Assembly (NCBI RefSeq): GCF_040834005.1
Contig: NZ_CP162129.1
Coordinates: forward strand, 3,186,001 to 3,250,000
Direction: 5' to 3'
Origin: Paenibacillus sp. PL2-23
GTDB lineage: Bacteria > Bacillota > Bacilli > Paenibacillales > Paenibacillaceae
Length of the DNA stretch: 64,000 nucleotides
A model generated the notes under the pieces. That model was not told the DNA's origin and searched no databases. It saw only the letters and a list, made by a program, of their open reading frames with translations. The translations under genes were made by a program, and so were the position numbers. Every line of letters begins with the position of its first letter. Positions within the stretch are counted from its first letter, which is position 1. Of this stretch, positions 1 through 64,000 are shown piece by piece.

Positions 1-43
1 CCAATATGCCAAAAGCTACATTCCATCGCCATGTTCCCAGCAT
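1..43 (-). CDS. 5' end of an unidentified gene after cheD (cut by window edge)
   Basis: An ATG follows the cheD stop codon after a single base, and GGAG inside the last cheD codons gives a well-placed ribosome site. The 14 readable codons start MLGTWRWNVAFGIL, which looks like the start of a membrane-anchored protein. In Bacillus the next gene of the fla/che operon is sigD; this N-terminus does not look like a sigma factor, so I infer a small extra gene between cheD and sigD. The function is not known from this fragment. Confidence 0.55.
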   Translation of the reverse strand, partial: MLGTWRWNVAFGIL

Positions 44-44
44 C

Positions 45-536
45 TTAAATCTCCTTTACCCCAAACTGCACGCTTCTAATGAATAGAATACCCTTGACGC
101 TGTCAAACTCAACCGTTCTCCCATAGTTCCCGCCCGTGTCCTGCCCCCTGATCGGAATGCGGAATCGCTCCAGCATCTCGATGCAGCTATCCACATTGCG
201 CGGCCCTATGCGAAGCGTATCAGAGCCGCCCATAGCGAACATCTGTGCGCCGCCGGCCATCTTGGCCTCCATGCGCTCGATTCGAGCTCCCACCGCCAGC
301 ATGCGATCTAGGAGCTCTGGTATAGCCGTATCCGCATATTTGGCAACATTAATTTGCGATTCGCGGGCAATACTGGAGGAGGGCAGCATGACATGCGCCA
401 TGCCTGCAACCTTGCACTTGGGATCGAATAATGTAAGCCCTACGCATGAGCCCAGACCGGTTGTTTTGAGGACGGCACCTTCAACGGCAATGTTGAGATC
501 CGCCATACCCACCTTCACTAACGGCTGCCCTATCAT
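45..536 (-). CDS. cheD: Chemoreceptor glutamine deamidase CheD
   Basis: CheD deamidates selected glutamines of methyl-accepting receptors and, in Bacillus, binds CheC and stimulates its CheY-P phosphatase activity. The 163-residue protein has the family length. It carries the catalytic triad pattern: Cys31 in GLGSCVGL, His48 in GMAHVMLP and Thr25, followed by the GGAQMF segment near residue 96. The ATG overlaps the cheC stop as ATGA, so translation is probably coupled. It is the last complete gene of the long fla/che operon in this window. Confidence 0.95.
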   Translation of the reverse strand: MIGQPLVKVGMADLNIAVEGAVLKTTGLGSCVGLTLFDPKCKVAGMAHVMLPSSSIARESQINVAKYADTAIPELLDRMLAVGARIERMEAKMAGGAQMFAMGGSDTLRIGPRNVDSCIEMLERFRIPIRGQDTGGNYGRTVEFDSVKGILFIRSVQFGVKEI

Positions 537-1153
537 CCCAAATCGACTCCCAGTGCCTTGAAAATTTTGTTGAAAGAATCCGGATCAGGGATCAGGAAGA
601 AATGGCCTTCCAGCGCTTGTCTGTCTTCAATAAATGTCGTTTCGATCAATAGGGCGGAATCGCCCATTTCACCGAATTGCATAAGACCGTAGCTTAGTAT
701 GGCGCCGGCCATATCAAGCGCGATAGACGGTACGGATGGCGCCATCGGAAGCTTAGTGAAATCAGCCAAGGAGGATAGATAAGAGCCAGCTAGTATATTG
801 CCAATTTCGCATAAGGCGGAAAGCTCCATCTCCGAATAGCCTTCACTCTCCACATGATTGATGGACATCATCTGGTTCAGCATCCGTTTGGCTGCGGGCT
901 CTTCAATAATAAAGAACATATTGCCGGGAGCCTCGCCTTCAACGCGGAGAAATACGGCCAAAACGATCTGCTCCGCGCCGCCCACCCGTTCCGCCACCTC
1001 TTCAAAGGGAAGAAGGCTGACCTTCGGAACAGCCATATCAACGGGCTTGTCCAGCAGCTTCGACAGGGCGGTCGCCGCATTGCCTGCGCCGATATTGCCT
1101 ACTTCCTTCAGCACATCCAGCTCAAACGCTTTAAACGAATCAAATCCGCTCAC
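533..1153 (-). CDS. cheC: CheY-P phosphatase CheC
   Basis: CheC removes phosphate from CheY-P during adaptation and works with CheD. The 206-residue protein has two pseudo-symmetric CheC/FliY phosphatase helices, with acidic and amide residues at Glu17/Asn20 (KEVGNIGAGNA) and Glu116/Asn119 (CEIGNILAGSY). Having both sites intact suggests an active enzyme. The start is GTG, with GAGGT seven bases upstream, placed just after the cheW stop. The gene overlaps cheD by four bases. Confidence 0.95.
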   Translation of the reverse strand: MSGFDSFKAFELDVLKEVGNIGAGNAATALSKLLDKPVDMAVPKVSLLPFEEVAERVGGAEQIVLAVFLRVEGEAPGNMFFIIEEPAAKRMLNQMMSINHVESEGYSEMELSALCEIGNILAGSYLSSLADFTKLPMAPSVPSIALDMAGAILSYGLMQFGEMGDSALLIETTFIEDRQALEGHFFLIPDPDSFNKIFKALGVDLG

Positions 1154-1156
1154 GGC

Positions 1157-1618
1157 TTATACCTCAAGCTGCTCGATCTGAACAATTTCGTTGCGGTTCA
1201 ACACTTCCGACAGGTTCAGCATAATAAGCAGGCGCCCTTCCCCCAGCTTGGCAATGCCGCGCAAGTATTTGGCCTTGATGCCGCCTACGATTTCTGGCGG
1301 AGTGTCGATGTTGTCGGTATCAATATCAATAACATCGTTAGCCGCATCCACAATAAATCCGACTTCAATTTCGCCGACGGCTACAACGATAATGCGCGAA
1401 TGCTCCGTAGGCGAGGTCTCCTCGAGACCGAAGCGGCCTCTAAGATCGAGGACCGGGACAACAACGCCGCGAAGATTAATGACGCCTTTAATGAAGGCTG
1501 CTGTCTTCGGTACTCTTGTAATTGGGGACAATCGCTCGATGGTGCGCACTCGTTCCACTTCAATTCCGTACTCTTCGTTGCCTAGCCCGAATACGATTAC
1601 CTTCAATTCTTCTCCCAT
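1157..1618 (-). CDS. cheW: Chemotaxis coupling protein CheW
   Basis: CheW links transmembrane receptors to the kinase CheA in the chemotaxis array. The 153 residues make one CheW/SH3-like domain (KVIVFGLGNEEYGIEV at the start, LRGVVVPVLDLR in the middle). It lies 15 bases after cheA and next to cheC, and GGGAGG sits nine bases before the ATG. Length and motifs are ordinary for the family; nothing odd was seen. Confidence 0.95.
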   Translation of the reverse strand: MGEELKVIVFGLGNEEYGIEVERVRTIERLSPITRVPKTAAFIKGVINLRGVVVPVLDLRGRFGLEETSPTEHSRIIVVAVGEIEVGFIVDAANDVIDIDTDNIDTPPEIVGGIKAKYLRGIAKLGEGRLLIMLNLSEVLNRNEIVQIEQLEV

Positions 1619-1633
1619 CGTACATAACCTCCC

Positions 1634-3697
1634 TTATTTAATTAAAGCGTTCGGGTCAATAATGAGCGCCACCTGGCCATCGCCGAGAATGGTCGCGCCA
1701 GAAATCGCGTGAACATTGGTCAAATATTTGCCCAGTGTTTTGAGTACAATCTCGCTTTGGCCAATAAATTCATCGACGATTACCGCCGCCCACTTATCGC
1801 CTTTGCGAATGACGATCATTTCATTTTCTTCTTCAGCCGTCTCATCAAAGTCTGGAGACTCCAGCACCTGGCTGAGCGATACGACTGGTATGATGGAATT
1901 ACGGAATTTAATCATCCGGTTGCCGTGAACATTAAGCATGCTGCTGCGCTTCACGATGCCGGTCTCCACAATGGAAGTAAGCGGGATCGCATATTTCTCG
2001 GAGCCCAGCTTAATAAGCATCGCCGATATAATCGACAGCGTGAGCGGCAGCTGGACCGAAAACTTGGTGCCTTTGCCGAATTCGGAATGTACCGTCACAT
2101 TGCCGCCCAAGGAAGTAATTTTGGTTTTAACAACATCAAGTCCAACGCCGCGGCCTGATATATCCGATATTTTGTCTGCCGTGCTGAAGCCTGGGGCGAA
2201 GATCAGCATATTAATTTCATCGGCATTTAGCTTCAAGCTCTCTTCTTCAGTAATAACCCCGTTTTTGATCGCGGTTTTGAGCACCTTCTCCTGATTGATG
2301 CCAGCGCCGTCCTCTTCCACCTCGATGAAGACATGATTGCCGCTATGATAAGCGCTCAGACGAATCGTACCCATCTCCGGCTTCCCTGACTCCAGACGCT
2401 TTGTCGTCGTCTCAATGCCATGGTCTACCGAATTGCGAAGCAAGTGAACGAGCGGATCGCCGATCTCATCAATGACGGTCCGGTCAAGCTCCGTATCCGC
2501 GCCAGTAATAACGAGATCAATCTTCTTGTCGAGCGACTTCGCGAGATCGCGAACCATGCGCGGGAAGCGGTTGAATACGGAGTCCACCGGCACCATCCGC
2601 AGCTTAAGCACGATATTCTGGAGATCCGAGCTGACCCGGGACATATGCTCCACGGTCTCCGTCAGGTCGTTGCGCTTCACCTCACTAGCCAGCTGCTCCA
2701 GTCGAACGCGGTCAATCAACAGCTCGCTGAACAGGTTCATTAACGTGTCCAGACGGTCGATATCGACACGAATCGTTCTGCCTACAGCAGCTTGTCCGCC
2801 GCCAGCCGCTCGCTTGGCCGGCTCTCCTGCTTCCTTCTTCGCAGCTTCAGCCGGAGTCGCCTCCTGGGCTTCAGCCGGCTTAGGAGGGGCTTCCACTGCC
2901 GCCGCGGCAGGCGCAGCAGTCAGAGAGGCCAACGATTCGGGATCAAGCGGCGTCACTTCCACCGAGGCGACCTCGGATATATTCGCGATTTGCGCCTGCA
3001 GCGAATCCGCAGTAACGGTTGAGATCGTAAACACCTTGAAAGAACGGTCGAACTTCTCCTGCTCCAGATCTTGAACGGAAGGGTCCGACTTGACAACCTC
3101 GCCCGTTCTCTCCAGGACGTCGAACACCATATATGCCCGCGCAGCCTTCAGAACACAGGTCTCATCCAGCGTCACCTGCACATAATAAGGCTCGTGGCCG
3201 CTTTCCATGGATTGCAGCAAGATGGAGGATTGGAACTGGTCCAGCAAGGCAGATGCGCCTTCAGCTTGCCCAGCGGGACTTGCCGCTGGCGCTGCCGAGG
3301 CAGCCCCGCTCTTGTAGTCGCTCTTCAGAATGGTCTGAAGCGAGGCGACAATGGCCGTAACATCTGCTTTGCCGGTGCCGCCGTCAATGATGTCCTGCAC
3401 CATGGCCTCAAGCGCGTCCAAACCTTTGAACAGCGTATCGAAGATGAAGCTGTCCATCTTAAGCTTGCTGTTGCGGACGAGATCCAGCACGTTCTCCATC
3501 TCGTGCGTCAATGCCGCCAAATCCTCAAACCCCATTGTAGCGGACATGCCTTTGAGCGTATGTGCAGAACGGAAGATGGATTGTACGATGCTCAAATCTT
3601 CAGGATCGCCTTCCAGCTGCAGCAGATTTTCATTCAAGGATTGCAGATGATCATTGGATTCGTCGATAAACATGGACAAATACGCATTCATATCCAT
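1634..3697 (-). CDS. cheA: Chemotaxis histidine kinase CheA
   Basis: CheA autophosphorylates and passes phosphate to CheY and CheB. Domains in order over 687 residues: an Hpt domain with the phospho-accepting His46 (SAHTLKGMS), a CheY-binding P2 region near 155–255, an Ala/Pro/Glu-rich linker near 258–300, dimerisation, the HATPase domain (LLRNSVDHGIE as N-box, DDGAGI-like EEDGAGIN as G1 box, GRGVGLDVV as G2 box), and a C-terminal CheW-like domain ending in FIGQSEIVLKTLG. AGGAGG precedes the ATG by nine bases. It sits between cheB and cheW in the operon. Confidence 0.96.
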   Translation of the reverse strand: MDMNAYLSMFIDESNDHLQSLNENLLQLEGDPEDLSIVQSIFRSAHTLKGMSATMGFEDLAALTHEMENVLDLVRNSKLKMDSFIFDTLFKGLDALEAMVQDIIDGGTGKADVTAIVASLQTILKSDYKSGAASAAPAASPAGQAEGASALLDQFQSSILLQSMESGHEPYYVQVTLDETCVLKAARAYMVFDVLERTGEVVKSDPSVQDLEQEKFDRSFKVFTISTVTADSLQAQIANISEVASVEVTPLDPESLASLTAAPAAAAVEAPPKPAEAQEATPAEAAKKEAGEPAKRAAGGGQAAVGRTIRVDIDRLDTLMNLFSELLIDRVRLEQLASEVKRNDLTETVEHMSRVSSDLQNIVLKLRMVPVDSVFNRFPRMVRDLAKSLDKKIDLVITGADTELDRTVIDEIGDPLVHLLRNSVDHGIETTTKRLESGKPEMGTIRLSAYHSGNHVFIEVEEDGAGINQEKVLKTAIKNGVITEEESLKLNADEINMLIFAPGFSTADKISDISGRGVGLDVVKTKITSLGGNVTVHSEFGKGTKFSVQLPLTLSIISAMLIKLGSEKYAIPLTSIVETGIVKRSSMLNVHGNRMIKFRNSIIPVVSLSQVLESPDFDETAEEENEMIVIRKGDKWAAVIVDEFIGQSEIVLKTLGKYLTNVHAISGATILGDGQVALIIDPNALIK

Positions 3698-3729
3698 TTT
3701 CTAGCACCTCCTATTGAAAATATGTCTAA

Positions 3730-5079
3730 TCAATTGATTACAGCGCTGACAAGCTTGGATGCAATTTGTTGAAGCGGGAGCACCTTCTGGGCAGCTCCGC
3801 ATTCCACCGCGGAACGGGGCATGCCGTAGACGATGCAGGTTTCCTCCGCTTCCGCAATCGTTGTAGCGGCGCCGTTGTCCAGCAGGGCTTTGAGCCCTCG
3901 GGCGCCATCGCTGCCCATCCCCGTCATGACAACCGCATGACGCTCCAGCTCCTTGAAGGACAGCAGTGATTCGAACATGACATCTACGGAAGGGCGGTGA
4001 CCGTTGCGCTGAGGCGCCTCCGTCAGTCTTATGAAGTAGCCTGCTCCGTCTTTGGCCAACTCCATATGATAGCCGCCTGGCGCGATGTAAGCGTGACCTG
4101 CTGCAACTCTCATGCCCTGCTCCGCTTCATGTACGTTCAGCTCGCTGAAGCTGTCCAACCGCTGTGCCAGCGATTTGGTGAATCTGGGCGGCATATGCTG
4201 AACGATTAGAACCGGCGCCGGGAAGCTTCCCGGCAGGGAGCAGATCACCTCGTGCAATGCCCGCGGACCGCCTGTTGAGGTTCCGATGGCGACCAAATGC
4301 TTGAAGGTTTCGGCTTGCTTTCCTTTGCTTGCCGGATTATGTGCAGTGGAAGACAACTTCAACTTCGTCGACGGAGCAGCTGCCGGAGGCTCTTCTTTAG
4401 CCCGCGGAACGATTGTTTTGCCGCCTAGGCTTTGCGGCTTTCCTCGCTCTGTTCGCTCTGTCTTGGTTGTCTTATCCGTTTTTGAAGCATAAGTATTGGA
4501 TTTAGCTTGCGTAAGCGGGGATGCCGGCTTATCCGTCAGCCCTCCTCTGACCAGCTTCGAAGCCGGCTTCGGCTTGGACGGCGCTTCCCCTTGAAGCGTG
4601 TCAGCCGTTTGAGTCAGCTCGGCAGATGCGAGCTTCTGCGCAGACCCCTCGGCAAGCACGCTGCGACTGCTCCGCTTGGCGAGCACCGCCGTTTTCAGCT
4701 TCTCCAGAAGCTGTTCGCCGACATGGTTAATGTCGTCTCCAGAGGTGCCCACCGTAGGCTTGCGAATAAAGTCAAAGGCTCCGAATTGCAGCGCCTTGAT
4801 TGTATCTCTTGTATTGTCCTCGCTTATTCCCGACAACATAATAATGGGAATCGGTCCTGCCTTCATGATGAGCTGCAGCGCGTCAAGCCCATTCATCTTA
4901 GGCATCTCCAAGTCCATAGTCATGACATCCGGCTTCAGCTCTGCTGCCATCATGACTGCTTCAAGACCATTGCTGGCCGTGGCGGCTATTTCGAATTGTC
5001 CGTCCTGAAGGATAAGGTCGCTTATAATTTTCCGCATGAAGGCGGAATCATCCACTACAAGAACCCGATAGGGAGCCAT
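3730..5079 (-). CDS. cheB: Chemotaxis methylesterase/deamidase CheB
   Basis: CheB demethylates receptor glutamates when phosphorylated by CheA. With the start chosen here the protein is 449 residues. It has an N-terminal receiver domain with Asp10/Asp11 and phospho-site Asp56 (MTMDLEMPKMNG), a long Ser/Thr/Lys-rich linker around residues 155–255, and a C-terminal esterase domain with Ser in GTSTGG, His in VQHMPP and Asp in GMGSDG. A longer frame begins at 5100, but AGGTGG lies six bases before the ATG at 5079, and only that start gives the typical MAPYRVLVVDDS. The unusually long linker is the only oddity. Confidence 0.94.
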   Translation of the reverse strand: MAPYRVLVVDDSAFMRKIISDLILQDGQFEIAATASNGLEAVMMAAELKPDVMTMDLEMPKMNGLDALQLIMKAGPIPIIMLSGISEDNTRDTIKALQFGAFDFIRKPTVGTSGDDINHVGEQLLEKLKTAVLAKRSSRSVLAEGSAQKLASAELTQTADTLQGEAPSKPKPASKLVRGGLTDKPASPLTQAKSNTYASKTDKTTKTERTERGKPQSLGGKTIVPRAKEEPPAAAPSTKLKLSSTAHNPASKGKQAETFKHLVAIGTSTGGPRALHEVICSLPGSFPAPVLIVQHMPPRFTKSLAQRLDSFSELNVHEAEQGMRVAAGHAYIAPGGYHMELAKDGAGYFIRLTEAPQRNGHRPSVDVMFESLLSFKELERHAVVMTGMGSDGARGLKALLDNGAATTIAEAEETCIVYGMPRSAVECGAAQKVLPLQQIASKLVSAVIN

Positions 5080-5104
5080 CGCTTCCCACCTCATTTCCAA
5101 AGGA

Positions 5105-5974
5105 TTATCTTGAAAGTCTGAATAATTTGGTCAGGAATCCTTTGACGCCGCTGGCATCACCGTTCGACTGTGGAATGTCTAGAAACTCCTTCGCTATTCG
5201 AGTAATCGCTGCCGCGGCATCGCTGTCGGGAAACGCGATAATAAATGGCACCTGACGCTTGACCGCCTTGGATACATGCGGGTCGTCCGGCAGGATCCCC
5301 AGCGTCGGAAGCTCCGATTGGAGGAATCGATGAGCGACTAAGCTGATCTTCTGGGCTGTATCCCTTCCTTCCTTGAAATCGGATGAACGATTTACGACCA
5401 GCTTGAACGAAATGCTCATGTCCATGGCCTTCACCATTTTGATCAGGGCGTACGCATCGGTAATTGACGTTGGCTCAGGGGTTGTAACCACAATGGTCTC
5501 CTGGGCGGATGAGATGAATTTGACCGTTTCCTTAGACAATCCCGCGCCTGTGTCAAACAGGATCACATCGTATTCGCCGTGAAGCTTCTCAATTTCTCCG
5601 GCGAACCGGTTGAGCTGATCGTTGGACAGCTCCAGCAAATCCTTGAAGCCTGAGCCGCCAGCAATATAGTGGATGTCCTCCGGTCCCACCGCGATAATAT
5701 CCCAAATCGTTTTTTCCTGCTTCAGCAGATGGTACAAGCTGTATTGCGAGCTTCTCCCCATTAATACATCAATATTGGCCATGCCGATATCGGCATCGAA
5801 CACAAGAACCTTTTTCCCAAGACGTTTCAGAGCTATGGCGAAGTTCAAGCTGAAATTGGACTTGCCAACGCCGCCCTTGCCGCTGGTCACGGTAATAATA
5901 CGTGTGTTTCTCTGGTCTGTGCGATGCTCCTGCTGTCTGACTAAATTGCGCAGCGCTTCAGCCTGATCATTCAT
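5105..5974 (-). CDS. flhG: Flagellar number regulator FlhG (YlxH, MinD-like ATPase)
   Basis: FlhG is a ParA/MinD-family ATPase that, with FlhF, controls flagellar number and placement and helps C-ring assembly. The 289-residue protein has a deviant Walker A motif with signature lysine, TSGKGGVGKSNF (about residues 30–41), FDADIGMANIDV as the switch I region and LFDTGAG as Walker B. Its N-terminus MNDQAEALRNLVRQQ carries the conserved DQA..LR motif known to stimulate FlhF GTPase. It overlaps the end of flhF by eight bases. Confidence 0.94.
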   Translation of the reverse strand: MNDQAEALRNLVRQQEHRTDQRNTRIITVTSGKGGVGKSNFSLNFAIALKRLGKKVLVFDADIGMANIDVLMGRSSQYSLYHLLKQEKTIWDIIAVGPEDIHYIAGGSGFKDLLELSNDQLNRFAGEIEKLHGEYDVILFDTGAGLSKETVKFISSAQETIVVTTPEPTSITDAYALIKMVKAMDMSISFKLVVNRSSDFKEGRDTAQKISLVAHRFLQSELPTLGILPDDPHVSKAVKRQVPFIIAFPDSDAAAAITRIAKEFLDIPQSNGDASGVKGFLTKLFRLSR

Positions 5975-7205
5975 TTTCGCCGTCTCCTAACAGCTGATCC
6001 AGATAGACCTGCACCCGGAATCGCTCAATATCATCTGGTACGGTTTGGCCGCTGGCCAAATAGATCGGTTGCAGCTGATATTTAAGGATTAAGTTAAAAA
6101 TGGCACCGTACACCGTTGTTTCGTCCAGCTTCGTAAACAGCACCTTGTGTATGCCGTATTTGGTGAACCGTTCTGCGATGATCGACATATCCGACGTTTT
6201 GCCCGTTAGGCTTAACACTAAAATCGTTTCGTTAGGCTCATTCGACTGCAGAAGGCTGATGACTTCCGATACGTGCAGCTCGCTGCGGAAATTGCGTCCT
6301 GCCGTGTCCATGAAGATCAGGTCCCTTTCTGCCAATCCTTTGTAGGCTTTGGGCAGATCGGATGGAGAAAATACGACCTCCAGTGGAACGTTTAATATAT
6401 TCGCGTACGTTCTCAGCTGATCGACAGCCGCTATTCTGTACGTATCGGAAGTAATAAAACCAACTTTTTTGCCTCGCTTTATCGTCTGCTCGGCGGCAAG
6501 CTTCGCAATCGTTGTTGTTTTCCCAACTCCTGTCGGTCCCACAAAATGAACGATTCGGGTCTCGCTGCTGATCTCCGCGTTGCAATAAGGCTCCAGCCAC
6601 TCAGACAGAATACGTTTGGCTTGCTGCCAGACCTCTTCCTTCTGATAGGAGCGGTTTTCTAGCTTCTGCTTCTCCAGCAGATCCTCGACGATCTTGTCAA
6701 TCCATGCCTCGTCAAGCTCCTGCTGGGTTAATCGTGTCTTGAGCAGCGCGATAGGCTCCGATAATTGAGTAAGGCCCTGCTGCTTGGAGAGCTTGACCAT
6801 ATACTCGCGCAGATCGCGAATTTCATTCACAATAAACTGGTCGATTTCTTCCCGCGGGGGCGCGCTCGGCTTCACAGCCGCTGCAGATGCTGCCGCGGCG
6901 TATGGCGCTGCTGGCGCATCCATTACTGCAGTGGCTGCACTAGCGCCTCGCTGGGCTGTCTGCAGGATTTGCTCCACCACGGCGTGAACCTCAGGCGTCG
7001 TTTTTCTAGGCGCTGGATTCTGTGCCTTGGGCGAATTGGATTCCACAGCCGCAATAACTTCCATCTTCTTCTTGCGAAACATGCCCATAAAGCCGCCAAC
7101 CTTTATTTCCTTTGTGTCCAATATCACGGCATCCTTGCCTAGATCAGTGCGGATTTGCGATACAGCCTCCGGCAAGGCGTTCACCACGTAGCGCTTTACT
7201 CTCAT
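5967..7205 (-). CDS. flhF: Flagellar SRP-type GTPase FlhF
   Basis: FlhF is the third member of the Ffh/FtsY GTPase group and marks sites for flagellar assembly at the membrane. The 412-residue protein has a basic N-terminal B domain, an Ala/Pro-rich linker around 90–115, an N domain, and a G domain with P loop [14 protein letters not shown] (about 223–236), MDTAGR as G3 and TKLDET as G4. It is somewhat longer than the Bacillus subtilis protein because of the linker. It overlaps flhA by four bases and flhG by eight. Confidence 0.95.
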   Translation of the reverse strand: MRVKRYVVNALPEAVSQIRTDLGKDAVILDTKEIKVGGFMGMFRKKKMEVIAAVESNSPKAQNPAPRKTTPEVHAVVEQILQTAQRGASAATAVMDAPAAPYAAAASAAAVKPSAPPREEIDQFIVNEIRDLREYMVKLSKQQGLTQLSEPIALLKTRLTQQELDEAWIDKIVEDLLEKQKLENRSYQKEEVWQQAKRILSEWLEPYCNAEISSETRIVHFVGPTGVGKTTTIAKLAAEQTIKRGKKVGFITSDTYRIAAVDQLRTYANILNVPLEVVFSPSDLPKAYKGLAERDLIFMDTAGRNFRSELHVSEVISLLQSNEPNETILVLSLTGKTSDMSIIAERFTKYGIHKVLFTKLDETTVYGAIFNLILKYQLQPIYLASGQTVPDDIERFRVQVYLDQLLGDGENE

Positions 7206-9232
7206 AGATTCACCACCCCTACGCTTTGGACTTCAACGGAAGGCTCCAGCTCGCTGTAAGATAGAACTGGCACCTCCTGCATCGTCCGTTCGATTATTTG
7301 TCTCAGATACATGCGGATTGTAGGCGAAGCCAATACGATTGGCTGCTGGCCGGATTGAATTTGGCGGCTCACATGCTCATTCAGCTTCTGATATATACTT
7401 TGTGTTGATATCGGATCCAGGGCGATATAGCTGCCATGCTCTGTCTGTTGAACGGATTCCGCGATCTTCTTCTCAAGCTGCGGCCCTACCGTAATAACTC
7501 GCAGCGTATCTCCGCCAGGGGCGAATTGCTGCGTGATTTGGCGGGACAAGGCTTGTCTGACGTATTCCGTCAGAATGTCGGGGTCTTTAGTATAGTGGCC
7601 ATGGTCAGCCAGCGCTTCGAAGATCGTTACCAAATCGCGAATAGACACCTTTTCCTTCAGCAGCTTGGCGAGCACCTTCTGCACATCCCCCACCGTAAGA
7701 ATGGAAGGAATCAGCTCATCGATAAGCGCCGGATAGGATTCCTTGACGTTCTCCACCAGCATCTTCGCTTCTTGTCGGCCAATCAGTTCATGAGCATGAC
7801 GCTTGACGACCTCTGTCAGATGAGTGGCGACAACCGACGGAGGATCGACGATCGTATAGCCGGACAGCTCGGCCCTCTCCTTCATCGTCTCATCAATCCA
7901 GAGAGCGGGTAGCCCGAACGCTGGTTCTGTTGTTTCAATACCGACAACGGAGTCGTCATCGAAGCCCGGGCTCATTGCCAAATAATGATTAAGAAGCAAA
8001 TCACCTCGCGCCACGGCGTTTCCTTTGATTTTGATCACATATTCATTTGGACGAAGCTGGATGTTGTCGCGGATGCGAATGACCGGTACAACAAGTCCAA
8101 GCTCCAGCGCGCATTGACGTCGAATCATAATGATACGATCAAGCAAGTCGCCGCCCTGCTGGGTATCCGCCAGTGGGATCAGACCATACCCAAACTCGAA
8201 TTCGATCGGGTCCACTTGCAGCAAGCTGATGACGCTCTCCGGACTGCGTACCTCCTCGATTTGCTGCTCCTCCACAAGCAGCTCCTCCTGCTCCTGCCGC
8301 TTGTCCATTCTCTTCTGCATCGTATATGCTCCGAATGCCAGAAGCCCGGCGAATGGCCACGTGGTCATAATGCCGATTGGAGTCAAACCAAGCACGGCAA
8401 TCGTTCCCGCTGCTATATACAGCATCTTGGGGTACTTGAACAGCTGCCCCGTCACATCCTCCGACAGATTGCCATCCGATGCCGCGCGAGTAACAATTAA
8501 GCCGGCTGCCGTGGAAATTAACAGAGCAGGAATTTGTGCTACTAGACCGTCACCAATCGTCAGAATGGAGAAGGTCTCCAATGCTTCAGAAAACTCCATG
8601 CCATGCATGGCCATGCCGACAATAAAGCCGCCGATCAGGTTAATAATTAAGATGATGATGGTAGCGATGGCATCGCCTTTGACAAACTTGCTCGCACCGT
8701 CCATGGCGCCGTAGAAGTCCGCTTCCCGCTCAATCTTAGAGCGGCGATCCTTGGCCTGCTGCTCATTGATCAGACCGGAATTGAGATCGGCGTCTATACT
8801 CATCTGCTTGCCGGGCATCGCATCCAGCGTGAATCTTGCCGCAACCTCGGCTACGCGTTCTGAACCTTTGGTAATAACGATAAATTGAACGACGACTAGG
8901 ATCAGGAAGACAATGAAGCCAATGACAACCTCGCCGCCGCCCACCCAGCTGCCGAACGTTGCGATGACATCGCCGGCCTCGGCGTTCTGCAGAATACTTC
9001 TCGTAGTCGATACCGATAGTGCCAGCCTGAACAGCGTTGTAATGAGGAGCAAGGAAGGAAATATAGAGAAATCAAGAGCTTCCCTTGTATTCATGGAAAC
9101 CAGCAATATCATTAATGCGATGGATATATTCAGGATAAGAAGGATGTCGATTAGGAGGATCGGTATCGGAATGATCATCATGAGTACGATGCCGATAATG
9201 CCCAGAATAATGAATAAATCTTTTGGTTTCAT
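7202..9232 (-). CDS. flhA: Flagellar export gate protein FlhA
   Basis: FlhA is the large export-gate component of the flagellar type III secretion system and docks substrate–chaperone complexes. The first about 310 residues contain several hydrophobic helices and the conserved cytoplasmic FHIPEP-type loop (ARFTLDAMPGKQMSIDADLN). The C-terminal half is the soluble docking domain. Length 676 is typical. AGGAGGGG lies upstream of the ATG, about 45 bases after flhB. Confidence 0.97.
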   Translation of the reverse strand: MKPKDLFIILGIIGIVLMMIIPIPILLIDILLILNISIALMILLVSMNTREALDFSIFPSLLLITTLFRLALSVSTTRSILQNAEAGDVIATFGSWVGGGEVVIGFIVFLILVVVQFIVITKGSERVAEVAARFTLDAMPGKQMSIDADLNSGLINEQQAKDRRSKIEREADFYGAMDGASKFVKGDAIATIIILIINLIGGFIVGMAMHGMEFSEALETFSILTIGDGLVAQIPALLISTAAGLIVTRAASDGNLSEDVTGQLFKYPKMLYIAAGTIAVLGLTPIGIMTTWPFAGLLAFGAYTMQKRMDKRQEQEELLVEEQQIEEVRSPESVISLLQVDPIEFEFGYGLIPLADTQQGGDLLDRIIMIRRQCALELGLVVPVIRIRDNIQLRPNEYVIKIKGNAVARGDLLLNHYLAMSPGFDDDSVVGIETTEPAFGLPALWIDETMKERAELSGYTIVDPPSVVATHLTEVVKRHAHELIGRQEAKMLVENVKESYPALIDELIPSILTVGDVQKVLAKLLKEKVSIRDLVTIFEALADHGHYTKDPDILTEYVRQALSRQITQQFAPGGDTLRVITVGPQLEKKIAESVQQTEHGSYIALDPISTQSIYQKLNEHVSRQIQSGQQPIVLASPTIRMYLRQIIERTMQEVPVLSYSELEPSVEVQSVGVVNL

Positions 9233-9277
9233 GATGGATCCCCTCCTTCTTCTGCGCTGTGGACAGACACGCCGCTC

Positions 9278-10369
9278 TTACCTTCTGCGGCCTTTCAATT
9301 TGTATACATAAGCGAGTACCTCTGCAACTGCCTGGAACAAATCTGCCGGGATGACGTCTCCGATCTCGGCACATTCGTACAGCGCTCGGGCAAGCGGCTT
9401 GTTTTCCATTGTGATGACGCCATTCTCCTTGGCGATTTCCTTAATTCTGAGCGCCACATGATCCATGCCCTTGGCGAGAATGGTCGGCGCCTCCATGTTG
9501 GAAGCATCGTATTTGAGCGCGATTGCGAAGTGCGTCGGGTTCGTAATGACGACATCCGCTTTGGGAACATCCTGCATCATTCTCTGCAGCGCCATCTTGC
9601 GCTGACGCTCGCGAATCCGGCTTTTAATCAACGGATCGCCTTCCGATTTCTTGTATTCATCTTTAATGTCCTGCTTCGACATCCTTAAGCTTTTCTCGTG
9701 CTCGTATTTCTGGTATAGAAAATCAAGAAAGGCCAGCACCGCCAGCACAGCAGAAACCTGCAGCCCCAGCATGATCGTCAGGTGCGACGCAAAGGAGAAA
9801 ATGGCTTCCAGTGGCTTGCTGGAAAGTGTCAGCATCTCGTCCCATTCGCGCATGATGGTCGTGTAGACCAGTATGGCGATAATCGTTACCTTCAAGATGC
9901 TTTTCAGAAATTCAACCAAGCTTCTCATCGAAAAAATACGTTTAAAGCCTTCGATGGGATTTAGCTTCTTCAGCTGAAATTTAAGACCTTCTCCCGTAAG
10001 CAAAAATCCGAATTGCATGATGTTGCCGACAACGCCCGCCAGCATAACGATGGCGAAAATGGGCAGCAGCATCATAAGAAATTGCGCGGCAATATTCATA
10101 AACAGCTCCATGACGTTGGCGGTTGTCAGCTCCATATTGAGCCAATGCTGGAAGAGTCCGCCGAACATGGCATCCACGCGGTTTCTATAATAATCGCCAA
10201 GCATCATGAATGAAGCGAACACGAACAGAAGAATAAATGCTCCGGGCAAATCCTGCGATTTGGCGACCTGGCCCTTCTTCCTGGCATCCTGGCGTTTCTT
10301 GGGTGTCGCTTTTTCCGTTTTCTCTTGGTTGAACATCTGCAAATCAAGCTGGAATCGAAACTTGCGCAC
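9278..10369 (-). CDS. flhB: Flagellar export switch protein FlhB
   Basis: FlhB is an inner-membrane export component whose self-cleavage switches secretion from hook to filament subunits. The 363-residue protein has four hydrophobic helices and the autocleavage motif NPTH at about 277–280, followed by FAIALKYD. The start is GTG, nine bases after AGGAGG. It is followed by flhA and preceded by fliR with a 13-base gap. A second FlhB-tail-like gene without this motif lies at 42540. Confidence 0.96.
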   Translation of the reverse strand: MRKFRFQLDLQMFNQEKTEKATPKKRQDARKKGQVAKSQDLPGAFILLFVFASFMMLGDYYRNRVDAMFGGLFQHWLNMELTTANVMELFMNIAAQFLMMLLPIFAIVMLAGVVGNIMQFGFLLTGEGLKFQLKKLNPIEGFKRIFSMRSLVEFLKSILKVTIIAILVYTTIMREWDEMLTLSSKPLEAIFSFASHLTIMLGLQVSAVLAVLAFLDFLYQKYEHEKSLRMSKQDIKDEYKKSEGDPLIKSRIRERQRKMALQRMMQDVPKADVVITNPTHFAIALKYDASNMEAPTILAKGMDHVALRIKEIAKENGVITMENKPLARALYECAEIGDVIPADLFQAVAEVLAYVYKLKGRRR

Positions 10370-10382
10370 CCTTGAAAGCCTC

Positions 10383-11180
10383 CTATTGTCCTTCTTGCGA
10401 TCCGCCTTGAATTACCGCGAACAGCTGCTCCAGCGAATCGAACATAATGGAGAACAGCTTCTCGAACAAGGTCGCAAGTCCTGGCATAAGCAGGACGATC
10501 AAAAATAAACCCAGCATCAGCTTCAATGGCACACCAATAACAAATACATTGAATTGAGGCGCTGTTTTCGTCAAAAAGCCTAACCCTAAATCTGTCAGAA
10601 ACATAGCCACTACGAGCGGGGCAGCGATTTGCAGGGCCAGCAGAAACGTATTGCTGAACACTCTTACCAGCAGCTCCGTTACGTTACCGCTCATCAGCCT
10701 GGCGAACAGCTCATTATCCAGCGGGATCCACTGGTAGCTGTCCATCAGTCCAGATAGCATATAATGATGGCCGTTCATCATCAGGAAAACGACCAGCATC
10801 AGCATAAATTTGAAATTGCCCAGAAGCGGCGCCGAAACACCGGAATGCGGATCTACGACGTTCGCCATCGCAAAGCCGATCTGCATATCCATTAAAGCGC
10901 CAGCGGTTTGCACCACCATAAAAAACAGATAAACGACGAACCCTATTAATAGACCGATAATAATTTCCCTCAGCACCGACAAGACATAAAGCGCATCCGG
11001 GACGATCGTCTGCTCCATGCCATAGGAGAGAAACACGATCAGCGATATAAAAAAGCCGAGGCCCAGTTTAAACGTATTCGGCACACCTCGGGAAGAAAAG
11101 ACTGGAGCAACGACGAAAAACGCAGTAATTCGACAAAAAATAAGCAAAAAAATGGGGAAACCCTGTACGATCGCATTCAT
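10383..11180 (-). CDS. fliR: Flagellar export gate protein FliR
   Basis: FliR is part of the FliPQR core that forms the protein-conducting gate inside the MS ring. The 265-residue protein is highly hydrophobic, with about six membrane segments, and has the usual length. It lies between fliQ and flhB as in Bacillus. The ribosome site in front of the ATG is weak, which suggests dependence on translation of fliQ just upstream. Confidence 0.94.
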   Translation of the reverse strand: MNAIVQGFPIFLLIFCRITAFFVVAPVFSSRGVPNTFKLGLGFFISLIVFLSYGMEQTIVPDALYVLSVLREIIIGLLIGFVVYLFFMVVQTAGALMDMQIGFAMANVVDPHSGVSAPLLGNFKFMLMLVVFLMMNGHHYMLSGLMDSYQWIPLDNELFARLMSGNVTELLVRVFSNTFLLALQIAAPLVVAMFLTDLGLGFLTKTAPQFNVFVIGVPLKLMLGLFLIVLLMPGLATLFEKLFSIMFDSLEQLFAVIQGGSQEGQ

Positions 11181-11191
11181 GCTCTCACAAC

Positions 11192-11461
11192 CTAACCGAT
11201 ATACTGATGAAGATTATTCAGTAAGTTGTAGGTGAAATCGACGATCGTATTCAGTATCCATGGACCAAATACGATAATGGATACAAACACAGCGACAATT
11301 TTTGGGACAAAAGCAAGCGTCTGCTCCTGGATTTGCGTCGTCGCCTGGAACACGCTGACGATCAAACCTACTATCAGAGCAAGTGCAAGCATGGGTGCGC
11401 TGGCTTTCAGAACGGTAAAAACCGCATCTCCGGCTAGTCCGATTACAAAATCCGCGCTCAT
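11192..11461 (-). CDS. fliQ: Flagellar export gate protein FliQ
   Basis: FliQ contributes two transmembrane helices per copy to the FliPQR export gate. The start MSADFVIGLAGDAVF gives 89 residues, the family length. An upstream GTG at 11479 and an ATG at 11470 are in frame, but AGGTGAT sits seven bases before the ATG at 11461, which decides the start. The gene follows fliP by 21 bases. Confidence 0.94.
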   Translation of the reverse strand: MSADFVIGLAGDAVFTVLKASAPMLALALIVGLIVSVFQATTQIQEQTLAFVPKIVAVFVSIIVFGPWILNTIVDFTYNLLNNLHQYIG

Positions 11462-11482
11462 CGCCTTCATCACCTGCACTTA

Positions 11483-12241
11483 TCATGTATTAAAACTGAG
11501 CAGCAACGATTTGGTGATCAAGTACCACCCGTCTACCAGAACAAACAGGAGCAGCTTAAAAGGAAGCGAAATCATAATAGGCGGCAGCATCATCATACCC
11601 ATTGCCATTAGCGTGCTGGATACGATCATATCGATAACCAGAAACGGGATAAAGATCATAAATCCCATCTGGAACGCTGTCTTCAGCTCACTGATTGCGT
11701 ATGCTGGGACAAGAACAGTCAGCGGTATGTCTTCTATGGTCGCCGGCTTCTCCGTCTTCGTATAATTCATGAAGAGCATGAGATCCTTTTCCCTTGTATG
11801 GACGAACATAAATTCCTTCATCGGTACCGCAGCCTTATCGAATGCTTCCGTCTGCGTCAATTCCCCCTTCAGATAGGGCTGAAGGGCCGTCTCGTTCACC
11901 TGGCCGAACGTAGGCGCCATAATGAACAAGGTGAGAAATAACGCGAGTCCGATCAGCACCTGATTCGGGGGCATCATCTGAGTCCCGAGGGACGTCCTGA
12001 CGAAGCTGAGAACGATGACGATTCTTGTGAAGCTGGTCATCAGCACGAGTATGGCTGGCGCAAGGCTTAACACGGTAATGAGCAGCAATAGCGTTAAAGC
12101 GCTAGTGCCCGGCTGCTCCCCCTCCGCCCCTCCGATGTCGATTGACACGTCTGGCAGGGGATTGGCGAAAGCATGCGGCTGCGCCAGCATCGAGAACAGC
12201 AGCACAGCAGCAATAGACAGCAGCAGCTTATTTCTTCTCAT
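11483..12241 (-). CDS. fliP: Flagellar export gate protein FliP
   Basis: FliP is the central pore subunit of the flagellar export gate. The 252-residue protein begins with a cleavable-type signal sequence (MRRNKLLLSIAAVLLF, ending near AFA), then four membrane helices. Family signatures are visible: SLAPAILVLMTSFTRIVIVLS and the C-terminal TLMAMGMMMLPP. The start overlaps the end of fliO by 14 bases. Confidence 0.96.
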   Translation of the reverse strand: MRRNKLLLSIAAVLLFSMLAQPHAFANPLPDVSIDIGGAEGEQPGTSALTLLLLITVLSLAPAILVLMTSFTRIVIVLSFVRTSLGTQMMPPNQVLIGLALFLTLFIMAPTFGQVNETALQPYLKGELTQTEAFDKAAVPMKEFMFVHTREKDLMLFMNYTKTEKPATIEDIPLTVLVPAYAISELKTAFQMGFMIFIPFLVIDMIVSSTLMAMGMMMLPPIMISLPFKLLLFVLVDGWYLITKSLLLSFNT

Positions 12242-12857
12242 GATCCATCAACCGTTCATTTGTATTATGTTCATGAAGCATAGCCTCCAATTGCTGTTTG
12301 CGATCGGACTGCTTGCTCATCTTGGATTGAAGCATATCCTGGAAGCTGGAGGCTTCGTTCCACTCCCCTGGCTCATCCCCGTCAGTCTTGGAGCGGCGCT
12401 GCCACTTGTCCAAGATGGACTTAAAGTCCACCCTCTTCCATGTCGTATCGCCCTGACGCTCCAATGCGGCTGCCAGCTGCGCCGCCTCCTCCGGATCGGT
12501 CAGCTTATCCAGCAACGTAATTTGTTGTCCAACGCCTACAATATAGATTCGCCCGCCTATATCTACAACCTGAAGCGATTGATTCTGGCCCAGCGCTATA
12601 CCGCCAAGCGAACGCATGGAACGGTTGCCGCCCCATAGCTGATTGCGCTTGGACAGCCACTTCAGTGCAAACAGGATTAGCGCGACGACGACGGCCAGCG
12701 CAACCATGACCCAAACGAGGCTGCTGATCAAATCTGAGGCCGATGCGCCGGGAATATTGTCCTGCGGCTGCCCCAGGTCACCGATGCCGCTGGAATCAGC
12801 AGCAGCCAGTGTCGGCAATGCAGCCCACCCTACTAGCGTAAGGAGAGCCGCGCGCAT
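12228..12857 (-). CDS. fliO: Flagellar assembly protein FliO/FliZ
   Basis: FliO assists assembly of the FliP ring. The protein has an N-terminal signal-like helix, a single transmembrane segment (SLVWVMVALAVVVALILFAL) and a cytoplasmic FliO domain with LGGIALGQNQSLQVVDIGGR, which is the family core. Two starts are possible: ATG at 12872, with no ribosome site, and ATG at 12857, with AAGGA seven bases upstream. I chose the latter, giving 209 residues. It lies between cheY and fliP, as expected for this operon. Confidence 0.85.
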   Translation of the reverse strand: MRAALLTLVGWAALPTLAAADSSGIGDLGQPQDNIPGASASDLISSLVWVMVALAVVVALILFALKWLSKRNQLWGGNRSMRSLGGIALGQNQSLQVVDIGGRIYIVGVGQQITLLDKLTDPEEAAQLAAALERQGDTTWKRVDFKSILDKWQRRSKTDGDEPGEWNEASSFQDMLQSKMSKQSDRKQQLEAMLHEHNTNERLMDHEKK

Positions 12858-12885
12858 TCTAGGATCCTTCATGATAGGGAAACCG

Positions 12886-13248
12886 TTACCCTAACGTTTT
12901 CTTAATCGCTTCGATAACGCGATCCGCTTGGAACGGCTTGACAATAAAGTCCTTTGCTCCAGCCTGGATGGCATCAATAACCATCGCTTGCTGACCCATC
13001 GCAGAACACATGATCACCTTCGCGTTGCCGTCGAGCTTTTTGATTTCCTTAAGCGCGGAGATCCCGTCCATCTCGGGCATCGTAATGTCCATTGTAATCA
13101 GATCCGGCTTAAGCTCCTTGTACTTCTCAACTGCCTGCGCACCATCCTGCGCTTCTCCAACTACCTCGTACCCGTTTTTGGACAGGATATCACGAATCAT
13201 CATGCGCATAAATGCGGCGTCGTCTACGATAAGAATGCGGTTTGCCAT
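12886..13248 (-). CDS. cheY: Chemotaxis response regulator CheY
   Basis: CheY carries the chemotaxis signal from CheA to the flagellar switch. The 120-residue single receiver domain has Asp9/Asp10, the phospho-site Asp54 (ITMDITMPEMDG), a conserved Ser/Thr position in MCSAMG and Lys in FIVKPF. A longer frame starts at 13254, but AGGAGG would then be only two bases from the start. ATG at 13248 has eight-base spacing and the standard N-terminus MANRILIVDD. Confidence 0.96.
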   Translation of the reverse strand: MANRILIVDDAAFMRMMIRDILSKNGYEVVGEAQDGAQAVEKYKELKPDLITMDITMPEMDGISALKEIKKLDGNAKVIMCSAMGQQAMVIDAIQAGAKDFIVKPFQADRVIEAIKKTLG

Positions 13249-13268
13249 CTTCATTTCCTCCTAGGATG

Positions 13269-14567
13269 TTATTGTAATTTTTGAATGCGGTCCCACTGGC
13301 TTACGATATCCGTGACGCGAACGCCGAAATTCTCATCGATAACAACAACCTCGCCTTTGGCAATCAGCTTGTTATTGACCAGAATATCGACAGGCTCGCC
13401 TGCCAGCTTGTCCAGCTCAATAATTGAGCCCTGAGAAAGCTCAAGAATATCCTTAATTTGTTTCTGGGTCCTACCTAATTCTACAGTGACCTTCAACGGT
13501 ATGTCGAGCAATAAATTCAAATTCGTGCCGTCATTCGACGCAAATTGCGGCTGGCCAAAGTTGGCGAATTGAACAGGCTGCACATTCACATTTCGATTCG
13601 GGCTTGGCGCGTATCCGGCTGGCGGATATTGCCCCGCGTATGGATCATAGGCCGCAGCAGGCTGCCCATATCCAGGATATGGTGGAGCTGGCGGCTGCTG
13701 ATACATTGGCGGTGGCGTCGGAGGAGCCATCATGCCCGCTGCCGCCGCTTGGTGCATGCCCGCATATGGATCGGGGGCCGCTGCCGCCGCTGGCTGCGCT
13801 GGCGCAGGCGCAGGCGCAGGTGGAGGCGTTGGCGCTGCTGCCGCAGGCGCCGGGGCAGGTGTCGGAGCTGGCAGCTCTTCAGCCGTACCCATTAGAATAG
13901 ATACCATCTGCTTCGCGAACGTTACCGGCAGTAGCTGCATGATGGTGGAATCAATTAAATCGCCAATTGCAAGCCGGAATGAAATTTTGATGAACACATC
14001 GACAGGAGGAAGATGCCCCATGCCGTCTCCGTTATGAACATCCAGAATATCGATTCCAGGCGGTGAAATGTTGACAAAGCGATTGAAGATAGTTGACATC
14101 GACGTTGCCGAGGAGCCCATCATCTGATTCATGGCTTCCTGCACAGCGCTGATATGAATTTCATTCAGCTCGCCAGGAACCACCTGTCCCTCGCCGCCCA
14201 GCATCAAATCCGCAATAACCTGCGCGTCGTTCGTATGGATAACAAGCGAGTTAATGCCTTCGAAGCCGTCAACATAATTGACGCTGACCGCGACATGCGG
14301 CTTAGGAAATATATCGCCAAGCTCCTCGCGCTTGACCAAGGTAACCGTTGGCGTCGTAATATCTACTTTTTTGCCCAGCAGCGTCGACAATGCGGTAGCC
14401 GCGCTCCCAAAGGTAATGTTGCCGATTTCCCCCAGCGCGTCCTGCTCCATCTCGGACAAATAATCGGAGAGCACGACATCATTGGAAGGCGCTTCTTCAG
14501 GCTCGCCAGAGGATTGACGAAGCAGCGCGTCGATTTCCTCTTGTGACAAATAATCCTTACTCATCAT
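13269..14567 (-). CDS. fliY: Flagellar switch phosphatase FliY
   Basis: FliY is the Gram-positive C-ring component that replaces FliN and also dephosphorylates CheY-P. The 432-residue protein has a short N-terminal CheY-binding motif (LSQEEIDALL), a CheC-like domain with two phosphatase helices (LGEIGNITFGSAATAL near residue 41 and VQEAMNQMMGSSATSM near 142), a very Pro/Ala/Tyr-rich linker of about 100 residues (235–335), and a C-terminal SpoA/FliN domain (LDIPLKVTVELGRTQK to the end). It overlaps fliM by 11 bases. The linker is notably long and repetitive. Confidence 0.95.
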   Translation of the reverse strand: MMSKDYLSQEEIDALLRQSSGEPEEAPSNDVVLSDYLSEMEQDALGEIGNITFGSAATALSTLLGKKVDITTPTVTLVKREELGDIFPKPHVAVSVNYVDGFEGINSLVIHTNDAQVIADLMLGGEGQVVPGELNEIHISAVQEAMNQMMGSSATSMSTIFNRFVNISPPGIDILDVHNGDGMGHLPPVDVFIKISFRLAIGDLIDSTIMQLLPVTFAKQMVSILMGTAEELPAPTPAPAPAAAAPTPPPAPAPAPAQPAAAAAPDPYAGMHQAAAAGMMAPPTPPPMYQQPPAPPYPGYGQPAAAYDPYAGQYPPAGYAPSPNRNVNVQPVQFANFGQPQFASNDGTNLNLLLDIPLKVTVELGRTQKQIKDILELSQGSIIELDKLAGEPVDILVNNKLIAKGEVVVIDENFGVRVTDIVSQWDRIQKLQ

Positions 14568-15558
14568 TTTCTTCTTCAGCTCCTTCGTTTACGATTTTGT
14601 CCACTTGTATCGCAATTTTATCTCGAACCGAGCCTGGGCTTCCGATAAATTTTAATTTATCTCCAACAAAGATTTTTAAGCCTTCATCTACCGACTTGTT
14701 TAGATTTAACACATCGCCGGCGCTAAGGGACAGAAATTCGTTGATCGTAATGGACGTCTCGCCAAGCTCCGCAACAATGGGCAGCTTCGCTTTGTTTACG
14801 CGCTGCTCCAGAATTTCCACTTCGCCAGGGATACGCTCCTTCTTCTGCGACACGAACCAGTGATGAACAGACAGCCGCGGCATAATCGGCTCGATGACGA
14901 CGTGCGGTATACATAGGTTGATCATGCCAGTCGTATCGCCAATCTTGGTACTGAATGAGATAAGGGCGATGGTTTCGTTAGGCGATACAATCTGCATGAA
15001 TTGCGGATTCGTCTCCAGCGCCTCCAGTCGAGGCTGAATATCCATAACCGTCTTCCATGCTTCCTGCAGGCTGTCGAATGTTCTGGCGAATATTCTCTCC
15101 ATAACAGTTGTTTCGATTTCGGTCAAATTGCTGATCTTGGAGGGAGCCACGCCTTGTCCGCCCAGCATCCTGTCCAGCATCGCATAAGCGACGTTGGGAT
15201 GCACCTCCAGCACCATCCGCCCTTCCAGCGGCTCGGCTTCAAATATGTTCAGAATCGTCATTTTGGGTATGGAGCGAATGAACTCGTCATAAGGCAATTG
15301 TTCGACATCGACCACATTAATTTGAACAAAAGTGCGAAGCTGAGCCGAGAAATAGGTTGTCAAATATCGCGCGAAGTTCTCATGTATACGAGTCAAGCTG
15401 CGGATGTGATCCTTCGAGAACCGAACGGCGCGCTTGAAATCGTACACACTGACCTTGCGCGTTGTTTCTTCCTTCTTCAAATCCTCCGCATCCATTTCGC
15501 CGGACGATAAGGCGGCAAGCAGCGCGTCGATTTCGTTCTGCGATAATACATCAACCAA
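14557..15558 (-). CDS. fliM: Flagellar switch protein FliM
   Basis: FliM is the C-ring protein that binds CheY-P and sets rotation direction. The 333-residue protein has the N-terminal CheY-binding motif VLSQNEIDALL, a middle CheC-like domain and a C-terminal SpoA domain. A GTG three codons upstream lies within the ribosome-site sequence itself; the TTG at 15558 has AGGAGG eight bases upstream and gives MVDVLSQNEIDALL, so I use that start. The gene lies between fliL and fliY. Confidence 0.95.
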   Translation of the reverse strand: MVDVLSQNEIDALLAALSSGEMDAEDLKKEETTRKVSVYDFKRAVRFSKDHIRSLTRIHENFARYLTTYFSAQLRTFVQINVVDVEQLPYDEFIRSIPKMTILNIFEAEPLEGRMVLEVHPNVAYAMLDRMLGGQGVAPSKISNLTEIETTVMERIFARTFDSLQEAWKTVMDIQPRLEALETNPQFMQIVSPNETIALISFSTKIGDTTGMINLCIPHVVIEPIMPRLSVHHWFVSQKKERIPGEVEILEQRVNKAKLPIVAELGETSITINEFLSLSAGDVLNLNKSVDEGLKIFVGDKLKFIGSPGSVRDKIAIQVDKIVNEGAEEENDE

Positions 15559-15592
15559 TTCTCTCACCTCCTTCGAGGAATAGCTTCGCTAA

Positions 15593-16060
15593 TTAAATCT
15601 CAGTAATAATAAAGTTCGTAATTTCTACCTTCACTAGCTTACCGCTTGGCAGTATGGGATTGATGAGCGTCAACAGCTTGGACTCCAGATAGTCCTCTCC
15701 GGCAGAGCCGTTCAGCTCCTCTGCCTTCAAGTCCGCGAGCGTGCGGCTCACGATTGGCTTGATCTCAATTTCGAGCAGCTTGTCGAACTCTTCTTTCGTT
15801 TTCTTCTCGTCTAGCTGGAAGGCGAAGCTCATACGAACGACATAGTTAGGGTCAAGCAGGTTCCGCTGAAAATCCTTCAGCTCAGAAGTTACTTCCACGC
15901 GTTCGTCAGCTGTCAACACCGCGATCTCGACAGGCTCTTCATGATGCGCCGCCTCGTCGGTCGGATCATTGAACATCGTCCGGAACAAAATAATGGCCAC
16001 GATGGCGATGAGAGTGATGGACAATAAAATTGTAATTAACCAAGGCATCATCTTTTTCAT
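15593..16060 (-). CDS. fliL: Flagellar basal body protein FliL
   Basis: FliL associates with the stators around the motor and supports torque. The 155-residue protein has a short cytoplasmic start (MKKMMPW), one transmembrane helix (residues 7–28), and a periplasm-side FliL domain with YVVRMSFAFQLDEKK and the typical C-terminus GKLVKVEITNFIITEI. Its ATG overlaps the flbD stop by four bases, which suggests coupled translation. Confidence 0.94.
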   Translation of the reverse strand: MKKMMPWLITILLSITLIAIVAIILFRTMFNDPTDEAAHHEEPVEIAVLTADERVEVTSELKDFQRNLLDPNYVVRMSFAFQLDEKKTKEEFDKLLEIEIKPIVSRTLADLKAEELNGSAGEDYLESKLLTLINPILPSGKLVKVEITNFIITEI

Positions 16061-16281
16061 GTCGAAGGACCCTCCGTTTTACTCTTTTGGGCCGCAGCAA
16101 CGAGGCCAATTGTTTGAAGAAACTGCTGATTAAGCGCGATGAGCTCAGGCGTCTTTTCTTTCACGACAAGCTTATTGCCGGTCGTGAGCGTAATAACGGT
16201 ATCAGCAGCCTCTTCAATCAATTCAATTAGAAGAGCATTAATTGTTATTTTGGTTCCGTTCAAACGCGTTACGGTAATCAT
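16057..16281 (-). CDS. flbD: FlbD/SwrD-type flagellar protein
   Basis: This 74-residue protein belongs to the FlbD family. In Bacillus subtilis the homologue SwrD increases stator power for swarming. The start MITVTRLNGTKITINALLIELIEEAADTVI matches the family core (ITVTRLNG and hydrophobic strand pattern). It is placed between the hook gene and fliL as in Bacillus, and overlaps fliL by four bases. The C-terminal 15 residues are polar and variable. Confidence 0.9.
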   Translation of the reverse strand: MITVTRLNGTKITINALLIELIEEAADTVITLTTGNKLVVKEKTPELIALNQQFLQTIGLVAAAQKSKTEGPST

Positions 16282-16302
16282 GAGTTATCCCCTCTTTATT
16301 TC

Positions 16303-16322
16303 GGGGAGGCTTGCGCCTCCCC
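16303..16322 (-). other. GC-rich hairpin between flgE and flbD
   Basis: A perfect 8-base-pair stem (GGGGAGGC with GCCTCCCC) closes a four-base loop 18 bases after the flgE stop. No T-run follows on the minus strand, so it is not a classical terminator. It may stabilise the 3' end of the abundant hook mRNA or reduce transcription of the genes downstream; this is inference. Confidence 0.5.
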
Positions 16323-16339
16323 CTGTGCTATGGATTGGA

Positions 16340-17152
16340 TTAACGTTTCAGATTGACAACCTCTTGCAAAATTTCGTCGGAGGTCGTGATAATTCGGGAG
16401 TTCGCTTGGAAGCCGCGCTGTGCCACAATCATTTCGGTAAACTCGGCTGTCAGATCGACGTTCGACATCTCCAGCTGTCCAGAGATGATGGCGCCTGTTC
16501 CAGCTTCGGCGTCATTGGCTGCGAACAGCTCGAACTCTCCCTCCGGATTGGCGTTGACAGTCATCCGATACAGGTTACCGCCAACCTTCTCAAGACCGCT
16601 GGGGTTGACGACTCTGGCAACGCCGAGCGGTCCGTATTCCACCTGACCGTCCGCTGTCACACCAAGCAGAGTACCGTTCTGGCTAATCGTAAACGCCGTA
16701 ACCTCTTCATCCAGCACGATTGGGGCTCCATCCTGACCGAGCACGAACATGCCGTCCTGCGTAACGAGCTGTCTATTCGCATCCAGTGTAAAGTTACCGG
16801 CGCGTGTCAGCAGCATTTCCCCTCCGTCGCCGGCGGATACAACAAAAAATCCGTCGCCGTCAATGCGGAGGTCTGTTACTTGATTCGTTGTCATAGCAGA
16901 TCCCGCGGTATGAATCGTATCAATCGAACCAATCGCAACGCCAAGACCGATCTGCTTGGCGTTAACGCCGCCGCTTGTGCCTTCCTCAGGCGCCGTTACG
17001 CCGGACACCGTCTGGCTTAGAATGTCCTGGAACATAACGCGGCCCGCTTTGAAGCCGACCGTGTTCACGTTCGCAATGTTATTGCCGATGACGTCAAGCT
17101 TGGTTTGAAACCCTCGCATACCGGATACGCCGGAGTACATAGATCTTAACAT
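16340..17152 (-). CDS. flgE: Flagellar hook protein FlgE (Bacillus-type, FlgG-like)
   Basis: This 270-residue flagellar rod/hook family protein starts MLRSMYSGVSGMRGFQTKLDVIGNNIANVNTVGFK, the classical N-terminal flg_bb_rod motif, and ends with SNVDLTAEFTEMIVAQRGFQANSRIITTSDEILQEVVNLKR-type helices. Both ends form the coiled D0 domain. The short length and position after flgD match the Bacillus hook gene, so I call it FlgE although automatic annotation may say FlgG. It is exported by the flagellar system and has no signal peptide. Confidence 0.9.
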   Translation of the reverse strand: MLRSMYSGVSGMRGFQTKLDVIGNNIANVNTVGFKAGRVMFQDILSQTVSGVTAPEEGTSGGVNAKQIGLGVAIGSIDTIHTAGSAMTTNQVTDLRIDGDGFFVVSAGDGGEMLLTRAGNFTLDANRQLVTQDGMFVLGQDGAPIVLDEEVTAFTISQNGTLLGVTADGQVEYGPLGVARVVNPSGLEKVGGNLYRMTVNANPEGEFELFAANDAEAGTGAIISGQLEMSNVDLTAEFTEMIVAQRGFQANSRIITTSDEILQEVVNLKR

Positions 17153-17171
17153 GGTTTCAGTTCCCCCAATG

Positions 17172-17201
17172 GTTATAATTTACAGATGTCCGCTGCTTCA
17201 A
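17172..17201 (-). promoter_or_regulatory. Possible internal sigma-A promoter before flgE
   Basis: TTGAAG and TATAAC are separated by 18 bases, in the 87-base gap before flgE. The -10 matches at five of six positions and the -35 at four. It could give extra hook transcription from within the operon. The match is modest and untested. Confidence 0.3.
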
Positions 17202-17239
17202 TCGATCCGCATGCGGCAAGGCCTCCGTTAGGTCCAGCC

Positions 17240-17626
17240 TTAAGAAATAATAATGGCGCTGTCTATTTGCGTAAATACGCTGCTCTTCATTTGATTGCCA
17301 TCCATGGCCGTTACCACGGTACGGCTTGGTACATTCACGATCATGGCAATATCCTTTAATACAATTAAGGAATCCTTGGCGCCCTTGGATGCCGCGTCGT
17401 CGACAGCCTTCATAAGCTGATTCAGCGATTCGGGCTGAAGCGTGATGCCTCTCTGCTGCATGCGCACTTCGGCGTGATGGCTGAACCTCAAGGTTGTGGA
17501 GCTAAGCAGCTTGCCGAATGGAGTGGCCGATCCCGTCTGGCCGTTGCCGGTCTTGGCTGTTTTGTCAGAAGCTAGCGGCGACTGCTTGATCGGAAACAGA
17601 TGTCCAATCTTCATGGAATCGCTCAT
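17240..17626 (-). CDS. TIGR02530-family flagellar operon protein
   Basis: This 128-residue protein fits the small family found only in Firmicute flagellar operons between flgD and flgE (TIGR02530, 'flagellar operon protein'). The conserved core is FSHHAEVRMQQRGITLQPESLNQLMKAVDDAASKG-type sequence, with SLIVLKDIAMIVNVPSRTVVTAMD at the C-terminal side. The role is unproven; a function in hook assembly is inferred from position. It overlaps flgD by four bases, and AGGTGG lies seven bases before its ATG. Confidence 0.85.
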   Translation of the reverse strand: MSDSMKIGHLFPIKQSPLASDKTAKTGNGQTGSATPFGKLLSSTTLRFSHHAEVRMQQRGITLQPESLNQLMKAVDDAASKGAKDSLIVLKDIAMIVNVPSRTVVTAMDGNQMKSSVFTQIDSAIIIS

Positions 17627-18135
17627 GGTGCTTCCACCTCTTCCGCTCCGGCCTCAGCCTCATCGGCATCTTCCTCCGGCTCAGCCTCAGTCCTGCCAGG
17701 ATCTGTGTCCGAGATCGAAACGAGATAGTCCAACGCCACTTCCTTGGCACCGATCTGGGCGTATAATACGCCGTCCTTCGACAAGATGGAATCCACCTGC
17801 CCGCTCATGGTCGCGATCGCGCCAGTCTCGTCATATTCGTTCCACTCCACAAACTTTCCGATCATGCTGGAGGCTGCACCAATATTTTGACGCATTAACG
17901 ATAATTCAGTGGACATATTCATCAGCTGCTCAACGGACGTGAACTGCGCCATCTGTGCGATAAATTCCTTGTCCTGCAAGGGCTGCATGGGATCTTGGTT
18001 GCGCAGCTGCGTGACCAGAATAGTTAGAAATTGATCCTTCCCAAGTGTGTCCGAGCTGCTTCTGGCAGCTGCAGTCCGAACGTTTGACACATCATAATTG
18101 GGCCATACGTTGCGCGTCGATACGCTGTCTGCCAT
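17623..18135 (-). CDS. flgD: Flagellar hook-capping protein FlgD
   Basis: FlgD caps the growing hook and directs hook-subunit polymerisation. The 170-residue protein has the family signature LGKDQFLTILVTQLRNQDPMQPLQDKEFIAQMAQFTSVEQL in its first 80 residues (given here as the visible pattern DQFLTILVTQLRNQDP and FIAQMAQFTS). The C-terminus is acidic and repetitive (EAEPEEDADEAEAG). The start at 18135 (MADSVSTRN) is preferred to 18156 because GGAGGTGA lies just upstream of it. Confidence 0.93.
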   Translation of the reverse strand: MADSVSTRNVWPNYDVSNVRTAAARSSSDTLGKDQFLTILVTQLRNQDPMQPLQDKEFIAQMAQFTSVEQLMNMSTELSLMRQNIGAASSMIGKFVEWNEYDETGAIATMSGQVDSILSKDGVLYAQIGAKEVALDYLVSISDTDPGRTEAEPEEDADEAEAGAEEVEAP

Positions 18136-18192
18136 CCTTCGTTCACCTCCCGTCATCCCTATTGAAAGCTATCCCATCCTGCTCTTAGCCAC

Positions 18193-19572
18193 TTAAGCTG
18201 TTTCATTGATGGAACGTCCGTATCCCAAGCCCTGAATAGCAGCTTGCTCCACCAGGTCGGATTCAAACGCGTTATCTGTTACCTTCTGGTCATCTCGGAA
18301 GCCTTGACGATTGCCTGATGACTGTCCACCCTGCTGGCCGTGGCCCGCATGCTGCTGAGACAGCTCGGATGAGGAGGAGCTTTGTGTCACCTCCAGCTTA
18401 TCCACATGGAGACCCTGTGCTTGCAGGGACGCTCTCAGCTGTGCCATCTGGTTGTCCAGCATATCCTTAGCCATAGCGGAATCCGTCTGGAATATCGCGG
18501 TCAGCACACCATTCTGCATCGAGATCCGCACATCCACTTGACCCAGATGCTCAGGGAACAGCATCAGCTTTGCCTCAGACAAGCCGCTAACGGTATGTAT
18601 ATCAAACTTCGATACGATCATGCCGTTCATGGTCTCTGCGAAATCATCAGCCAGTACGAAGGCCGAAGGCGCCGCAGCTGCCTTATGCAATAGCGGAGAA
18701 AACTCCTTTACATTATCCGGTCCGATAAAAGGCAGTGTCCCTGAAGCGAGCGATTCGCCGCCTTTGGCCTCGCCAGCCATTTCCTCGTAAGGCATACCCG
18801 CCGCCTCGGCAGCTGACGATATCGCCCCATTCAAAACAGAGGGATGATTCACCGCCTGCGACAGCCGCTGGAGAAGAGCTGATGTATCTTTAGTCGTTGC
18901 AGGCTGAGCCATCAACCAAGCTGGAAGTGCTGCTTCCGACTGGGCTTTACTGCTGGAGCTTGAAGATTTGTCCTCCGACAAACTAACCGCCATCGTTTGC
19001 AATTGAGCCATAATCAGCGCAAATGGCTCCTGGCCCTTCAGCTGCTTCATAGCTCCAAGCTGCAACGCTGCCTGTAGCTGAAGCAAACCATCCTGAATAC
19101 CTGATTTCACATTGGCAAGCATCTCGTGGGCATCTACAGTCTCTGATGCGTCGCCAGAGCCGGTATTCGTTGGAGGCATCGGTACGCCAAGCAGAGCGAG
19201 TAGCGCCTGTAAGGAATCAAGCAAGGCTTGAAGCTGTTCAAGCTGCTCCAATGCCGCGTTCGATTCATTCGATTGTGCCATGCTCGCATCCAGCTGATCC
19301 ACCAACCCTTCAATGAAAAAGCTGATGTCTTCAACGGTAGGGGTTGCACCTTGCTCTGCTCCCGCAGTCAGCGCCTCCAGTCCAGCAGCAATGGCAAGTA
19401 GCCCGACGGTAGATGGTTGTTCGCTGCCGCCATTAGCTTCTGTGCCCATGATCTGAACCAGTGCCTGCTGAAAGCCCTCTCCCTCAGAGCCAGCTGTTCC
19501 GTTCGCATTCGACCCTAGCTTAGCGGCAGATGCTTGTCCCATTGAGGTGCTGCTTACATGTAGCATATCCAT
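18193..19572 (-). CDS. fliK: Flagellar hook-length control protein FliK
   Basis: FliK measures hook length and triggers the FlhB switch. The 459-residue protein has the usual low-complexity N-terminal two thirds, rich in Ala, Gln, Ser and Gly, and a conserved C-terminal Flg_hook domain near 330–410 (LFPEHLGQVDVRISMQNGVLTAIFQTD followed by LRASLQAQGLHVDKLEVT in outline). A Ser-rich and Gln/Gly-rich tail follows. AGGAGG precedes the ATG by nine bases. It lies between ylxF and flgD as expected. Confidence 0.92.
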   Translation of the reverse strand: MDMLHVSSTSMGQASAAKLGSNANGTAGSEGEGFQQALVQIMGTEANGGSEQPSTVGLLAIAAGLEALTAGAEQGATPTVEDISFFIEGLVDQLDASMAQSNESNAALEQLEQLQALLDSLQALLALLGVPMPPTNTGSGDASETVDAHEMLANVKSGIQDGLLQLQAALQLGAMKQLKGQEPFALIMAQLQTMAVSLSEDKSSSSSSKAQSEAALPAWLMAQPATTKDTSALLQRLSQAVNHPSVLNGAISSAAEAAGMPYEEMAGEAKGGESLASGTLPFIGPDNVKEFSPLLHKAAAAPSAFVLADDFAETMNGMIVSKFDIHTVSGLSEAKLMLFPEHLGQVDVRISMQNGVLTAIFQTDSAMAKDMLDNQMAQLRASLQAQGLHVDKLEVTQSSSSSELSQQHAGHGQQGGQSSGNRQGFRDDQKVTDNAFESDLVEQAAIQGLGYGRSINETA

Positions 19573-19607
19573 TTCAATTCACCTCCTTTCCCGTACCTGC
19601 TTTGGCA

Positions 19608-20516
19608 TTATGAGCCAGACATCAGCTTGGACATGATACCTGCTGCCGCTTCCTCGTCAATGCTCGACATCTCTGCCAGAATGGAAGAACGAGTGCCGTC
19701 ATCCACGGCATTCAAGATGCGGATAACCTTGCTGGGACTAATATCAATCATCCCAATAAGCATTTCGCCTGCGCTTTTAGCGTCCATGGCCGAGAAAGTT
19801 GCACGAAGCTGGTCCTGATTCAATGTGGAGGATGCCGGCTTTTCAACCGCAGCAGCGGCTTCCGCTTTTTCGAGACGGGCTTGCAGCGCTGCAAGCTGCT
19901 GATCCTTAGCCGTCACGCTGTCCTTCATCTTCATCGTCACCTCTGCGGCGATCGCAGGATTCATCTTCTCCATAATTCGGACTCGGTCATCCGCACGCAT
20001 CGCCGAGAACAACAACACCATTTCATCATTGGTCAGGTTCTGTACGATTGGAGCCGCCTTGCTGGGCGTCATCCTGGTGAACATGCTGGCAAGCTCGGTA
20101 ATCTTCGCTTGGTATTGCTCGTCATCCAGCTTCTTTTCTTCCGTCTGCTGCTTCAACGCTTCATTCTCTTGCTCTAGCTCCTTGACTGCCGTCTCTTGCG
20201 AGGATTGTGAGCTGGTCGTGTCCGCAAGCTGCTGCTTGGCTTCGGCGAGCTCAGCCTCGAGCTCCTGTATACGTTCGTTCATCTTGATCGTCCGGATTTG
20301 ATCGTCATCCATTGTGCTGCCGGTAACCTCCGGCTCCGGCAGAACGTTCTTCACCACGGGGACAGATTGTCCGAACTGAAGCGCTCGATTACGGAAATCG
20401 GTGTCGAACAAGGTAAGCAGTACGCCCAACAAAACGATTACGAATAAGATCGGCACCATCACGAACAAGAAGCGTTCGAACCCGTTATAACCTTTTTCCA
20501 ATTCTGCATCCGCCAT
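19608..20516 (-). CDS. ylxF: YlxF-like flagellar operon protein with MgtE-N-like domain
   Basis: The 302-residue protein has a short cytoplasmic start, one transmembrane helix (about 16–38), a coiled-coil region rich in Glu, Gln, Ala and Lys (about 90–150), and two C-terminal segments resembling the MgtE intracellular N domain (TRMTPSKAAPIVQNLTNDEMV and DAKSAGEMLIGMIDISPSKVIRIL patterns). In Bacillus, YlxF sits in the same place and its function is unclear; it may act as an export helper. The ATG at 20516 has AAGGAG eight bases upstream, so the GTG three codons earlier is rejected. Confidence 0.85.
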   Translation of the reverse strand: MADAELEKGYNGFERFLFVMVPILFVIVLLGVLLTLFDTDFRNRALQFGQSVPVVKNVLPEPEVTGSTMDDDQIRTIKMNERIQELEAELAEAKQQLADTTSSQSSQETAVKELEQENEALKQQTEEKKLDDEQYQAKITELASMFTRMTPSKAAPIVQNLTNDEMVLLFSAMRADDRVRIMEKMNPAIAAEVTMKMKDSVTAKDQQLAALQARLEKAEAAAAVEKPASSTLNQDQLRATFSAMDAKSAGEMLIGMIDISPSKVIRILNAVDDGTRSSILAEMSSIDEEAAAGIMSKLMSGS

Positions 20517-20549
20517 ATTCTTCACTCCTTCAAGCGGCGTCCCACGGTG

Positions 20550-20996
20550 CTACGGGGTAGGCATGATGAACCTAACGGTCGCCATTTCGTCAAGCTCGTT
20601 CTGCTCCTTCAGCTGCAAAGCCTGCTTAAAACGATCAAGAGCATGGTCTTTGGCTTTCAGCCACACCTTTTCGTCCTTCATTTTGTCTGCAAGCTTCGAA
20701 CGGTTTTGCTCAACCTTGCGTTCAGCCTGCCATACATCCTTCAGCTTCTGTTCAATGCGCAGCTGCAGGTGGTCGATGTAATCGCCAATCAACCGCAAAT
20801 CGGATAATGGCATGCCAGTCTGGGAAGCCTCCTGAAGCTTGTTCTCCCAATCCGACTTGATCTCCCTAAGCTCGTGGAGCGACTTTTCTTCCTCTTGCAG
20901 TGAGCTAAGCGCTGTTGACAGCACCCATTCCGCCTGCGTCTTTTCGCTGGTCTTCAGGTCTACAATTTTTTGAAAGGAATAATGAAAGGAAGCCAA
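20550..20996 (-). CDS. fliJ: Flagellar export chaperone FliJ
   Basis: FliJ is a coiled-coil rod that links the FliI ATPase ring to the FlhA gate. The protein is almost wholly alpha-helical coiled coil (ASFHYSFQKIVDLKTSEKTQAEW at the start, repeated heptads to the end). The TTG at 20996 has AGGAG nine bases upstream and gives MASFHYSFQKI, 148 residues; an in-frame TTG at 21005 touches the ribosome site and is rejected. It follows fliI closely. Confidence 0.9.
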   Translation of the reverse strand: MASFHYSFQKIVDLKTSEKTQAEWVLSTALSSLQEEEKSLHELREIKSDWENKLQEASQTGMPLSDLRLIGDYIDHLQLRIEQKLKDVWQAERKVEQNRSKLADKMKDEKVWLKAKDHALDRFKQALQLKEQNELDEMATVRFIMPTP

Positions 20997-21001
20997 TCCG
21001 C

Positions 21002-22327
21002 TCAACTCCTATAAAATTCATTCAGAAGACGTTCCTGCGTATGCTGCAGATTTGTTTTTTCATTCGTTTTTTGTCTGGTGAAGGCATGAATAGCGTCGAT
21101 ATGTTCAATGGCCGTATCGATTTCTTTGTTCGAGCCTAGCTGATACGCCCCGATATTGATGAGATCCTCCGAATCCTTGTAGAGAGAGAGCAGCCGCTTT
21201 AACCGATTGGCTGCATCCTGCTGCTCTTCGGATACGATTTCCTTCATCACGCGGCTTACGGAGGCCAGCACGTCTATCGCAGGGAAGTGGCCTTTATGGG
21301 CAATATGACGACTGAGCACAATATGGCCATCCAGAATGCCTCGCACCGCGTCCGCTATCGGCTCATTCATATCATCACCATCAACCAATACGGTATAGAA
21401 GGCGGTGATGGAGCCTTTGACTCCGGTTCCCGCTCGCTCCAGCAGCTTGGGCAACGCAGCGAATACGGATGGTGTATAACCCCGTGTAGCGGGAGGCTCG
21501 CCCACGGCAAGACCTACCTCGCGAAGCGCCATTGCATAGCGGGTAACGGAATCCATCATCAGCATCACGTTCAGTCCGCGGTCCCGGAAATATTCCGCGA
21601 TGCTGGTCGCGATAAGCGCGCCCTTCATTCGAATGAGCGCCGGCTGGTCGGAAGTTGCAACGATTACGACAGAACGAGCTAAGCCTTCAGGTCCCAGGTC
21701 CTTCTCCATAAACTCCAGCACTTCCCGGCCTCGTTCGCCAATCAACGCAATCACATTGACATCAGCTGACGTATTGCGGGCGATCATGCCGAGCAGGGTG
21801 CTCTTGCCTACTCCGGAGCCAGCGAATATGCCAACGCGCTGGCCTTGGCCGACAGTCAGCAAGCCGTCAATCGCGCGCACACCGATACTAAGCGGATCCT
21901 TGACTCTCGGCCTGCTCAGTGGATTACTTGGCTCGTTATGAGTGGAGTAGTGCTGCATGCGGCTTGGCAGACGCGAGCCGTCGAGCGGATTACCAAGTCC
22001 GTCAAGCACCTTGCCAAGCAGCTCGGAGCCGACCTGCACCGTTAGCGGCTTGCCCGTACCTACAACGTCACAGCCCGGGCTGATCGCGTGCAGTTCGCCA
22101 AGCGGCATCAGAATAACCTTGTTATTCCGGAAGCCGACTACCTCCGCTTTCAGAGGTTTGGCACCCTTGGAAGGATAGATGTAGCATAGGTCGCCAATAC
22201 TGGCGTCTGGACCTTCCGATTCAACGGTCAAGCCAATGACCTGCGTAACCTTCCCGTTCACTCGCACGGGATCAATCGGCCTGAGATGCTCCAAATATTT
22301 GCCGATATCCAGCTCAATCGAATGCAT
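21002..22327 (-). CDS. fliI: Flagellar export ATPase FliI
   Basis: FliI is the F1-beta-like ATPase that energises unloading of export substrates. The 441-residue protein has the N-terminal beta-barrel domain, Walker A at about 169–178 (GSGVGKSTLLG), the catalytic Glu in LIGERGREVLEF and Walker B in LNVMLMMDSVTRYA. Length is typical. It overlaps fliH by 14 bases and is followed by fliJ. Confidence 0.97.
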   Translation of the reverse strand: MHSIELDIGKYLEHLRPIDPVRVNGKVTQVIGLTVESEGPDASIGDLCYIYPSKGAKPLKAEVVGFRNNKVILMPLGELHAISPGCDVVGTGKPLTVQVGSELLGKVLDGLGNPLDGSRLPSRMQHYSTHNEPSNPLSRPRVKDPLSIGVRAIDGLLTVGQGQRVGIFAGSGVGKSTLLGMIARNTSADVNVIALIGERGREVLEFMEKDLGPEGLARSVVIVATSDQPALIRMKGALIATSIAEYFRDRGLNVMLMMDSVTRYAMALREVGLAVGEPPATRGYTPSVFAALPKLLERAGTGVKGSITAFYTVLVDGDDMNEPIADAVRGILDGHIVLSRHIAHKGHFPAIDVLASVSRVMKEIVSEEQQDAANRLKRLLSLYKDSEDLINIGAYQLGSNKEIDTAIEHIDAIHAFTRQKTNEKTNLQHTQERLLNEFYRS

Positions 22328-23156
22328 GCGCCTGACCTCTCTCTTCGCTGCTATGATGTGCCAATCCGATCAGCTCGCGCTTGATCTCGGCCAGCTGTGT
22401 GTCGATGCGGGCGTCAATACTTCCGAACGAGGAACGAATGACACAGCCATTATCCTTAATGGAGGAATCCGGCAAAATCTGCAGTTCCGCTTGCGAATCG
22501 ATTGCGGTATGAAGCTCTTCTCGGGCGGCTTGCACAAACGCCAGCTGAGAAGGAGCCACACATAAGGTTATGACACCTTGCTCGCGTCTGCGTGATAATG
22601 ATTTACGGATAAACTCAATCATTACATCCGGAGCAAGTGTTAATTGCTGTCCAATAATTTTTTCAGCGATAGCACAGCTAAGCTCCACGAGAAACGGCTC
22701 CGCCTCTTGAATAATTTGCTCGCGGGTGGAATAAGCGAGACTCAGCACCTCTGCCGCTTCCTCCAGCTTGGCTTGCCATTGCTGTTGCAGATCGGCTTGA
22801 GATGCAGCCGTCCCTTCCGCGTAGCCCTGCTCAAAGCCGGCTTGCCTGGCCGCTTCGGCAGCGTGAATGTCCTCATTCCGCTTCTCCAGCCACCAGAGCT
22901 CAATCTGGGCCTTTGCTTCTTCGAGCATGGTCTCGCATTCCTTGGACGTTTCTCTCAGCTGATTTTCGGCGAACGCTTGAGCGTCCTCCATAATTTGATC
23001 CCGAAGGGACAACGTCTCCTCATCTGGTCCGGCAGGCTCCTCTGGAACAGTGTGCTCATGGCCTTCCGCAGCTGGTGCCGAGTAAGGATTGATCCAAGAT
23101 AACTGTTTCGATTGCTCAAGCGGAATGACGCTGGTCGACTTGATCAAATTAGACAA
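22314..23156 (-). CDS. fliH: Flagellar assembly protein FliH
   Basis: FliH regulates and anchors the FliI ATPase at the C-ring. The 280-residue protein has an acidic N-terminal region, a long helical Glu/Ala/Gln-rich stretch (about 70–140) and a C-terminal V-ATPase-E-like domain (VELSCAIAEKIIGQQL). The longest frame starts at 23165, but that ATG touches GGAGG; the TTG at 23156 has AGGAG nine bases upstream and gives MSNLIKSTSVIP, the usual Bacillales start. It overlaps the fliG stop. Confidence 0.88.
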   Translation of the reverse strand: MSNLIKSTSVIPLEQSKQLSWINPYSAPAAEGHEHTVPEEPAGPDEETLSLRDQIMEDAQAFAENQLRETSKECETMLEEAKAQIELWWLEKRNEDIHAAEAARQAGFEQGYAEGTAASQADLQQQWQAKLEEAAEVLSLAYSTREQIIQEAEPFLVELSCAIAEKIIGQQLTLAPDVMIEFIRKSLSRRREQGVITLCVAPSQLAFVQAAREELHTAIDSQAELQILPDSSIKDNGCVIRSSFGSIDARIDTQLAEIKRELIGLAHHSSEERGQAHAFD

Positions 23157-24162
23157 TGATATCATCTCCTCCGCCGCGCGCGATGATGATTTCGCCCGAC
23201 TCTTCTAGCCTGCGAATCGTAGCGACGATTCTGGTCTGGGCTTCCTCGACGTCACGCAGCCGGACAGGGCCCATGATATCCATCTCTTCCTTGAACGTAT
23301 CCGCCATCCGTTTGGACATATTGCGGAAGATGGCTTCTCGCACTTCCTCGCTTGCAACCTTGAGGGCAAGCTGGAGATCGGCGTTCTCGATATCGCGAAT
23401 GATTCGCTGAATGGAGCGGTTGTCGATGTTGACGATATCCTCGAACACGAACATCCGCTTCTTGATTTCTTCTGCAAGCTCCGGATCCTGAATCTCCAGC
23501 GCGTCCAGAATCGTACGCTCCGTACCACGGTCGACGCCGTTCAGGATTTGAACGATGGAGTCTATACCGCCAGCATTCGTGTAGTCTTGTGTAACCGTAG
23601 CCGACAGCTTCTGCTCCAGCACCCGCTCAACCTGTGAGATGACCTCTGGAGACGTGCTGTCCATGAGCGCCACTCTTCTGGCCACATCCGCCTGCTTATC
23701 TTGCGGCAGCGAGGACAATATTTGAGAAGATTGATCCGGCTGCAGGTAAGACAGCACCAAAGCGATAGTCTGAGAATTTTCGTTCTGGATAAAGTTCAAG
23801 ATTTGAGCTGGCTCAGCCTTGCGCGCAAAGTCGAAAGGTCTGACCTGCAGCGTGGCAGTCAAGCGATTAATAACCTCCAGCGCCTTCGTCTCGCCAAGCG
23901 CTTTCTCCAGAATGTCCTTGGCGTATGAAATACCGCCTTGCGATATATATTCCTGCGCCATGCAGATTTGATGAAATTCACTTAAGATAAGCTCCCGGTC
24001 CTGGCTGTCCACCTTACGAACGTTCGCGATTTCGAGCGTCAGCTGTTCAATTTCATCATCTCGAAGATGCTTGAATATTTGAGCGGAAACCTCGGGCCCG
24101 AGCGTTATTAATAAGATCGCTGCTTTTTGTCTGCCGGTTAGCACTTGCATCGTCTTAGACAA
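23149..24162 (-). CDS. fliG: Flagellar motor switch protein FliG
   Basis: FliG couples stator torque to the C-ring. The 337-residue protein has FliG N, middle and C domains (LTGRQKAAILLITLGPEVSA at the N-terminus, FVFEDIVNIDNRSIQRII in the C-terminal domain and the charged torque helix with REAIFRNMSKRMA and LRDVEEAQ). The start is TTG with AGGAGG eight bases upstream. It lies between fliF and fliH. Confidence 0.97.
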   Translation of the reverse strand: MSKTMQVLTGRQKAAILLITLGPEVSAQIFKHLRDDEIEQLTLEIANVRKVDSQDRELILSEFHQICMAQEYISQGGISYAKDILEKALGETKALEVINRLTATLQVRPFDFARKAEPAQILNFIQNENSQTIALVLSYLQPDQSSQILSSLPQDKQADVARRVALMDSTSPEVISQVERVLEQKLSATVTQDYTNAGGIDSIVQILNGVDRGTERTILDALEIQDPELAEEIKKRMFVFEDIVNIDNRSIQRIIRDIENADLQLALKVASEEVREAIFRNMSKRMADTFKEEMDIMGPVRLRDVEEAQTRIVATIRRLEESGEIIIARGGGDDIIV

Positions 24163-24173
24163 TGACAGTCCTC

Positions 24174-25748
24174 CTATTCTTCAGCAAGCCAGGTACGGAG
24201 AAGATTAACGAATTCGTCCGGCTTACGCTTGGCAAGCGTTTCAAGATTTTTCCGAGCTTGGCTTTCATTGGTGACCGTTTCAAGATCAAGCGTAGGATAT
24301 TCGACTTTGGTCTGCTCCGGTATATCGGCTTCCTCGACCTCGTCCTGCCTTCTTCTTCTGCGCACTAGCATAAAAGCTAGACCGCCGATAATCGCCAGCG
24401 CGGCTGCGCCGATTCCAAGCAGCCATCCCGTCGAAAGTCCGCCTGCCGCAGCATCTGTCGGGCTTTCTGCAAAATTTCGGGCAATGAGTGAAACCTTTTT
24501 GTCAATCAGCTCGTCATTATTCACATCCTGACCGGAATCGGCCAGCTGTGATCGCACAAGCGTGGTCAAATAATTCATAATATCATTTCTTGCTTGCTCA
24601 TCATTCAATTGTGCGGCCTCGATGCCGATACTAATAGAGAGATCCTTCAGCACAAACGGTCCGGACTGGATATTTCTTTTGATTCGGTCAAAGTCATAGT
24701 TCCGGAGCTGGGAGCTCGTCTCGGAGGAGCTGCTCTCTCCTCCTGCCGCTTCGTAGCCCGGGATGTCGGTTTCACCTGTCCCGGCTACGCCGCCGGCTTC
24801 TGTAGAAGAGCCGGTTGATGTGGCATTATTAATTTCCTCACTGACAATAATGCCATTATTGTTATTATTATCCAGCGGTCTGACCAGATTTTCCTCCGTT
24901 ATTTCCTTATCGAAGTTCATGCTGCTGGATACACTAACCACTAGATTGTCGCTCCCAACAATAGGACCTAGGAACGATAATATATTTTTTTTCAGATCAG
25001 TTTCGAATTTGCTTTGGATTCTGAATTGCAAATCCACAATATCCGCGTCTCCGATACCCATGCCGCCCGCCTCGGAGGACATGAGCTCGCCCTGCGGACT
25101 CGAAATGGTAATATCCTCAACTTCCAGGTCCGGCACAGTCGCCTGCACAAGATTGTAATAGCTGTCGATTTCCTTTTGCGACGGACGGTAGCCTGGAGTA
25201 AATTTGATTACGATTGCGGCAGATGCCTTGGATGTATCCTCCGGCGTCAGGAACACGCTTTCCTCTGCTGCACTAATGAGCACCTTGGAGCTTTCGACGC
25301 CTTGCAGCTGATTCAGAAGCTTCTGCACCTCGCCATTCAAAGCGTTCTGATAAATGACGTTAAATTCATTTTCCGTTGTTCCTAGCGCGGATGAATTAGC
25401 GCTGAACACTTCGAAGCCGATGGAGCCGTTCTGCACCAGCCCTTGCGAGCCAATATCAACCTTCACCCTGGAAGCTACCGCGCTTGGCACCATAATGCTG
25501 GTCCCGCCTCCACTGAGCTCATAAGGAATCCCGTTGCTGTCAAGATAATTCATAACGGCTGCCGCATCGGTTGCATCCAGATTTTGAAAGGCGAGTTCAT
25601 ATTCGGTTCTAGTGAATACGATTGTCAACAGGATAACCGTCAACAATATTCCGCTTACGGAAGCCCCCAACCATATTTTTTGCTTTTTGCCCATTTGGCT
25701 CCACGTTAGCTGAAGCCGTTCTCGATATTGGGCGACTCTCTCGTTCAC
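24174..25748 (-). CDS. fliF: Flagellar MS-ring protein FliF
   Basis: FliF forms the MS ring in the membrane, the base on which the rod, C-ring and export gate assemble. The 524-residue protein has two transmembrane helices (about 25–46 and 430–450), YscJ-like ring-building domains between them (FQNLDATDAAAVMNYLDSNGIPY) and a cytoplasmic C-terminal tail that binds FliG. A Gly/Ser/Glu-rich loop lies near 305–335. The start is GTG after GAGGTGA. Confidence 0.97.
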   Translation of the reverse strand: MNERVAQYRERLQLTWSQMGKKQKIWLGASVSGILLTVILLTIVFTRTEYELAFQNLDATDAAAVMNYLDSNGIPYELSGGGTSIMVPSAVASRVKVDIGSQGLVQNGSIGFEVFSANSSALGTTENEFNVIYQNALNGEVQKLLNQLQGVESSKVLISAAEESVFLTPEDTSKASAAIVIKFTPGYRPSQKEIDSYYNLVQATVPDLEVEDITISSPQGELMSSEAGGMGIGDADIVDLQFRIQSKFETDLKKNILSFLGPIVGSDNLVVSVSSSMNFDKEITEENLVRPLDNNNNNGIIVSEEINNATSTGSSTEAGGVAGTGETDIPGYEAAGGESSSSETSSQLRNYDFDRIKRNIQSGPFVLKDLSISIGIEAAQLNDEQARNDIMNYLTTLVRSQLADSGQDVNNDELIDKKVSLIARNFAESPTDAAAGGLSTGWLLGIGAAALAIIGGLAFMLVRRRRRQDEVEEADIPEQTKVEYPTLDLETVTNESQARKNLETLAKRKPDEFVNLLRTWLAEE

Positions 25749-25783
25749 AATTTCACCTCACCTTTGCTGGGAAAAACGTACGA

Positions 25784-26089
25784 TTAGATTTGCATCCGCA
25801 TGATTTCTTGATAAGCCTCAACCACCTTGTTGCGGACTTGTGAGGTGAACTGCAAGCTAAGCTGGGCCTGCTCCGAAGCGAGCAGAACCTGAGTGACGTC
25901 GACCTTGCCGACCAAATATTGATCGTTCAGCTTATGAACGTTCCTCTCTTGGGCACTGACGCTGTCCAGCGCCGTCTGTAAATATTGGCCGAAGCTTTGT
26001 GTCAGTTCAGCCGGCGTTTTCTGTGTAATAGGCTCCGACTGGAGCGCTTTAACGGGAACGGCTTGTCCCAGGTTCATCGATTGGATCAT
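25784..26089 (-). CDS. fliE: Flagellar hook–basal body protein FliE
   Basis: FliE joins the MS ring to the proximal rod. The 101-residue protein has the family C-terminal pattern KVDVTQVLLASEQAQLSLQFTSQVRNKVVEAYQEIMRMQI (here named in parts: TQVLLASEQAQLSLQ and VRNKVVEAYQEIMRMQI). GGAGGG lies six bases before the ATG. The gene lies between flgC and fliF, the usual order. Confidence 0.95.
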   Translation of the reverse strand: MIQSMNLGQAVPVKALQSEPITQKTPAELTQSFGQYLQTALDSVSAQERNVHKLNDQYLVGKVDVTQVLLASEQAQLSLQFTSQVRNKVVEAYQEIMRMQI

Positions 26090-26126
26090 GAATTTCCCTC
26101 CGTGTTTGTCTAGTTACCGATTCCGG

Positions 26127-26576
26127 TTATCTGCCAATCTCCAGCGCTTTAATGAACATCGACTTGGTGGCGTTGATAGCCGTCACATTGGCTTCATAAG
26201 CTCTCGATGCCGATATCATATCAACCATTTCCTTGGCTACATCCACGTTTGGCATGTTCACGTAGCCATTCTCGTCCGCATCGGGATGCGTCGGATTGTA
26301 GACCAGCTTGGTGGGGGAATGATCCTCTTGAATTTTAGTCACTCGGACGCCCTTAGCACTGCCGTCCTCTCCCATTTGCTTGGAAAGCATGCTGGAAAAA
26401 GACTGTGAAGTAGGCTCCAATACGACCAGCTTCCGCTTGTATGGTTCAAATTTCCCATTTACAAACCTGCCGCGTGTGGTCTCTGCATTGGCAATATTGG
26501 ATGAAATGACGTCCATTCGCAATCGCTGAGCGGTTAGCGCCGAGGCGCTGATATCAAAACCATTGGAAATCTTCAA
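26127..26576 (-). CDS. flgC: Flagellar proximal rod protein FlgC
   Basis: FlgC is a proximal rod subunit. The 149-residue protein shows the flg_bb_rod start (FDISASALTAQRLRMDVISSNIANAETT) and the C-terminal D0 helix (VDMISASRAYEANVTAINATKSM). The start codon is TTG with GGGAGG upstream, and it follows flgB by three bases, so the two are certainly cotranslated in one operon. Confidence 0.96.
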   Translation of the reverse strand: MKISNGFDISASALTAQRLRMDVISSNIANAETTRGRFVNGKFEPYKRKLVVLEPTSQSFSSMLSKQMGEDGSAKGVRVTKIQEDHSPTKLVYNPTHPDADENGYVNMPNVDVAKEMVDMISASRAYEANVTAINATKSMFIKALEIGR

Positions 26577-26579
26577 GAA

Positions 26580-26996
26580 TTAAACCCTCCCGTCGATTGC
26601 GATCCGCATCATTTTCAATTCATGGTTAATTTGTTGGATATAGAAGTTGTAATTGAGCTGATTCTTGGCCAGCAACGACATTTCCCGATCCATATCGACA
26701 TTATTTTTGTTATTATTCATGCTTGTCGAATCATCCGTTACCACTTTAGCATCAGGAACCCTTGATGCGCTAGCACCAATTTCTATATGACGAGAATCGC
26801 TGATTTTACCAGCAAGCCGCTTCTGGCCTGACACACCCATCGATTCCTCCAGTAGCTGCTCGAACAAAACTTCCGATCGCTTGAAATAAGGAGTATCCGC
26901 GTTTGCGACGTTGTTAGAGATCACTCTCTGTCTCATTTCTGCTGCGTACACGGCTTGTTCCATACGGTTGAACGATGCGCCATTCAGCAAACTCAT
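26580..26996 (-). CDS. flgB: Flagellar proximal rod protein FlgB
   Basis: FlgB is a proximal rod subunit and the first gene of the fla/che operon. The 138-residue protein has the rod motif MRQRVISNNVANADTPYFKRSEV and the C-terminal helix LLAKNQLNYNFYIQQINHELKMMR. An Asn/Lys-rich stretch (MNNNKNN) lies near residue 95. The 219-base AT-rich region in front, up to codY, holds the expected operon promoter. Confidence 0.96.
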   Translation of the reverse strand: MSLLNGASFNRMEQAVYAAEMRQRVISNNVANADTPYFKRSEVLFEQLLEESMGVSGQKRLAGKISDSRHIEIGASASRVPDAKVVTDDSTSMNNNKNNVDMDREMSLLAKNQLNYNFYIQQINHELKMMRIAIDGRV

Positions 26997-27000
26997 ACTG

Positions 27001-27160
27001 CTTCACCACTTTCATTATGAAAATCCTTATGTAACGTATTCAACAGAATATTCGCCATTCCTTCTTCTTTCGACATAAAATAATTAAAAAAATGAGACAA
27101 AAATGTCGATTGATGCTGTCAGCATAATATTCAACAATTTCCTAAAACTTTACAATACGC
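27001..27160 (-). promoter_or_regulatory. fla/che operon promoter region
   Basis: This AT-rich gap between the codY terminator and flgB must carry the main fla/che promoter if the gene order works as in Bacillus. I see several weak -35/-10 pairs (for example TTGTCT and TATGTC 17 bases apart) but no consensus sigma-A or sigma-D promoter, so I do not assign a start site. Confidence 0.45.
27136..27150 (-). promoter_or_regulatory. Candidate CodY-binding box upstream of flgB
   Basis: The minus strand reads AAGTTTTAGGAAATT, 12 of 15 matches to the known CodY consensus AATTTTCWGAAAATT. CodY represses the fla/che promoter in Bacillus subtilis when branched-chain amino acids and GTP are high, and codY itself is the gene immediately upstream. 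Binding is inferred from the match. Confidence 0.4.
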
Positions 27161-27162
27161 AA

Positions 27163-27194
27163 ATAGCCCTATCTTTTGTAAAAGATAGGGCTAT
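27163..27194 (-). terminator. Terminator after codY
   Basis: A perfect 15-base-pair inverted repeat (ATAGCCCTATCTTTT with its complement, two-base loop) lies 22 bases after the codY stop. The following T-run is short (TTT), but stem strength and position make this the likely end of the dprA–codY transcript and its separation from fla/che. Confidence 0.7.
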
Positions 27195-27215
27195 CCTGGT
27201 ATGCCAGACCTATGT

Positions 27216-27986
27216 TCAGCTTTTTATCTTTTCTAGTTCCTGAAGCAGTTGCTGATTCAGAATTCGAATATATGTGCCCTTCATGCCTAACGATCTAGTC
27301 TCGATTACCCCAGCGCTCTCCAGCTTGCGAAGAGCGTTCACAATGACCGAACGGGTTATGCCGACCCGGTCCGCAATTTTCGAAGCAACAAGAAGCCCTT
27401 CCTTGCCGTCCAGCTCCTCGAATATATGCTCCACCGCTTCCAATTCACTGAAGGACAAGGAGCCGACTGCAACAGCGACAACCGCGCGGCTTCGCACCTC
27501 CTGCTCGAATTCCTCCGCACGCTCGCGCAAAATCTCCATCCCGACAATCGTCGAGCCGTATTCAGCAAGGACGAGGTCATTGTCGTTGAAGGGGCCCGAG
27601 AGCCGGGATAGGACCAGCGTACCAAGCCGATCTCCGCCGCCGGTAATCGGAACAACGGTCATCACTTCCTGGTCGCCCAGTCGGCCGAAGCTGCTGAACA
27701 TACCGCTGTCCGGGAGCACATTCGTTATCGTTTCCTCCGCCTCCAGAAAACCTGCGTTCGTCTCTGCTGTGAACCGGAGCTCGTCCGCTGTCAGCGTCCG
27801 CATATATTCGTGCTCGTACGGATCTACCGCGGCGCAGCCCAGCACTTTGCCCCTGCGGCTGACGACGAACACATTGCTCTGTATCGTCGTACACAGCACC
27901 TCTGCCATTTCTCTGAAGCTAAGCGCCTTGCCGGCTGCTCGTTGGAGCAGCCGGTTCAGCGTTCTTGTTTTATTCAATAAACTCAT
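27216..27986 (-). CDS. codY: Global nutrient regulator CodY
   Basis: CodY represses many stationary-phase and motility genes when bound to branched-chain amino acids and GTP. The 256-residue protein has an N-terminal GAF domain ([26 protein letters not shown]) and a C-terminal winged helix ([28 protein letters not shown]), then [13 protein letters not shown]. The longest frame starts at a TTG (27992); ATG at 27986 has GGGAGG nine bases upstream and gives [11 protein letters not shown]. It follows hslU in the codVWXY-type cluster, of which codV is missing here. Confidence 0.97.
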
Positions 27987-28014
27987 TTGCAAATGCCTCC
28001 CAAGACTGTAACCG

Positions 28015-29421
28015 CTACAATATATATTGACTCAAATCGCGATCCTTCGCAATGCCTCCAAGCTTTTCTCTTACGTATTCAGGGGTAATCGTCATCTTAT
28101 CCAGGGAAAGCTCCGGTGCTTCGAAGGACAGGTCCTCCAGCAGCTTCTCCAGAATAGTGTGCAGTCTGCGCGCACCGATATTTTCCATATTGCGATTGAC
28201 GTCAGCGGCAATGGACGCAAGCTCGCGGATAGCCTCAGGCGCAAACTCAACCTCGATGCCTTCCGTCTGCAGGAGCGCGGTGTATTGCTTCGTCAGCGCG
28301 TTTTTGGGCTCAGTCAGGATGCGAATAAAGTCGTCCAGGCTTAAGCTGGTCAGCTCCACCCGAATCGGGAATCGCCCCTGAAGCTCCGGTATCAGATCAG
28401 ACGGCTTGGCGATATGGAAGGCGCCCGCTGCAATAAACAGCACATAATCCGTTTTGACCGGACCGTATTTCGTCATAACCGTCGAGCCTTCGACGATCGG
28501 CAGAATGTCTCTTTGCACCCCTTCTCTTGACACATCCGGACCTGAGCCGCGTGAAGGGCTTGCGATTTTGTCGATTTCGTCGATAAAGATAATGCCGCTT
28601 TGCTCGGCGCGCTTGACGGACTCCGTAATAACATCATCCATATCGATCAGCTTGTTGGCTTCTTCCTGAACAAGCGCCTTGCGCGCCTCCTTTACAGGAA
28701 GCTTGCGCTTCTTCGGCTTTTTCGGCATCAACTGGCCGAACAGCTCCTGCATGTTCATGCCCATGCTGTCTGCGCCTGGACCTTGCCCAGACAGCATATC
28801 CAGCATATTCGGCGTTGTGTCCTCCACTTCAATCTCGATGATTTCATTCTCCAGCTTGCCGGCAGCCAGCCCCTCGCGAATTTGCGAGCGCTTGAGCTGA
28901 AGCGCTTGATCCTGCTCTTTGTCCGGCTCCTCCTCTTTCTCCTCCGAGGAGCCACCGAACAGCATTTCGAATGGATTTTTGGACGGCTTTGCTTTGACGG
29001 CGGACGGCGCTAGCAGCAGCACAATACGTTCATTTGCCAGCTGTTCCGCGCGATCCTTCACTTCCTCGGTTTTCTCTTCCTTGACCATCCGAATCGCCGT
29101 CTCCACCAAATCGCGAACCATGGATTCCACATCTCTGCCCACATAACCCACTTCCGTGAATTTGGTTGCCTCCAGCTTGACGAACGGAGCCTTCACCAGC
29201 TTCGCCAGCCTTCTGGCGATTTCGGTTTTACCGACGCCGGTAGGTCCAATCATCAGGATATTCTTGGGCATAATTTCGTCGCGAAGCGATTCCTCCAGCT
29301 TGCTTCTCCGATAACGATTGCGAAGCGCGACCGCAACCGATCGCTTCGCGTCCTTCTGGCCAACGATATACTTATCCAATTCCGCGACGATCTGGCGCGG
29401 CGTCAGTGCATCATTTCCCAT
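28015..29421 (-). CDS. hslU: HslU/ClpY protease ATPase subunit
   Basis: HslU unfolds substrates and feeds them to the HslV peptidase. The 468-residue AAA+ protein has Walker [16 protein letters not shown] (about 55–70), a long intermediate domain with charged stretches (about 135–225), Walker [13 protein letters not shown], and the C-terminal end DLSQYIL that inserts into HslV. It follows hslV by 25 bases and precedes codY. Confidence 0.97.
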
Positions 29422-29446
29422 TGTCCATCGCCTCCGTTATCTTCAT

Positions 29447-29989
29447 TTAGATCTCTTCTACAATGATATTATGGTTGGTATACACACAAATTTCCGCGGC
29501 GATCTCCAGCGACGATTTGGCGATTTCTTTGGCCTCCATAGCCGACGCATGCTTCACCAGAGCTCTAGCCGCAGATAACGCAAACGTGCCTCCGGACCCG
29601 ATGGCAAGTATGCCGTCATCCGGCTCGATGATTTCGCCATTTCCAGAAATCAAGAGCAGACCCGTTTTGTCCATCACCAGCATCATCGCCTCCAGCTTGC
29701 GCAGCACACGGTCGGAGCGCCAGTCCTTCGCCATCTCCACAGCGGCCCGCTGCAGGTTGCCATGATGCTCCTCGAGCTTGGCCTCGAACTTCTCGAACAA
29801 TGTAATCGCATCGGCGACAGAACCGGCAAAGCCGGCTACAACCTGTCCCCGGTACAGCCTCCGTACCTTTTTGGCTGAATTTTTCATAACCATACTGTTG
29901 CCGAACGTCACTTGTCCGTCTCCCGCGATAGCGCCCTTCCCTCCGTGCCGAACGGCGCAAATCGTTGTCGCGTGGAATTGCATTTCCAT
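29447..29989 (-). CDS. hslV: HslV/ClpQ protease subunit
   Basis: HslV is the proteasome-like peptidase of the HslUV complex. From the ATG at 29989 (AGGAGG ten bases upstream) it has 180 residues and begins [17 protein letters not shown]. The core motifs [20 protein letters not shown] and [17 protein letters not shown] are intact. A longer in-frame start at 30016 contains the ribosome site and is rejected. Unlike Bacillus subtilis CodW, there is no serine at position 2, so the active residue would be the Thr of ATTI after trimming, or another N-terminal residue. Confidence 0.94.
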
Positions 29990-30051
29990 AATCCTGCAAC
30001 CTCCTCCGATAATCATTAGGAATGGGAACCCGAAAACAAAAATCTCCTAGT

Positions 30052-31386
30052 TTACTGTACGGCGGATGCTGATAAATGTTCCTGTTTAAATTGTTCTATG
30101 CGCGATATCGCACGATTAGCAATCGCTTCGTTTTTTTCTTTTTTGTTGCGGATTTTATTCTCAAGCGGCGGGAACAGGCCAAAGTTGGCATTCATCGGCT
30201 GGAAATGCTTAAAGTCCGCTGTCGTAATGTATTGAGCCATGCTCCCAAGCGCAGTCTGCTCAGGCAGCACCAACGGCTCCTGTCCCTTGGCGAGACGCGC
30301 CGCGTTCAGACCTGCGATCAAGCCCGAAGCGGCTGATTCTACATAACCTTCAACGCCCGTCATCTGGCCGGCAAAAAATAAAGAATCTCTGTTCAACGTT
30401 TGATAAGTAGGCTTCAGCAGCTTGGGGGAATTAATAAAGGTGTTCCGGTGCATGACACCGAATCGCACAAATTCCGCGTTCTCCAGCCCTGGAATCATTG
30501 AAAAGACACGCTTCTGCTCGCCCCACTTCAGATGCGTCTGGAAGCCGACCATATTGTACAGCGTTCCTGCTGCGTTATCCTGACGCAGCTGAATGACCGC
30601 GTGCGGCAGCTTGCCGGTATGCGGGTTGACCAGCCCTACAGGCTTCATAGGACCGAACAGCGCGGTTTGCTTGCCCCGGCTCATCATCACTTCAATCGGC
30701 ATGCAGCCTTCAAAATATATTTCCTTCTCGAATTCCTTAAGCTCCGCTGTCTCGGCGGCTATCAGCGCTTCGTAGAAAGCGTCAAATTCCTCCTCGGTCA
30801 TTGGGCAGTTCAAGTAAGCCGCTTCTCCCTTATCGTACCGGGACGCCAAATACACCTTACTCATATCGATGGAGTCCTTCTCGATAATCGGCGCCGCCGC
30901 GTCATAGAAGTAGAAGTACTCCTCACCAAGCAAATCCTGAATTTGCTTGGACAAATCCGGCGCTGTCAATGGCCCCGTCGCGATAACCGTAATACCTTCC
31001 TTCGGTATTTCGGTTACTTCTTCATTCCGGATCTCAACCAGGGGATGCTCACGCAGCCTGCTCGTGACCTCGCCCGAGAAGCCGTCACGGTCGACGGCAA
31101 GCGCTCCGCCCGCAGGCACGGCATGCTGATCCGCGCAGCTGAGAATAAGGGAGTCCAGCCGGCGCATCTCCTCCTTCAGCACGCCTACTGCGTTCGTCAG
31201 GCCGTTCGCCCGCAGACTGTTGCTGCATACGAGCTCAGCGAATTGATTGGTATGGTGGGCCGGCGTTTGCTTCACCGGACGCATTTCATATAAGGTAACG
31301 GGCACGCCTTGCGACGCGATCTGCCAAGCGGCCTCGCTTCCGGCGAGACCGGCACCGATTACAGTCACTTTTTGCGACACATTCAT
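30052..31386 (-). CDS. trmFO: tRNA m5U54 methyltransferase TrmFO
   Basis: TrmFO methylates U54 of tRNA using methylene-tetrahydrofolate and FAD. The 444-residue protein starts with a dinucleotide fold [16 protein letters not shown], then [10 protein letters not shown] and the folate-linked [19 protein letters not shown] near the C-terminus, all typical of the family. It follows topA after 158 bases. The next gene is hslV, with only 35 bases between, so the recombinase gene usual at this point is absent. Confidence 0.96.
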
Positions 31387-31401
31387 TCATCCTTTCTGTG
31401 T

Positions 31402-31420
31402 GAGGGCCCATGGCCCCCTC
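31402..31420 (-). other. GC-rich hairpin in front of trmFO
   Basis: The sequence GAGGGCCCATGGCCCCCTC can fold into a short GC-rich hairpin 16 bases before the trmFO start. It has no T-run and lies close to the ribosome site AAAGG. It may influence translation or mRNA processing; no known motif is recognised. Confidence 0.3.
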
Positions 31421-31492
31421 TGGTCACCTGCGCTGAAGAACGTCCCAGCTGCAGAGTTCGTTGGAGGTAGTGAGTCCTAAGAACAACATCAT

Positions 31493-31510
31493 CCTCCCCT
31501 GGAGGGGAGG
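31493..31510 (-). other. Palindrome downstream of topA
   Basis: An eight-base-pair stem (CCTCCCCT with AGGGGAGG, two-base loop) lies 35 bases after the topA stop. It lacks a T-run on the minus strand, so transcription probably reads into trmFO. It may be a processing hairpin. Confidence 0.35.
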
Positions 31511-31544
31511 ACGTGTGTGTGGTGCTTTTGTTGAGCTGCTATCG

Positions 31545-33656
31545 TTATGCCTGCTCTTCTTGCTCATGCTCTGACTCATCGTCGATAATCTCTTCGGAAT
31601 AATCGCAGGAGACGCATTGGAGCTTAGCTCCGCTTCGATTGCGCTTCTCCACAAGCATGGATTGACAGCTCGGGCACGACTTGCCCGTCGGCTTATCCCA
31701 GGACACATATTCGCAAGCTGGATATTGATCACAGCCATAGAAGATGCGGCCCTTCTTGCTGCGGCGCTCGATAATTTTTCCTTCATGGCAGGTCGGGCAG
31801 GTTACCCCGATGTCCTTGACAATCGGCTTGGTGTTGCGGCATTCCGGAAAGCCTGAGCACGCAAGAAACTTGCCGAAGCGGCCCATCTTGTACACAAGAT
31901 GACGTCCGCACTTCTCGCAAATTTCATCCGATACCTCATCCTGCAGCTCGACTTCCTTCATCTCCTCCTCGGCAACCGAAAGCCGCTTCTCGAAGGAGTC
32001 ATAGAACTTCGCAAGCACCTTTACCCAATCCTCGCTGCCTTCCTCTACATGGTCGAGGTTGCCCTCCATGTTGGCTGTAAACTCAGCGTCCAGGATTTCG
32101 GGGAAAAACTCCTCCATCAGCTCGCTGACCAGCTCGCCAAGCTCGGTCGGCATAAACTTCTTCTCCTCAATCGCCACATAGCCGCGCTTCTGGATCGTCT
32201 CCAGCGTCGGGGCGTAGGTGCTGGGACGCCCGATTCCAAGCTCCTCCAGCGTGCGGACCAGTCTAGCCTCGGTATAACGCGGCGGAGGCTGGGTGAAGTG
32301 CTGCTTGGGCTCAATGCCGTCCGTCTGAACCGCATCACCCTTCACCAGCGGCGGCAAAAACTTATGCTCCTCCACCGTACCGTCATCATTGCCTTCCACG
32401 TACACCTTCATGAACCCCGCGAACTTCACCTTGGAGCCGTTCGCGCGGAATACGGTTTGGCCCGCTTCCAGATCGACCGTCATCGTATCTAGCACTGCCG
32501 ATGACATCTGGCTGGAGGTGAATCGTTCCCAGACAAGCTTATACAGCCGCAGCTGATCGCGCGTCAGGAAGGGCTTCATAGACTCCGGATCCCGGTAAAT
32601 CGAGGTGGGCCGGATGGCCTCATGCGCGTCCTGAGCGTTGCTGTTTTTCTTCGTATACACGCGCGGCTGCTCAGGATTGTACGCTGCGCCGTATTTCTCC
32701 TCGATATATGCCTTGGCTTCTTCTTGGGCCACAGGCGAAATTCTGGTCGAATCCGTTCTCATATACGTAATCAGACCGACGGTGCCTTCTTTGCCAAGCT
32801 CGACGCCCTCATACAGCTGCTGCGCAACCGACATCGTCTTGGAGGCTCGGAAGCCGATCTTCCGGGCTGCCTCCTGCTGAAGCGATGACGTAATGAACGG
32901 CGGCGCCGGATTGCGAAGCCTTTCCTTCTCCTTCACTTCTACAACGGAGAACGACTGGCCTCCCATTGCCTTCAGCACTTCCTGTACGTCCGCTTCCTTG
33001 CTCAGCTCGCGTTTTTCGCCATCAACGGCATAATATTTGGCATCAAAGGCCACGCCCTTATGAAGCAGCTTGGCTGTTATCGACCAATATTCCTCAGGCA
33101 CAAACGCGTCGATTTCGTTCTCGCGGTCTATAATGAGCTTCACCGCTACGGATTGCACACGTCCAGCGGACAAGCCTTTTTTGACTTTCTTCCATAATAA
33201 TGGACTAATCTTGTAGCCAACTAGCCGATCCAGAATTCGTCTCGCCTGCTGCGCGTTCACAAGGTCCATATTAATTTTGCGCGGGTGCTTGAAAGCATCC
33301 TTTACCGCCTGCTTCGTAATTTCGTTAAAAACAACGCGGCATGTGTCGGCTTCGTCCAGCTCCAAATAATGCGCCAAATGCCAAGCGATTGCTTCCCCTT
33401 CACGATCGGGGTCAGCCGCCAGGTACACGTTTTTTACTTTTTTGCGGGCATCCTTCAATTCTTTAAGCACGTTGCCTTTGCCGCGAATCGTTATGTATTT
33501 GGGACTAAAATCGTTTTCGACCTCAACACCGATCTGGCTTTTGGGCAAGTCGCGAATATGTCCCATGGATGCCTTTACAATATATTTGCTGCCCAAATAT
33601 TTGCCAATGGTTTTGGCTTTGGCCGGTGATTCTACAATGACGAGTGAATCTGCCAC
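31545..33656 (-). CDS. topA: DNA topoisomerase I
   Basis: TopA relaxes negative supercoils. The 703-residue type IA enzyme has the Toprim domain ([15 protein letters not shown]), the active-site tyrosine in [14 protein letters not shown], and three C-terminal four-cysteine zinc elements (CEKC…CSGFPEC, CPTC…CDQYPAC, CPSC…CVSC). The frame extends to 33683, but the GTG at 33656 has AGGAGG eight bases upstream and gives [15 protein letters not shown], the standard start. It follows dprA by 36 bases. Confidence 0.97.
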
Positions 33657-33692
33657 ATGAGGTGCCTCCTCTCTATACAACAAACCATAAGA

Positions 33693-34826
33693 CTACAACG
33701 CTATATATATGGAACCTGGCTGAAGCTCGATTTTCCGTTTTATACATAAATTTAGCAGAAGTGCGTTCAAATGTCCAAACGGAATCGCAGACAGCTCGTG
33801 CAGCTCATTGATGCTCAAGGGCTGATCCCGCAAAAAAGCTATAATCCGACTCTCCTCGGCGGACAGCGGGACGTTCAGTCCCGGGCTTTGGGGCTCGCTT
33901 CCACCCTGCGAATCGACATAACGCTTGGACTGCTCCTGCAGCCATGGCAGCTCTTCGTACACTTGACTGGCCTCCGTCATGATACGAGCCATCCCCTCGC
34001 GGATCAGGTCATTTGGGCCTTCACTTTTGGGGGAGGTGATGGGGCCGGGCAGCGCGAACAGCTCCCGATCCATCTGGAACGCATGGTTAGCCGTAATGAG
34101 CGAGCCGCTTCTGCGCGCGCCCTCCACTACGATCGTTGCACGGGATAACGCCGCAATAATCCGATTGCGCTGATGGAATTGGCCCGGATGGAGCTTTGTC
34201 CCGATTGGCGTCTCCGACAGGATCAAGCCATCCCGTGCGATCCGGCGGAATAGCGACTCGTTCTCCGGAGGATAACACGTATCGATGGGTGTAGGCAACA
34301 CCGCTATTGTGCTGCCAGCTCCCTTGAGAGCCGCTTCATGAGTAATCGCGTCCACACCCTTGGCAAGTCCGCTTACAACGGTCAGACCGCTTCTGGAGAG
34401 CTCCAGCGCGAATGCTGCGGCGGCATGTCGCCCATAGGCCGTCGGAACGCGAGTGCCTACGATCGCGGCAGCCGGTCGATCCAGCAGCTCCAATCGCCCT
34501 CTCGCGTACAGTACCCAAGGAGGCTGCGCAATTTGCCGAAGGATATCGGGATACCGTTGGTCAGTGGGAGTAAGCACAACGGCATGGGCTGCGCGCACAG
34601 CAGCCGACTCGCCGGTTGCGAGCTTCCACGGCTGCTCCTGATATAGCCGAACCGCACTCTCCGCTTGCTTGGGCTTCAGACCGATGGCAAGCAGCTCCTC
34701 CACGGTCCAGCAATCTCTCCGCCACAGCGAATGCTTGACCGCCTTATCAATGGCATGCCAGCCTATTCCCGGTATCTCGTAGAGCGCGATAATCATCTGC
34801 CTGCGAGCTTGTTCGTCTTGATTCAT
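33693..34826 (-). CDS. dprA: DNA processing protein DprA
   Basis: DprA binds incoming single-stranded DNA in transformation and loads RecA. The 377-residue protein has a short SAM-like N-terminal domain, the Rossmann-like DprA core (VGTRVPTAYGRHAA, VSGLAKGVDAITHEAAL, GSLITANHA) and a C-terminal winged helix (LRDQPLSINELHELSAIPFGHLNALLLNL region). AGAGGG lies eight bases before the ATG. It heads the dprA–topA–trmFO–hslVU–codY group. yifB/comM, another transformation-related gene, is 2.7 kb away. Confidence 0.94.
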   Translation of the reverse strand: MNQDEQARRQMIIALYEIPGIGWHAIDKAVKHSLWRRDCWTVEELLAIGLKPKQAESAVRLYQEQPWKLATGESAAVRAAHAVVLTPTDQRYPDILRQIAQPPWVLYARGRLELLDRPAAAIVGTRVPTAYGRHAAAAFALELSRSGLTVVSGLAKGVDAITHEAALKGAGSTIAVLPTPIDTCYPPENESLFRRIARDGLILSETPIGTKLHPGQFHQRNRIIAALSRATIVVEGARRSGSLITANHAFQMDRELFALPGPITSPKSEGPNDLIREGMARIMTEASQVYEELPWLQEQSKRYVDSQGGSEPQSPGLNVPLSAEESRIIAFLRDQPLSINELHELSAIPFGHLNALLLNLCIKRKIELQPGSIYIAL

Positions 34827-34869
34827 CCTATCAGCCCTCTCATTGTAGGGCCGCCTTGCATTCCTATCT

Positions 34870-34898
34870 ATTGTGCGTTACAAACCGCAAGAATGCAA
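34870..34898 (-). promoter_or_regulatory. Putative sigma-A promoter for dprA operon
   Basis: TTGCAT and CACAAT are separated by 17 bases, 44 bases before the dprA start. Each hexamer matches four of six consensus positions. Placement between the sucD terminator and dprA fits an operon promoter. Confidence 0.4.
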
Positions 34899-34941
34899 GC
34901 CGACCGTTGAATTTAACGATTTTCACCTGGCGGTGGAACAC

Positions 34942-34990
34942 AAAAAGGCAGCCTTCCGACCACCGCTGAACACGGTGACGAAAGGCTGCC
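34942..34990 (-). terminator. Terminator after sucD
   Basis: GGCAGCCTT pairs with AAGGCTGCC, with an inner CACCG/CGGTG stem, and five T residues follow on the minus strand. It lies 18 bases after the sucD stop and is a strong intrinsic terminator for sucCD. Confidence 0.88.
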
Positions 34991-35007
34991 TGCCTTTGAA
35001 CAATCTA

Positions 35008-35940
35008 TTATTTGCGAGTGATGCATTTCTCCAGAAGACCTTGCTCTTCCAGAACGCTTACAAGCGTGGAGCCCATCTCGGAAGGAGTTGGAGCTACCTT
35101 AATGCCGCAAGCCTCCAGCGTCGCGATCTTCTCGGCTGCTGTTCCCTTGCCGCCGGAGATGATTGCGCCTGCATGGCCCATACGCTTGCCCGGAGGCGCC
35201 GTTGCGCCGCCGATGAAGCCAACAACCGGCTTCTTCATGTTCGCTTTGATCCACTCAGCGGCTTCTTCCTCAGCCGTTCCGCCGATTTCGCCAATCATAA
35301 TAACCGCGTAAGTGTCGGGATCGTCGTTAAAACGGCTAAGAATATCGATAAACTCCGAGCCTTTCACCGGGTCGCCGCCGATGCCTACCGCGGAGGATTG
35401 ACCGATGCCGCGAGTCGTCAGCTGATGTACAGCCTCGTAAGTCAATGTTCCGGAACGGGATACAACGCCTACATGCCCAACAGTGTGAATGTAGCCCGGC
35501 ATAATGCCGATTTTGCATTCGCCAGGTGTAATAACGCCAGGGCAGTTCGGTCCGATCAGAACCGTTTTGCTGCCTTCCATATAGCGCTTCACTTTCACCA
35601 TGTCAAGAACAGGAATGCCTTCTGTAATACAGATAACGAGATCCAGCTCTGCGTCTACAGCTTCCATAATGGAGTCTGCAGCGAATGCCGGCGGCACGTA
35701 AATAACCGAAGCTGTCGCGCCAGTCGCTTGCTTCGCTTCCTGAACCGTGTTGAATACGGGCAAGGAAACAACTGTGCCGTTCTCCAGCGTAATATCGACA
35801 TTGGTGCCGCCTTTGCCTGGCGTTACGCCGCCGACCATTTGCGTGCCGTAGTCGAGCGCGCCCTTGGCATGGAACATACCCGTTTTGCCTGTGATGCCTT
35901 GAGTGATGACTTTTGTATCTTTATTGACCAAAATACTCAA
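35008..35940 (-). CDS. sucD: Succinyl-CoA ligase alpha subunit
   Basis: SucD with SucC converts succinyl-CoA to succinate with ATP or GTP formation in the TCA cycle. The 310-residue protein has the CoA-binding fold ([21 protein letters not shown]) and the phospho-histidine loop ([17 protein letters not shown]). It lies 58 bases after sucC and is closed by a strong terminator. Confidence 0.97.
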
Positions 35941-35998
35941 CTGAACTCACATCCCCTGATTGAATTTCTACGCGTATATAGGGCCGATTCCGATCGGC

Positions 35999-37159
35999 TT
36001 ATTTCACCAGTGCGACAATTTTCTGAGCGCCGTCCGCCATGGAATCTGCAGCCACAATGTTAAGGCCGGATTCGTTAAGCAGCTTCTTGCCCAGCTCTAC
36101 ATTCGTGCCCTCAAGACGCACAACAAGCGGACGGTCCAGGCCAAGTTCCTTGGCAGCCGCGATTACGCCTTCAGCGATAACGTTGCAGCGCATGATTCCG
36201 CCAAAGATATTGACGAAGATCCCCTTGACCTTCTCGTCGGACAGAATGATTTTGAACGCTTCCGTTACTTTTTCTTTTGTCGCGCCGCCCCCTACGTCAA
36301 GGAAGTTCGCAGGGTCGCCGCCGTAGTATTTGATAATATCCATAGTCGCCATCGCAAGACCAGCGCCGTTAACCATGCAGCCGATGTTGCCGTCGAGAGC
36401 GATATAGCTCAGGTCGTATTTGGACGCTTCGATTTCCTTCGCGTCTTCTTCTTCCAGGTCGCGCAGCTCGATAATATCCTTCTGGCGGTACAGGGCGTTG
36501 GAGTCGAAGTTCAGCTTCGCGTCCAGAGCCATAACGTTGCCATCGCCCGTTACGACGAGCGGATTGATCTCGGCGATGGAGCAGTCCTTCTCCACGAATG
36601 CCGTGTACAGGGCAAGCATGAACTTCACAGCCTTGTTCACGAGCTCAGCAGGAATGTTGATGGCGTAAGCCAGCTTGCGAGCCTGGAACGGCTGCATGCC
36701 AACGGCCGGATCGATAACTTCCTTGAAGATTTTCTCAGGGGAATGCTCGGCAACCTCTTCGATCTCCGTTCCGCCTTCTTCGGACGCCATCATGGTGACG
36801 CGGCCCGTGCCGCGATCAAGCACAACGCCAATATAATATTCTTTTTTGATGTCGCAGCCTTGCTCGATCAGAAGGCGCTTGACCTCTTTTCCTTCCGGTC
36901 CTGTCTGATGAGTAACAAGCACCTTGCCCAAAATTTCGCTCGCGTAAGCGCGCACCTCATCCAAACTTTTGGCGACCTTGACACCGCCTGCTTTGCCGCG
37001 TCCACCCGCGTGAATTTGCGCCTTCACGACGACGACCGGCGTACCGAGCGATTCCGCTGCGGCTACGGCCTCATCTACGGAGAATGCCACCTTGCCCTCC
37101 GGCACGACTACCCCGTATTGCTTCAGTACCGCTTTGCCTTGATACTCATGGATATTCAT
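35999..37159 (-). CDS. sucC: Succinyl-CoA ligase beta subunit
   Basis: SucC is the ATP-grasp, nucleotide-binding subunit of succinyl-CoA synthetase. From the ATG at 37159 it has 386 residues and begins [16 protein letters not shown], the family start. GGAGG lies nine bases upstream, so the longer frame to 37180 is rejected. Visible motifs include [15 protein letters not shown] (nucleotide grasp) and [12 protein letters not shown], and [12 protein letters not shown] near the C-terminus. Confidence 0.97.
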
Positions 37160-37223
37160 TGTTGAAATCCTCCATTTCACAGACTCTCGAATAAGTCATA
37201 TGTACAGTACACAAACCTTTATC

Positions 37224-37232
37224 ATTGTAGCA
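37224..37232 (-). promoter_or_regulatory. Extended -10 promoter for sucCD
   Basis: The minus strand reads TGC-TACAAT, a five-of-six -10 with the TG extension, about 65 bases before sucC. No clear -35 is seen, which is common for extended -10 promoters. Confidence 0.4.
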
Positions 37233-37376
37233 CTTTTGCTTGTCCAATTCCTTATTTTTCTGATTGAAAGCGCAAGCTTTTTTGATATGGATATCATCTC
37301 AAAATGAGATTAAACCCCGCCACAAGCCCTAGTATGACCCAATCCCCACCATTTAACCGCCTGTCTTAGGATAGGT
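37233..37376. other. Divergent sucC–yifB intergenic region
   Basis: No gene is visible here. Two short palindromes lie side by side: TGATATGGATATCA (37283–37296) and ATCTCAAAATGAGAT (37296–37310). They sit between the divergent sucC and yifB promoters and could bind a regulator. The first is not a Fur box because its half-sites are four bases apart, not five. Confidence 0.35.
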
Positions 37377-37405
37377 TTGACAGATAGTAGCCGAGGCCTT
37401 ACTAT
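37377..37405 (+). promoter_or_regulatory. Sigma-A promoter of yifB
   Basis: A perfect -35 (TTGACA, 37377–37382) is followed after exactly 17 bases by TACTAT (37400–37405, four of six). The predicted transcript starts near 37412 and carries an 85-base leader before the yifB start. Confidence 0.75.
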
Positions 37406-37426
37406 AGGATCATCGCAATCCTATAG
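37402..37426. repeat. Perfect inverted repeat over the yifB -10 element
   Basis: CTATAGGAT and ATCCTATAG form a perfect nine-base inverted repeat with a seven-base spacer. It overlaps the -10 hexamer and the predicted transcription start, the usual place for a repressor operator. The regulator is unknown. Confidence 0.6.
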
Positions 37427-37448
37427 CGTATAATTATTTTCAGTGAGG

Positions 37449-37499
37449 AAGCACCTTCTGAATGGACGTTTATTAACCATTCCAGGAGGTGCTTTTTTT
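37449..37499 (+). promoter_or_regulatory. Terminator-like hairpin covering the yifB ribosome site
   Basis: AAGCACCTTCTGAATGG (37449–37465) pairs with CCATTCCAGGAGGTGCTT (37477–37494), with one bulge and one G-U pair, across an 11-base loop. Seven T residues follow directly (37493–37499) and run into the TTG start. The AGGAGG ribosome site (37484–37489) is wholly inside the 3' arm. The element looks like a terminator, an RNA switch, or both. Confidence 0.75.
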
Positions 37500-39060
37500 G
37501 TACAGCTTTACGCATAGCGCAAGCGTGATGGGCGTGGAGGGCCGCAGCATATTCGTCGAGGTCGATATCAGCAGCGGCCTGCCGCAGGTGAATGTGGTCG
37601 GTCTGCCGGACCCCGCCGTGCGGGAGTCGGTGGAGCGGGTGCGCGCCGGCCTCAAGAACAGCGGCTTCACATTCCCGATGGATCGCATTACCGTCAATTT
37701 GGCGCCCGCAGATATGCGGAAGGAGGGCACGGCCTTTGATCTGGCTATCGCCGCAGGCATTCTGACCGCGAGCGGCCAGCTTGACGGAGCATTGCTTGAT
37801 GGCACGCTGCTCATAGGAGAGCTGTCGCTCGACGGCGGCGTGCGCCCCGTAACCGGCGTGCTCGCCATGATGGAACAAGCCCAGAGAATGGGCATGAAGC
37901 GCGTTCTGCTGCCCGTCGGGAACCGCAAGGAGGCGGCCTGGATTTCCGGCATCGACGTGTATGCCATCGCCCACGTTCGGGAGCTGAGGCCCCAATCGGC
38001 TGCCGGCCCTAGTCCTGCCCCCTATTGGTCGCGGTTCGCCACGGATGAGAAGGCAGCGGGAAGCCGCAGCCATGACAATTGTATGCCTAGGGAGCAGCTG
38101 GATTTCGCAGACATTATTGGACAGCATCAGGCCAAGCGAGCCATGCTGATCGCGGCATCGGGCAAACACAATATATTGCTGAGCGGACCGCCCGGCACTG
38201 GCAAAACGATGATGATTCGGCGTCTTCCCGGCATACTGCCGCCGCTAACGGAGACGGAGGCGCTGGAGGTTACAAAAATTTACAGCGTGGCGGGCAAGCT
38301 GCCAGATGGCGCTGGGGGACTTATGCAGCAGCCCCCGTTCCGCGCGCCTCATCACAGCATCTCAACGGGCGGCCTCATCGGAGGCGGGTCCATTCCGAAG
38401 CCGGGCGAAGTGACGCTGGCGCACCGCGGCGTACTTTATTTGGATGAGCTGCCTGAGTTCCCCCGCTCCGTACTGGAGCTGCTGCGGCAGCCAATCGAGG
38501 ACCGCGTCGTAACCATCTCCAGGGCCAGAGCGACCATTCAGTTCCCTGCCTCGCTCATGCTGGCGGCCTCGTTCAACCCGTGTCCCTGCGGATATTATGG
38601 GCATGAGTTTGGAGAAAAGCGCTGCACATGCAGCCCGGCCGTTATTACACGCTATCGCTCCAAGCTGTCGGGGCCGTTGCTGGATCGGCTGGACCTGCAG
38701 CTGGAAGTGCCCCGCCCGATCTCGTTCGAGCGAGAACGAAATGAAGCCAGCGTCACAACAGCGGAGCTGAGAGCGCAAGTGGCCCAAGCGCGCGCCGTTC
38801 AAGCGGAACGCAACCTGATATACGGCGTCACCTGCAACAGCGAGCTGTCGGGCGAGGGTTTAAGACGGGCGGCTGCCCTGAAGCCGGACGCGCGCAAGCT
38901 GATGGACACCGCGTTCCAGCAGCTAGGCATCAGCATGCGCGCGCATGACCGCCTGCTGAAGCTTGGCCGGACGATCGCCGACATTGAAGGAAGCCGCTTA
39001 GTGGAGTGCGAGCATATCGCAGAAGCGATTCAGTACAGGCGATTAGACCTGAAGCTGTGA
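37498..39060 (+). CDS. yifB: YifB/ComM-family Mg-chelatase-like AAA ATPase
   Basis: ComM-type proteins are hexameric helicases that extend branch migration in natural transformation; the role of the Firmicute form is less studied. The 520-residue protein has an N-terminal ChlI domain (IFVEVDISSGLPQVNVVGLPD), Walker A GPPGTGKT at about 230–237, Walker B GVLYLDELPEF, a cysteine cluster (NPCPCGYYG…RCTC) near 360–378, and a C-terminal Mg-chelatase domain. The TTG at 37498 has AGGAGG eight bases upstream and gives MYSFTHSASVMG; the GTG at 37489 overlaps that site. It is divergent from sucC and unusually regulated (see leader hairpin). Confidence 0.95.
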   Translation: MYSFTHSASVMGVEGRSIFVEVDISSGLPQVNVVGLPDPAVRESVERVRAGLKNSGFTFPMDRITVNLAPADMRKEGTAFDLAIAAGILTASGQLDGALLDGTLLIGELSLDGGVRPVTGVLAMMEQAQRMGMKRVLLPVGNRKEAAWISGIDVYAIAHVRELRPQSAAGPSPAPYWSRFATDEKAAGSRSHDNCMPREQLDFADIIGQHQAKRAMLIAASGKHNILLSGPPGTGKTMMIRRLPGILPPLTETEALEVTKIYSVAGKLPDGAGGLMQQPPFRAPHHSISTGGLIGGGSIPKPGEVTLAHRGVLYLDELPEFPRSVLELLRQPIEDRVVTISRARATIQFPASLMLAASFNPCPCGYYGHEFGEKRCTCSPAVITRYRSKLSGPLLDRLDLQLEVPRPISFERERNEASVTTAELRAQVAQARAVQAERNLIYGVTCNSELSGEGLRRAAALKPDARKLMDTAFQQLGISMRAHDRLLKLGRTIADIEGSRLVECEHIAEAIQYRRLDLKL

Positions 39061-39295
39061 AGCACCGCTGCCCACAAATCTGCAGGATCAAGCAGGACGC
39101 TGCCCATTAGTTGAGAAGCCCTTGTAGGGGTTAAAAGGTATAGCCACCCCCTTTTGAATACGATATAATTCTGGAGTAAGGCGTAACATCCACTTGGTAT
39201 ATCTTTATTATCCCTAATTTCATCATCCGATCCGACATATCTAAAATAATCGTTCCTACAGGAGCTACTATTGCAATTGTTGGCGGTTTGTTTGG
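39061..39295 (+). other. Region between yifB and a small membrane-protein gene
   Basis: No complete gene is seen. A promoter-like pair lies at 39141–39169. Downstream, a stop-free stretch (39180–39299) would encode a hydrophobic peptide ending IIVPTGATIAIVGGLFG whose stop overlaps the next ATG, but it has no usual start codon. This region begins an AT-rich accessory segment that runs to about 42160. Confidence 0.4.
39141..39169 (+). promoter_or_regulatory. Putative sigma-A promoter in accessory island
   Basis: TAGCCA (four of six) and TATAAT (six of six) are separated by 17 bases. It points to the small membrane-protein gene at 39296. Confidence 0.45.
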
Positions 39296-39508
39296 ATGAT
39301 TGACATTTACGAAAAGGAGCTAATTACAATAAAGCCTGCAATTACATATCGTTTAGGCATTTGCGCAGCCTGCTTAGTCCTGCTTAACTTTACAACTACA
39401 TCATCGCAAAACACGATATTGACCATCGTAGCAGCCTATACCGGAATTACAGCAGTTTTCCATATTGCAAGTAAATTCATCCAATCCAGAAAAAAAGAGA
39501 GGCCGTGA
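39296..39508 (+). CDS. Small two-helix membrane protein
   Basis: I do not recognise this 70-residue protein. It starts MIDIYEKELITIKPAITYRLG and has two hydrophobic helices (about 19–33 and 39–55), ending in a basic tail SRKKERP. There is no good ribosome site in front of the ATG. However, the ATG overlaps the stop of a possible upstream hydrophobic peptide (ATGA), and a clear intrinsic terminator begins at its stop codon, which supports a real gene. The AT-rich codon use differs from the neighbours at yifB. Confidence 0.5.
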   Translation: MIDIYEKELITIKPAITYRLGICAACLVLLNFTTTSSQNTILTIVAAYTGITAVFHIASKFIQSRKKERP

Positions 39509-39525
39509 CTGGCTTCTCTTTTTTG
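39492..39525 (+). terminator. Terminator after small membrane-protein gene
   Basis: AGAGAGGCC pairs with GGCTTCTCT (one G-U pair) around a six-base loop, followed by six T residues. The stop codon of the upstream gene lies in the loop. Confidence 0.75.
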
Positions 39526-39582
39526 TTTGGTTCAGCAGGTTTTATCCATGCCTACCTAATATCTGCTTCGTCTTAAAATTAA

Positions 39583-39708
39583 TTACCGTAATTGACGGAC
39601 TAAGCATCTTTTTATAATTGTCATATCTTTATCACTAAACGTTCCATACTGCTTAATAAATTCAACAGCCTCATCTTCCATTTTTTTCATACTGAGTTTA
39701 AACGCTAT
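39583..39708 (-). pseudogene. Small gene with ATA in place of a start codon
   Basis: The 41-codon frame reads (M)AFKLSMKKMEDEAVEFIKQ and ends VRQLR. A good ribosome site (GAGGTGA) lies just after the stop of the YjcQ-like gene. The codon at the right spacing (seven bases after GAGG's last G-pair) is ATA, not ATG. A later ATG (39690) has no ribosome site. It is either a recently inactivated small gene or uses a rare start. The function is unknown. Confidence 0.35.
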
Positions 39709-39723
39709 AAAGTCACCTCATTT

Positions 39724-40035
39724 TTATTCTTCGCTTGCATCGTTAGAATACTTTAACTTATCTACTTGAATCCAAGTAATTAATTCTTTCTTATCTATTG
39801 GATAGGTATCTTCAAGATCTTTATTCTCCTCCAAAAACACCTCTCCTTTCCGTGTCAGTTTTGCTGGACGCAGTGAAAATTTATCGCCTGCTCGCAATAC
39901 TCTTTCCAAATATCCTTCTCTCTCGAGGAGTTTAATCATACGCTCAAACTCGAAGTCTTTTAATCCATAATGCCTACTTTCAGGCATATTCTCTTTCCAG
40001 TGTATTTCTCTCAGAATACTGTAGCCAACTCTCAT
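39724..40035 (-). CDS. YjcQ-like winged-helix protein
   Basis: This 103-residue protein resembles the YjcQ family found in prophage-like regions of Bacillus: an N-terminal helix (VGYSILREIHWKENMP), a helix–turn–helix-like centre (FEFERMIKLLEREGYLERVL) and a beta wing with LTRKGEVFLEEN. The family function is not known. The codon use is AT-rich and it lies in the accessory island, beside toxin debris. A small gene with a defective start follows directly. Confidence 0.65.
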   Translation of the reverse strand: MRVGYSILREIHWKENMPESRHYGLKDFEFERMIKLLEREGYLERVLRAGDKFSLRPAKLTRKGEVFLEENKDLEDTYPIDKKELITWIQVDKLKYSNDASEE

Positions 40036-40066
40036 CTGAACTTACCTCCATTGGATATTGTTTGAA

Positions 40067-40110
40067 ATGACATGAAACTGGTTTACAATTGGTTTCATTA
40101 AAGTTGTCAT
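40067..40110. repeat. Nested inverted repeats upstream of the YjcQ-like gene
   Basis: ATGAAAC/GTTTCAT (40072–40078 and 40092–40098) lies inside ATGACA/TGTCAT (40067–40072 and 40105–40110). The structure is about 30–75 bases upstream of the YjcQ-like start and could be an operator. Confidence 0.35.
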
Positions 40111-40119
40111 TCAATCCGA

Positions 40120-40330
40120 GACTTATTATGTTACCAGAAATTTCTCCTTTCTGGGTTGAGAGTGCATGTGATATTGGCTCGTTTGTACTGTCAGTATCTG
40201 AATTTGATCAGAATCCTTCAAATGTAACAGCACCATCAAATTTTAAGGGAATAGGATGGGAAAAGCATCATATTTTCGAGAAAAGATTTGCCTCGCAGTT
40301 AGGCACAACAAGCGCAGACATGTTGTTGCC
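40120..40330 (+). pseudogene. Remnant of a polymorphic-toxin C-terminal region
   Basis: The plus frame (within 40089–40388) contains SACDIGSFVLSVSEFDQNPSN, which resembles the pre-toxin hinge of secreted polymorphic toxins, then GIGWEKHHIFEKRFASQLG, typical of the HH-type nuclease toxin domains at their C-termini. The two pieces are much closer than in intact proteins, no N-terminal delivery domain is present, and the frame ends in a terminator before the domain is complete. I read it as a deleted, decaying toxin gene. The family match is by eye. Confidence 0.45.
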
Positions 40331-40365
40331 GCTCAGTTTCCCTATCGGGAAACGAGCGGCTTTTT
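40328..40365 (+). terminator. Strong intrinsic terminator after toxin remnant
   Basis: GCCGCTCAGTTTCCC pairs with GGGAAACGAGCGGC (one bulged A), four-base loop TATC, followed by five T residues. It is probably the terminator of the former toxin gene. Confidence 0.85.
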
Positions 40366-40389
40366 CTTGCCAAGGATGGCGTCAATAAG

Positions 40390-40439
40390 GGACAATGAAT
40401 GGCGTGTGCAGCCGAAGGCTGTACCGCCATTCATTGTCC
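40390..40439. repeat. 50-base palindromic element
   Basis: A perfect 15-base-pair outer stem (GGACAATGAATGGCG with its complement) encloses an inner CAGCC/GGCTG stem with a GAA loop. No T-run follows on either strand, so it is not a standard terminator. It may be a small mobile or REP-like palindrome; only one copy was seen in this window. Confidence 0.6.
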
Positions 40440-40881
40440 AAGGAGCTGCGAAAACGACCAAATAAAAAAGGAAGACGTTATGGGTTGCAGCCCCGTCTTC
40501 CTTTCCCCATTTCGCTTAGCGTTAGAAATGAAACCAGAGATTTCACGACAGGTAACGTTTACGGTCATAAAGACTGGAAAGCAGCAACCGGTCGTCGGCT
40601 GGGAATACGATAGCAAGGACTTCTTCTACTACAATAATCTTAGTTATATTGTTAATACGCACAAGGGTTGGGGAAGAATAAAGATCGGGAAATACAGTAA
40701 CAAATCAGGTGTTACTGAATCGACGTCTGCTGTAGGTTCTTACTTCCATAAATATGGCGTTGCTACTGGATCATTGTCATTCAGTCCAGCCCCTTCCATA
40801 GGCATTTCATTTGCATCTGGGTATGATCAATTTGCAGATGCGACTACTAACCCATTCTCTTGGACAAATTACAACTATTAA
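40399..40881 (+). pseudogene. C-terminal fragment of an unrecognised protein
   Basis: The 160-codon frame has no ribosome site and its first 45 codons run over hairpin DNA, so they are probably not coding. From about 40534 the sequence looks real (KPEISRQVTFTVIKTG … GSYFHKYGVATGSLSFSP … NPFSWTNYNY), with beta-rich aromatic repeats as in secreted or surface proteins. A terminator follows the stop. I infer a gene whose 5' part was lost. The family is not recognised. Confidence 0.4.
40467..40504 (-). terminator. Minus-strand terminator in accessory island
   Basis: AAAGGAAGACG pairs perfectly with CGTCTTCCTTT over a 16-base loop. On the minus strand the stem runs into a further T-run (TTTATTT). 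No minus-strand gene upstream of it remains visible, so it may be a leftover from a lost gene. Confidence 0.6.
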
Positions 40882-40887
40882 ACATTA

Positions 40888-40908
40888 GGCGGATTTATTC
40901 CGCCTTTT
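40888..40908 (+). terminator. Terminator after the 160-codon fragment
   Basis: GGCGGA pairs with TCCGCC over a five-base loop, followed by four T residues, six bases after the stop at 40881. Its presence supports a former real gene upstream. Confidence 0.65.
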
Positions 40909-40934
40909 CATTTACAAGAAAGTAGGTTTGGTTG

Positions 40935-41099
40935 ATGGATATTTTCGCGTTTGTCTCAATGGTGATATTCGTTGTTAGTTTCCTTTATGCCTTAAAATCA
41001 CTCAAAGAAAAGAATAAATACTTCGGAGTGCTTGTTTTTACATCTGCAATTTTCGCAGGTATCAACTTCTGGCTCCTTTATTACTTTATTGAAAATTGA
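40935..41099 (+). CDS. Small two-helix membrane protein
   Basis: This 54-residue frame starts MDIFAFVSMVIFVVSFLYAL, has a short polar basic turn (KSLKEKNKY) and a second hydrophobic helix (FGVLVFTSAIFAGINFWLLYYF). The pattern of two clean membrane helices joined by a charged loop is strong evidence of coding. A TAGG ribosome site lies eight bases before the ATG. It is not recognised; small membrane proteins next to toxin genes are often immunity proteins, but that is only a guess here. Confidence 0.55.
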   Translation: MDIFAFVSMVIFVVSFLYALKSLKEKNKYFGVLVFTSAIFAGINFWLLYYFIEN

Positions 41100-41221
41100 A
41101 ATGAGTGAGGATTTGGCGTGCTTTATTTGGATGATGTCAGAAGAAAATAAAGTATTAGACCTGCGCCGGTTAGTTAGGCTTAAGGGCAGATTATCGTAAT
41201 ATTAAAATGGGGCTCGCCTCT

Positions 41222-41623
41222 TTATTTATATCTCCTGGAGATCAGAAACTCGGCAACGGGATACACGGCCAAACCGAAGCACAAAATGAGGCTTAACGGG
41301 ACATTGTCTTGTCCATTCACGTACTTCTCGACGACGAGAAGGATAACCAGGGCGATTAGAAGGGCGAAGTAACTGATTTGTGCGCTTTTCAATTGAATCG
41401 TTTTGCCCAATTCGTCGTCTTGGCTGAAACCCTGATGCTGGGTTCCCCATGTCAAAGCGGACATGACCACTCCGAGCGGAATCGCCAAGCGGATGAAATC
41501 GTCAACAACCCCAAGCGTATCTCGTTGAAGCCACCGGTAGAACATTTGACAGAACAACAAGAAGAATAGTCCCCCGACGATATAAGCTAGAAGCTGACGC
41601 CAGTTCATCTTGGCGGTTTTCAT
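41222..41623 (-). CDS. Four-helix membrane protein paired with Xre regulator
   Basis: The 133-residue protein has four predicted membrane helices (about 9–25, 43–60, 83–101 and 110–127), a short polar loop (HQGFSQDDELGKTIQLKS) and a basic tail (SRRYK). Its gene follows the Xre-type regulator by 27 bases. Pairs of a short Xre repressor and a small membrane protein are common in Firmicutes; the membrane protein may respond to a signal or be the regulated product. I cannot name the family. Confidence 0.8.
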   Translation of the reverse strand: MKTAKMNWRQLLAYIVGGLFFLLFCQMFYRWLQRDTLGVVDDFIRLAIPLGVVMSALTWGTQHQGFSQDDELGKTIQLKSAQISYFALLIALVILLVVEKYVNGQDNVPLSLILCFGLAVYPVAEFLISRRYK

Positions 41624-41650
41624 AATTTTTTTCCTCCTTGAAGAGACTTG

Positions 41651-41842
41651 TTAATTACGAATGAATAACTCATCGACTGTCATGCCTAAAACATCCGCAA
41701 GTTTAAAGGCAAGCTGAAGCGTCGGATCGTATTTATTATTCTCGATGGCATTGATTGTTTGTCTGGAAACGTTACAAACCGCTGCGAGTTGTTCCTGCGA
41801 AATGCCATTTTCCTTACGAATCTCCTTGATTCGATTCTCCAA
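41651..41842 (-). CDS. Xre-family transcriptional regulator (YozG/YgzD type)
   Basis: The 63-residue protein is a single helix–turn–helix domain: MENRIKEIRKENGISQEQLAAVCNVSRQTINAIENNKYDPTLQLAF in outline, with the recognition helix around SRQTINAIENNKY. The frame extends to a TTG at 41863, but that codon lies inside an operator copy at about +12 of the transcript with no ribosome site. The TTG at 41842 gives the usual start and has GGGG eight bases upstream. The twin operators around its promoter suggest autoregulation. Confidence 0.85.
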   Translation of the reverse strand: MENRIKEIRKENGISQEQLAAVCNVSRQTINAIENNKYDPTLQLAFKLADVLGMTVDELFIRN

Positions 41843-41856
41843 TTCACCAACCCCGT

Positions 41857-41876
41857 ATGTCAAAATGTTTTTACAT
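41857..41876. promoter_or_regulatory. Operator-like repeat copy 2 (transcription start)
   Basis: A 20-base element starting ATGTCAAA and ending TTTTACAT, itself an imperfect inverted repeat. It spans the predicted +1 of the Xre gene. It matches copy 1 at 18 of 20 positions. Confidence 0.6.
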
Positions 41877-41880
41877 CTCC

Positions 41881-41909
41881 ATAGTATTTAATTACTCTGT
41901 AAATGTCAA
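41881..41909 (-). promoter_or_regulatory. Sigma-A promoter of the Xre regulator gene
   Basis: The minus strand has TTGACA (41904–41909), a 17-base spacer and TACTAT (41881–41886). The predicted start is near 41874. The -35 lies inside operator copy 1. Confidence 0.75.
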
Positions 41910-41922
41910 ATTCTTTTTACAT
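41903..41922. promoter_or_regulatory. Operator-like repeat copy 1 (over the -35)
   Basis: A 20-base element starting ATGTCAAA and ending TTTTACAT, containing the complement of the TTGACA -35 hexamer. Copy 2 lies 46 bases away and is identical except at positions 9 and 11. Confidence 0.6.
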
Positions 41923-42162
41923 TTTTCCCGTGATAAAGCTGACTTCATAACTTAGGGCGCGTAAAGCAAACGGAAAACGTTAGTTTAACAACACAGCGGC
42001 AGTCTACGACTTTATTTTCTCGTTCAGGGCCGCTGCCGGTGAAAATAATGCGTCAGTCTAGAACTTATTCCCTATACCTGATGTTTTTCAAACTCTGAAA
42101 CCGCATCAAATCAACCAACCCAGTCAAATATTTTTTTTCTTTCAACAGATTCCTCACGCACC
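41923..42162. other. Gene-free end of accessory island
   Basis: I see no gene here. There is a wide inverted repeat (CAGCGGC at 41994–42000 with GCCGCTG at 42029–42035) and a weak direct repeat (CAGTCTACGACTT and CAGTCTAGAACTT, starts near 42000 and 42054). The AT-rich composition continues up to the yraN terminator. Confidence 0.35.
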
Positions 42163-42192
42163 AAAAAGCCGCGTTCCCTCAGAACGCGGCTT
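42163..42192 (-). terminator. Terminator overlapping the yraN stop codon
   Basis: AAGCCGCGTT pairs perfectly with AACGCGGCTT around a seven-base loop, followed by five T residues on the minus strand. The yraN stop (42179–42181) lies in the loop and 3' arm, so the last codons of the gene form half of the stem. Confidence 0.9.
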
Positions 42193-42550
42193 CGTAATGG
42201 GTATAAGCCTCAATACGATCATCTTCGCCTATGGTTACGGCTATCACATCAAACCGGACAAAGGCGTCACGCTGTCTGGTCATCGTCAGATAAGCCGCAG
42301 CTACGCTGCGAAGCTTATTCTGCTTGCGCGCGTCGACCGACTCGGCCGCTGTGCCGAAGCGCCCTACAGAGCCGGCGCTTCTGGCCCTCACCTCGATGAA
42401 CACGAGCCGCCCACCTTCACGGGCGATCAAATCCAGCTCCCCAAGACGCGAACGCCAATTGGTCTCCAGGATCTCATAGCCTTGGAGCGCCAGACGCCGA
42501 CTCGCCTCCGCCTCTCCCAGAGCTCCCAGCCGCTTGCGATTAACGGTCAT
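42179..42550 (-). CDS. yraN: YraN family (UPF0102) nuclease-fold protein
   Basis: The 123-residue protein matches the YraN/UPF0102 family: ALGEAEASRRLALQGYEILETNWR, then RLGELDLIAREGGRLVFIEVRAR, where Glu, Asp and Glu-x-Arg recall the restriction-endonuclease-like active site (E-D-ExK). The usual lysine is arginine here. The cellular role is unknown; recombination has been suggested. It overlaps the FlhB-tail-like gene by 11 bases and ends the rplS-side gene group with a strong terminator. Confidence 0.92.
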   Translation of the reverse strand: MTVNRKRLGALGEAEASRRLALQGYEILETNWRSRLGELDLIAREGGRLVFIEVRARSAGSVGRFGTAAESVDARKQNKLRSVAAAYLTMTRQRDAFVRFDVIAVTIGEDDRIEAYTHYEAAF

Positions 42551-42848
42551 GGAGCAGCTCCTTCGCGCGACGATCCGATTGGTAGACGAAGCTCAGCACT
42601 TCTGCAACCAAAGCATACAGCTCCGCTGGAATTTCCTGATCCACGTCCAGCTTGGACAGAACCTCCACCAGCGAGGCGTCCTCTTGTACAGGAACGCCGC
42701 TGTCCTTCGCCTTCTCCAGAATGCGGTCAGCCAGAAAGCCCTGGCCCTTGGCGACGACAACAGGCGCAGAACGTTCGCCCGGCTCGTATTTGAGGGCAAC
42801 CGCCTTCCGCGGAGGAGTCGCCTTTTCTCCTTCTCCATGCTGCTTCAT
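42540..42848 (-). CDS. ylqH: FlhB C-terminal-like protein (YlqH type)
   Basis: The 102-residue protein resembles only the cytoplasmic C-terminal part of FlhB/YscU: AVALKYEPGERSAPVVVAKGQGFLADRILEKAKDSGVPVQED followed by LDVDQEIPAELYALVAEVLSFVY. It has no membrane segment, and the NPTH cleavage motif of true FlhB is missing. In Bacillus, YlqH occupies the same locus. It may substitute for or modify the FlhB switch; the role is uncertain. It overlaps its partner gene ylqG by four bases. Confidence 0.9.
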   Translation of the reverse strand: MKQHGEGEKATPPRKAVALKYEPGERSAPVVVAKGQGFLADRILEKAKDSGVPVQEDASLVEVLSKLDVDQEIPAELYALVAEVLSFVYQSDRRAKELLHDR

Positions 42849-44776
42849 GCCCGGTAATCCACCCCTTTGTAGCGCGTTGACGCGAATTGGGACAAATCTG
42901 GAGGACTTTGAGCTTTGGATTTGACCGTCGAGGCTGCCGCAGTCTCCCCCTGGGAACCCTCCGGAAGCGGGGTAGCCCGCAAAGAGGACAGCTGGTAGCC
43001 CGTTTCCTGCAGCCGATCGGCGATGTCGGCGCGCGACGTTTCGATCAGCTGAGTGATAGCAGGATGGTCATTCCAAATATTGAGGCTGACGATTCTGTCC
43101 GTCACCGTCACATCCACCAGCGTATCCCCCAGGCTCGACATGGTCAGATGAAACAGCAGCCGGCAGTTCTCGGCGTCCAGCTCTCCTCGCTTGCCCCGCC
43201 TCGTCTGGATATGCACGGAAGCCGTGGTGCCGCCGTTCGCGTCCTGGAACGGAATGAACATGGTCACATGCGTGAAGACGGAGCTGTTGCGCTCCGGCGT
43301 TAACAGCAGCTGCTGGCCGGTTATATGGTTCACCAACTGCTGAGCCGTCTCCTTCAAGGATGCCGGTGCGTCGCTCGCGCTGGCGAGAGACATCAGCGCG
43401 CTCTTCAGCGATTCCGATACAAGAGGGGAGCTTGCGGGCGAAGACTCCGCCGCCGGTAATCCCTCCCCCCCGATCTGGGAGGCTAGCATCGCCAGCTGAG
43501 CTGGCTGCAGAGGCGCCACGGGAGCCCGGCCGCTCGCATCCGCGCCTGAGGCTCCTGGCGCAGCTGCTTGTCCGCCTGCCCCCAAGTCGCCTCTGCTCGG
43601 CGTATTCACGGACCTCTGCGCCTCGTTGGCGACGGGCCCCGGCCTGGTCTCTCCCGAGGCCAGGCGCGCGCCTTCCTCCGACGAACCGCCGGCGCCTCGC
43701 GCCACCCCTTGCCTGGCCGCCTGCTCCAGCTCCCCGCCAGCTTCCTGCGCCAACTGATCTCCAGAAGCGCCTGGAGCGCCTGGAGAGGGCGCTGTAGCCG
43801 CTGTAGCCGCTTTGGCCAGCTGAAGCTCATGATCGACGCCCATCCACTTCATCAAGCCGCTTAGCCAGCCTCCTGCCCCTTGGCTTGGCGCAGCAGAGGC
43901 TCTAGCGCCCGCGCCATCGGCGCCTGCCGAAGCCTGAGCCGCGCCTGTTGCCTGCTGCGCAGCACCTGGCCATTCTCGCTTCCCGACCACAGGCGCCGCC
44001 TCCTCATGCGCTAAGCCCGCTGCCGCCGCCGCTCCGCCTAATGCGCCTGCAGCTGGACGATTCGGCTCATGAGCCGCCAGGCCGCCGCTGCGGATCGCCT
44101 CGCCCTGCTCCAGCAGCGCAACGACGCGCGTTGCTGCCGCTAGCGCGGGCCGCTCAGCTTCGCTTAGTCCGGCCGCGCCGTTCTGCGCGCCCACGTAAGC
44201 CTTAAGCTCGCTTTCCAAAGATTGGAGCAGCTCATGGGCCGACCTCCCATACATGACCTGGCTCATGGATGCAATCGTAGCCTGCGTCATGGGCAGCCCG
44301 CGTTTGAATACAGCAGCCGCAGCCGTCATCCACGGCTCGGCGTCCACCCCTGCGGGTCTAACCGCAGCGGCCTCCTGGAACGCCTTGGCGGCGGTCCGAT
44401 TCAGAAGGAAGCCCTCCCTGCGCAAATCCTTGACGATGTCCAGCGCCCAGCGCTGATCCGGCAAGCTCAATAGCTTGGCGAAATCCCGGAACGTATCGTC
44501 TAGCAATCCCGTTTGACTAGGATCAACGGCCTTCAGGATGACGACCGAGGCGGTGGATTCCGGCTGAACCTGCAGGATGGCCGATTGGCCAACCGACAGC
44601 GGCATCTCAAGCTTAGCCCGCACCTGCACACCGTTTATTTGCACAAGCGCTTCATTATTTTCGAAGGATTGCATGACGACGCCTCGTACAACCTGGCCAA
44701 CCTTCAGCTCCATGGCCTTCACTTCGCCGCCCGTTGAATCGCCAAGCAATCCACGCATGATTTGACCGATATTCAT
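42845..44776 (-). CDS. ylqG: FliK-like C-terminal-domain protein (YlqG type)
   Basis: The 643-residue protein begins MNIGQIMRGLLGDSTGGE, has a beta-rich N-terminal part (VGQVVRGVVMQSFENNEALVQINGV), a very Ala/Gly/Pro-rich centre (about 230–420), and a C-terminal Flg_hook-like domain (SVHIQTRRGKRGELDAENCRLLFHLTMSSLG region and VTVTDRIVSLNIW). The pairing with a FlhB-tail protein mirrors the FliK–FlhB partnership, so I infer an accessory secretion switch or ruler. The ATG at 44776 is chosen for GGAGGG ten bases upstream; a frame to 44794 exists. Confidence 0.85.
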   Translation of the reverse strand: MNIGQIMRGLLGDSTGGEVKAMELKVGQVVRGVVMQSFENNEALVQINGVQVRAKLEMPLSVGQSAILQVQPESTASVVILKAVDPSQTGLLDDTFRDFAKLLSLPDQRWALDIVKDLRREGFLLNRTAAKAFQEAAAVRPAGVDAEPWMTAAAAVFKRGLPMTQATIASMSQVMYGRSAHELLQSLESELKAYVGAQNGAAGLSEAERPALAAATRVVALLEQGEAIRSGGLAAHEPNRPAAGALGGAAAAAGLAHEEAAPVVGKREWPGAAQQATGAAQASAGADGAGARASAAPSQGAGGWLSGLMKWMGVDHELQLAKAATAATAPSPGAPGASGDQLAQEAGGELEQAARQGVARGAGGSSEEGARLASGETRPGPVANEAQRSVNTPSRGDLGAGGQAAAPGASGADASGRAPVAPLQPAQLAMLASQIGGEGLPAAESSPASSPLVSESLKSALMSLASASDAPASLKETAQQLVNHITGQQLLLTPERNSSVFTHVTMFIPFQDANGGTTASVHIQTRRGKRGELDAENCRLLFHLTMSSLGDTLVDVTVTDRIVSLNIWNDHPAITQLIETSRADIADRLQETGYQLSSLRATPLPEGSQGETAAASTVKSKAQSPPDLSQFASTRYKGVDYRA

Positions 44777-44893
44777 GTCTGACATTCCCTCCATCGCGGG
44801 ATAGCACCTTTATGCTTACCATTCATACACCTTATATCGGTTATATGTGCTGAACCCTGAAGCGAAATTCCAGCAGCATCCATCCTTCAGAAC

Positions 44894-44914
44894 AAAAACG
44901 CTCGGCAGCCAGCG
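44894..44914 (-). terminator. Likely terminator after rnhB
   Basis: On the minus strand a short stem (CGCTGG…CCGAGCG, one bulged G) is followed by five T residues, 75 bases after the rnhB stop. It is weak but well placed. Confidence 0.45.
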
Positions 44915-44988
44915 ACCGCCCCTATTGGGCGTTAATCACCAGGCAACCAAGCGTCTTCTACTCATCATGCATGTTCAAGCCATTCAGC

Positions 44989-45597
44989 CTACACTTCCAC
45001 TTCACCCAGAAGCTTCTTGAGGAATGTGCGGCGATGCAGCGGACTTGCTCCGTACTCCAGCAGTCGATCCCGATGAAGCTTGGTCGCATAGCCCTTATGT
45101 ATAGCAATTCCGTAGTCCGGATAACGCGCTTCCCATTCGCCCAGGCATAGCCGATCTCTCGTTACCTTGGCCATGATGGATGCTGCGGCGATGGATTGAC
45201 TGGTCGCGTCACCCTTCACAATGGCTTGCTGCGGGAGCGGCGAATCCACTCTCTCCGCGTCAACAAGCAAATAATCGGCCCGCACATTCAGACCCTCCAC
45301 CGCCATTCTCATCGCCAGTCTGGCTGCCTGCTTAATGTTGATCTCGTCTACGGTAGCGGCGTCAACATGAGCGACAGACCAAGCTATGGCTTCCCGCGAA
45401 ATGATGTCGTACAGCTCATTCCGCTTCTTCTCCGACAGCTTCTTGGAATCGTTGACGCCTTCAATGACAAGGCCAGGCGGCAGAATAACCGCACCCGCAA
45501 CAACGTCCCCGAACAGACAGCCTCGACCTACCTCGTCCACCCCGGCAATGGCGCTATACCCTTGTGACCACAGCTCTCGCTCCAGCTCCAGCAGCAT
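44989..45597 (-). CDS. rnhB: Ribonuclease HII
   Basis: RNase HII cuts the RNA strand of RNA–DNA hybrids and removes single ribonucleotides from DNA. The 202-residue protein has the active-site start AGVDEVGRGCLFGDVVAGAV with Asp and Glu, the second Asp in DYLLVDAERV and the conserved AAASIMAKVTRDR. GGGGG lies eight bases before the ATG. It follows rbgA, as in Bacillus. Confidence 0.96.
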   Translation of the reverse strand: MLLELERELWSQGYSAIAGVDEVGRGCLFGDVVAGAVILPPGLVIEGVNDSKKLSEKKRNELYDIISREAIAWSVAHVDAATVDEINIKQAARLAMRMAVEGLNVRADYLLVDAERVDSPLPQQAIVKGDATSQSIAAASIMAKVTRDRLCLGEWEARYPDYGIAIHKGYATKLHRDRLLEYGASPLHRRTFLKKLLGEVEV

Positions 45598-45637
45598 ATC
45601 GATGTCCCCCGTTTCTCCGCTCCCGGCAGCTTGGGCC

Positions 45638-46525
45638 TTACACTTGACGCGCAGGCATATCGTCGTACGGAGCTTCCAGCGTAATGCGTCCCAGCTTGCC
45701 AGCTCTCAAATCACGCAAAATAATGCCGGAGGCCTTCTCCAGGTCTACTCGGCCGCCGCCCATCAGACAGCCCCGCCTGCGCCCGATATCCTCCATCACG
45801 CGGACAATTTCTTCCCCGTCCTCCAAATCCGCAGGAGGCTTCTCCAGCTCGTAGCGCTCCTTCAGCGTCGGCCAATAACGGCCAGCCAGCTCGCGAATCG
45901 CAAAAAACGCAATATCATCCACATTAAGAATTTGCTCGCGAATAGCGCCCGTCATGGCCAGCCGGTAGCCCACCAGCTGATCCTCGAATTTCGGCCACAA
46001 TATGCCCGGCGTATCCAGCAGCTCCATCTCCGTACCGACCTTGATCCATTGCTGGCCCTTCGTAACGCCCGGCTTGTCGCCGGTTGCCGCGATATTGCGC
46101 CCCGCAAGACGGTTGATCAACGTAGACTTGCCGACATTCGGAATGCCGACGATCAGACCTCTGACCGCTCTTGGATTCATGCCCTTCCCAATCTGCCTCG
46201 CAATCTTCTCGTGCAGAATTTCCTTCGCCTTCATGGGAATATCCTGTACCCGAGTACCCGTCTGAGAGTCAACCGACACACATTCATGGCCCTCATGGGC
46301 AAAATAAGCCATCCATTGCTCCGTCGTCCTGGGATCGGCTAAATCCGATTTGTTCAGCACAATCAGACGCGGCTTGCCCTGCAAAATATCGTCCACCATG
46401 GGATTGCGGCTTGACAGAGGCACCCTCGCGTCAAGCAGTTCAATCGCGATATCAATTAGCTTTAATTTCTCTTGTATCTGCCGTTTGGCACGGGTCATGT
46501 GACCCGGGAACCATTGAATGGCCAT
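45638..46525 (-). CDS. rbgA: Ribosome biogenesis GTPase RbgA (YlqF)
   Basis: RbgA acts late in assembly of the 50S subunit. The 295-residue protein starts [19 protein letters not shown] and has the circularly permuted GTPase order: G4 NKSDL near 60 comes before G1 [14 protein letters not shown] near 127 and G3 DTPGILWP near 175, with the RNA-binding ANTAR-like helical domain at the end. It lies between lepB and rnhB. Confidence 0.96.
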
Positions 46526-46540
46526 TCCTTCACCTCTTGT

Positions 46541-47227
46541 CTAGTACCTGTGCTTAATGAAGCTGATCTTGTCCAGCGGCCAGAAAATAACATCCGCGCG
46601 TCCGACGATTTCCTCGTCCTTCACGAAGCCGATTACCCGGCTGTCCGTGCTGTTGCCGCGGTTGTCTCCCAGCACGAAGATCATCCCCTCCGGCACCGTC
46701 TTCTCTGTCACCGTTTCATTAGGAAAGTTTTTCTCCGTATTATAAAGCTCGCCTCTTGCGCGCGCAGCCTCGATTGCCTCTTTTATGTACGGCTCCTCGA
46801 CTAATACGTCATTGATGTACAAGTCATCTCCGTCAAGACGAATTTGATCTCCGGGAACGCCAATGACCCGTTTAATGAACTTTCTGCCCTGCTCCGGCAC
46901 GTCAAACACGACAACCTCTCCGAACTGGGGCTCACGAATATCATACAGTATTTTGTTCACAATTAACCGTTCGCTTGTCTCGAAATTCGGCTGCATCGAG
47001 TCCCCGTCCACAATAAAGGGAGAAAATAAAAACTGCCTGATTACAAATACAAGCAAGACAGCGATAACCAGGGCTTTGATCCACTCCACAATTTCTTTAA
47101 AGGCCCTGCCTTCTCTCTGATGCGTGACGGAACGTGGTGTATCGTTGGCGGCTTCCTGGACACTGCCGTTTTCCTTCGTCTCGTCTACGGTTTTCCACTC
47201 GTCTTCGTTACGATGCTGCGAATCCAT
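46541..47227 (-). CDS. lepB: Signal peptidase I
   Basis: LepB (SipS type) removes signal peptides from exported proteins outside the membrane. The 228-residue protein has a polar N-terminal tail of about 45 residues, one transmembrane helix (WIKALVIAVLLVFVIRQFLF), the catalytic Ser in VDGDSMQPNF and Lys in KFIKRVIGVPGD, and the GDNRGNSTDSR motif. The ATG at 47227 has GAAGG seven bases upstream; the longer frame starts at a TTG inside the rplS terminator and is rejected. Confidence 0.94.
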   Translation of the reverse strand: MDSQHRNEDEWKTVDETKENGSVQEAANDTPRSVTHQREGRAFKEIVEWIKALVIAVLLVFVIRQFLFSPFIVDGDSMQPNFETSERLIVNKILYDIREPQFGEVVVFDVPEQGRKFIKRVIGVPGDQIRLDGDDLYINDVLVEEPYIKEAIEAARARGELYNTEKNFPNETVTEKTVPEGMIFVLGDNRGNSTDSRVIGFVKDEEIVGRADVIFWPLDKISFIKHRY

Positions 47228-47263
47228 GATTTCGCCTTCTTTCTCGAAGTCTAATAGGTTATC

Positions 47264-47300
47264 CAAAAAAACGAAAAGGAGCTTGTTTGCGCAAGCCCCT
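47264..47300 (-). terminator. Terminator after rplS
   Basis: AGGGGCTTG pairs with CAAGCTCCT (one G-U pair) around a six-base loop, followed by TTTT-CG-TTTTTTT on the minus strand, starting 14 bases after the rplS stop. lepB begins just beyond, so some read-through or a separate promoter is needed. Confidence 0.85.
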
Positions 47301-47313
47301 CTTGTCGTTCATC

Positions 47314-47655
47314 TTAACGAATTTCTTTAATTCTAGCAGCTTTACCGCGCAGGTTGCGAAGGTAGTACAGCTTAGCGCGACGTACTTTACCGCGACGTGC
47401 CACCTCGATCTTGTCGATCTTAGGCGAATGAATCGGGAAAGTTCTCTCCACGCCAACACCGTAAGAAATTTTGCGTACAGTAAAAGTTTCGCTGATGCCG
47501 CCGCCGCGACGTTTGATAACAACGCCTTCGAACAGCTGGATACGCTCGCGCGTTCCCTCGATAACTTTAACGTAAACCTTCAGCGTGTCGCCAGGGCGAA
47601 AGCTTGGAAGATCTTGACGCAATTGCTCTTGAGTAATTGCTTGTACAATGTTCAT
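47314..47655 (-). CDS. rplS: 50S ribosomal protein L19
   Basis: L19 lies at the 30S–50S interface. From the ATG at 47655 (AAGGAG ten bases upstream) it has 113 residues and begins [17 protein letters not shown]. The core [30 protein letters not shown] and the basic end [16 protein letters not shown] are typical. A longer frame to 47688 would include leader RNA and is rejected. It is separated from trmD by an opposite-strand gene, unlike in Bacillus. Confidence 0.97.
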
Positions 47656-47754
47656 TCTTCGTTCACTCCTTCCACCATAGACGTTCATGTAAGCTCCCGA
47701 GCTCTCCTGAGTCGTTCATTGCTTATAGCGGACCGTCCGTGTTAACAAACAACA
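47656..47754 (-). promoter_or_regulatory. Leader of rplS, possible L19 autoregulatory element
   Basis: About 99 bases separate the predicted transcription start from the rplS start. The part just before the ribosome site (ACGTCTATGGTGG AAGGAG) resembles the place where Firmicute L19 leader RNAs fold. I identify it by position and partial likeness only. Confidence 0.3.
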
Positions 47755-47760
47755 TTAGAA

Positions 47761-47789
47761 ATATTACCATAGAAAAGAGCACAAAGCAA
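47761..47789 (-). promoter_or_regulatory. Putative sigma-A promoter of rplS
   Basis: TTGCTT (four of six) and TAATAT (four of six) are separated by 17 bases on the minus strand. A promoter is needed here because trmD is cut off by a terminator and an opposite-strand gene. Confidence 0.55.
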
Positions 47790-47860
47790 CAGGTTTATTC
47801 CTTCCGCCTGCTTCATGTATACTGGCAAAGATAGAATCTACTTCATGGAGGTGCGCCGCC

Positions 47861-49294
47861 GTGCACGGAATCAGACACCGCATCAGCAAGGAAGGTCAAC
47901 CTTTACGCCAGTCATTGATCGGCCTATGTGCAGTCCTTTTTATTTTTGCCAGCATATCCACGGGATATACATACGCCTCTTCAGCGGAATTCAGCGATAT
48001 GAAAGGCCATTGGTCGAGCTCGTATATCACTTGGGCGATGGAAGAGGGACTGACAAACGGCTACGAGGATGGAACCTTCCAGCCGGACAAGCCCATTACG
48101 GAGGCCGAATTTCTGGCGCTGCTGCTGCGAGCTTACGGGTTGATAAGTGTAGCTGACGTGGCTGCCGGAAGCCAGTGGCACGCGCCTTATTATGAATACG
48201 CGAACAGCCTGGGTTGGCCGATGAATCATGCCAACACAAGAGGCAGCTTCCTTCGGGGACAGGCTGCGCTGCTGATGGCGACTGCAGCCCGCGGCGTTGT
48301 CTTGACGGAACGAGAAGCGATTAAATGGCTGCTGGACGAAGGCATCTCCAACGGCCGCACAGCGGCAACCATTGAAGGCTTCGCCTCAACGGGCAGCATC
48401 ACCCGCGCTGAAGCGCTCACCTTTCTCTATAAGCTCAAGCTGCATACGAAGCTGCTCTCGTCGACCAAGCTTCCGACCGTTCAATCCGGCCTTTATGGCA
48501 TTGAGCTGGGAGATCATGTCGACAAGCTGATCGCGCTGCATGGAAAGCCAGACGGCATCGTGCTAAGCGAATACGCGTTTTCATGGCATGTCTATACGGG
48601 AGGCGGACAATATGAGCCATTTGCTATGTATGGCCTTGCAAGCGATAGGATCGTTGCCGCCTTTTCGCCCTCGAAGGGTGGCTGGCAGCTCCCTGGCGGC
48701 TTAACCAACGGCTTGCCGCTCGCATCCGCTAAGCCTCTGCTTGCAGGAGTCACTGGTGTTCGGCAGGAGGACGATTATTATGCGTATTCAGCTGGCGGCG
48801 TTCGGACGACGCTATTCCTGGACGCTTTGGATGGCGATGGAATTGTCGGCATCCTGAAGCAGCAGGAAGGGCTGAAGGCATCCACCGCTCGAGATGACAA
48901 GCTGCGGGATGCGCTTGAGCAGACATTGTTCGATCTCGTTAATGCGGAGCGAGTGACGAGAGGAATCTCAGCCCTCTCCTGGGACCGCTTAGCGGCCCAA
49001 GCCGCTCGCTTGCACAGCGAGGATATGCGCGACCATAACTACTTCAGCCATACGAATAAAGGAAATGCATCCGCATTCGACCGGATGGAGTCGCAAGGCA
49101 TTCGATTTCGGTATGCCGCCGAAAACATCGCCGCAGGACAGCCTAACAGCTTTTTCGCCCATTACGCCTTTCTGAACTCTGCGTCGCACCGCAAGGCGAT
49201 GCTGGATGCGAAGCTGACGAAGCTGGGAGTTGGCGTTGCCCTTGGCGGCTCCTATAAGCAATATTTTACTCAAAATTATTACAGTCCGTTATAA
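47861..49294 (+). CDS. Secreted SLH-domain and CAP-domain protein
   Basis: The 477-residue protein starts at GTG (GGAGG nine bases upstream) with a signal peptide (SLIGLCAVLFIFASISTGYTYA). Three S-layer homology repeats follow (FSDMKGHWSSSYITWAMEEG near 47, a weaker one near 95, and ITRAEALTFLYKL near 190), then a CAP-associated domain (GIELGDHVDKLIALHGKPDG), and a C-terminal YkwD-like CAP domain (LVNAERVTRGISALSWDRLA, HSEDMRDHNYFSH, ENIAAG). It is probably anchored to secondary wall polymers. It stands alone on the plus strand between trmD and rplS. Confidence 0.92.
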   Translation: MHGIRHRISKEGQPLRQSLIGLCAVLFIFASISTGYTYASSAEFSDMKGHWSSSYITWAMEEGLTNGYEDGTFQPDKPITEAEFLALLLRAYGLISVADVAAGSQWHAPYYEYANSLGWPMNHANTRGSFLRGQAALLMATAARGVVLTEREAIKWLLDEGISNGRTAATIEGFASTGSITRAEALTFLYKLKLHTKLLSSTKLPTVQSGLYGIELGDHVDKLIALHGKPDGIVLSEYAFSWHVYTGGGQYEPFAMYGLASDRIVAAFSPSKGGWQLPGGLTNGLPLASAKPLLAGVTGVRQEDDYYAYSAGGVRTTLFLDALDGDGIVGILKQQEGLKASTARDDKLRDALEQTLFDLVNAERVTRGISALSWDRLAAQAARLHSEDMRDHNYFSHTNKGNASAFDRMESQGIRFRYAAENIAAGQPNSFFAHYAFLNSASHRKAMLDAKLTKLGVGVALGGSYKQYFTQNYYSPL

Positions 49295-49316
49295 GCCAAC
49301 TCGGCTTCGAGATGCA

Positions 49317-49360
49317 AAATAAGGGAATGCAGCCTCCATGGAAGCCGCGTTCCCTTATTT
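49317..49360. terminator. Bidirectional terminator between the SLH–CAP gene and trmD
   Basis: AAATAAGGGAATGC pairs with GCGTTCCCTTATTT (one G-U pair), 14 base pairs, with T-rich flanks on both strands. The trmD stop codon (49355–49357) is inside the 3' arm. It serves the two convergent genes. Confidence 0.85.
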
Positions 49361-50107
49361 GTTCTCCTCCGCCATCTGTCGCTGGGCCCATTCCTTCAGC
49401 AGCTTGCGTTCCTTCTCCGTTAACTCCGCGCCCTCTAACAAATCCGGCCTCCGCTTGAACGTCCTCAGAAGCGACTGCTCCCTCCGCCATTGCTCAATCT
49501 TGGCATGATGCCCGGATATAAGAATATCGGGAACGCTCCAATCACGGAATTGGGGCGGCCGGGTGTAATGAGGATGCTCCAGCAAGCCCGTACTGTAGGA
49601 ATCCGTCACCGCTGAGGTTTCATTCCCGAGCACGCCCGGCAGCAGCCTCACGACGCTGTCGATGACCGTCATAGCGGGAATCTCGCCGCCTGTCAGCACG
49701 TAATCGCCGATGGACAGCTCGTCCGTGACCAGATGCTCGCGAATTCGTTCATCGTAGCCTTCATAATGGCCGCATATAAGCACAAGATGCTCCTCCTTGG
49801 CCAGCTCCTCCGCTTTGCGCTGCGTAAACGATTCGCCTTGCGGACACATGAGAATCACCCTTGTCTTACTCTCCGAACGAGCCTGAAGCTCCTCCACCGC
49901 CGCGAATACGGGCTCCGGCTTCAGCACCATGCCCCCTCCGCCGCCATAGGGGTAATCATCGACTGTGCTATGCTTGTTCGTGGAATATTGCCGGAAGTTA
50001 ATGGCCTCCAGCGATACGAGCCCCTTCTCCTTCGCCTTCCCCAGGATACTGGAGCCGAAGACGCCTTCGAACATTTCCGGGAACAGCGTCAGAACATCAA
50101 TTCTCAT
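49355..50107 (-). CDS. trmD: tRNA m1G37 methyltransferase TrmD
   Basis: TrmD methylates G37 of tRNAs to prevent frameshifts. The 250-residue SPOUT enzyme starts [15 protein letters not shown], has [15 protein letters not shown], the SAM-binding knot ([23 protein letters not shown]) and the C-terminal helix set. It begins one base after rimM and ends in a bidirectional terminator. Confidence 0.97.
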
Positions 50108-50108
50108 G

Positions 50109-50633
50109 TTAGACCAGCCCTTCCATTAACCTCACGGTCACAACCTTATCCTCCACATTCACAGCCAGCACCACATCATCGATAACAGGCAGCAGCAATT
50201 GCTTGCCCCGCTTCTTGGCCAGCTCCACTACCCATACGTCATTGGCGCCCGGACTGAGAATTTCCGAAATGTCGCCCAGCGTCTCCCCATCCTCAGTTAC
50301 AACGGAGCAGCCGATAATTTGATGATAATAATATTCCCCTTGCTCAAGCTTGCCTTGCTGCGCCTCCGATACCTTCAGCAGCCAGCCCTTGTATTTCTCG
50401 ACGTCGTTAATGTTGTCGTAGCCTTCCAGCTTAAGCAAATAGACGTTTTTCTGCTCGCGGGAGCCAGTAATCGTCACCTCATGCGATTCGCCGGTCCCCT
50501 CGTTCACCATCAGAAGCTTGCTTCCCTTGGCGAAGCGCTCCTCTGCAAAGTCTGTTTGCGAAACGACCTTCACCTCGCCGCGAATGCCGTGTGTATTAAC
50601 TATTTTACCTACGGTATACCATCTTTCGCTCAT
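50109..50633 (-). CDS. rimM: 16S rRNA processing protein RimM
   Basis: RimM assists 30S assembly near the S19 site. The 174-residue protein has the N-terminal RimM domain ([20 protein letters not shown]) and a C-terminal PRC barrel ([21 protein letters not shown]). The frame extends to 50654, but the ATG at 50633 has GAAGGGCGGG eight bases upstream and gives [10 protein letters not shown] terminator-like hairpin separates it from khpA. Confidence 0.95.
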
Positions 50634-50691
50634 GCCCAGAACCCGCCCTTCCAAGTTAATGAGATGCTTTGTGCTTCTTCTTATGCTATGT

Positions 50692-50721
50692 AAAAAGGGT
50701 CAGGACATTCGTCCCAACCCT
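50692..50721 (-). terminator. Terminator-like hairpin between khpA and rimM
   Basis: On the minus strand AGGGT…GGAC pairs with GTCC…ACCCT around a GAAT loop, then five T residues follow. It lies 16 bases after the khpA stop, inside an operon that is normally continuous, so it probably attenuates rimM–trmD expression. Confidence 0.65.
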
Positions 50722-50737
50722 GCTGCGTGCCATCGGC

Positions 50738-50968
50738 TTATGAAATAATATCGACGATGACGCGTTTATTCGATTTGACGGATGCCGAGGTTACCACTGT
50801 GCGCATCGCTTTCGCGATGCGGCCCTGCTTGCCGATTACTTTACCTATGTCATCGGGGTGAACCGAAAGCTCGTAAACCGTACTCCGCTCATCATCCTTC
50901 ACTCCGACTCGCACTTCGTCCGGATGATCCACTAAAGCCTTCGCTATGACAAGAATTAATTCTTTCAT
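50738..50968 (-). CDS. khpA: RNA-binding KH protein KhpA (YlqC)
   Basis: KhpA is a small single-KH RNA-binding protein linked to cell wall and cell-size control in Firmicutes. The 76-residue protein has the KH GxxG loop in VIGKQGRIAKAMRTVV. An in-frame GTG one codon upstream is closer to the ribosome site; ATG at 50968 has GGAGGG seven bases upstream. It follows rpsP, the usual neighbour. Confidence 0.93.
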   Translation of the reverse strand: MKELILVIAKALVDHPDEVRVGVKDDERSTVYELSVHPDDIGKVIGKQGRIAKAMRTVVTSASVKSNKRVIVDIIS

Positions 50969-50993
50969 CACAAAGCCCTCCGCTGTTCAACAG

Positions 50994-51266
50994 TTATTTC
51001 TGTTGTCTAAGCTCATGGAACTTCTTCAGAACACCAGCTTGGGAAAGCAGGTTGCGAACAGTGTCGGAAGCTTGCGCGCCAGTCTGCAGCCATTTCAGAG
51101 CTTTCTCTTCATCGATAGAGACTTGAGCTGGCTGAGCAACCGGATTGTAAGTGCCGATTTCTTCAATAAAACGTCCATCACGCGGGGAACGGGAATCCGA
51201 TACAACGACGCGGTAGAATGGTGCCTTGTGAGCGCCCATACGTTTCAAGCGAATACGTACTGCCAT
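50994..51266 (-). CDS. rpsP: 30S ribosomal protein S16
   Basis: S16 is needed for 30S assembly. The 90-residue protein starts [32 protein letters not shown] (visible parts: [21 protein letters not shown]) and ends with a Leu/Gln-rich helix. It lies between ffh and khpA. Confidence 0.97.
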
Positions 51267-51311
51267 TTATGATTCACCTCCTTCAAAAAATACAGTTCTT
51301 ATAAACGTTCA

Positions 51312-52697
51312 TCAGAACGGGAACTTCATATTGCGTCCCAGCATGCCTTTCATGCCCTTGAGGCCCTTCTTGCCCTTGGGTCCCTTCGGTCCCATCATGG
51401 AGGAGAACTGCTTCATCATCTTGCGCATATCGTCGAACTGCTTGATCAGACGATTCACTTCCACGATGGTTGTGCCGCTGCCAGCCGCGACGCGCTTGCG
51501 CCGGCTATGGTTCAGCAGCTCCGGCTTCTGCTTCTCTTCCTTCGTCATGGAGCGAACAATCGCTTCAATCCGGCCAAGCTGCTTCTCGTCGACCTTCAGA
51601 TCCTTCATGCCGCCCTTCATCTTGTTCATGCCGGGCAGCATATCCATAATCTGATCCAGCGGTCCCAGCTTGCGAACCTGCTCCATCTGTTCCAGGAAAT
51701 CGTCGAACGTGAACTCTGCCGTACGCATCTTGCGCTCCATCTCGGCAGCCTTGTCCGCGTCAATGCCGGCCTGCGCCTTCTCGATCAGGGACAGCATATC
51801 GCCCATGCCGAGAATACGGGACGCCATCCGCTCCGGATGGAACGGCTCCAGCGAGTCGATCTTCTCGCCCATAGCCGCGAACTTGATCGGCCGGCCCGTC
51901 ACAGCCTTGACGGAAAGCGCCGCACCGCCGCGAGTGTCGCCGTCCAGCTTCGTCAGCACGACGCCCGACAGCTCCAGCTGCTCATGGAAGCTTTGCGCCA
52001 CATTCACGGCGTCCTGCCCCGTCATCGCGTCGACAACGAGGAGCACCTCATCCGGCTTCACGTTCGCATGAATCTGCTTCAGCTCTTCCATCAGCTCTTC
52101 GTCGATGTGCAGACGTCCCGCCGTATCGAAGATGACGTAATCATTGCCGTTATCCTTGGCGTGCTGCAGGCCCTGCTTGGCAATATCGACCGGCGAGGCC
52201 TGATCGCCAAGCGAGAATACCGGAGCGCCAATCTGCTCGCCCAGCACCTGGAGCTGCTTAATCGCAGCGGGACGATAGATGTCGCACGCAACAAGCAATG
52301 GCTTGTGCTTATCCTTCTGGAGCAGCTTCGCCAGCTTGCCGGAGGTCGTTGTTTTGCCCGCGCCCTGCAAGCCGACCATCATAATAACCGTTGGAGGCTT
52401 GTTCGCTTTGGCAAGCTTGGATTGGGTGCCGCCCATCAACGCGGTTAATTCCTTATTGACGATGTCGATAATAACCATGCCGGGAGTGAAGCTCTTCGAC
52501 ACATCCAGCCCGACAGCCTGCTCCTTCACTTTGGCGATAAAATCCTTGACGACTTTAAAGTTAACGTCGGCCTCCAGGAGCGCCAGGCGAACCTCACGCA
52601 TCGCATCGTTGACATCGTCTTCCGATACCTTGCCTTTGCCTCTCAGCTTGCTGAATACATTCTGCAGGCGATTGCTTAAGCTTTCAAATGCTGCCAT
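51312..52697 (-). CDS. ffh: Signal recognition particle protein Ffh
   Basis: Ffh binds signal sequences and, with 4.5S RNA and FtsY, delivers nascent membrane proteins. The 461-residue protein has the N domain, G domain ([36 protein letters not shown]) and a Met-rich M domain ([24 protein letters not shown]). The C-terminus is Gly/Lys/Met-rich. It overlaps ylxM by 22 bases, so the pair is cotranslated. Confidence 0.97.
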
Positions 52698-53086
52698 GAA
52701 TCCTCGCCTCCTTCCCTTGCCGTGCCTTCTGCCGTTCGGAATGCTCCGACGGCTTCTATAAGGGACCGTTTGTCCCCGTCATTCATCACGATGGCCTCGA
52801 TCTGCCCCTCAAGCTGATCAGCCAGACGAAGCAGTCGCTCGTGCTTGGCCAGAAGAGACAGCTTCTCTTCATAGCTCTCCAGCGCAACCTCCGTCCGCCT
52901 GATATTGTCATAGACGGCTTGCCGGCTGATGCCGAACTCCGAGGCAATTTCGCCAAGCGAAAAATCATCGTGATAATAATAAGTAAGTATGGTGCGCTGC
53001 TTCTCAGTCAGCAGACTTTCGTAGAAGTCGAACAGCAAGTTGATTCTCGTTGTTCGGGCCAAGGCATCCGGTGCGGCTTCTTTCAA
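52676..53086 (-). CDS. ylxM: SRP-associated HTH protein YlxM
   Basis: YlxM is a small sigma-factor-like helix–turn–helix protein encoded with ffh in Firmicutes and reported to associate with the SRP. The 136-residue protein has the core [35 protein letters not shown], then [14 protein letters not shown]. The TTG at 53086 has AAGGAGG eight bases upstream; a GTG six codons earlier overlaps that site. A strong promoter lies about 70 bases upstream. Confidence 0.92.
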
Positions 53087-53156
53087 CGCTCCCGCCTCCT
53101 TCACGTCTCTTCTACATCAAGCTAAATGCACTGCGGCACTTCATGCAACGTCTCTT

Positions 53157-53185
53157 ATCATACAGGATGACAATTGCCCTGTCAA
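53157..53185 (-). promoter_or_regulatory. Sigma-A promoter of ylxM–ffh
   Basis: TTGACA (six of six) and TATGAT (five of six) are separated by exactly 17 bases on the minus strand. The predicted start is near 53150. This is the best promoter in the window. Confidence 0.85.
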
Positions 53186-53281
53186 GCAATTAACCTTGTC
53201 AGCTGCCAAGGAAGCATGAAGCAGGCTTCCTGACTGCGAGACGAGTGTCAACGAGTCTCCGCTTATTCCGACAGTTTCCGC

Positions 53282-54283
53282 CTATGCGGATGGCTCCTGC
53301 TCCTCCGCCTTGCTGATCAGTCCGGCGAACAACGCGTGTACGAATTGCTCCGAATCGAACGTCTGCAGATCGCCCATCTTCTCCCCGAGGCCAACAAGCT
53401 TAACGGGCAGGTTCAGCTCGTTGCGGATCGCCACAACAATGCCGCCCTTGGCCGTTCCGTCGAGTTTCGTGAGAACAAGCCCAGTCACGCCGCTTTTTTC
53501 GCCGAACAGCTTGGCCTGGCTCAGCGCGTTCTGGCCGGTCGTCGCGTCAAGCACAAGCAGCACCTCGTGAGGCGCCTCCGGCAGCTCCCGCTGAATGACC
53601 CGGAAAATTTTGTTCAGCTCTTCCATCAGGTTCGTCTTATTCTGAAGACGGCCGGCGGTGTCGCATAGAAGCACGTCTACCTTGCGCTGCTTCGCCGCTT
53701 GCACGGCGTCGAACATGACGGCTGCGGGATCGGCGCCTGACGATTGCTTGATCACATCAACGCCAACTCGCTGGCCCCATACCTCCAGCTGCTCGATTGC
53801 CCCCGCGCGGAACGTGTCGCCTGCGGCGAGCAGCACCGACTTCCCTTCGCTCTTGAACTTATGCGCCAGCTTGCCGATTGTCGTTGTTTTGCCAACACCA
53901 TTGACGCCAACGAATAGAATCACCGTAATTTGCCCTTCGGGCGCCATGCGCAGCTCCGCATGATCATCGCCTCGCAGCAGGCCGATCAGCTTCTCGGACA
54001 GGACAGGCTGCAGCTCCGCCGCGTCCTCAATCTTCCGTTTCTTCACCTCGACGCGCAGCTCGTCGATCAATCCCATGACCGTATTCACGCCCACATCGGC
54101 ACCGATCAATATTTCTTCCAGCTCTTCATAGAACTCCTCGTCGATCTTCTTCCGGCGAGTAATCAGCTCCTCGACCTTCTCCACGAACGCCGTACGCGTC
54201 TTGGTCAATCCTTCCTTGAATACGTTGGTGACGGATTCCGTCTTCGCCGCAATGCTTTCCTTCAGCTTCTTAAAAAAACTCAT
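53282..54283 (-). CDS. ftsY: SRP receptor FtsY
   Basis: FtsY is the membrane-associated GTPase that docks the SRP. The 333-residue protein has a short basic N-terminus (MSFFKKLKESIAAKTES) and the NG domain: GVNGVGKTTTIGKLAHKF, DTAGRLQNK and TKLDGTAKGG. The long acidic domain of the E. coli protein is absent, as usual for Firmicutes. It follows smc by 52 bases. Confidence 0.97.
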   Translation of the reverse strand: MSFFKKLKESIAAKTESVTNVFKEGLTKTRTAFVEKVEELITRRKKIDEEFYEELEEILIGADVGVNTVMGLIDELRVEVKKRKIEDAAELQPVLSEKLIGLLRGDDHAELRMAPEGQITVILFVGVNGVGKTTTIGKLAHKFKSEGKSVLLAAGDTFRAGAIEQLEVWGQRVGVDVIKQSSGADPAAVMFDAVQAAKQRKVDVLLCDTAGRLQNKTNLMEELNKIFRVIQRELPEAPHEVLLVLDATTGQNALSQAKLFGEKSGVTGLVLTKLDGTAKGGIVVAIRNELNLPVKLVGLGEKMGDLQTFDSEQFVHALFAGLISKAEEQEPSA

Positions 54284-54335
54284 GCCTGTCGTTCCTCCAT
54301 CCTGAACATCCTGACAACGTCACATGTTATTCCAA

Positions 54336-57300
54336 CTAAGCCGATACCGGCTCTTCCTCTTCCAGCCGCACCGACACAAGCTTCGATACGCCGCCTTCCT
54401 CCATCGTAACGCCATATAGGACATCCGCTTCTTCCATAGTGCCTTTGCGGTGAGTAACGACGATGAACTGGGTCAGGTCGGAGAACTCACGCAAATATTG
54501 CGCAAAGCGCGATACGTTGGCTTCGTCCAGCGCGGCCTCGACCTCGTCCAGCACGCAGAACGGAACCGGCTTCACCTGCAGAATCGCGAACAACAGCGCG
54601 ATTGCGGTCAAAGCGCGCTCGCCGCCCGAAAGCAGCTGCAGGTTCTGCAGCTTCTTGCCCGGTGGCTGCGCGACAATATCAATGCCCGTATCCAGCACGC
54701 GATCCGGCTCCACCAGTATGAGATCCGCGCGGCCTCCGCCGAACAGCTTCGCGAACACAACGACGAAGTGGCCGCGTATCGCTTCGAAGGTGGTACGGAA
54801 CCGCTTGGACATCTCATCGTCCATCTCTTTGATGACCTGGTACAGCGCCGTTTTCGCTTCGATAAGATCGTTTTTCTGCTCTGACAGGAAGTCGTAACGT
54901 TCCTTGACGCGCTCATATTCCTCAATGGCGCCAAGGTTCACCTCGCCCAGCGCGGTGATTTGGCGCTTCAGATCGCGTACTTCATTCTGCGCGCCGACAA
55001 CATCCTCGGGTACAGGGTATTGCTCCTTCGCAAGCTCGAAGCTGAGCTCATACTCCTCGCTCAGCTTGCGCAATAGGTTGTCAAGCTCCACATCCTGGCG
55101 ATTGACCGCAATTTCTGTGCTGCGCAATTGGTCCTCAATAGCCCGCAGCTGCGCGCGCTGCTCCTTGGTCTCGCTTTCGCCCTGCTCCAGCTCGGCAATT
55201 CGCTGCGCTCTCGCGGCGCGCTTCAGATCGGTCCCCTCCGCGCAGCTCGCCTTCTTAATCCGCAGATGGTTCAGCTGCTCGATCTGAGCGATCGTCTCGT
55301 CGGCGTGACGGGCGATTTCCTCCTCCTGCTGCGCGTACAGCGACCGCAGATTCGCAAGCTCGCCCTTCGCTCTCTGAATGTCCGAGCGGACGCGGGCGGC
55401 CTGATCCTCGAAGCTCAGCTTCTCTTGATCCGTCTTGGCGACGGCAATCTTCAGATCCGTCAGCTGGCCTTGCAGCTCCTCCTTGGCGGACTCGCTTGCC
55501 TTGCGGCGCTCCTCTGCCAGCCGGATCGCCTCCTGAAGCCTCGCCTCATCCAGCGTTAGCTGCTGGAGACGCTGCTCCGCCGCGGCTGCGGCTTGAGCAA
55601 TTTGCTCCTGCTCCTGCGTCTGCGAGCTCCGCTCCGAGACGGACAGCTCATTCTGCTCCGCCAGCAGCCTGGCCTCCGACTGAAGCTGCTGCTGCTCCGC
55701 GCGAATGCCCTGCTCCCGGATTCGGCACTGCTCCGCGTGCCCGCGAAGCTCCTCCATATTTTGCGAGCGGATGGAATGCTCCTTCCGCAAATCGCTCAGC
55801 TTGCTCAACAGCCCATCCAAGGTTGCCCTTGCTTCCTTGATTTCCTGATCCAGTGCCTCGATCTGACGGCTGCGGCCAAGCAGGCTTGCGCCTTTCTTCT
55901 GCAGGCTGCCCCCCGTCATGGAGCCGCCGGCGTTCACAACGTCGCCTTCCAGGGTGACCACACGGTAGCGATATTGGCAGCGCGAGGCGATGCGATTCGC
56001 CTGCTCCAACGTCTCCGCCAGCAGGACGTTGCCCAGCAGGTTGTTGATGATGGCCTGATACCGCTCGTCGCATTGGACCAGCTCGGACGCGACGCCGACA
56101 AAGCCTTCAACAGCCGCGATGGAACGTTTGTCGTTCTCCGGCACCATACGTCCGCGGATTACATCCAGCGGGAGGAACGTGGCTCGGCCCAGCTGACGCT
56201 GCTTCAGGAACGCAATGGCGTTCCTCGCCGTCCGCTCGTCCTCCATGACAATATGCTGCAGCGCCCCGCCCAGCGCCGTCTCGACCGCAATCTCAATACG
56301 CTGCGGCACCCGCACCAGCTCGGCAACCGCGCCATGAACGCCGTCAATGCCGCCTGAGGAGCGTCGCGCCGCCTTCAGCACTTCCTTGACGCCCTGCATG
56401 AATCCGTCCAGCGCGTCCTGCATTTCCTTCATCGTGTCGCGCCTGGAGATATGGCTGTCCAGACGCTGCTCCCACTTGCGGATCAGCGTCAGCACCTCAT
56501 CGATCCCCGCGGCAAGCGACTTGACCGACTCCGATTGCTCCAGCATGTTGTTCCTTGTCTTCTCCAGCAGCTCCAGCGTCGAAGCCAAATCCAGCTCAAG
56601 CGACTTGCGGCGCTCGTCCAGCTTCGCCTTCTGCTCGGTCCACTTGGATTCGTCTTCGCTTAAGCGCTCCATGCGACGCTGCAGCGTCTCCTTCTGCTGC
56701 GCCGCATACCGAATTTCGTTGCGGTGCTGCGCCATTGCGCTCAGCACGTCGAGCAGCTCGCCCTTCAGACGCTCCTCCGCGTCGACTACCGCTCCGCCCG
56801 CCACGCCGATCAGATTGACTTCCTCCGCAGCCAGCTTCGTGCGAAGCTCCGCCAGATCCGCCTCCAAAGCCGCCGCGCGGCTTCGGAATTCCGCTTCATC
56901 CTTCGTCAGGGAAGCGATCCTCGCGTCTTGGGCGGCGATGGACTCCTCCAGCTGCTTCTTGTTCTGCTCCAGGTTCCGCTTCCGCTCCTTCAGCACCTCG
57001 CCGTAGCCTTCGCATTTCTCTACGTCCTCGCTAATTTGAAGCATGGCTTCGTGGAGCTCATCCAGCGCCTGCTCGATATCTCTCAGCTGAAGGCGATCCT
57101 GCTCCAGATGCGCGTCATGCTTGGAGACAATCGTAGAGAGCTGAAGCTGCTCAGCCGTCAGCTTGTCCAGCTTGTCCTTCGCTTCGGACCAAGACTGATG
57201 CACAGTCTCAATATTATGTACGTACATCGAGATTTCTTTAGTTTTGAGCGTTTCCTTCAGTGCTTTGAAGTGAATCGCCTTCTCCGATTGCTTCTGGAGA

Positions 57301-57911
57301 GGACCAACCTGATCCTCCAGCTCCATCACAAGATCGTGAATGCGGAGCAAATTCTGCTCGGTCTCATCCAGCTTCTTCTGCGCCTCTCGCTTGCGAGACT
57401 TATATTTCACAATGCCGGAGGCTTCCTCGAATATGCCCCTGCGATCCTCGGATCGCGTGCTCAAAATCTCCTCGATTCGTCCCTGGCCGATAATGGAATA
57501 GGCTTCCTTGCCGATGCCAGTATCCATGAACAGCTCCGTTATATCCTTCAAGCGGCAAGGCTGCTTGTTGATCATATACTCGCTGTCGCCGCTGCGGTGC
57601 ACTCGTCTCGTAACCGTCACTTCATTATATTCGAGCGGCAGCGCGCCGTCCGAATTGTCCAGCGTAAGGGACACTTCTCCATAGTTGACCGCTTTACGAG
57701 CATCGCTGCCCGCAAATATAATATCCTCCATCTTGCCCCCGCGAAGGCTCTTGGCGCTTTGCTCGCCGAGAACCCAACGAATGCCGTCGGATATATTGCT
57801 TTTCCCCGAACCGTTCGGGCCGACCACCGCCGTTATACCGTTTACAAACTCCAATTCGGTTTTGTCGGCGAAGGATTTGAAGCCTGCTAATTCAATCCTC
57901 TTCAAAAACAT
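54336..57911 (-). CDS. smc: Chromosome segregation protein SMC
   Basis: SMC with ScpA and ScpB compacts and segregates chromosomes. The 1191-residue protein has Walker A GPNGSGKSNI (about 31–40), a long first coiled coil, a hinge near 515–650 (GVKEVLKAARRSSGGIDGVHGAVAELV at its start), a second coiled coil, the signature LLSGGERALTAIALL and Walker B FCVLDEVEAALDEANV. The length is typical. An extended -10 promoter lies just upstream, and a terminator separates it from rnc. Confidence 0.98.
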   Translation of the reverse strand: MFLKRIELAGFKSFADKTELEFVNGITAVVGPNGSGKSNISDGIRWVLGEQSAKSLRGGKMEDIIFAGSDARKAVNYGEVSLTLDNSDGALPLEYNEVTVTRRVHRSGDSEYMINKQPCRLKDITELFMDTGIGKEAYSIIGQGRIEEILSTRSEDRRGIFEEASGIVKYKSRKREAQKKLDETEQNLLRIHDLVMELEDQVGPLQKQSEKAIHFKALKETLKTKEISMYVHNIETVHQSWSEAKDKLDKLTAEQLQLSTIVSKHDAHLEQDRLQLRDIEQALDELHEAMLQISEDVEKCEGYGEVLKERKRNLEQNKKQLEESIAAQDARIASLTKDEAEFRSRAAALEADLAELRTKLAAEEVNLIGVAGGAVVDAEERLKGELLDVLSAMAQHRNEIRYAAQQKETLQRRMERLSEDESKWTEQKAKLDERRKSLELDLASTLELLEKTRNNMLEQSESVKSLAAGIDEVLTLIRKWEQRLDSHISRRDTMKEMQDALDGFMQGVKEVLKAARRSSGGIDGVHGAVAELVRVPQRIEIAVETALGGALQHIVMEDERTARNAIAFLKQRQLGRATFLPLDVIRGRMVPENDKRSIAAVEGFVGVASELVQCDERYQAIINNLLGNVLLAETLEQANRIASRCQYRYRVVTLEGDVVNAGGSMTGGSLQKKGASLLGRSRQIEALDQEIKEARATLDGLLSKLSDLRKEHSIRSQNMEELRGHAEQCRIREQGIRAEQQQLQSEARLLAEQNELSVSERSSQTQEQEQIAQAAAAAEQRLQQLTLDEARLQEAIRLAEERRKASESAKEELQGQLTDLKIAVAKTDQEKLSFEDQAARVRSDIQRAKGELANLRSLYAQQEEEIARHADETIAQIEQLNHLRIKKASCAEGTDLKRAARAQRIAELEQGESETKEQRAQLRAIEDQLRSTEIAVNRQDVELDNLLRKLSEEYELSFELAKEQYPVPEDVVGAQNEVRDLKRQITALGEVNLGAIEEYERVKERYDFLSEQKNDLIEAKTALYQVIKEMDDEMSKRFRTTFEAIRGHFVVVFAKLFGGGRADLILVEPDRVLDTGIDIVAQPPGKKLQNLQLLSGGERALTAIALLFAILQVKPVPFCVLDEVEAALDEANVSRFAQYLREFSDLTQFIVVTHRKGTMEEADVLYGVTMEEGGVSKLVSVRLEEEEPVSA

Positions 57912-57935
57912 AGTTTGGCTTTCACCTCACCCTCC

Positions 57936-57944
57936 ATTGTATCA
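57936..57944 (-). promoter_or_regulatory. Extended -10 promoter of smc
   Basis: The minus strand reads TGA-TACAAT (TG extension and five of six -10 bases) about 25 bases before the smc start. No good -35 is seen. It explains how smc is transcribed after the rnc terminator. Confidence 0.5.
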
Positions 57945-58042
57945 TAATATCCTGGATTACGATAAACTTTTCAGCAGCCTGCAAGCCTACGCATCGCCTT
58001 GTTTAACCGTTCCCTGCAAGAGCCCGCCCCGTCCTAATATGA

Positions 58043-58084
58043 CAAAAATCCCTCCCACCGATATATACGGTCGAAAGGGATTTT
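58043..58084 (-). terminator. Terminator after rnc
   Basis: AAAATCCCT pairs with AGGGATTTT, with an inner CCG/CGG stem, and the minus strand continues in T residues. It lies 54 bases after the rnc stop. Confidence 0.8.
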
Positions 58085-58137
58085 CATAGGAATAAGCCTG
58101 GACGATTGGACTGGCGTAAACGCATCGTTGTCATCGC

Positions 58138-58842
58138 TTATTTGTCCTGGGACAGCAGATTCCAGGCTTCGGCCGCGGCCCGCTGCTCCGCTTCCTTCTT
58201 CGTGCGGCCAGCACCTCTGCCGTAACAGCGTTCAGCCCCCAGGAACACTTCCACAATAAACTCGCGGTCGTGAGCCGGTCCGCGCTCTTCAAGCACGCGA
58301 TATTCCACGGGACCCAGTCCGTGATGCTGAGCCTTCTCCTGAAGCTTCGACTTGGCATCCTTCATCAGCAGGCCGAAATCATTGGACTCAATGAACGGGA
58401 ACATGTGCTCCTCCAGGAACACTCTGGTCCGATCAATACCGGCATCCAGGAAGATCGCTCCGACAAAGGATTCGAACAAATCAGCCAGCAGCGCTTGTCG
58501 ATAGCGTCCGCCAAGCTGCTCCTCCCCGCGTCCCAGCAGCACATGCTTGCCAAGCTCCAGACGCTCCGCGAAATAAGCCAGCGAAGGCTCACAGACGACC
58601 GATGCCCGCATGCGGGTCAGCTCGCCTTCCGGCCGCTTGGGATACGTCGCGAACAGATACTCTGATACAAGCAGCTGCAGAACGGCATCGCCTAGAAACT
58701 CCAGACGCTCATTATCCTGAACGGAGCCGCGTTTGTGCTCGTTGACGTAGGACGTATGGGTAAATGCCTGTCTCAGCAGCTTCGTGCGTTTGAAACTGAG
58801 CTGCAGCTTCTGCTGCAGCTCCTCAAAGTGTTCATGCTTCAT
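58138..58842 (-). CDS. rnc: Ribonuclease III
   Basis: RNase III cuts double-stranded RNA in rRNA maturation and mRNA turnover. The 234-residue protein has the signature [16 protein letters not shown] with catalytic Glu and Asp, [14 protein letters not shown] with the second acidic cluster, and a C-terminal dsRNA-binding domain ([38 protein letters not shown]). It overlaps fabF by 11 bases. Confidence 0.97.
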
Positions 58843-60073
58843 ATGCCTTCATCACGATCGTCGCGTTGTGGCCGCCGAATCCGAAGGAGTTGGACAAGGC
58901 CACTTTCACGTCGGCTTTGCGGGCGATGTTCGGAACGTAATCCAGGTCAAGCTCAGGATCTTGATTGTCCAAGTTGATGGTTGGAGCGATAATGCCCTCC
59001 TTAAGCGTCAGGCCAAGAATAACAGCCTCCACGCCGCCGGCGGCTCCCAGCAGATGCCCCGTCATCGACTTGGTAGAGCTGACAGCCAGCTTGTAGGCGT
59101 GATCGCCGAACGTCTTTTTGATCGCTGTCGTCTCCGACTTGTCCCCGACCGGAGTTGACGTACCGTGAGCATTGATATAGTCGATATCGGACGGCTCGAT
59201 GCCTGCGTCTCGAATCGCCTTCGCCATGCAGCGCGCAGCGCCGTCGGGATCCGGCTCCGTCATATGGTGAGCGTCTCCGCTCATGCCGTAGCCGATGACC
59301 TCAGCATAGATGCGAGCGCCGCGCGCTTGCGCGTGCTCCAGCGATTCCAGCACGAGCACGCCCGAGCCTTCGCCCATTATAAAGCCATCGCGGTCGATAT
59401 CGAATGGCCGGCTCGCTTTCTCCGGCTCCTCGTTGCGCGTGGACATCGCTCGCATGGAGCAGAAGCCCGCCATGCCCGTCGGACGGATGGTTGCCTCGGC
59501 ACCGCCTGCGATCATAACGTCCGCGTCGCCGCGTTGAATCATTTTGAAGGAGTCGCCAATGGAATGCGTGCCCGTCGCGCAAGCCGTCACAGCCGTGCTG
59601 TTAGGGCCTTTGGCGCCGGTCAGCATCGACACTTGGCCGGATGCCATATTCGCGATCATCATGGGAATAAAAAACGGACTGACGCGCTTTGGACCCTTCT
59701 CCAGCAGCACATTGTGCTGATCCTCCCAGGTGCCAAGGCCGCCGATTCCGCTGCCGATCATAACGCCGACACGCTCCGGATCCGCGTTGGTGCCGATTGT
59801 CAGCCCCGCGTCCTCAACAGCAAGCTTGCTCGCGACAGCCGCGAACTGAACGAAGCGGTCCATCCGGCGCGCTTCTTTTTTATCCAAGCCGTAGTCCTCG
59901 GGATTAAAGTTCTTGATCTCCGCAGCAATCCTTGTCGGATACTCCGAGAAGTCGAAAGCTTCAATAACAGATACTCCAGACTTGCCTTCCAGCAGAGCCT
60001 GCCAGAATGCCTCCAGATTCGAGCCGAGCGAGGTCATAACCCCCATGCCCGTAACGACAACTCTATGTTTCAT
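58832..60073 (-). CDS. fabF: 3-oxoacyl-ACP synthase II
   Basis: FabF elongates acyl-ACP in fatty-acid synthesis. From the ATG at 60073 (GAGGTG six bases upstream) it has 413 residues and starts [17 protein letters not shown]. The catalytic Cys lies in TACATGTHS and the two His in [11 protein letters not shown] and [12 protein letters not shown]. The longer frame to 60130 is rejected. In Bacillus subtilis fabF sits elsewhere with fabHA; here it is in the plsX–acpP cluster. Confidence 0.97.
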
Positions 60074-60209
60074 AATCTTCACCTCAGCAGCTAGCGATAT
60101 GGAAGAATACGCATAGCGCCCTTCCTTCAATCTATATGTAATAGCGATTAAGCTCCATTAGTCGAGATCCACAAAAAAATGCCATCGTAAAAACGCTTAA
60201 CATGGAGAG

Positions 60210-60236
60210 AAGTCCCGTCTATTGCAGGCGGGACTT
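60210..60236 (-). other. Hairpin after acpP
   Basis: AAGTCCCG pairs perfectly with CGGGACTT over an 11-base loop, nine bases after the acpP stop. There is no T-run next to it. It may protect the abundant acpP mRNA or lower read-through into fabF. Confidence 0.55.
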
Positions 60237-60244
60237 GTCCATCC

Positions 60245-60478
60245 TTAGGTATGAGATTGTATGTAGGATACAACTTCTCCCACCGTCGTGATTTTCTCTG
60301 CATCTTCATCAGAGATTTCCATATCAAACTCGTCTTCCAGCTCCATGACCAATTCAACGACGTCAAGAGAGTCAGCTCCGAGGTCATCTTTGAAGGAAGC
60401 TTCAAGTGTTACTTCTGCTTCGTCTACGCCAAGGCGGTCGATGACAATACGTTTTACGCGATCTACTACTTCGGACAT
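60245..60478 (-). CDS. acpP: Acyl carrier protein
   Basis: AcpP carries growing acyl chains on a phosphopantetheine arm. The 77-residue acidic protein has the modified Ser37 in [23 protein letters not shown] lies eight bases before the ATG at 60478, so the longer frame to 60496 is rejected. It has its own promoter in front and a hairpin after it, consistent with its need for high expression. Confidence 0.97.
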
Positions 60479-60499
60479 CCGGTTCACCTCCTCCACCGT

Positions 60500-60528
60500 A
60501 TTATACGAGAATTAATACCAAATTGCCA
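60500..60528 (-). promoter_or_regulatory. Sigma-A promoter of acpP
   Basis: TGGCAA (three of six) and a perfect TATAAT are separated by 17 bases on the minus strand. The predicted start is about 15 bases before the acpP start codon. Confidence 0.6.
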
Positions 60529-60568
60529 TCTTTACCTTACGAGATCAAACCACATGCTTCACGGCTTG

Positions 60569-61318
60569 CTACATGTACATGCCGCCGTCCACGTGGACCG
60601 TCTGGCCTGTCATATAGGCCGCTGCGTCAGACGCAAGGAACCGGACCGCGTTCGCGATGTCGGAAGCGTCGCCGAGACGCGCAAGCGGAATTTGGCCCGA
60701 CAGCGAAGCCTTCATATCGTCAGGCAGCTTGTCCGTCATATCCGTCTGGATGAAGCCAGGCGCTACGCAGTTGACCGTGATGCCGCGGGACGCCAGCTCG
60801 CGGGCGCTGGCTTTCGTCAGGCCGATAACGCCGGCTTTGGCGGCCACATAGTTGGCTTGGCCGGGATTGCCCAGCACGCCGACGACAGAGGAGATGTTGA
60901 TGATGCGGCCAGAGCGCTGCTTCATCATGGGACGGGTAACGGCTTTGATCCCGTTGAACACGCCCTTCAGATTCGTCTCGATGACCTGATCGAACTCCTC
61001 TTCCTTCATGCGCATGATTAAATTATCTCTTGTAATGCCTGCGTTATTCACCAGAATATCGACGGCGCCAAGTTGCTCGATTACATCCTTGACCATCGCC
61101 TCAAATTCGTCCGCCTTGCCTACATTGGCTTTGACAAGCACCGCACGGCGGCCAAGCGCCTCCACTGCAGCCGCCGTCTCCGCCGCCGCGGCTTCGCTTC
61201 CGGAATAATTGATCGCCACGTCAGCCCCCGCTTCCGCAAGCGAGATGGCGATAGCGCGTCCAATGCCGCGGGATGCGCCAGTGACGAGCGCTTTCTTGCC
61301 TTCCAGACTCGCAAACAT
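60569..61318 (-). CDS. fabG: 3-oxoacyl-ACP reductase
   Basis: FabG reduces 3-oxoacyl-ACP with NADPH. The 249-residue SDR protein has the cofactor motif [22 protein letters not shown] and the Ser-Tyr-Lys triad in [20 protein letters not shown]. It follows fabD by 27 bases, with AGGAGG upstream of the ATG. Confidence 0.97.
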
Positions 61319-61345
61319 TGCCTTCCCCTCCTACCTTAGGTTAAC

Positions 61346-62275
61346 TTATTCCGCCTTCAGCGCTTCAAGCGCCGCGACGCTGTTCACCGAGATCACACGA
61401 ACGCTTCGGTCGATCTTCTTGATCAGACCAGCCAGCACCGTGCCTGAACCGATCTCGACGAATGTATCCACGCCCTGCCCGATCAGATAACGTACGCTAT
61501 CCTCCCACAGCACCGGTGAATACACCTGCTCCACGAGCAGCTCCCGAAGCTCGGACGCGCTTGTGGCTTCCTTGGCCGTAACATTCGCCACAACCGGAAC
61601 AGAAGCGTCCTGCCATGACGCCGTCGCCAGCGTGTCTGCCAGCTTCTCGGCAGCCGGCTTCATGAGCGAAGAATGGAAGGGACCGCTTACCTCAAGCGAT
61701 ATGACGCGCTTGGCTCCGATCTCCTTGCCTTGCTCGACGACCGCTTGCACGCCAGCAGCCGTGCCCGACACCACGATTTGGCCTGGACAATTCACATTCG
61801 CTAGCTCTACACCCGTACCATTCGCCGAGATCGACTCGCACAGGCTCGACAGCGCCTCGCGCTCCGCGCCCAGCACCGCCGCCATAGCCCCTTGCCCGCT
61901 TGGAACGGCTTGCTCCATATATTGGCCCCGCGCCCGAACAATGCGCACGGCGTCCTCGAAGGAGAGCGCTCCAGCTGCCACTAACGCGCTGTATTCGCCA
62001 AGACTGTGGCCCGCCACATAATCCGCTTGGAGACCACTCCCTTCCAGCAGCTTCAGGTAGGCAGCCGATACCGTGAGCAGCGCTGGCTGCGTGTTCGCCG
62101 TCTGCTTCAGCGCCTCCTCAGGCCCTTCAAATATAAGTGTTGTGAGATCGATGCCAAGTATGTGATTGGCCTGCTCGAACAGCTGTTTCACGCTGTCGGA
62201 TGCTTCATACGCGTCTTTGCCCATGCCCAGGGCCTGTGCCCCTTGACCGGGGAATACAAATGCCGTTTTTCCCAA
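61346..62275 (-). CDS. fabD: Malonyl-CoA:ACP transacylase
   Basis: FabD loads malonate onto ACP. The 309-residue protein starts MGKTAFVFPGQGAQ and has the nucleophile Ser in VAGHSLGEYSAL and His in EVSGPFHSSLM. The TTG at 62275 has GGGGAGGG seven bases upstream; the ATG at 62296 contains that site and is rejected. It lies between fabH and fabG. Confidence 0.95.
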   Translation of the reverse strand: MGKTAFVFPGQGAQALGMGKDAYEASDSVKQLFEQANHILGIDLTTLIFEGPEEALKQTANTQPALLTVSAAYLKLLEGSGLQADYVAGHSLGEYSALVAAGALSFEDAVRIVRARGQYMEQAVPSGQGAMAAVLGAEREALSSLCESISANGTGVELANVNCPGQIVVSGTAAGVQAVVEQGKEIGAKRVISLEVSGPFHSSLMKPAAEKLADTLATASWQDASVPVVANVTAKEATSASELRELLVEQVYSPVLWEDSVRYLIGQGVDTFVEIGSGTVLAGLIKKIDRSVRVISVNSVAALEALKAE

Positions 62276-62344
62276 CAAAGTTCCCTCCCCAAACATGTCC
62301 GATTCAGTCTCAACCTCGGATTTAACGGTTGAATGCTGGACCGG

Positions 62345-63331
62345 CTACCAGATCAATACGGACGCCCCCCAGGTCAATCCGCCGCCGAAGCCGACGAACA
62401 CGAGGCAATCCCCTTCCTTCACGCGATCCTGCTCCACGGCCTCCGCCAGAGCGACGGGAATGGACGCCGCCGACATATTGCCGTACTTGTCCAGGTTGAC
62501 CATCGCCTTCTCCTCCGGCAGATTAAGCCGGTTCATAGCGGATTGAATGATTCGGATATTAGCTTGATGAGGCACCAGCAGATCAACGTCCGCCTTAGTC
62601 ATGCCCGCCTTCGCCAGCGCGTCCTCTGCCGCGCTGCCCATAATTCGGACGGCAAACTTGAATACATCGTTGCCCGCCATATGTATATAATGCTGCTTGC
62701 CGGATAAGCTGGCTTCGGATGCCGGCATGCGCGAGCCGCCGCCGCTTACCTTGAGCAGCTCTCCGCCGCTGCCGTCTGCTCCAAGCTCGAAGGAACGGAA
62801 GCCTCTGCCTCCTTCGACCGGTCCAAGCACGACTGCGCCCGCGCCATCCCCGAACAGAATACATGTATTCCGGTCCGTATAATCCGTAATCCGGGACAGC
62901 GTCTCCGCACCGACGACCAGCACATGCTTATACATGCCTGTGGCAATCATGTTGGACGCAGTGGCCAGACCGTATATGAAGCCCGAGCAGGCCGCCGACA
63001 AGTCAAACGCCGCGGCCTTCGTCGCTCCCAGCTTGTCCTGAAGCAGGCAAGCCGTAGACGGGAAGAACATATCCGGCGTAATGGTCGCGACGATAATCAG
63101 ATCGATATCCTCCGCTGTTAGGCCAGCCGCCTCAAGCGCGCGCTTCGACGCTTCAAGCGCGAGGTCGGAGGTCGCTTCGGCCTCCGCCGCTACCCTGCGC
63201 TCCTTGATGCCTGTGCGGGTGACGATCCACTCGTCGTTTGTCTCCACCATTTGCTCCAGCTGTTGATTGGTAAGAATTCGTTCAGGCACGTATTTGCCCG
63301 TGCCAATAATGCCAACAGATTGCAGACTCAT
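62345..63331 (-). CDS. fabH: 3-oxoacyl-ACP synthase III
   Basis: FabH starts fatty-acid synthesis by condensing acyl-CoA with malonyl-ACP and so sets branched-chain priming in this group. The 328-residue protein has the catalytic Cys in SAACSGFIYG, His in VPHQANIRII and Asn in MAGNDVFKF. The ATG at 63331 is preferred to a GTG at 63340 that adjoins the plsX stop; the ribosome site is weak, which suggests coupling to plsX. Confidence 0.95.
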   Translation of the reverse strand: MSLQSVGIIGTGKYVPERILTNQQLEQMVETNDEWIVTRTGIKERRVAAEAEATSDLALEASKRALEAAGLTAEDIDLIIVATITPDMFFPSTACLLQDKLGATKAAAFDLSAACSGFIYGLATASNMIATGMYKHVLVVGAETLSRITDYTDRNTCILFGDGAGAVVLGPVEGGRGFRSFELGADGSGGELLKVSGGGSRMPASEASLSGKQHYIHMAGNDVFKFAVRIMGSAAEDALAKAGMTKADVDLLVPHQANIRIIQSAMNRLNLPEEKAMVNLDKYGNMSAASIPVALAEAVEQDRVKEGDCLVFVGFGGGLTWGASVLIW

Positions 63332-63340
63332 GCTACTCAC

Positions 63341-64000
63341 TCACTTCCGGTTGATTTCTGCGGAGATCGATTCGATCAAGCTGGCTTGCAGCGCGATTCG
63401 TGTCTGGCGAACCGCGTTTTTCACCGCAGTAGCGTCCGATGAACCGTGACACTTAATAACGAGGCCGTTCAAGCCCAGCAGCGGAGCTCCGCCGTGCTCC
63501 TTGTAATCCAGCTTCTTCTTCACCTGCTTCAGCTTAGGCAGCATAATAGCCGCTGCAACCTTCGTCATAAGAGAGCTGCCGAAAGCCTCCTTCAATACAG
63601 CGAAGATCGTTCCGGCTGTGCCCTCCATCGACTTCAGCATGATATTGCCGGCAAACCCGTCGCACACCAGCACGTCGCACGTTCCGTTCAGGATATCCCG
63701 GGATTCCACGTTGCCGACGAAATGAATAGGCGCTTGCTCCAGCAGCTCGAACGCCGCTTTGGTCAGCTCGTTGCCCTTCTTCGCTTCCGTTCCGACGTTG
63801 AGCAGCCCCACGCGCGGCTTCGCTAGTCCGTGAACCTTGGCGCGATATATACTGCCCATGATGCCGTACTGAAGCAAATGCTCCGGCTTGGCGTCCATGT
63901 TGGCGCCCAGATCAAGCGCCAGCACGCCAACATCGTCCATGGTTGGCATCATTGGCGCCAGCGCCGGGCGTTCGATGCCCTCCATACGGCCGACAATCAG
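63341..64000 (-). CDS. plsX: Phosphate acyltransferase PlsX (5' part outside window)
   Basis: PlsX makes acyl-phosphate from acyl-ACP for phospholipid synthesis. The frame stays open to the window edge (codons for LIVGRMEGIERPALAP at the end), so only the C-terminal 219 residues are visible. Family motifs include DLGANMDAKPEHLLQYG, VGLLNVGTEAKKGNEL and CDGFAGNIMLKSMEG. It is followed directly by fabH. Confidence 0.96.
   Translation of the reverse strand: MIVGRMEGIERPALAPMMPTMDDVGVLALDLGANMDAKPEHLLQYGIMGSIYRAKVHGLAKPRVGLLNVGTEAKKGNELTKAAFELLEQAPIHFVGNVESRDILNGTCDVLVCDGFAGNIMLKSMEGTAGTIFAVLKEAFGSSLMTKVAAAIMLPKLKQVKKKLDYKEHGGAPLLGLNGLVIKCHGSSDATAVKNAVRQTRIALQASLIESISAEINRK

Follow-up and report, generated by a model that had tools for sequence, protein, structure and literature searches.

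A leader RNA with two mutually exclusive hairpins precedes yifB/comM and other genes across the Paenibacillus order

Results

A structured leader in front of yifB

We examined the leader of yifB/comM in the window, that is, the whole 64,000-nucleotide stretch of Paenibacillus sp. PL2-23 DNA analysed here, whose 5.48-Mb genome is assembly G000 in our set. The gene is divergent from a sucC-like neighbour (sucC named by eye), and the nearest named YifB is that of P. soyae (83% identical). A terminator-like hairpin of 15 pairs lies 3' of yifB, at 39491-39524. For the leader we computed exclusive helices, covariation, the order of folding in silico and the genes downstream. A sequence-only reading of this DNA had described a consensus promoter, a perfect 9-base inverted repeat over its -10, a hairpin with AGGAGG in the 3' arm and seven T residues running into the TTG start. 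All four are present (Table 1); promoter-like sites there number 4, compared with 2.5 expected by chance.

The hairpin with AGGAGG, here called P2, has an MFE of -27.3 kcal/mol and 21 pairs, G-U pairs with the U-run included, and none of 200 dinucleotide shuffles was as stable (z -6.4). A simple terminator scan omitted it, since its loop of 11 exceeds the limit of 8 set in that scan. It had been suggested that this hairpin can stop transcription or block ribosome binding, and judged by its sequence P2 has the form of both: a stable hairpin is followed directly by a U-run, as in an intrinsic terminator, and the Shine-Dalgarno sequence lies in the 3' arm. The same reading saw no obvious anti-terminator helix, but we found that a competing hairpin, P1, exists just upstream.

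Table 1. Features of the yifB/comM leader and gene, in window positions
Feature	Position	Strand	Basis or detail
Sigma-A type promoter TTGACA-N17-TACTAT	37377..37405	+	10/12 consensus match
Perfect 9-base inverted repeat CTATAGGAT/ATCCTATAG over the -10	37402-37410/37418-37426	.	Sequence reading
P1, putative anti-terminator/anti-sequestor hairpin	37439..37462	+	Nascent-RNA MFE, covariation; 37439-37443 with 37458-37462, 37445-37448 with 37454-37457, loop AAGCA 37449-37453
Invariant nonamer GGAAGCACC, apex of P1 and base of P2	37447..37455	+	147/149 distinct yifB leaders
P2, putative terminator/Shine-Dalgarno-sequestering hairpin	37445..37498	+	37445-37465 with 37477-37481 and 37483-37498
Shine-Dalgarno AGGAGG, within P2 3' arm	37484..37489	+	Sequence and predicted fold
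U-run after P2, seven T, into the start codon	37493..37499	+	Sequence
yifB/comM, controlled gene, TTG start 37498-37500	37498..39060	+	Pfam Mg_chelatase, ChlI, Mg_chelatase_C

Conservation of the leader before yifB

Within the family, yifB turned up in 147 of 148 genomes and 18 of 19 genera. The upstream survey took in 130 of these 147 genomes, PL2-23 included (17 were left out), together with 28 named loci, giving 158 stretches from two sets that partly overlap (L004 and L033, for instance, are identical). All 158 carry the hairpin element. In 156 of them GGAAG(C/A)AC(C/T) was matched, with a GGTG-type arm between it and the start; the two unmatched stretches (L151 and L153) were too short, and their longer versions (L431 and L432) both carry the element. 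The 156 matching stretches represent 149 distinct sequences, 147 of them with GGAAGCACC. The exceptions are L102, where the 3' arm reads GGTTT and so compensates for GGAAGAACC, and L115, with GGAAGCACT in the place of the nonamer. With up to 4 arms mis-parsed, the longest T run was at least 5 in 130 of the 156 leaders and at most 3 in 16, so that the effect in the latter may be translational only.

Upstream of the element, a promoter-like match of at least 9/12 was present in 56 of 61 cluster representatives, compared with 17% of letter-shuffled sequences, and the distance from the -10 to the nonamer had a median of 30 nt (41 nt in the window). Our scripts sometimes took the start codon to be a TTG within TTGTTATG, which leaves the helices unaffected. 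The inverted repeat, earlier called operator-like, fared differently from the promoter. It is missing in L001 and L004, the two nearest relatives read (YifB 83% and 81% identical), both of which retain the promoter. A DNA operator of a repressor, for which the repeat should be kept at orthologue promoters, was rejected on this ground, and because of the same absence the repeat is probably not part of the RNA element.

Two side observations concern the gene itself. In L201 (G142:C1:4191500-4193100) an extra copy of the leader lies upstream of yifB, and behind it comes a short, disrupted fragment similar to the first part of yifB; the arrangement looks like a duplication that has decayed. Broken yifB matches occur in five genomes, with internal stop codons in G032, G052, G074 and G090 and as two pieces some 4 kb apart in G145; because of them yifB seems dispensable in some lineages, unless these are assembly errors.

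P1 and P2 are exclusive and covary

P1 consists of a variable outer stem and an apex in which GG and CC close an AAGCA loop. P2 uses the 3' strand of P1 as its own 5' strand, so the two hairpins are mutually exclusive. With the apex imposed, P1 in the yifB leaders has 4 to 15 pairs (median 10), the inner four pairs being all that L159 retains. We performed a strand-swap test, in which strands were exchanged between genomes (60 cluster representatives, 20,000 permutations). Matched P1 strands averaged -7.71 kcal/mol and swapped ones -5.72, a cost of 2.0 kcal/mol (z -7.1), and for P2 the values were -16.92 and -12.73, a cost of 4.2 kcal/mol (z -11.7 and -11.8); no permutation in 20,000 did as well for either. 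An unrelated strand pair (the 5' flank against the pre-SD strand) gave z 0.2. Reversed-flank controls gave z -1.4 and -1.2 for P1, whereas those for P2 were not flat (-4.1 and -4.0), indicating that part of the P2 signal is composition. Compensatory changes in the stem had been proposed as a check on the original reading, and the P2 pairing is indeed conserved across relatives, with changes of this kind.

The pairings were also scored on an alignment of 61 yifB leader cluster representatives (A1). P2 was paired in 94.4% of 879 cells and P1, in a fixed register, in 73.3% of 610 cells, while slid versions reached at most 69% and 61%, respectively. P1 had 81 cells changed on both sides and P2 had 78, against shuffled means of 35 and 26, and none of 500 shuffles reached either count. 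Some measures were weaker: the number of doubly changed pairs was reached by 35 of 500 shuffles for P1 and by 81 of 500 for P2, and the P1 covariation score of 0.304 was hardly above the 0.294 obtained when the structure was shifted by one column. In A1, column 26 changes along with each of its two partners (G-C in 25 and A-U in 23 for P1; C-G in 24 and U-A in 23 for P2), which is what a three-strand switch demands. On the covariation of its helices beyond shuffles and slid controls, the element is a conserved, structured cis-regulatory RNA, although some measures, as just given, are weaker.

The GG at nonamer positions 1 and 2 faces U in P2 (60 and 55 of 61), a weak pairing, and forms G-C pairs in P1. 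The G at position 5 is kept in all 61 representatives, including the 38 in which it faces U in P2. Because this G is invariant in spite of its partner, and because the initial GG weakens P2 but strengthens P1, the loop would seem to be read by a factor. Loop variants in which P2 is kept by compensation do occur (AAGAA in L102 and L258, AGGCA at four HRDC loci), so loop identity is not absolute.

One factor that might be considered is CsrA, which recognizes ANGGA with the GGA in a hairpin loop and could control the leader by binding the GGA of the nonamer and that of the Shine-Dalgarno sequence. GGA is present at both sites in the window, and csrA in 147 of 148 genomes. However, the A two bases before GGA is not conserved (A in at least 34 and G in 25 of 61), the GG is paired with CC in P1 instead of lying in the loop, and the constancy of the remaining nonamer would stay unexplained. 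We rejected a CsrA-binding leader as very improbable.

P1 is predicted to fold first and to give way to P2

In silico, for 145 of 147 elements the P2 state was no more than 0.5 kcal/mol above the minimum. This agrees with the earlier proposal that the gene is off by default, P2 being the predicted default. P1 was more stable than P2 in none of the 147 elements computed, so that without help it may be a short-lived intermediate only. When the RNA was allowed to grow, the P1 apex entered the MFE fold before P2 in 53 of 60 cases; in the window the nascent MFE fold held P1 for 3' ends at 37460-37487 and P2 from 37488 or 37489, depending on the assumed start.

A kinetic attenuator that needs no factor, in which P1 slows P2 closure and polymerase speed sets a fixed or growth-dependent read-through, would account for this order, with P1 first and then displaced by P2, as well as for the greater stability of P2 throughout and for our having found no regulator. 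It has no need of a sequence-specific apex, yet the nonamer keeps its position-5 G where A would pair equally well with the U of P2. We regard this explanation as unlikely, and prefer an attenuator in which a factor holds P1.

The same element precedes other genes

A covariance-model search had also been recommended. Our model, built from the 61 yifB leaders, matched 235 of 246 genomes of the order at E 0.01, and 41 of 46 genera, and it revealed other genes behind the element that the sequence-only reading had missed. In all 20 regions examined closely the match precedes yifB or the gene of a ~335-aa HRDC-domain protein (PF00570 in the PL2-23 copy, other copies recognized by eye). This HRDC gene is present in 111 of 116 genomes, and the element stands before it in all 30 best-matching loci: a regular expression recovered 25, reading by eye added L398, whose arm is longer, and L406-L408 and L410 have GGAGGCACC with a matching GGTGCC or GGTGTC 3' arm, again compensated. 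In the 25 regular-expression loci the pattern ends 45-93 nt before the gene, in terminator form and off the ribosome site. A direct pattern, RGGAAGCACC-N10-40-GGTGCTTTTT, with CTTTTT or a near form required after the hairpin, matched 108 of 118 genomes, and the reversed pattern none of the 118. In the PL2-23 genome a loose pattern matched four places (before yifB, the HRDC gene, the Tad operon and a secreted-protein gene), and its reversal none.

Targets beyond yifB and HRDC were found through the element search and hand-picked among the matches listed, so no per-genome frequency is implied. They include comEC (by Pfam in L414 and L425; by eye in L258, a GGAAGAACC variant, L283 and L332), the element in L414 lying between a comEB-like deaminase gene and comEC, and recX (L338 and L429). 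A Tad-type pilus operon lies downstream of the PL2-23 element at G000:C1:4136226-4136274; the Tad operon genes (L411) are those of a ParA-like ATPase, T2SSE, two T2SSF, TadE, a prepilin peptidase and FHA. At L325 and L428 the target is a kinase gene, then a SAF-domain gene and a sub-threshold T2SSE match, and at L331 a protein with a weak T4SS coupling-protein match. Stalk-domain proteins (Cu_amine_oxidN1) were recognized by Pfam in L337 and L415 and S-layer proteins by Pfam in L339 and L416, with further members of both kinds identified by eye; an ABC-permease-like ORF follows the element in L417 (by eye). A frequent target is a secreted, coiled-coil-like family of the L293 type, which has no Pfam match and is represented in PL2-23 by a 272-aa protein (element at G000:C1, 1008411-1008461). 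About ten elements had no recognizable target, for example L254, L260, L270, L284, L322, L326, L328, L424 and L426. Several copies were seen on single contigs, namely G099:C35 (L243-L247, L322) and G316:C13 and C15 (L248-L252), where they precede surface-protein-like genes (by eye) and genes of unknown function; these contigs are perhaps a large plasmid or integrated element that acquired the same control.

P1 was retained at these other genes. In the swap test 54 representatives gave z -8.9 (0 of 10,000; reversed controls -0.3 and 0.1), and the 35 representatives outside HRDC gave z -8.6; in the 19 HRDC leaders alone the P1 signal was not significant (z -1.2). P1 is weak in places, with -3.5 kcal/mol before recX (L338) and -1.0 in L254. 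An ORF of at least 150 aa starts within 330 nt of 70 of 78 distinct non-yifB elements, and the element outside yifB would mostly be a terminator before a gene.

The layout at these genes bears on two further explanations. If P2 were an RNA thermometer or constitutive brake that merely hides the yifB ribosome site and melts with temperature, its complete enclosure of the Shine-Dalgarno sequence would follow, but at most other targets the hairpin stands at some distance from the start of the gene (median 58 nt to the longest ORF) and has a U-run, a 27 kcal/mol stem is unlikely to melt as a switch, and P1 would be superfluous. We consider this extremely improbable. The window promoter and terminator bound an RNA of ~90 nt, and this short promoter-proximal transcript could itself be the product, as a small RNA behind which yifB lies only by coincidence; against this, the same layout stands before many unrelated genes, the sequence varies beyond the nonamer and the 3' arm at yifB reaches the start codon in parsed leaders, which leaves the small RNA very little credence.

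The element is distinct from plain terminators and looks confined to the order

Plain AAGCACC terminators with a prefix other than GG were found in 93 of 116 genomes, the prefix being mostly AA among the matches listed (the pattern excludes G there). These AAGCACC...GGTGCTTTTT intrinsic terminators have the same stem base and U-run as the element; however, they lack the GG prefix, and 20 representatives showed no P1 (P1-like z 0.5), so that the element forms a class of its own, set apart by P1 and the GG prefix. A class-wide search matched 25 of 250 genomes, 22 of the same family and 3 others, and the 20 genomes listed of the 225 non-matching ones all lie outside the order. The three matches outside the family had no convincing target, L375 having the motif and no long ORF, and L373 and L374 no regular-expression match. 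Because of this outcome the element looks confined to the order, as far as these genomes go.

The loose pattern also matched 24 viral contigs, nearly all of them plain terminators by eye. One catalogued viral contig, L304 (IMGVR_UViG_3300031468_000009), carries a yifB gene with its leader and is probably bacterial DNA or a prophage edge.

Two other candidates were rejected. For a small antisense RNA with a long perfect complement, we found no reverse-strand match to a 13-base pattern in the PL2-23 genome, in a search that covered long complements and in which the reversed control pattern gave one match. The sole other forward match, L030, falls where an IclR-like gene begins on the opposite strand; it has no P2 and is a chance match. 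For a leader peptide, no consistent start codon behind AAGGA was seen by eye among the leaders listed.

Discussion

The experiments in silico described above establish a real, order-wide leader RNA, and its reading as a two-state attenuator is well supported by comparison of the sequences. We put at about 0.7 the probability that the leader works as a short attenuator RNA with two states, P1 preventing P2 and probably being held by a factor. Transcription would start a few tens of bases upstream, to go by the promoter match. In the nascent RNA P1, with its almost invariant GG-AAGCA-CC apex, would form first, and the downstream strand, as it emerges, would pair with the 3' half and loop of P1 to give P2. 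Together with the U-run, P2 would act in the cell as an intrinsic terminator, and at yifB it would also bury the Shine-Dalgarno sequence and block translation; P2 would thus be the OFF state and P1 the ON state. Since the nonamer forms the foot of the P2 stem, beside the U-run, anything that holds P1 would block closure of P2. Holding the tip of P1 would keep the P2 base open, let the polymerase pass and, at yifB, free the ribosome site. The holder would most likely be an RNA-binding protein that reads the apex, and less likely a ligand or a small RNA.

This arrangement is kin to known kinds of attenuator. In the RAT of the BglG/SacY/LicT systems a small leader hairpin overlaps the 5' arm of the terminator, and holding the hairpin prevents termination; the element is alike in that its putative anti-terminator hairpin overlaps the terminator 5' arm. 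It differs in that the RAT consensus, ~30 nt with internal loops, was not seen, the nonamer GGAAGCACC and its apex being dissimilar, in that its named targets are not sugar operons and in that the ribosome site at yifB would be hidden too. Riboswitches of the preQ1 type have expression platforms that pair the Shine-Dalgarno sequence, and the element shares with such platforms mutually exclusive helices and a ribosome site buried in the OFF state; unlike them, it shows no separate aptamer, has a conserved part of 9 nt and has no Rfam 15 match. In ANTAR/NasR-type antitermination a protein-held hairpin overlaps the terminator, as proposed here, but two hairpins with hexaloops are used there, whereas the element has one pentaloop hairpin near the likely transcription start.

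We found the element described nowhere in Rfam or in the literature searched, in keeping with the earlier remark that no switch in front of yifB had been described. Rfam 15 gave no match at the gathering threshold in the window and 17 further loci, and when the leader was searched at relaxed stringency, the four matches obtained scored far below threshold. Among the papers listed in a literature search, mostly without subscription papers, none described a yifB, comEC or Paenibacillus competence leader or gave an account of competence control in the order. The terms yifB, comEC and chelatase are absent from the accessible part of PMC5670726, and a term search of the accessible part of PMC2965389 gave no match.

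ComEC is the DNA channel and YifB/ComM acts in branch migration. We hypothesize that a trans-acting factor works on the leader and that the genes behind it form a DNA-uptake programme; from the targets we infer a theme that takes in the cell surface as well as DNA uptake and recombination. ComM is reported to be the canonical branch-migration helicase in Gram-negatives and RadA to have a role in transformation in Firmicutes (PMC11612176), and Liberibacters are reported to need Tad pili for DNA uptake (PMC8513845). It is conceivable, although doubtful, that an antiterminator reading GG-AAGCA-CC turns on ComEC, the Tad pilus, YifB/ComM, RecX, HRDC and surface proteins as a dedicated RNA-based DNA-uptake regulon of the Paenibacillus order; transcription attenuation, in place of promoter activation, would then gate natural transformation.

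The design is one of three strands, in which a single strand pairs either with the anti-terminator arm or with a combined terminator/ribosome-site arm. That unlinked genes share a leader with a near-invariant apex of nine bases, and that this leader has no Rfam match, hints at an RNA-binding regulator yet to be discovered; the leader also offers a testable handle on how DNA-uptake and recombination genes may be switched in a large bacterial order.
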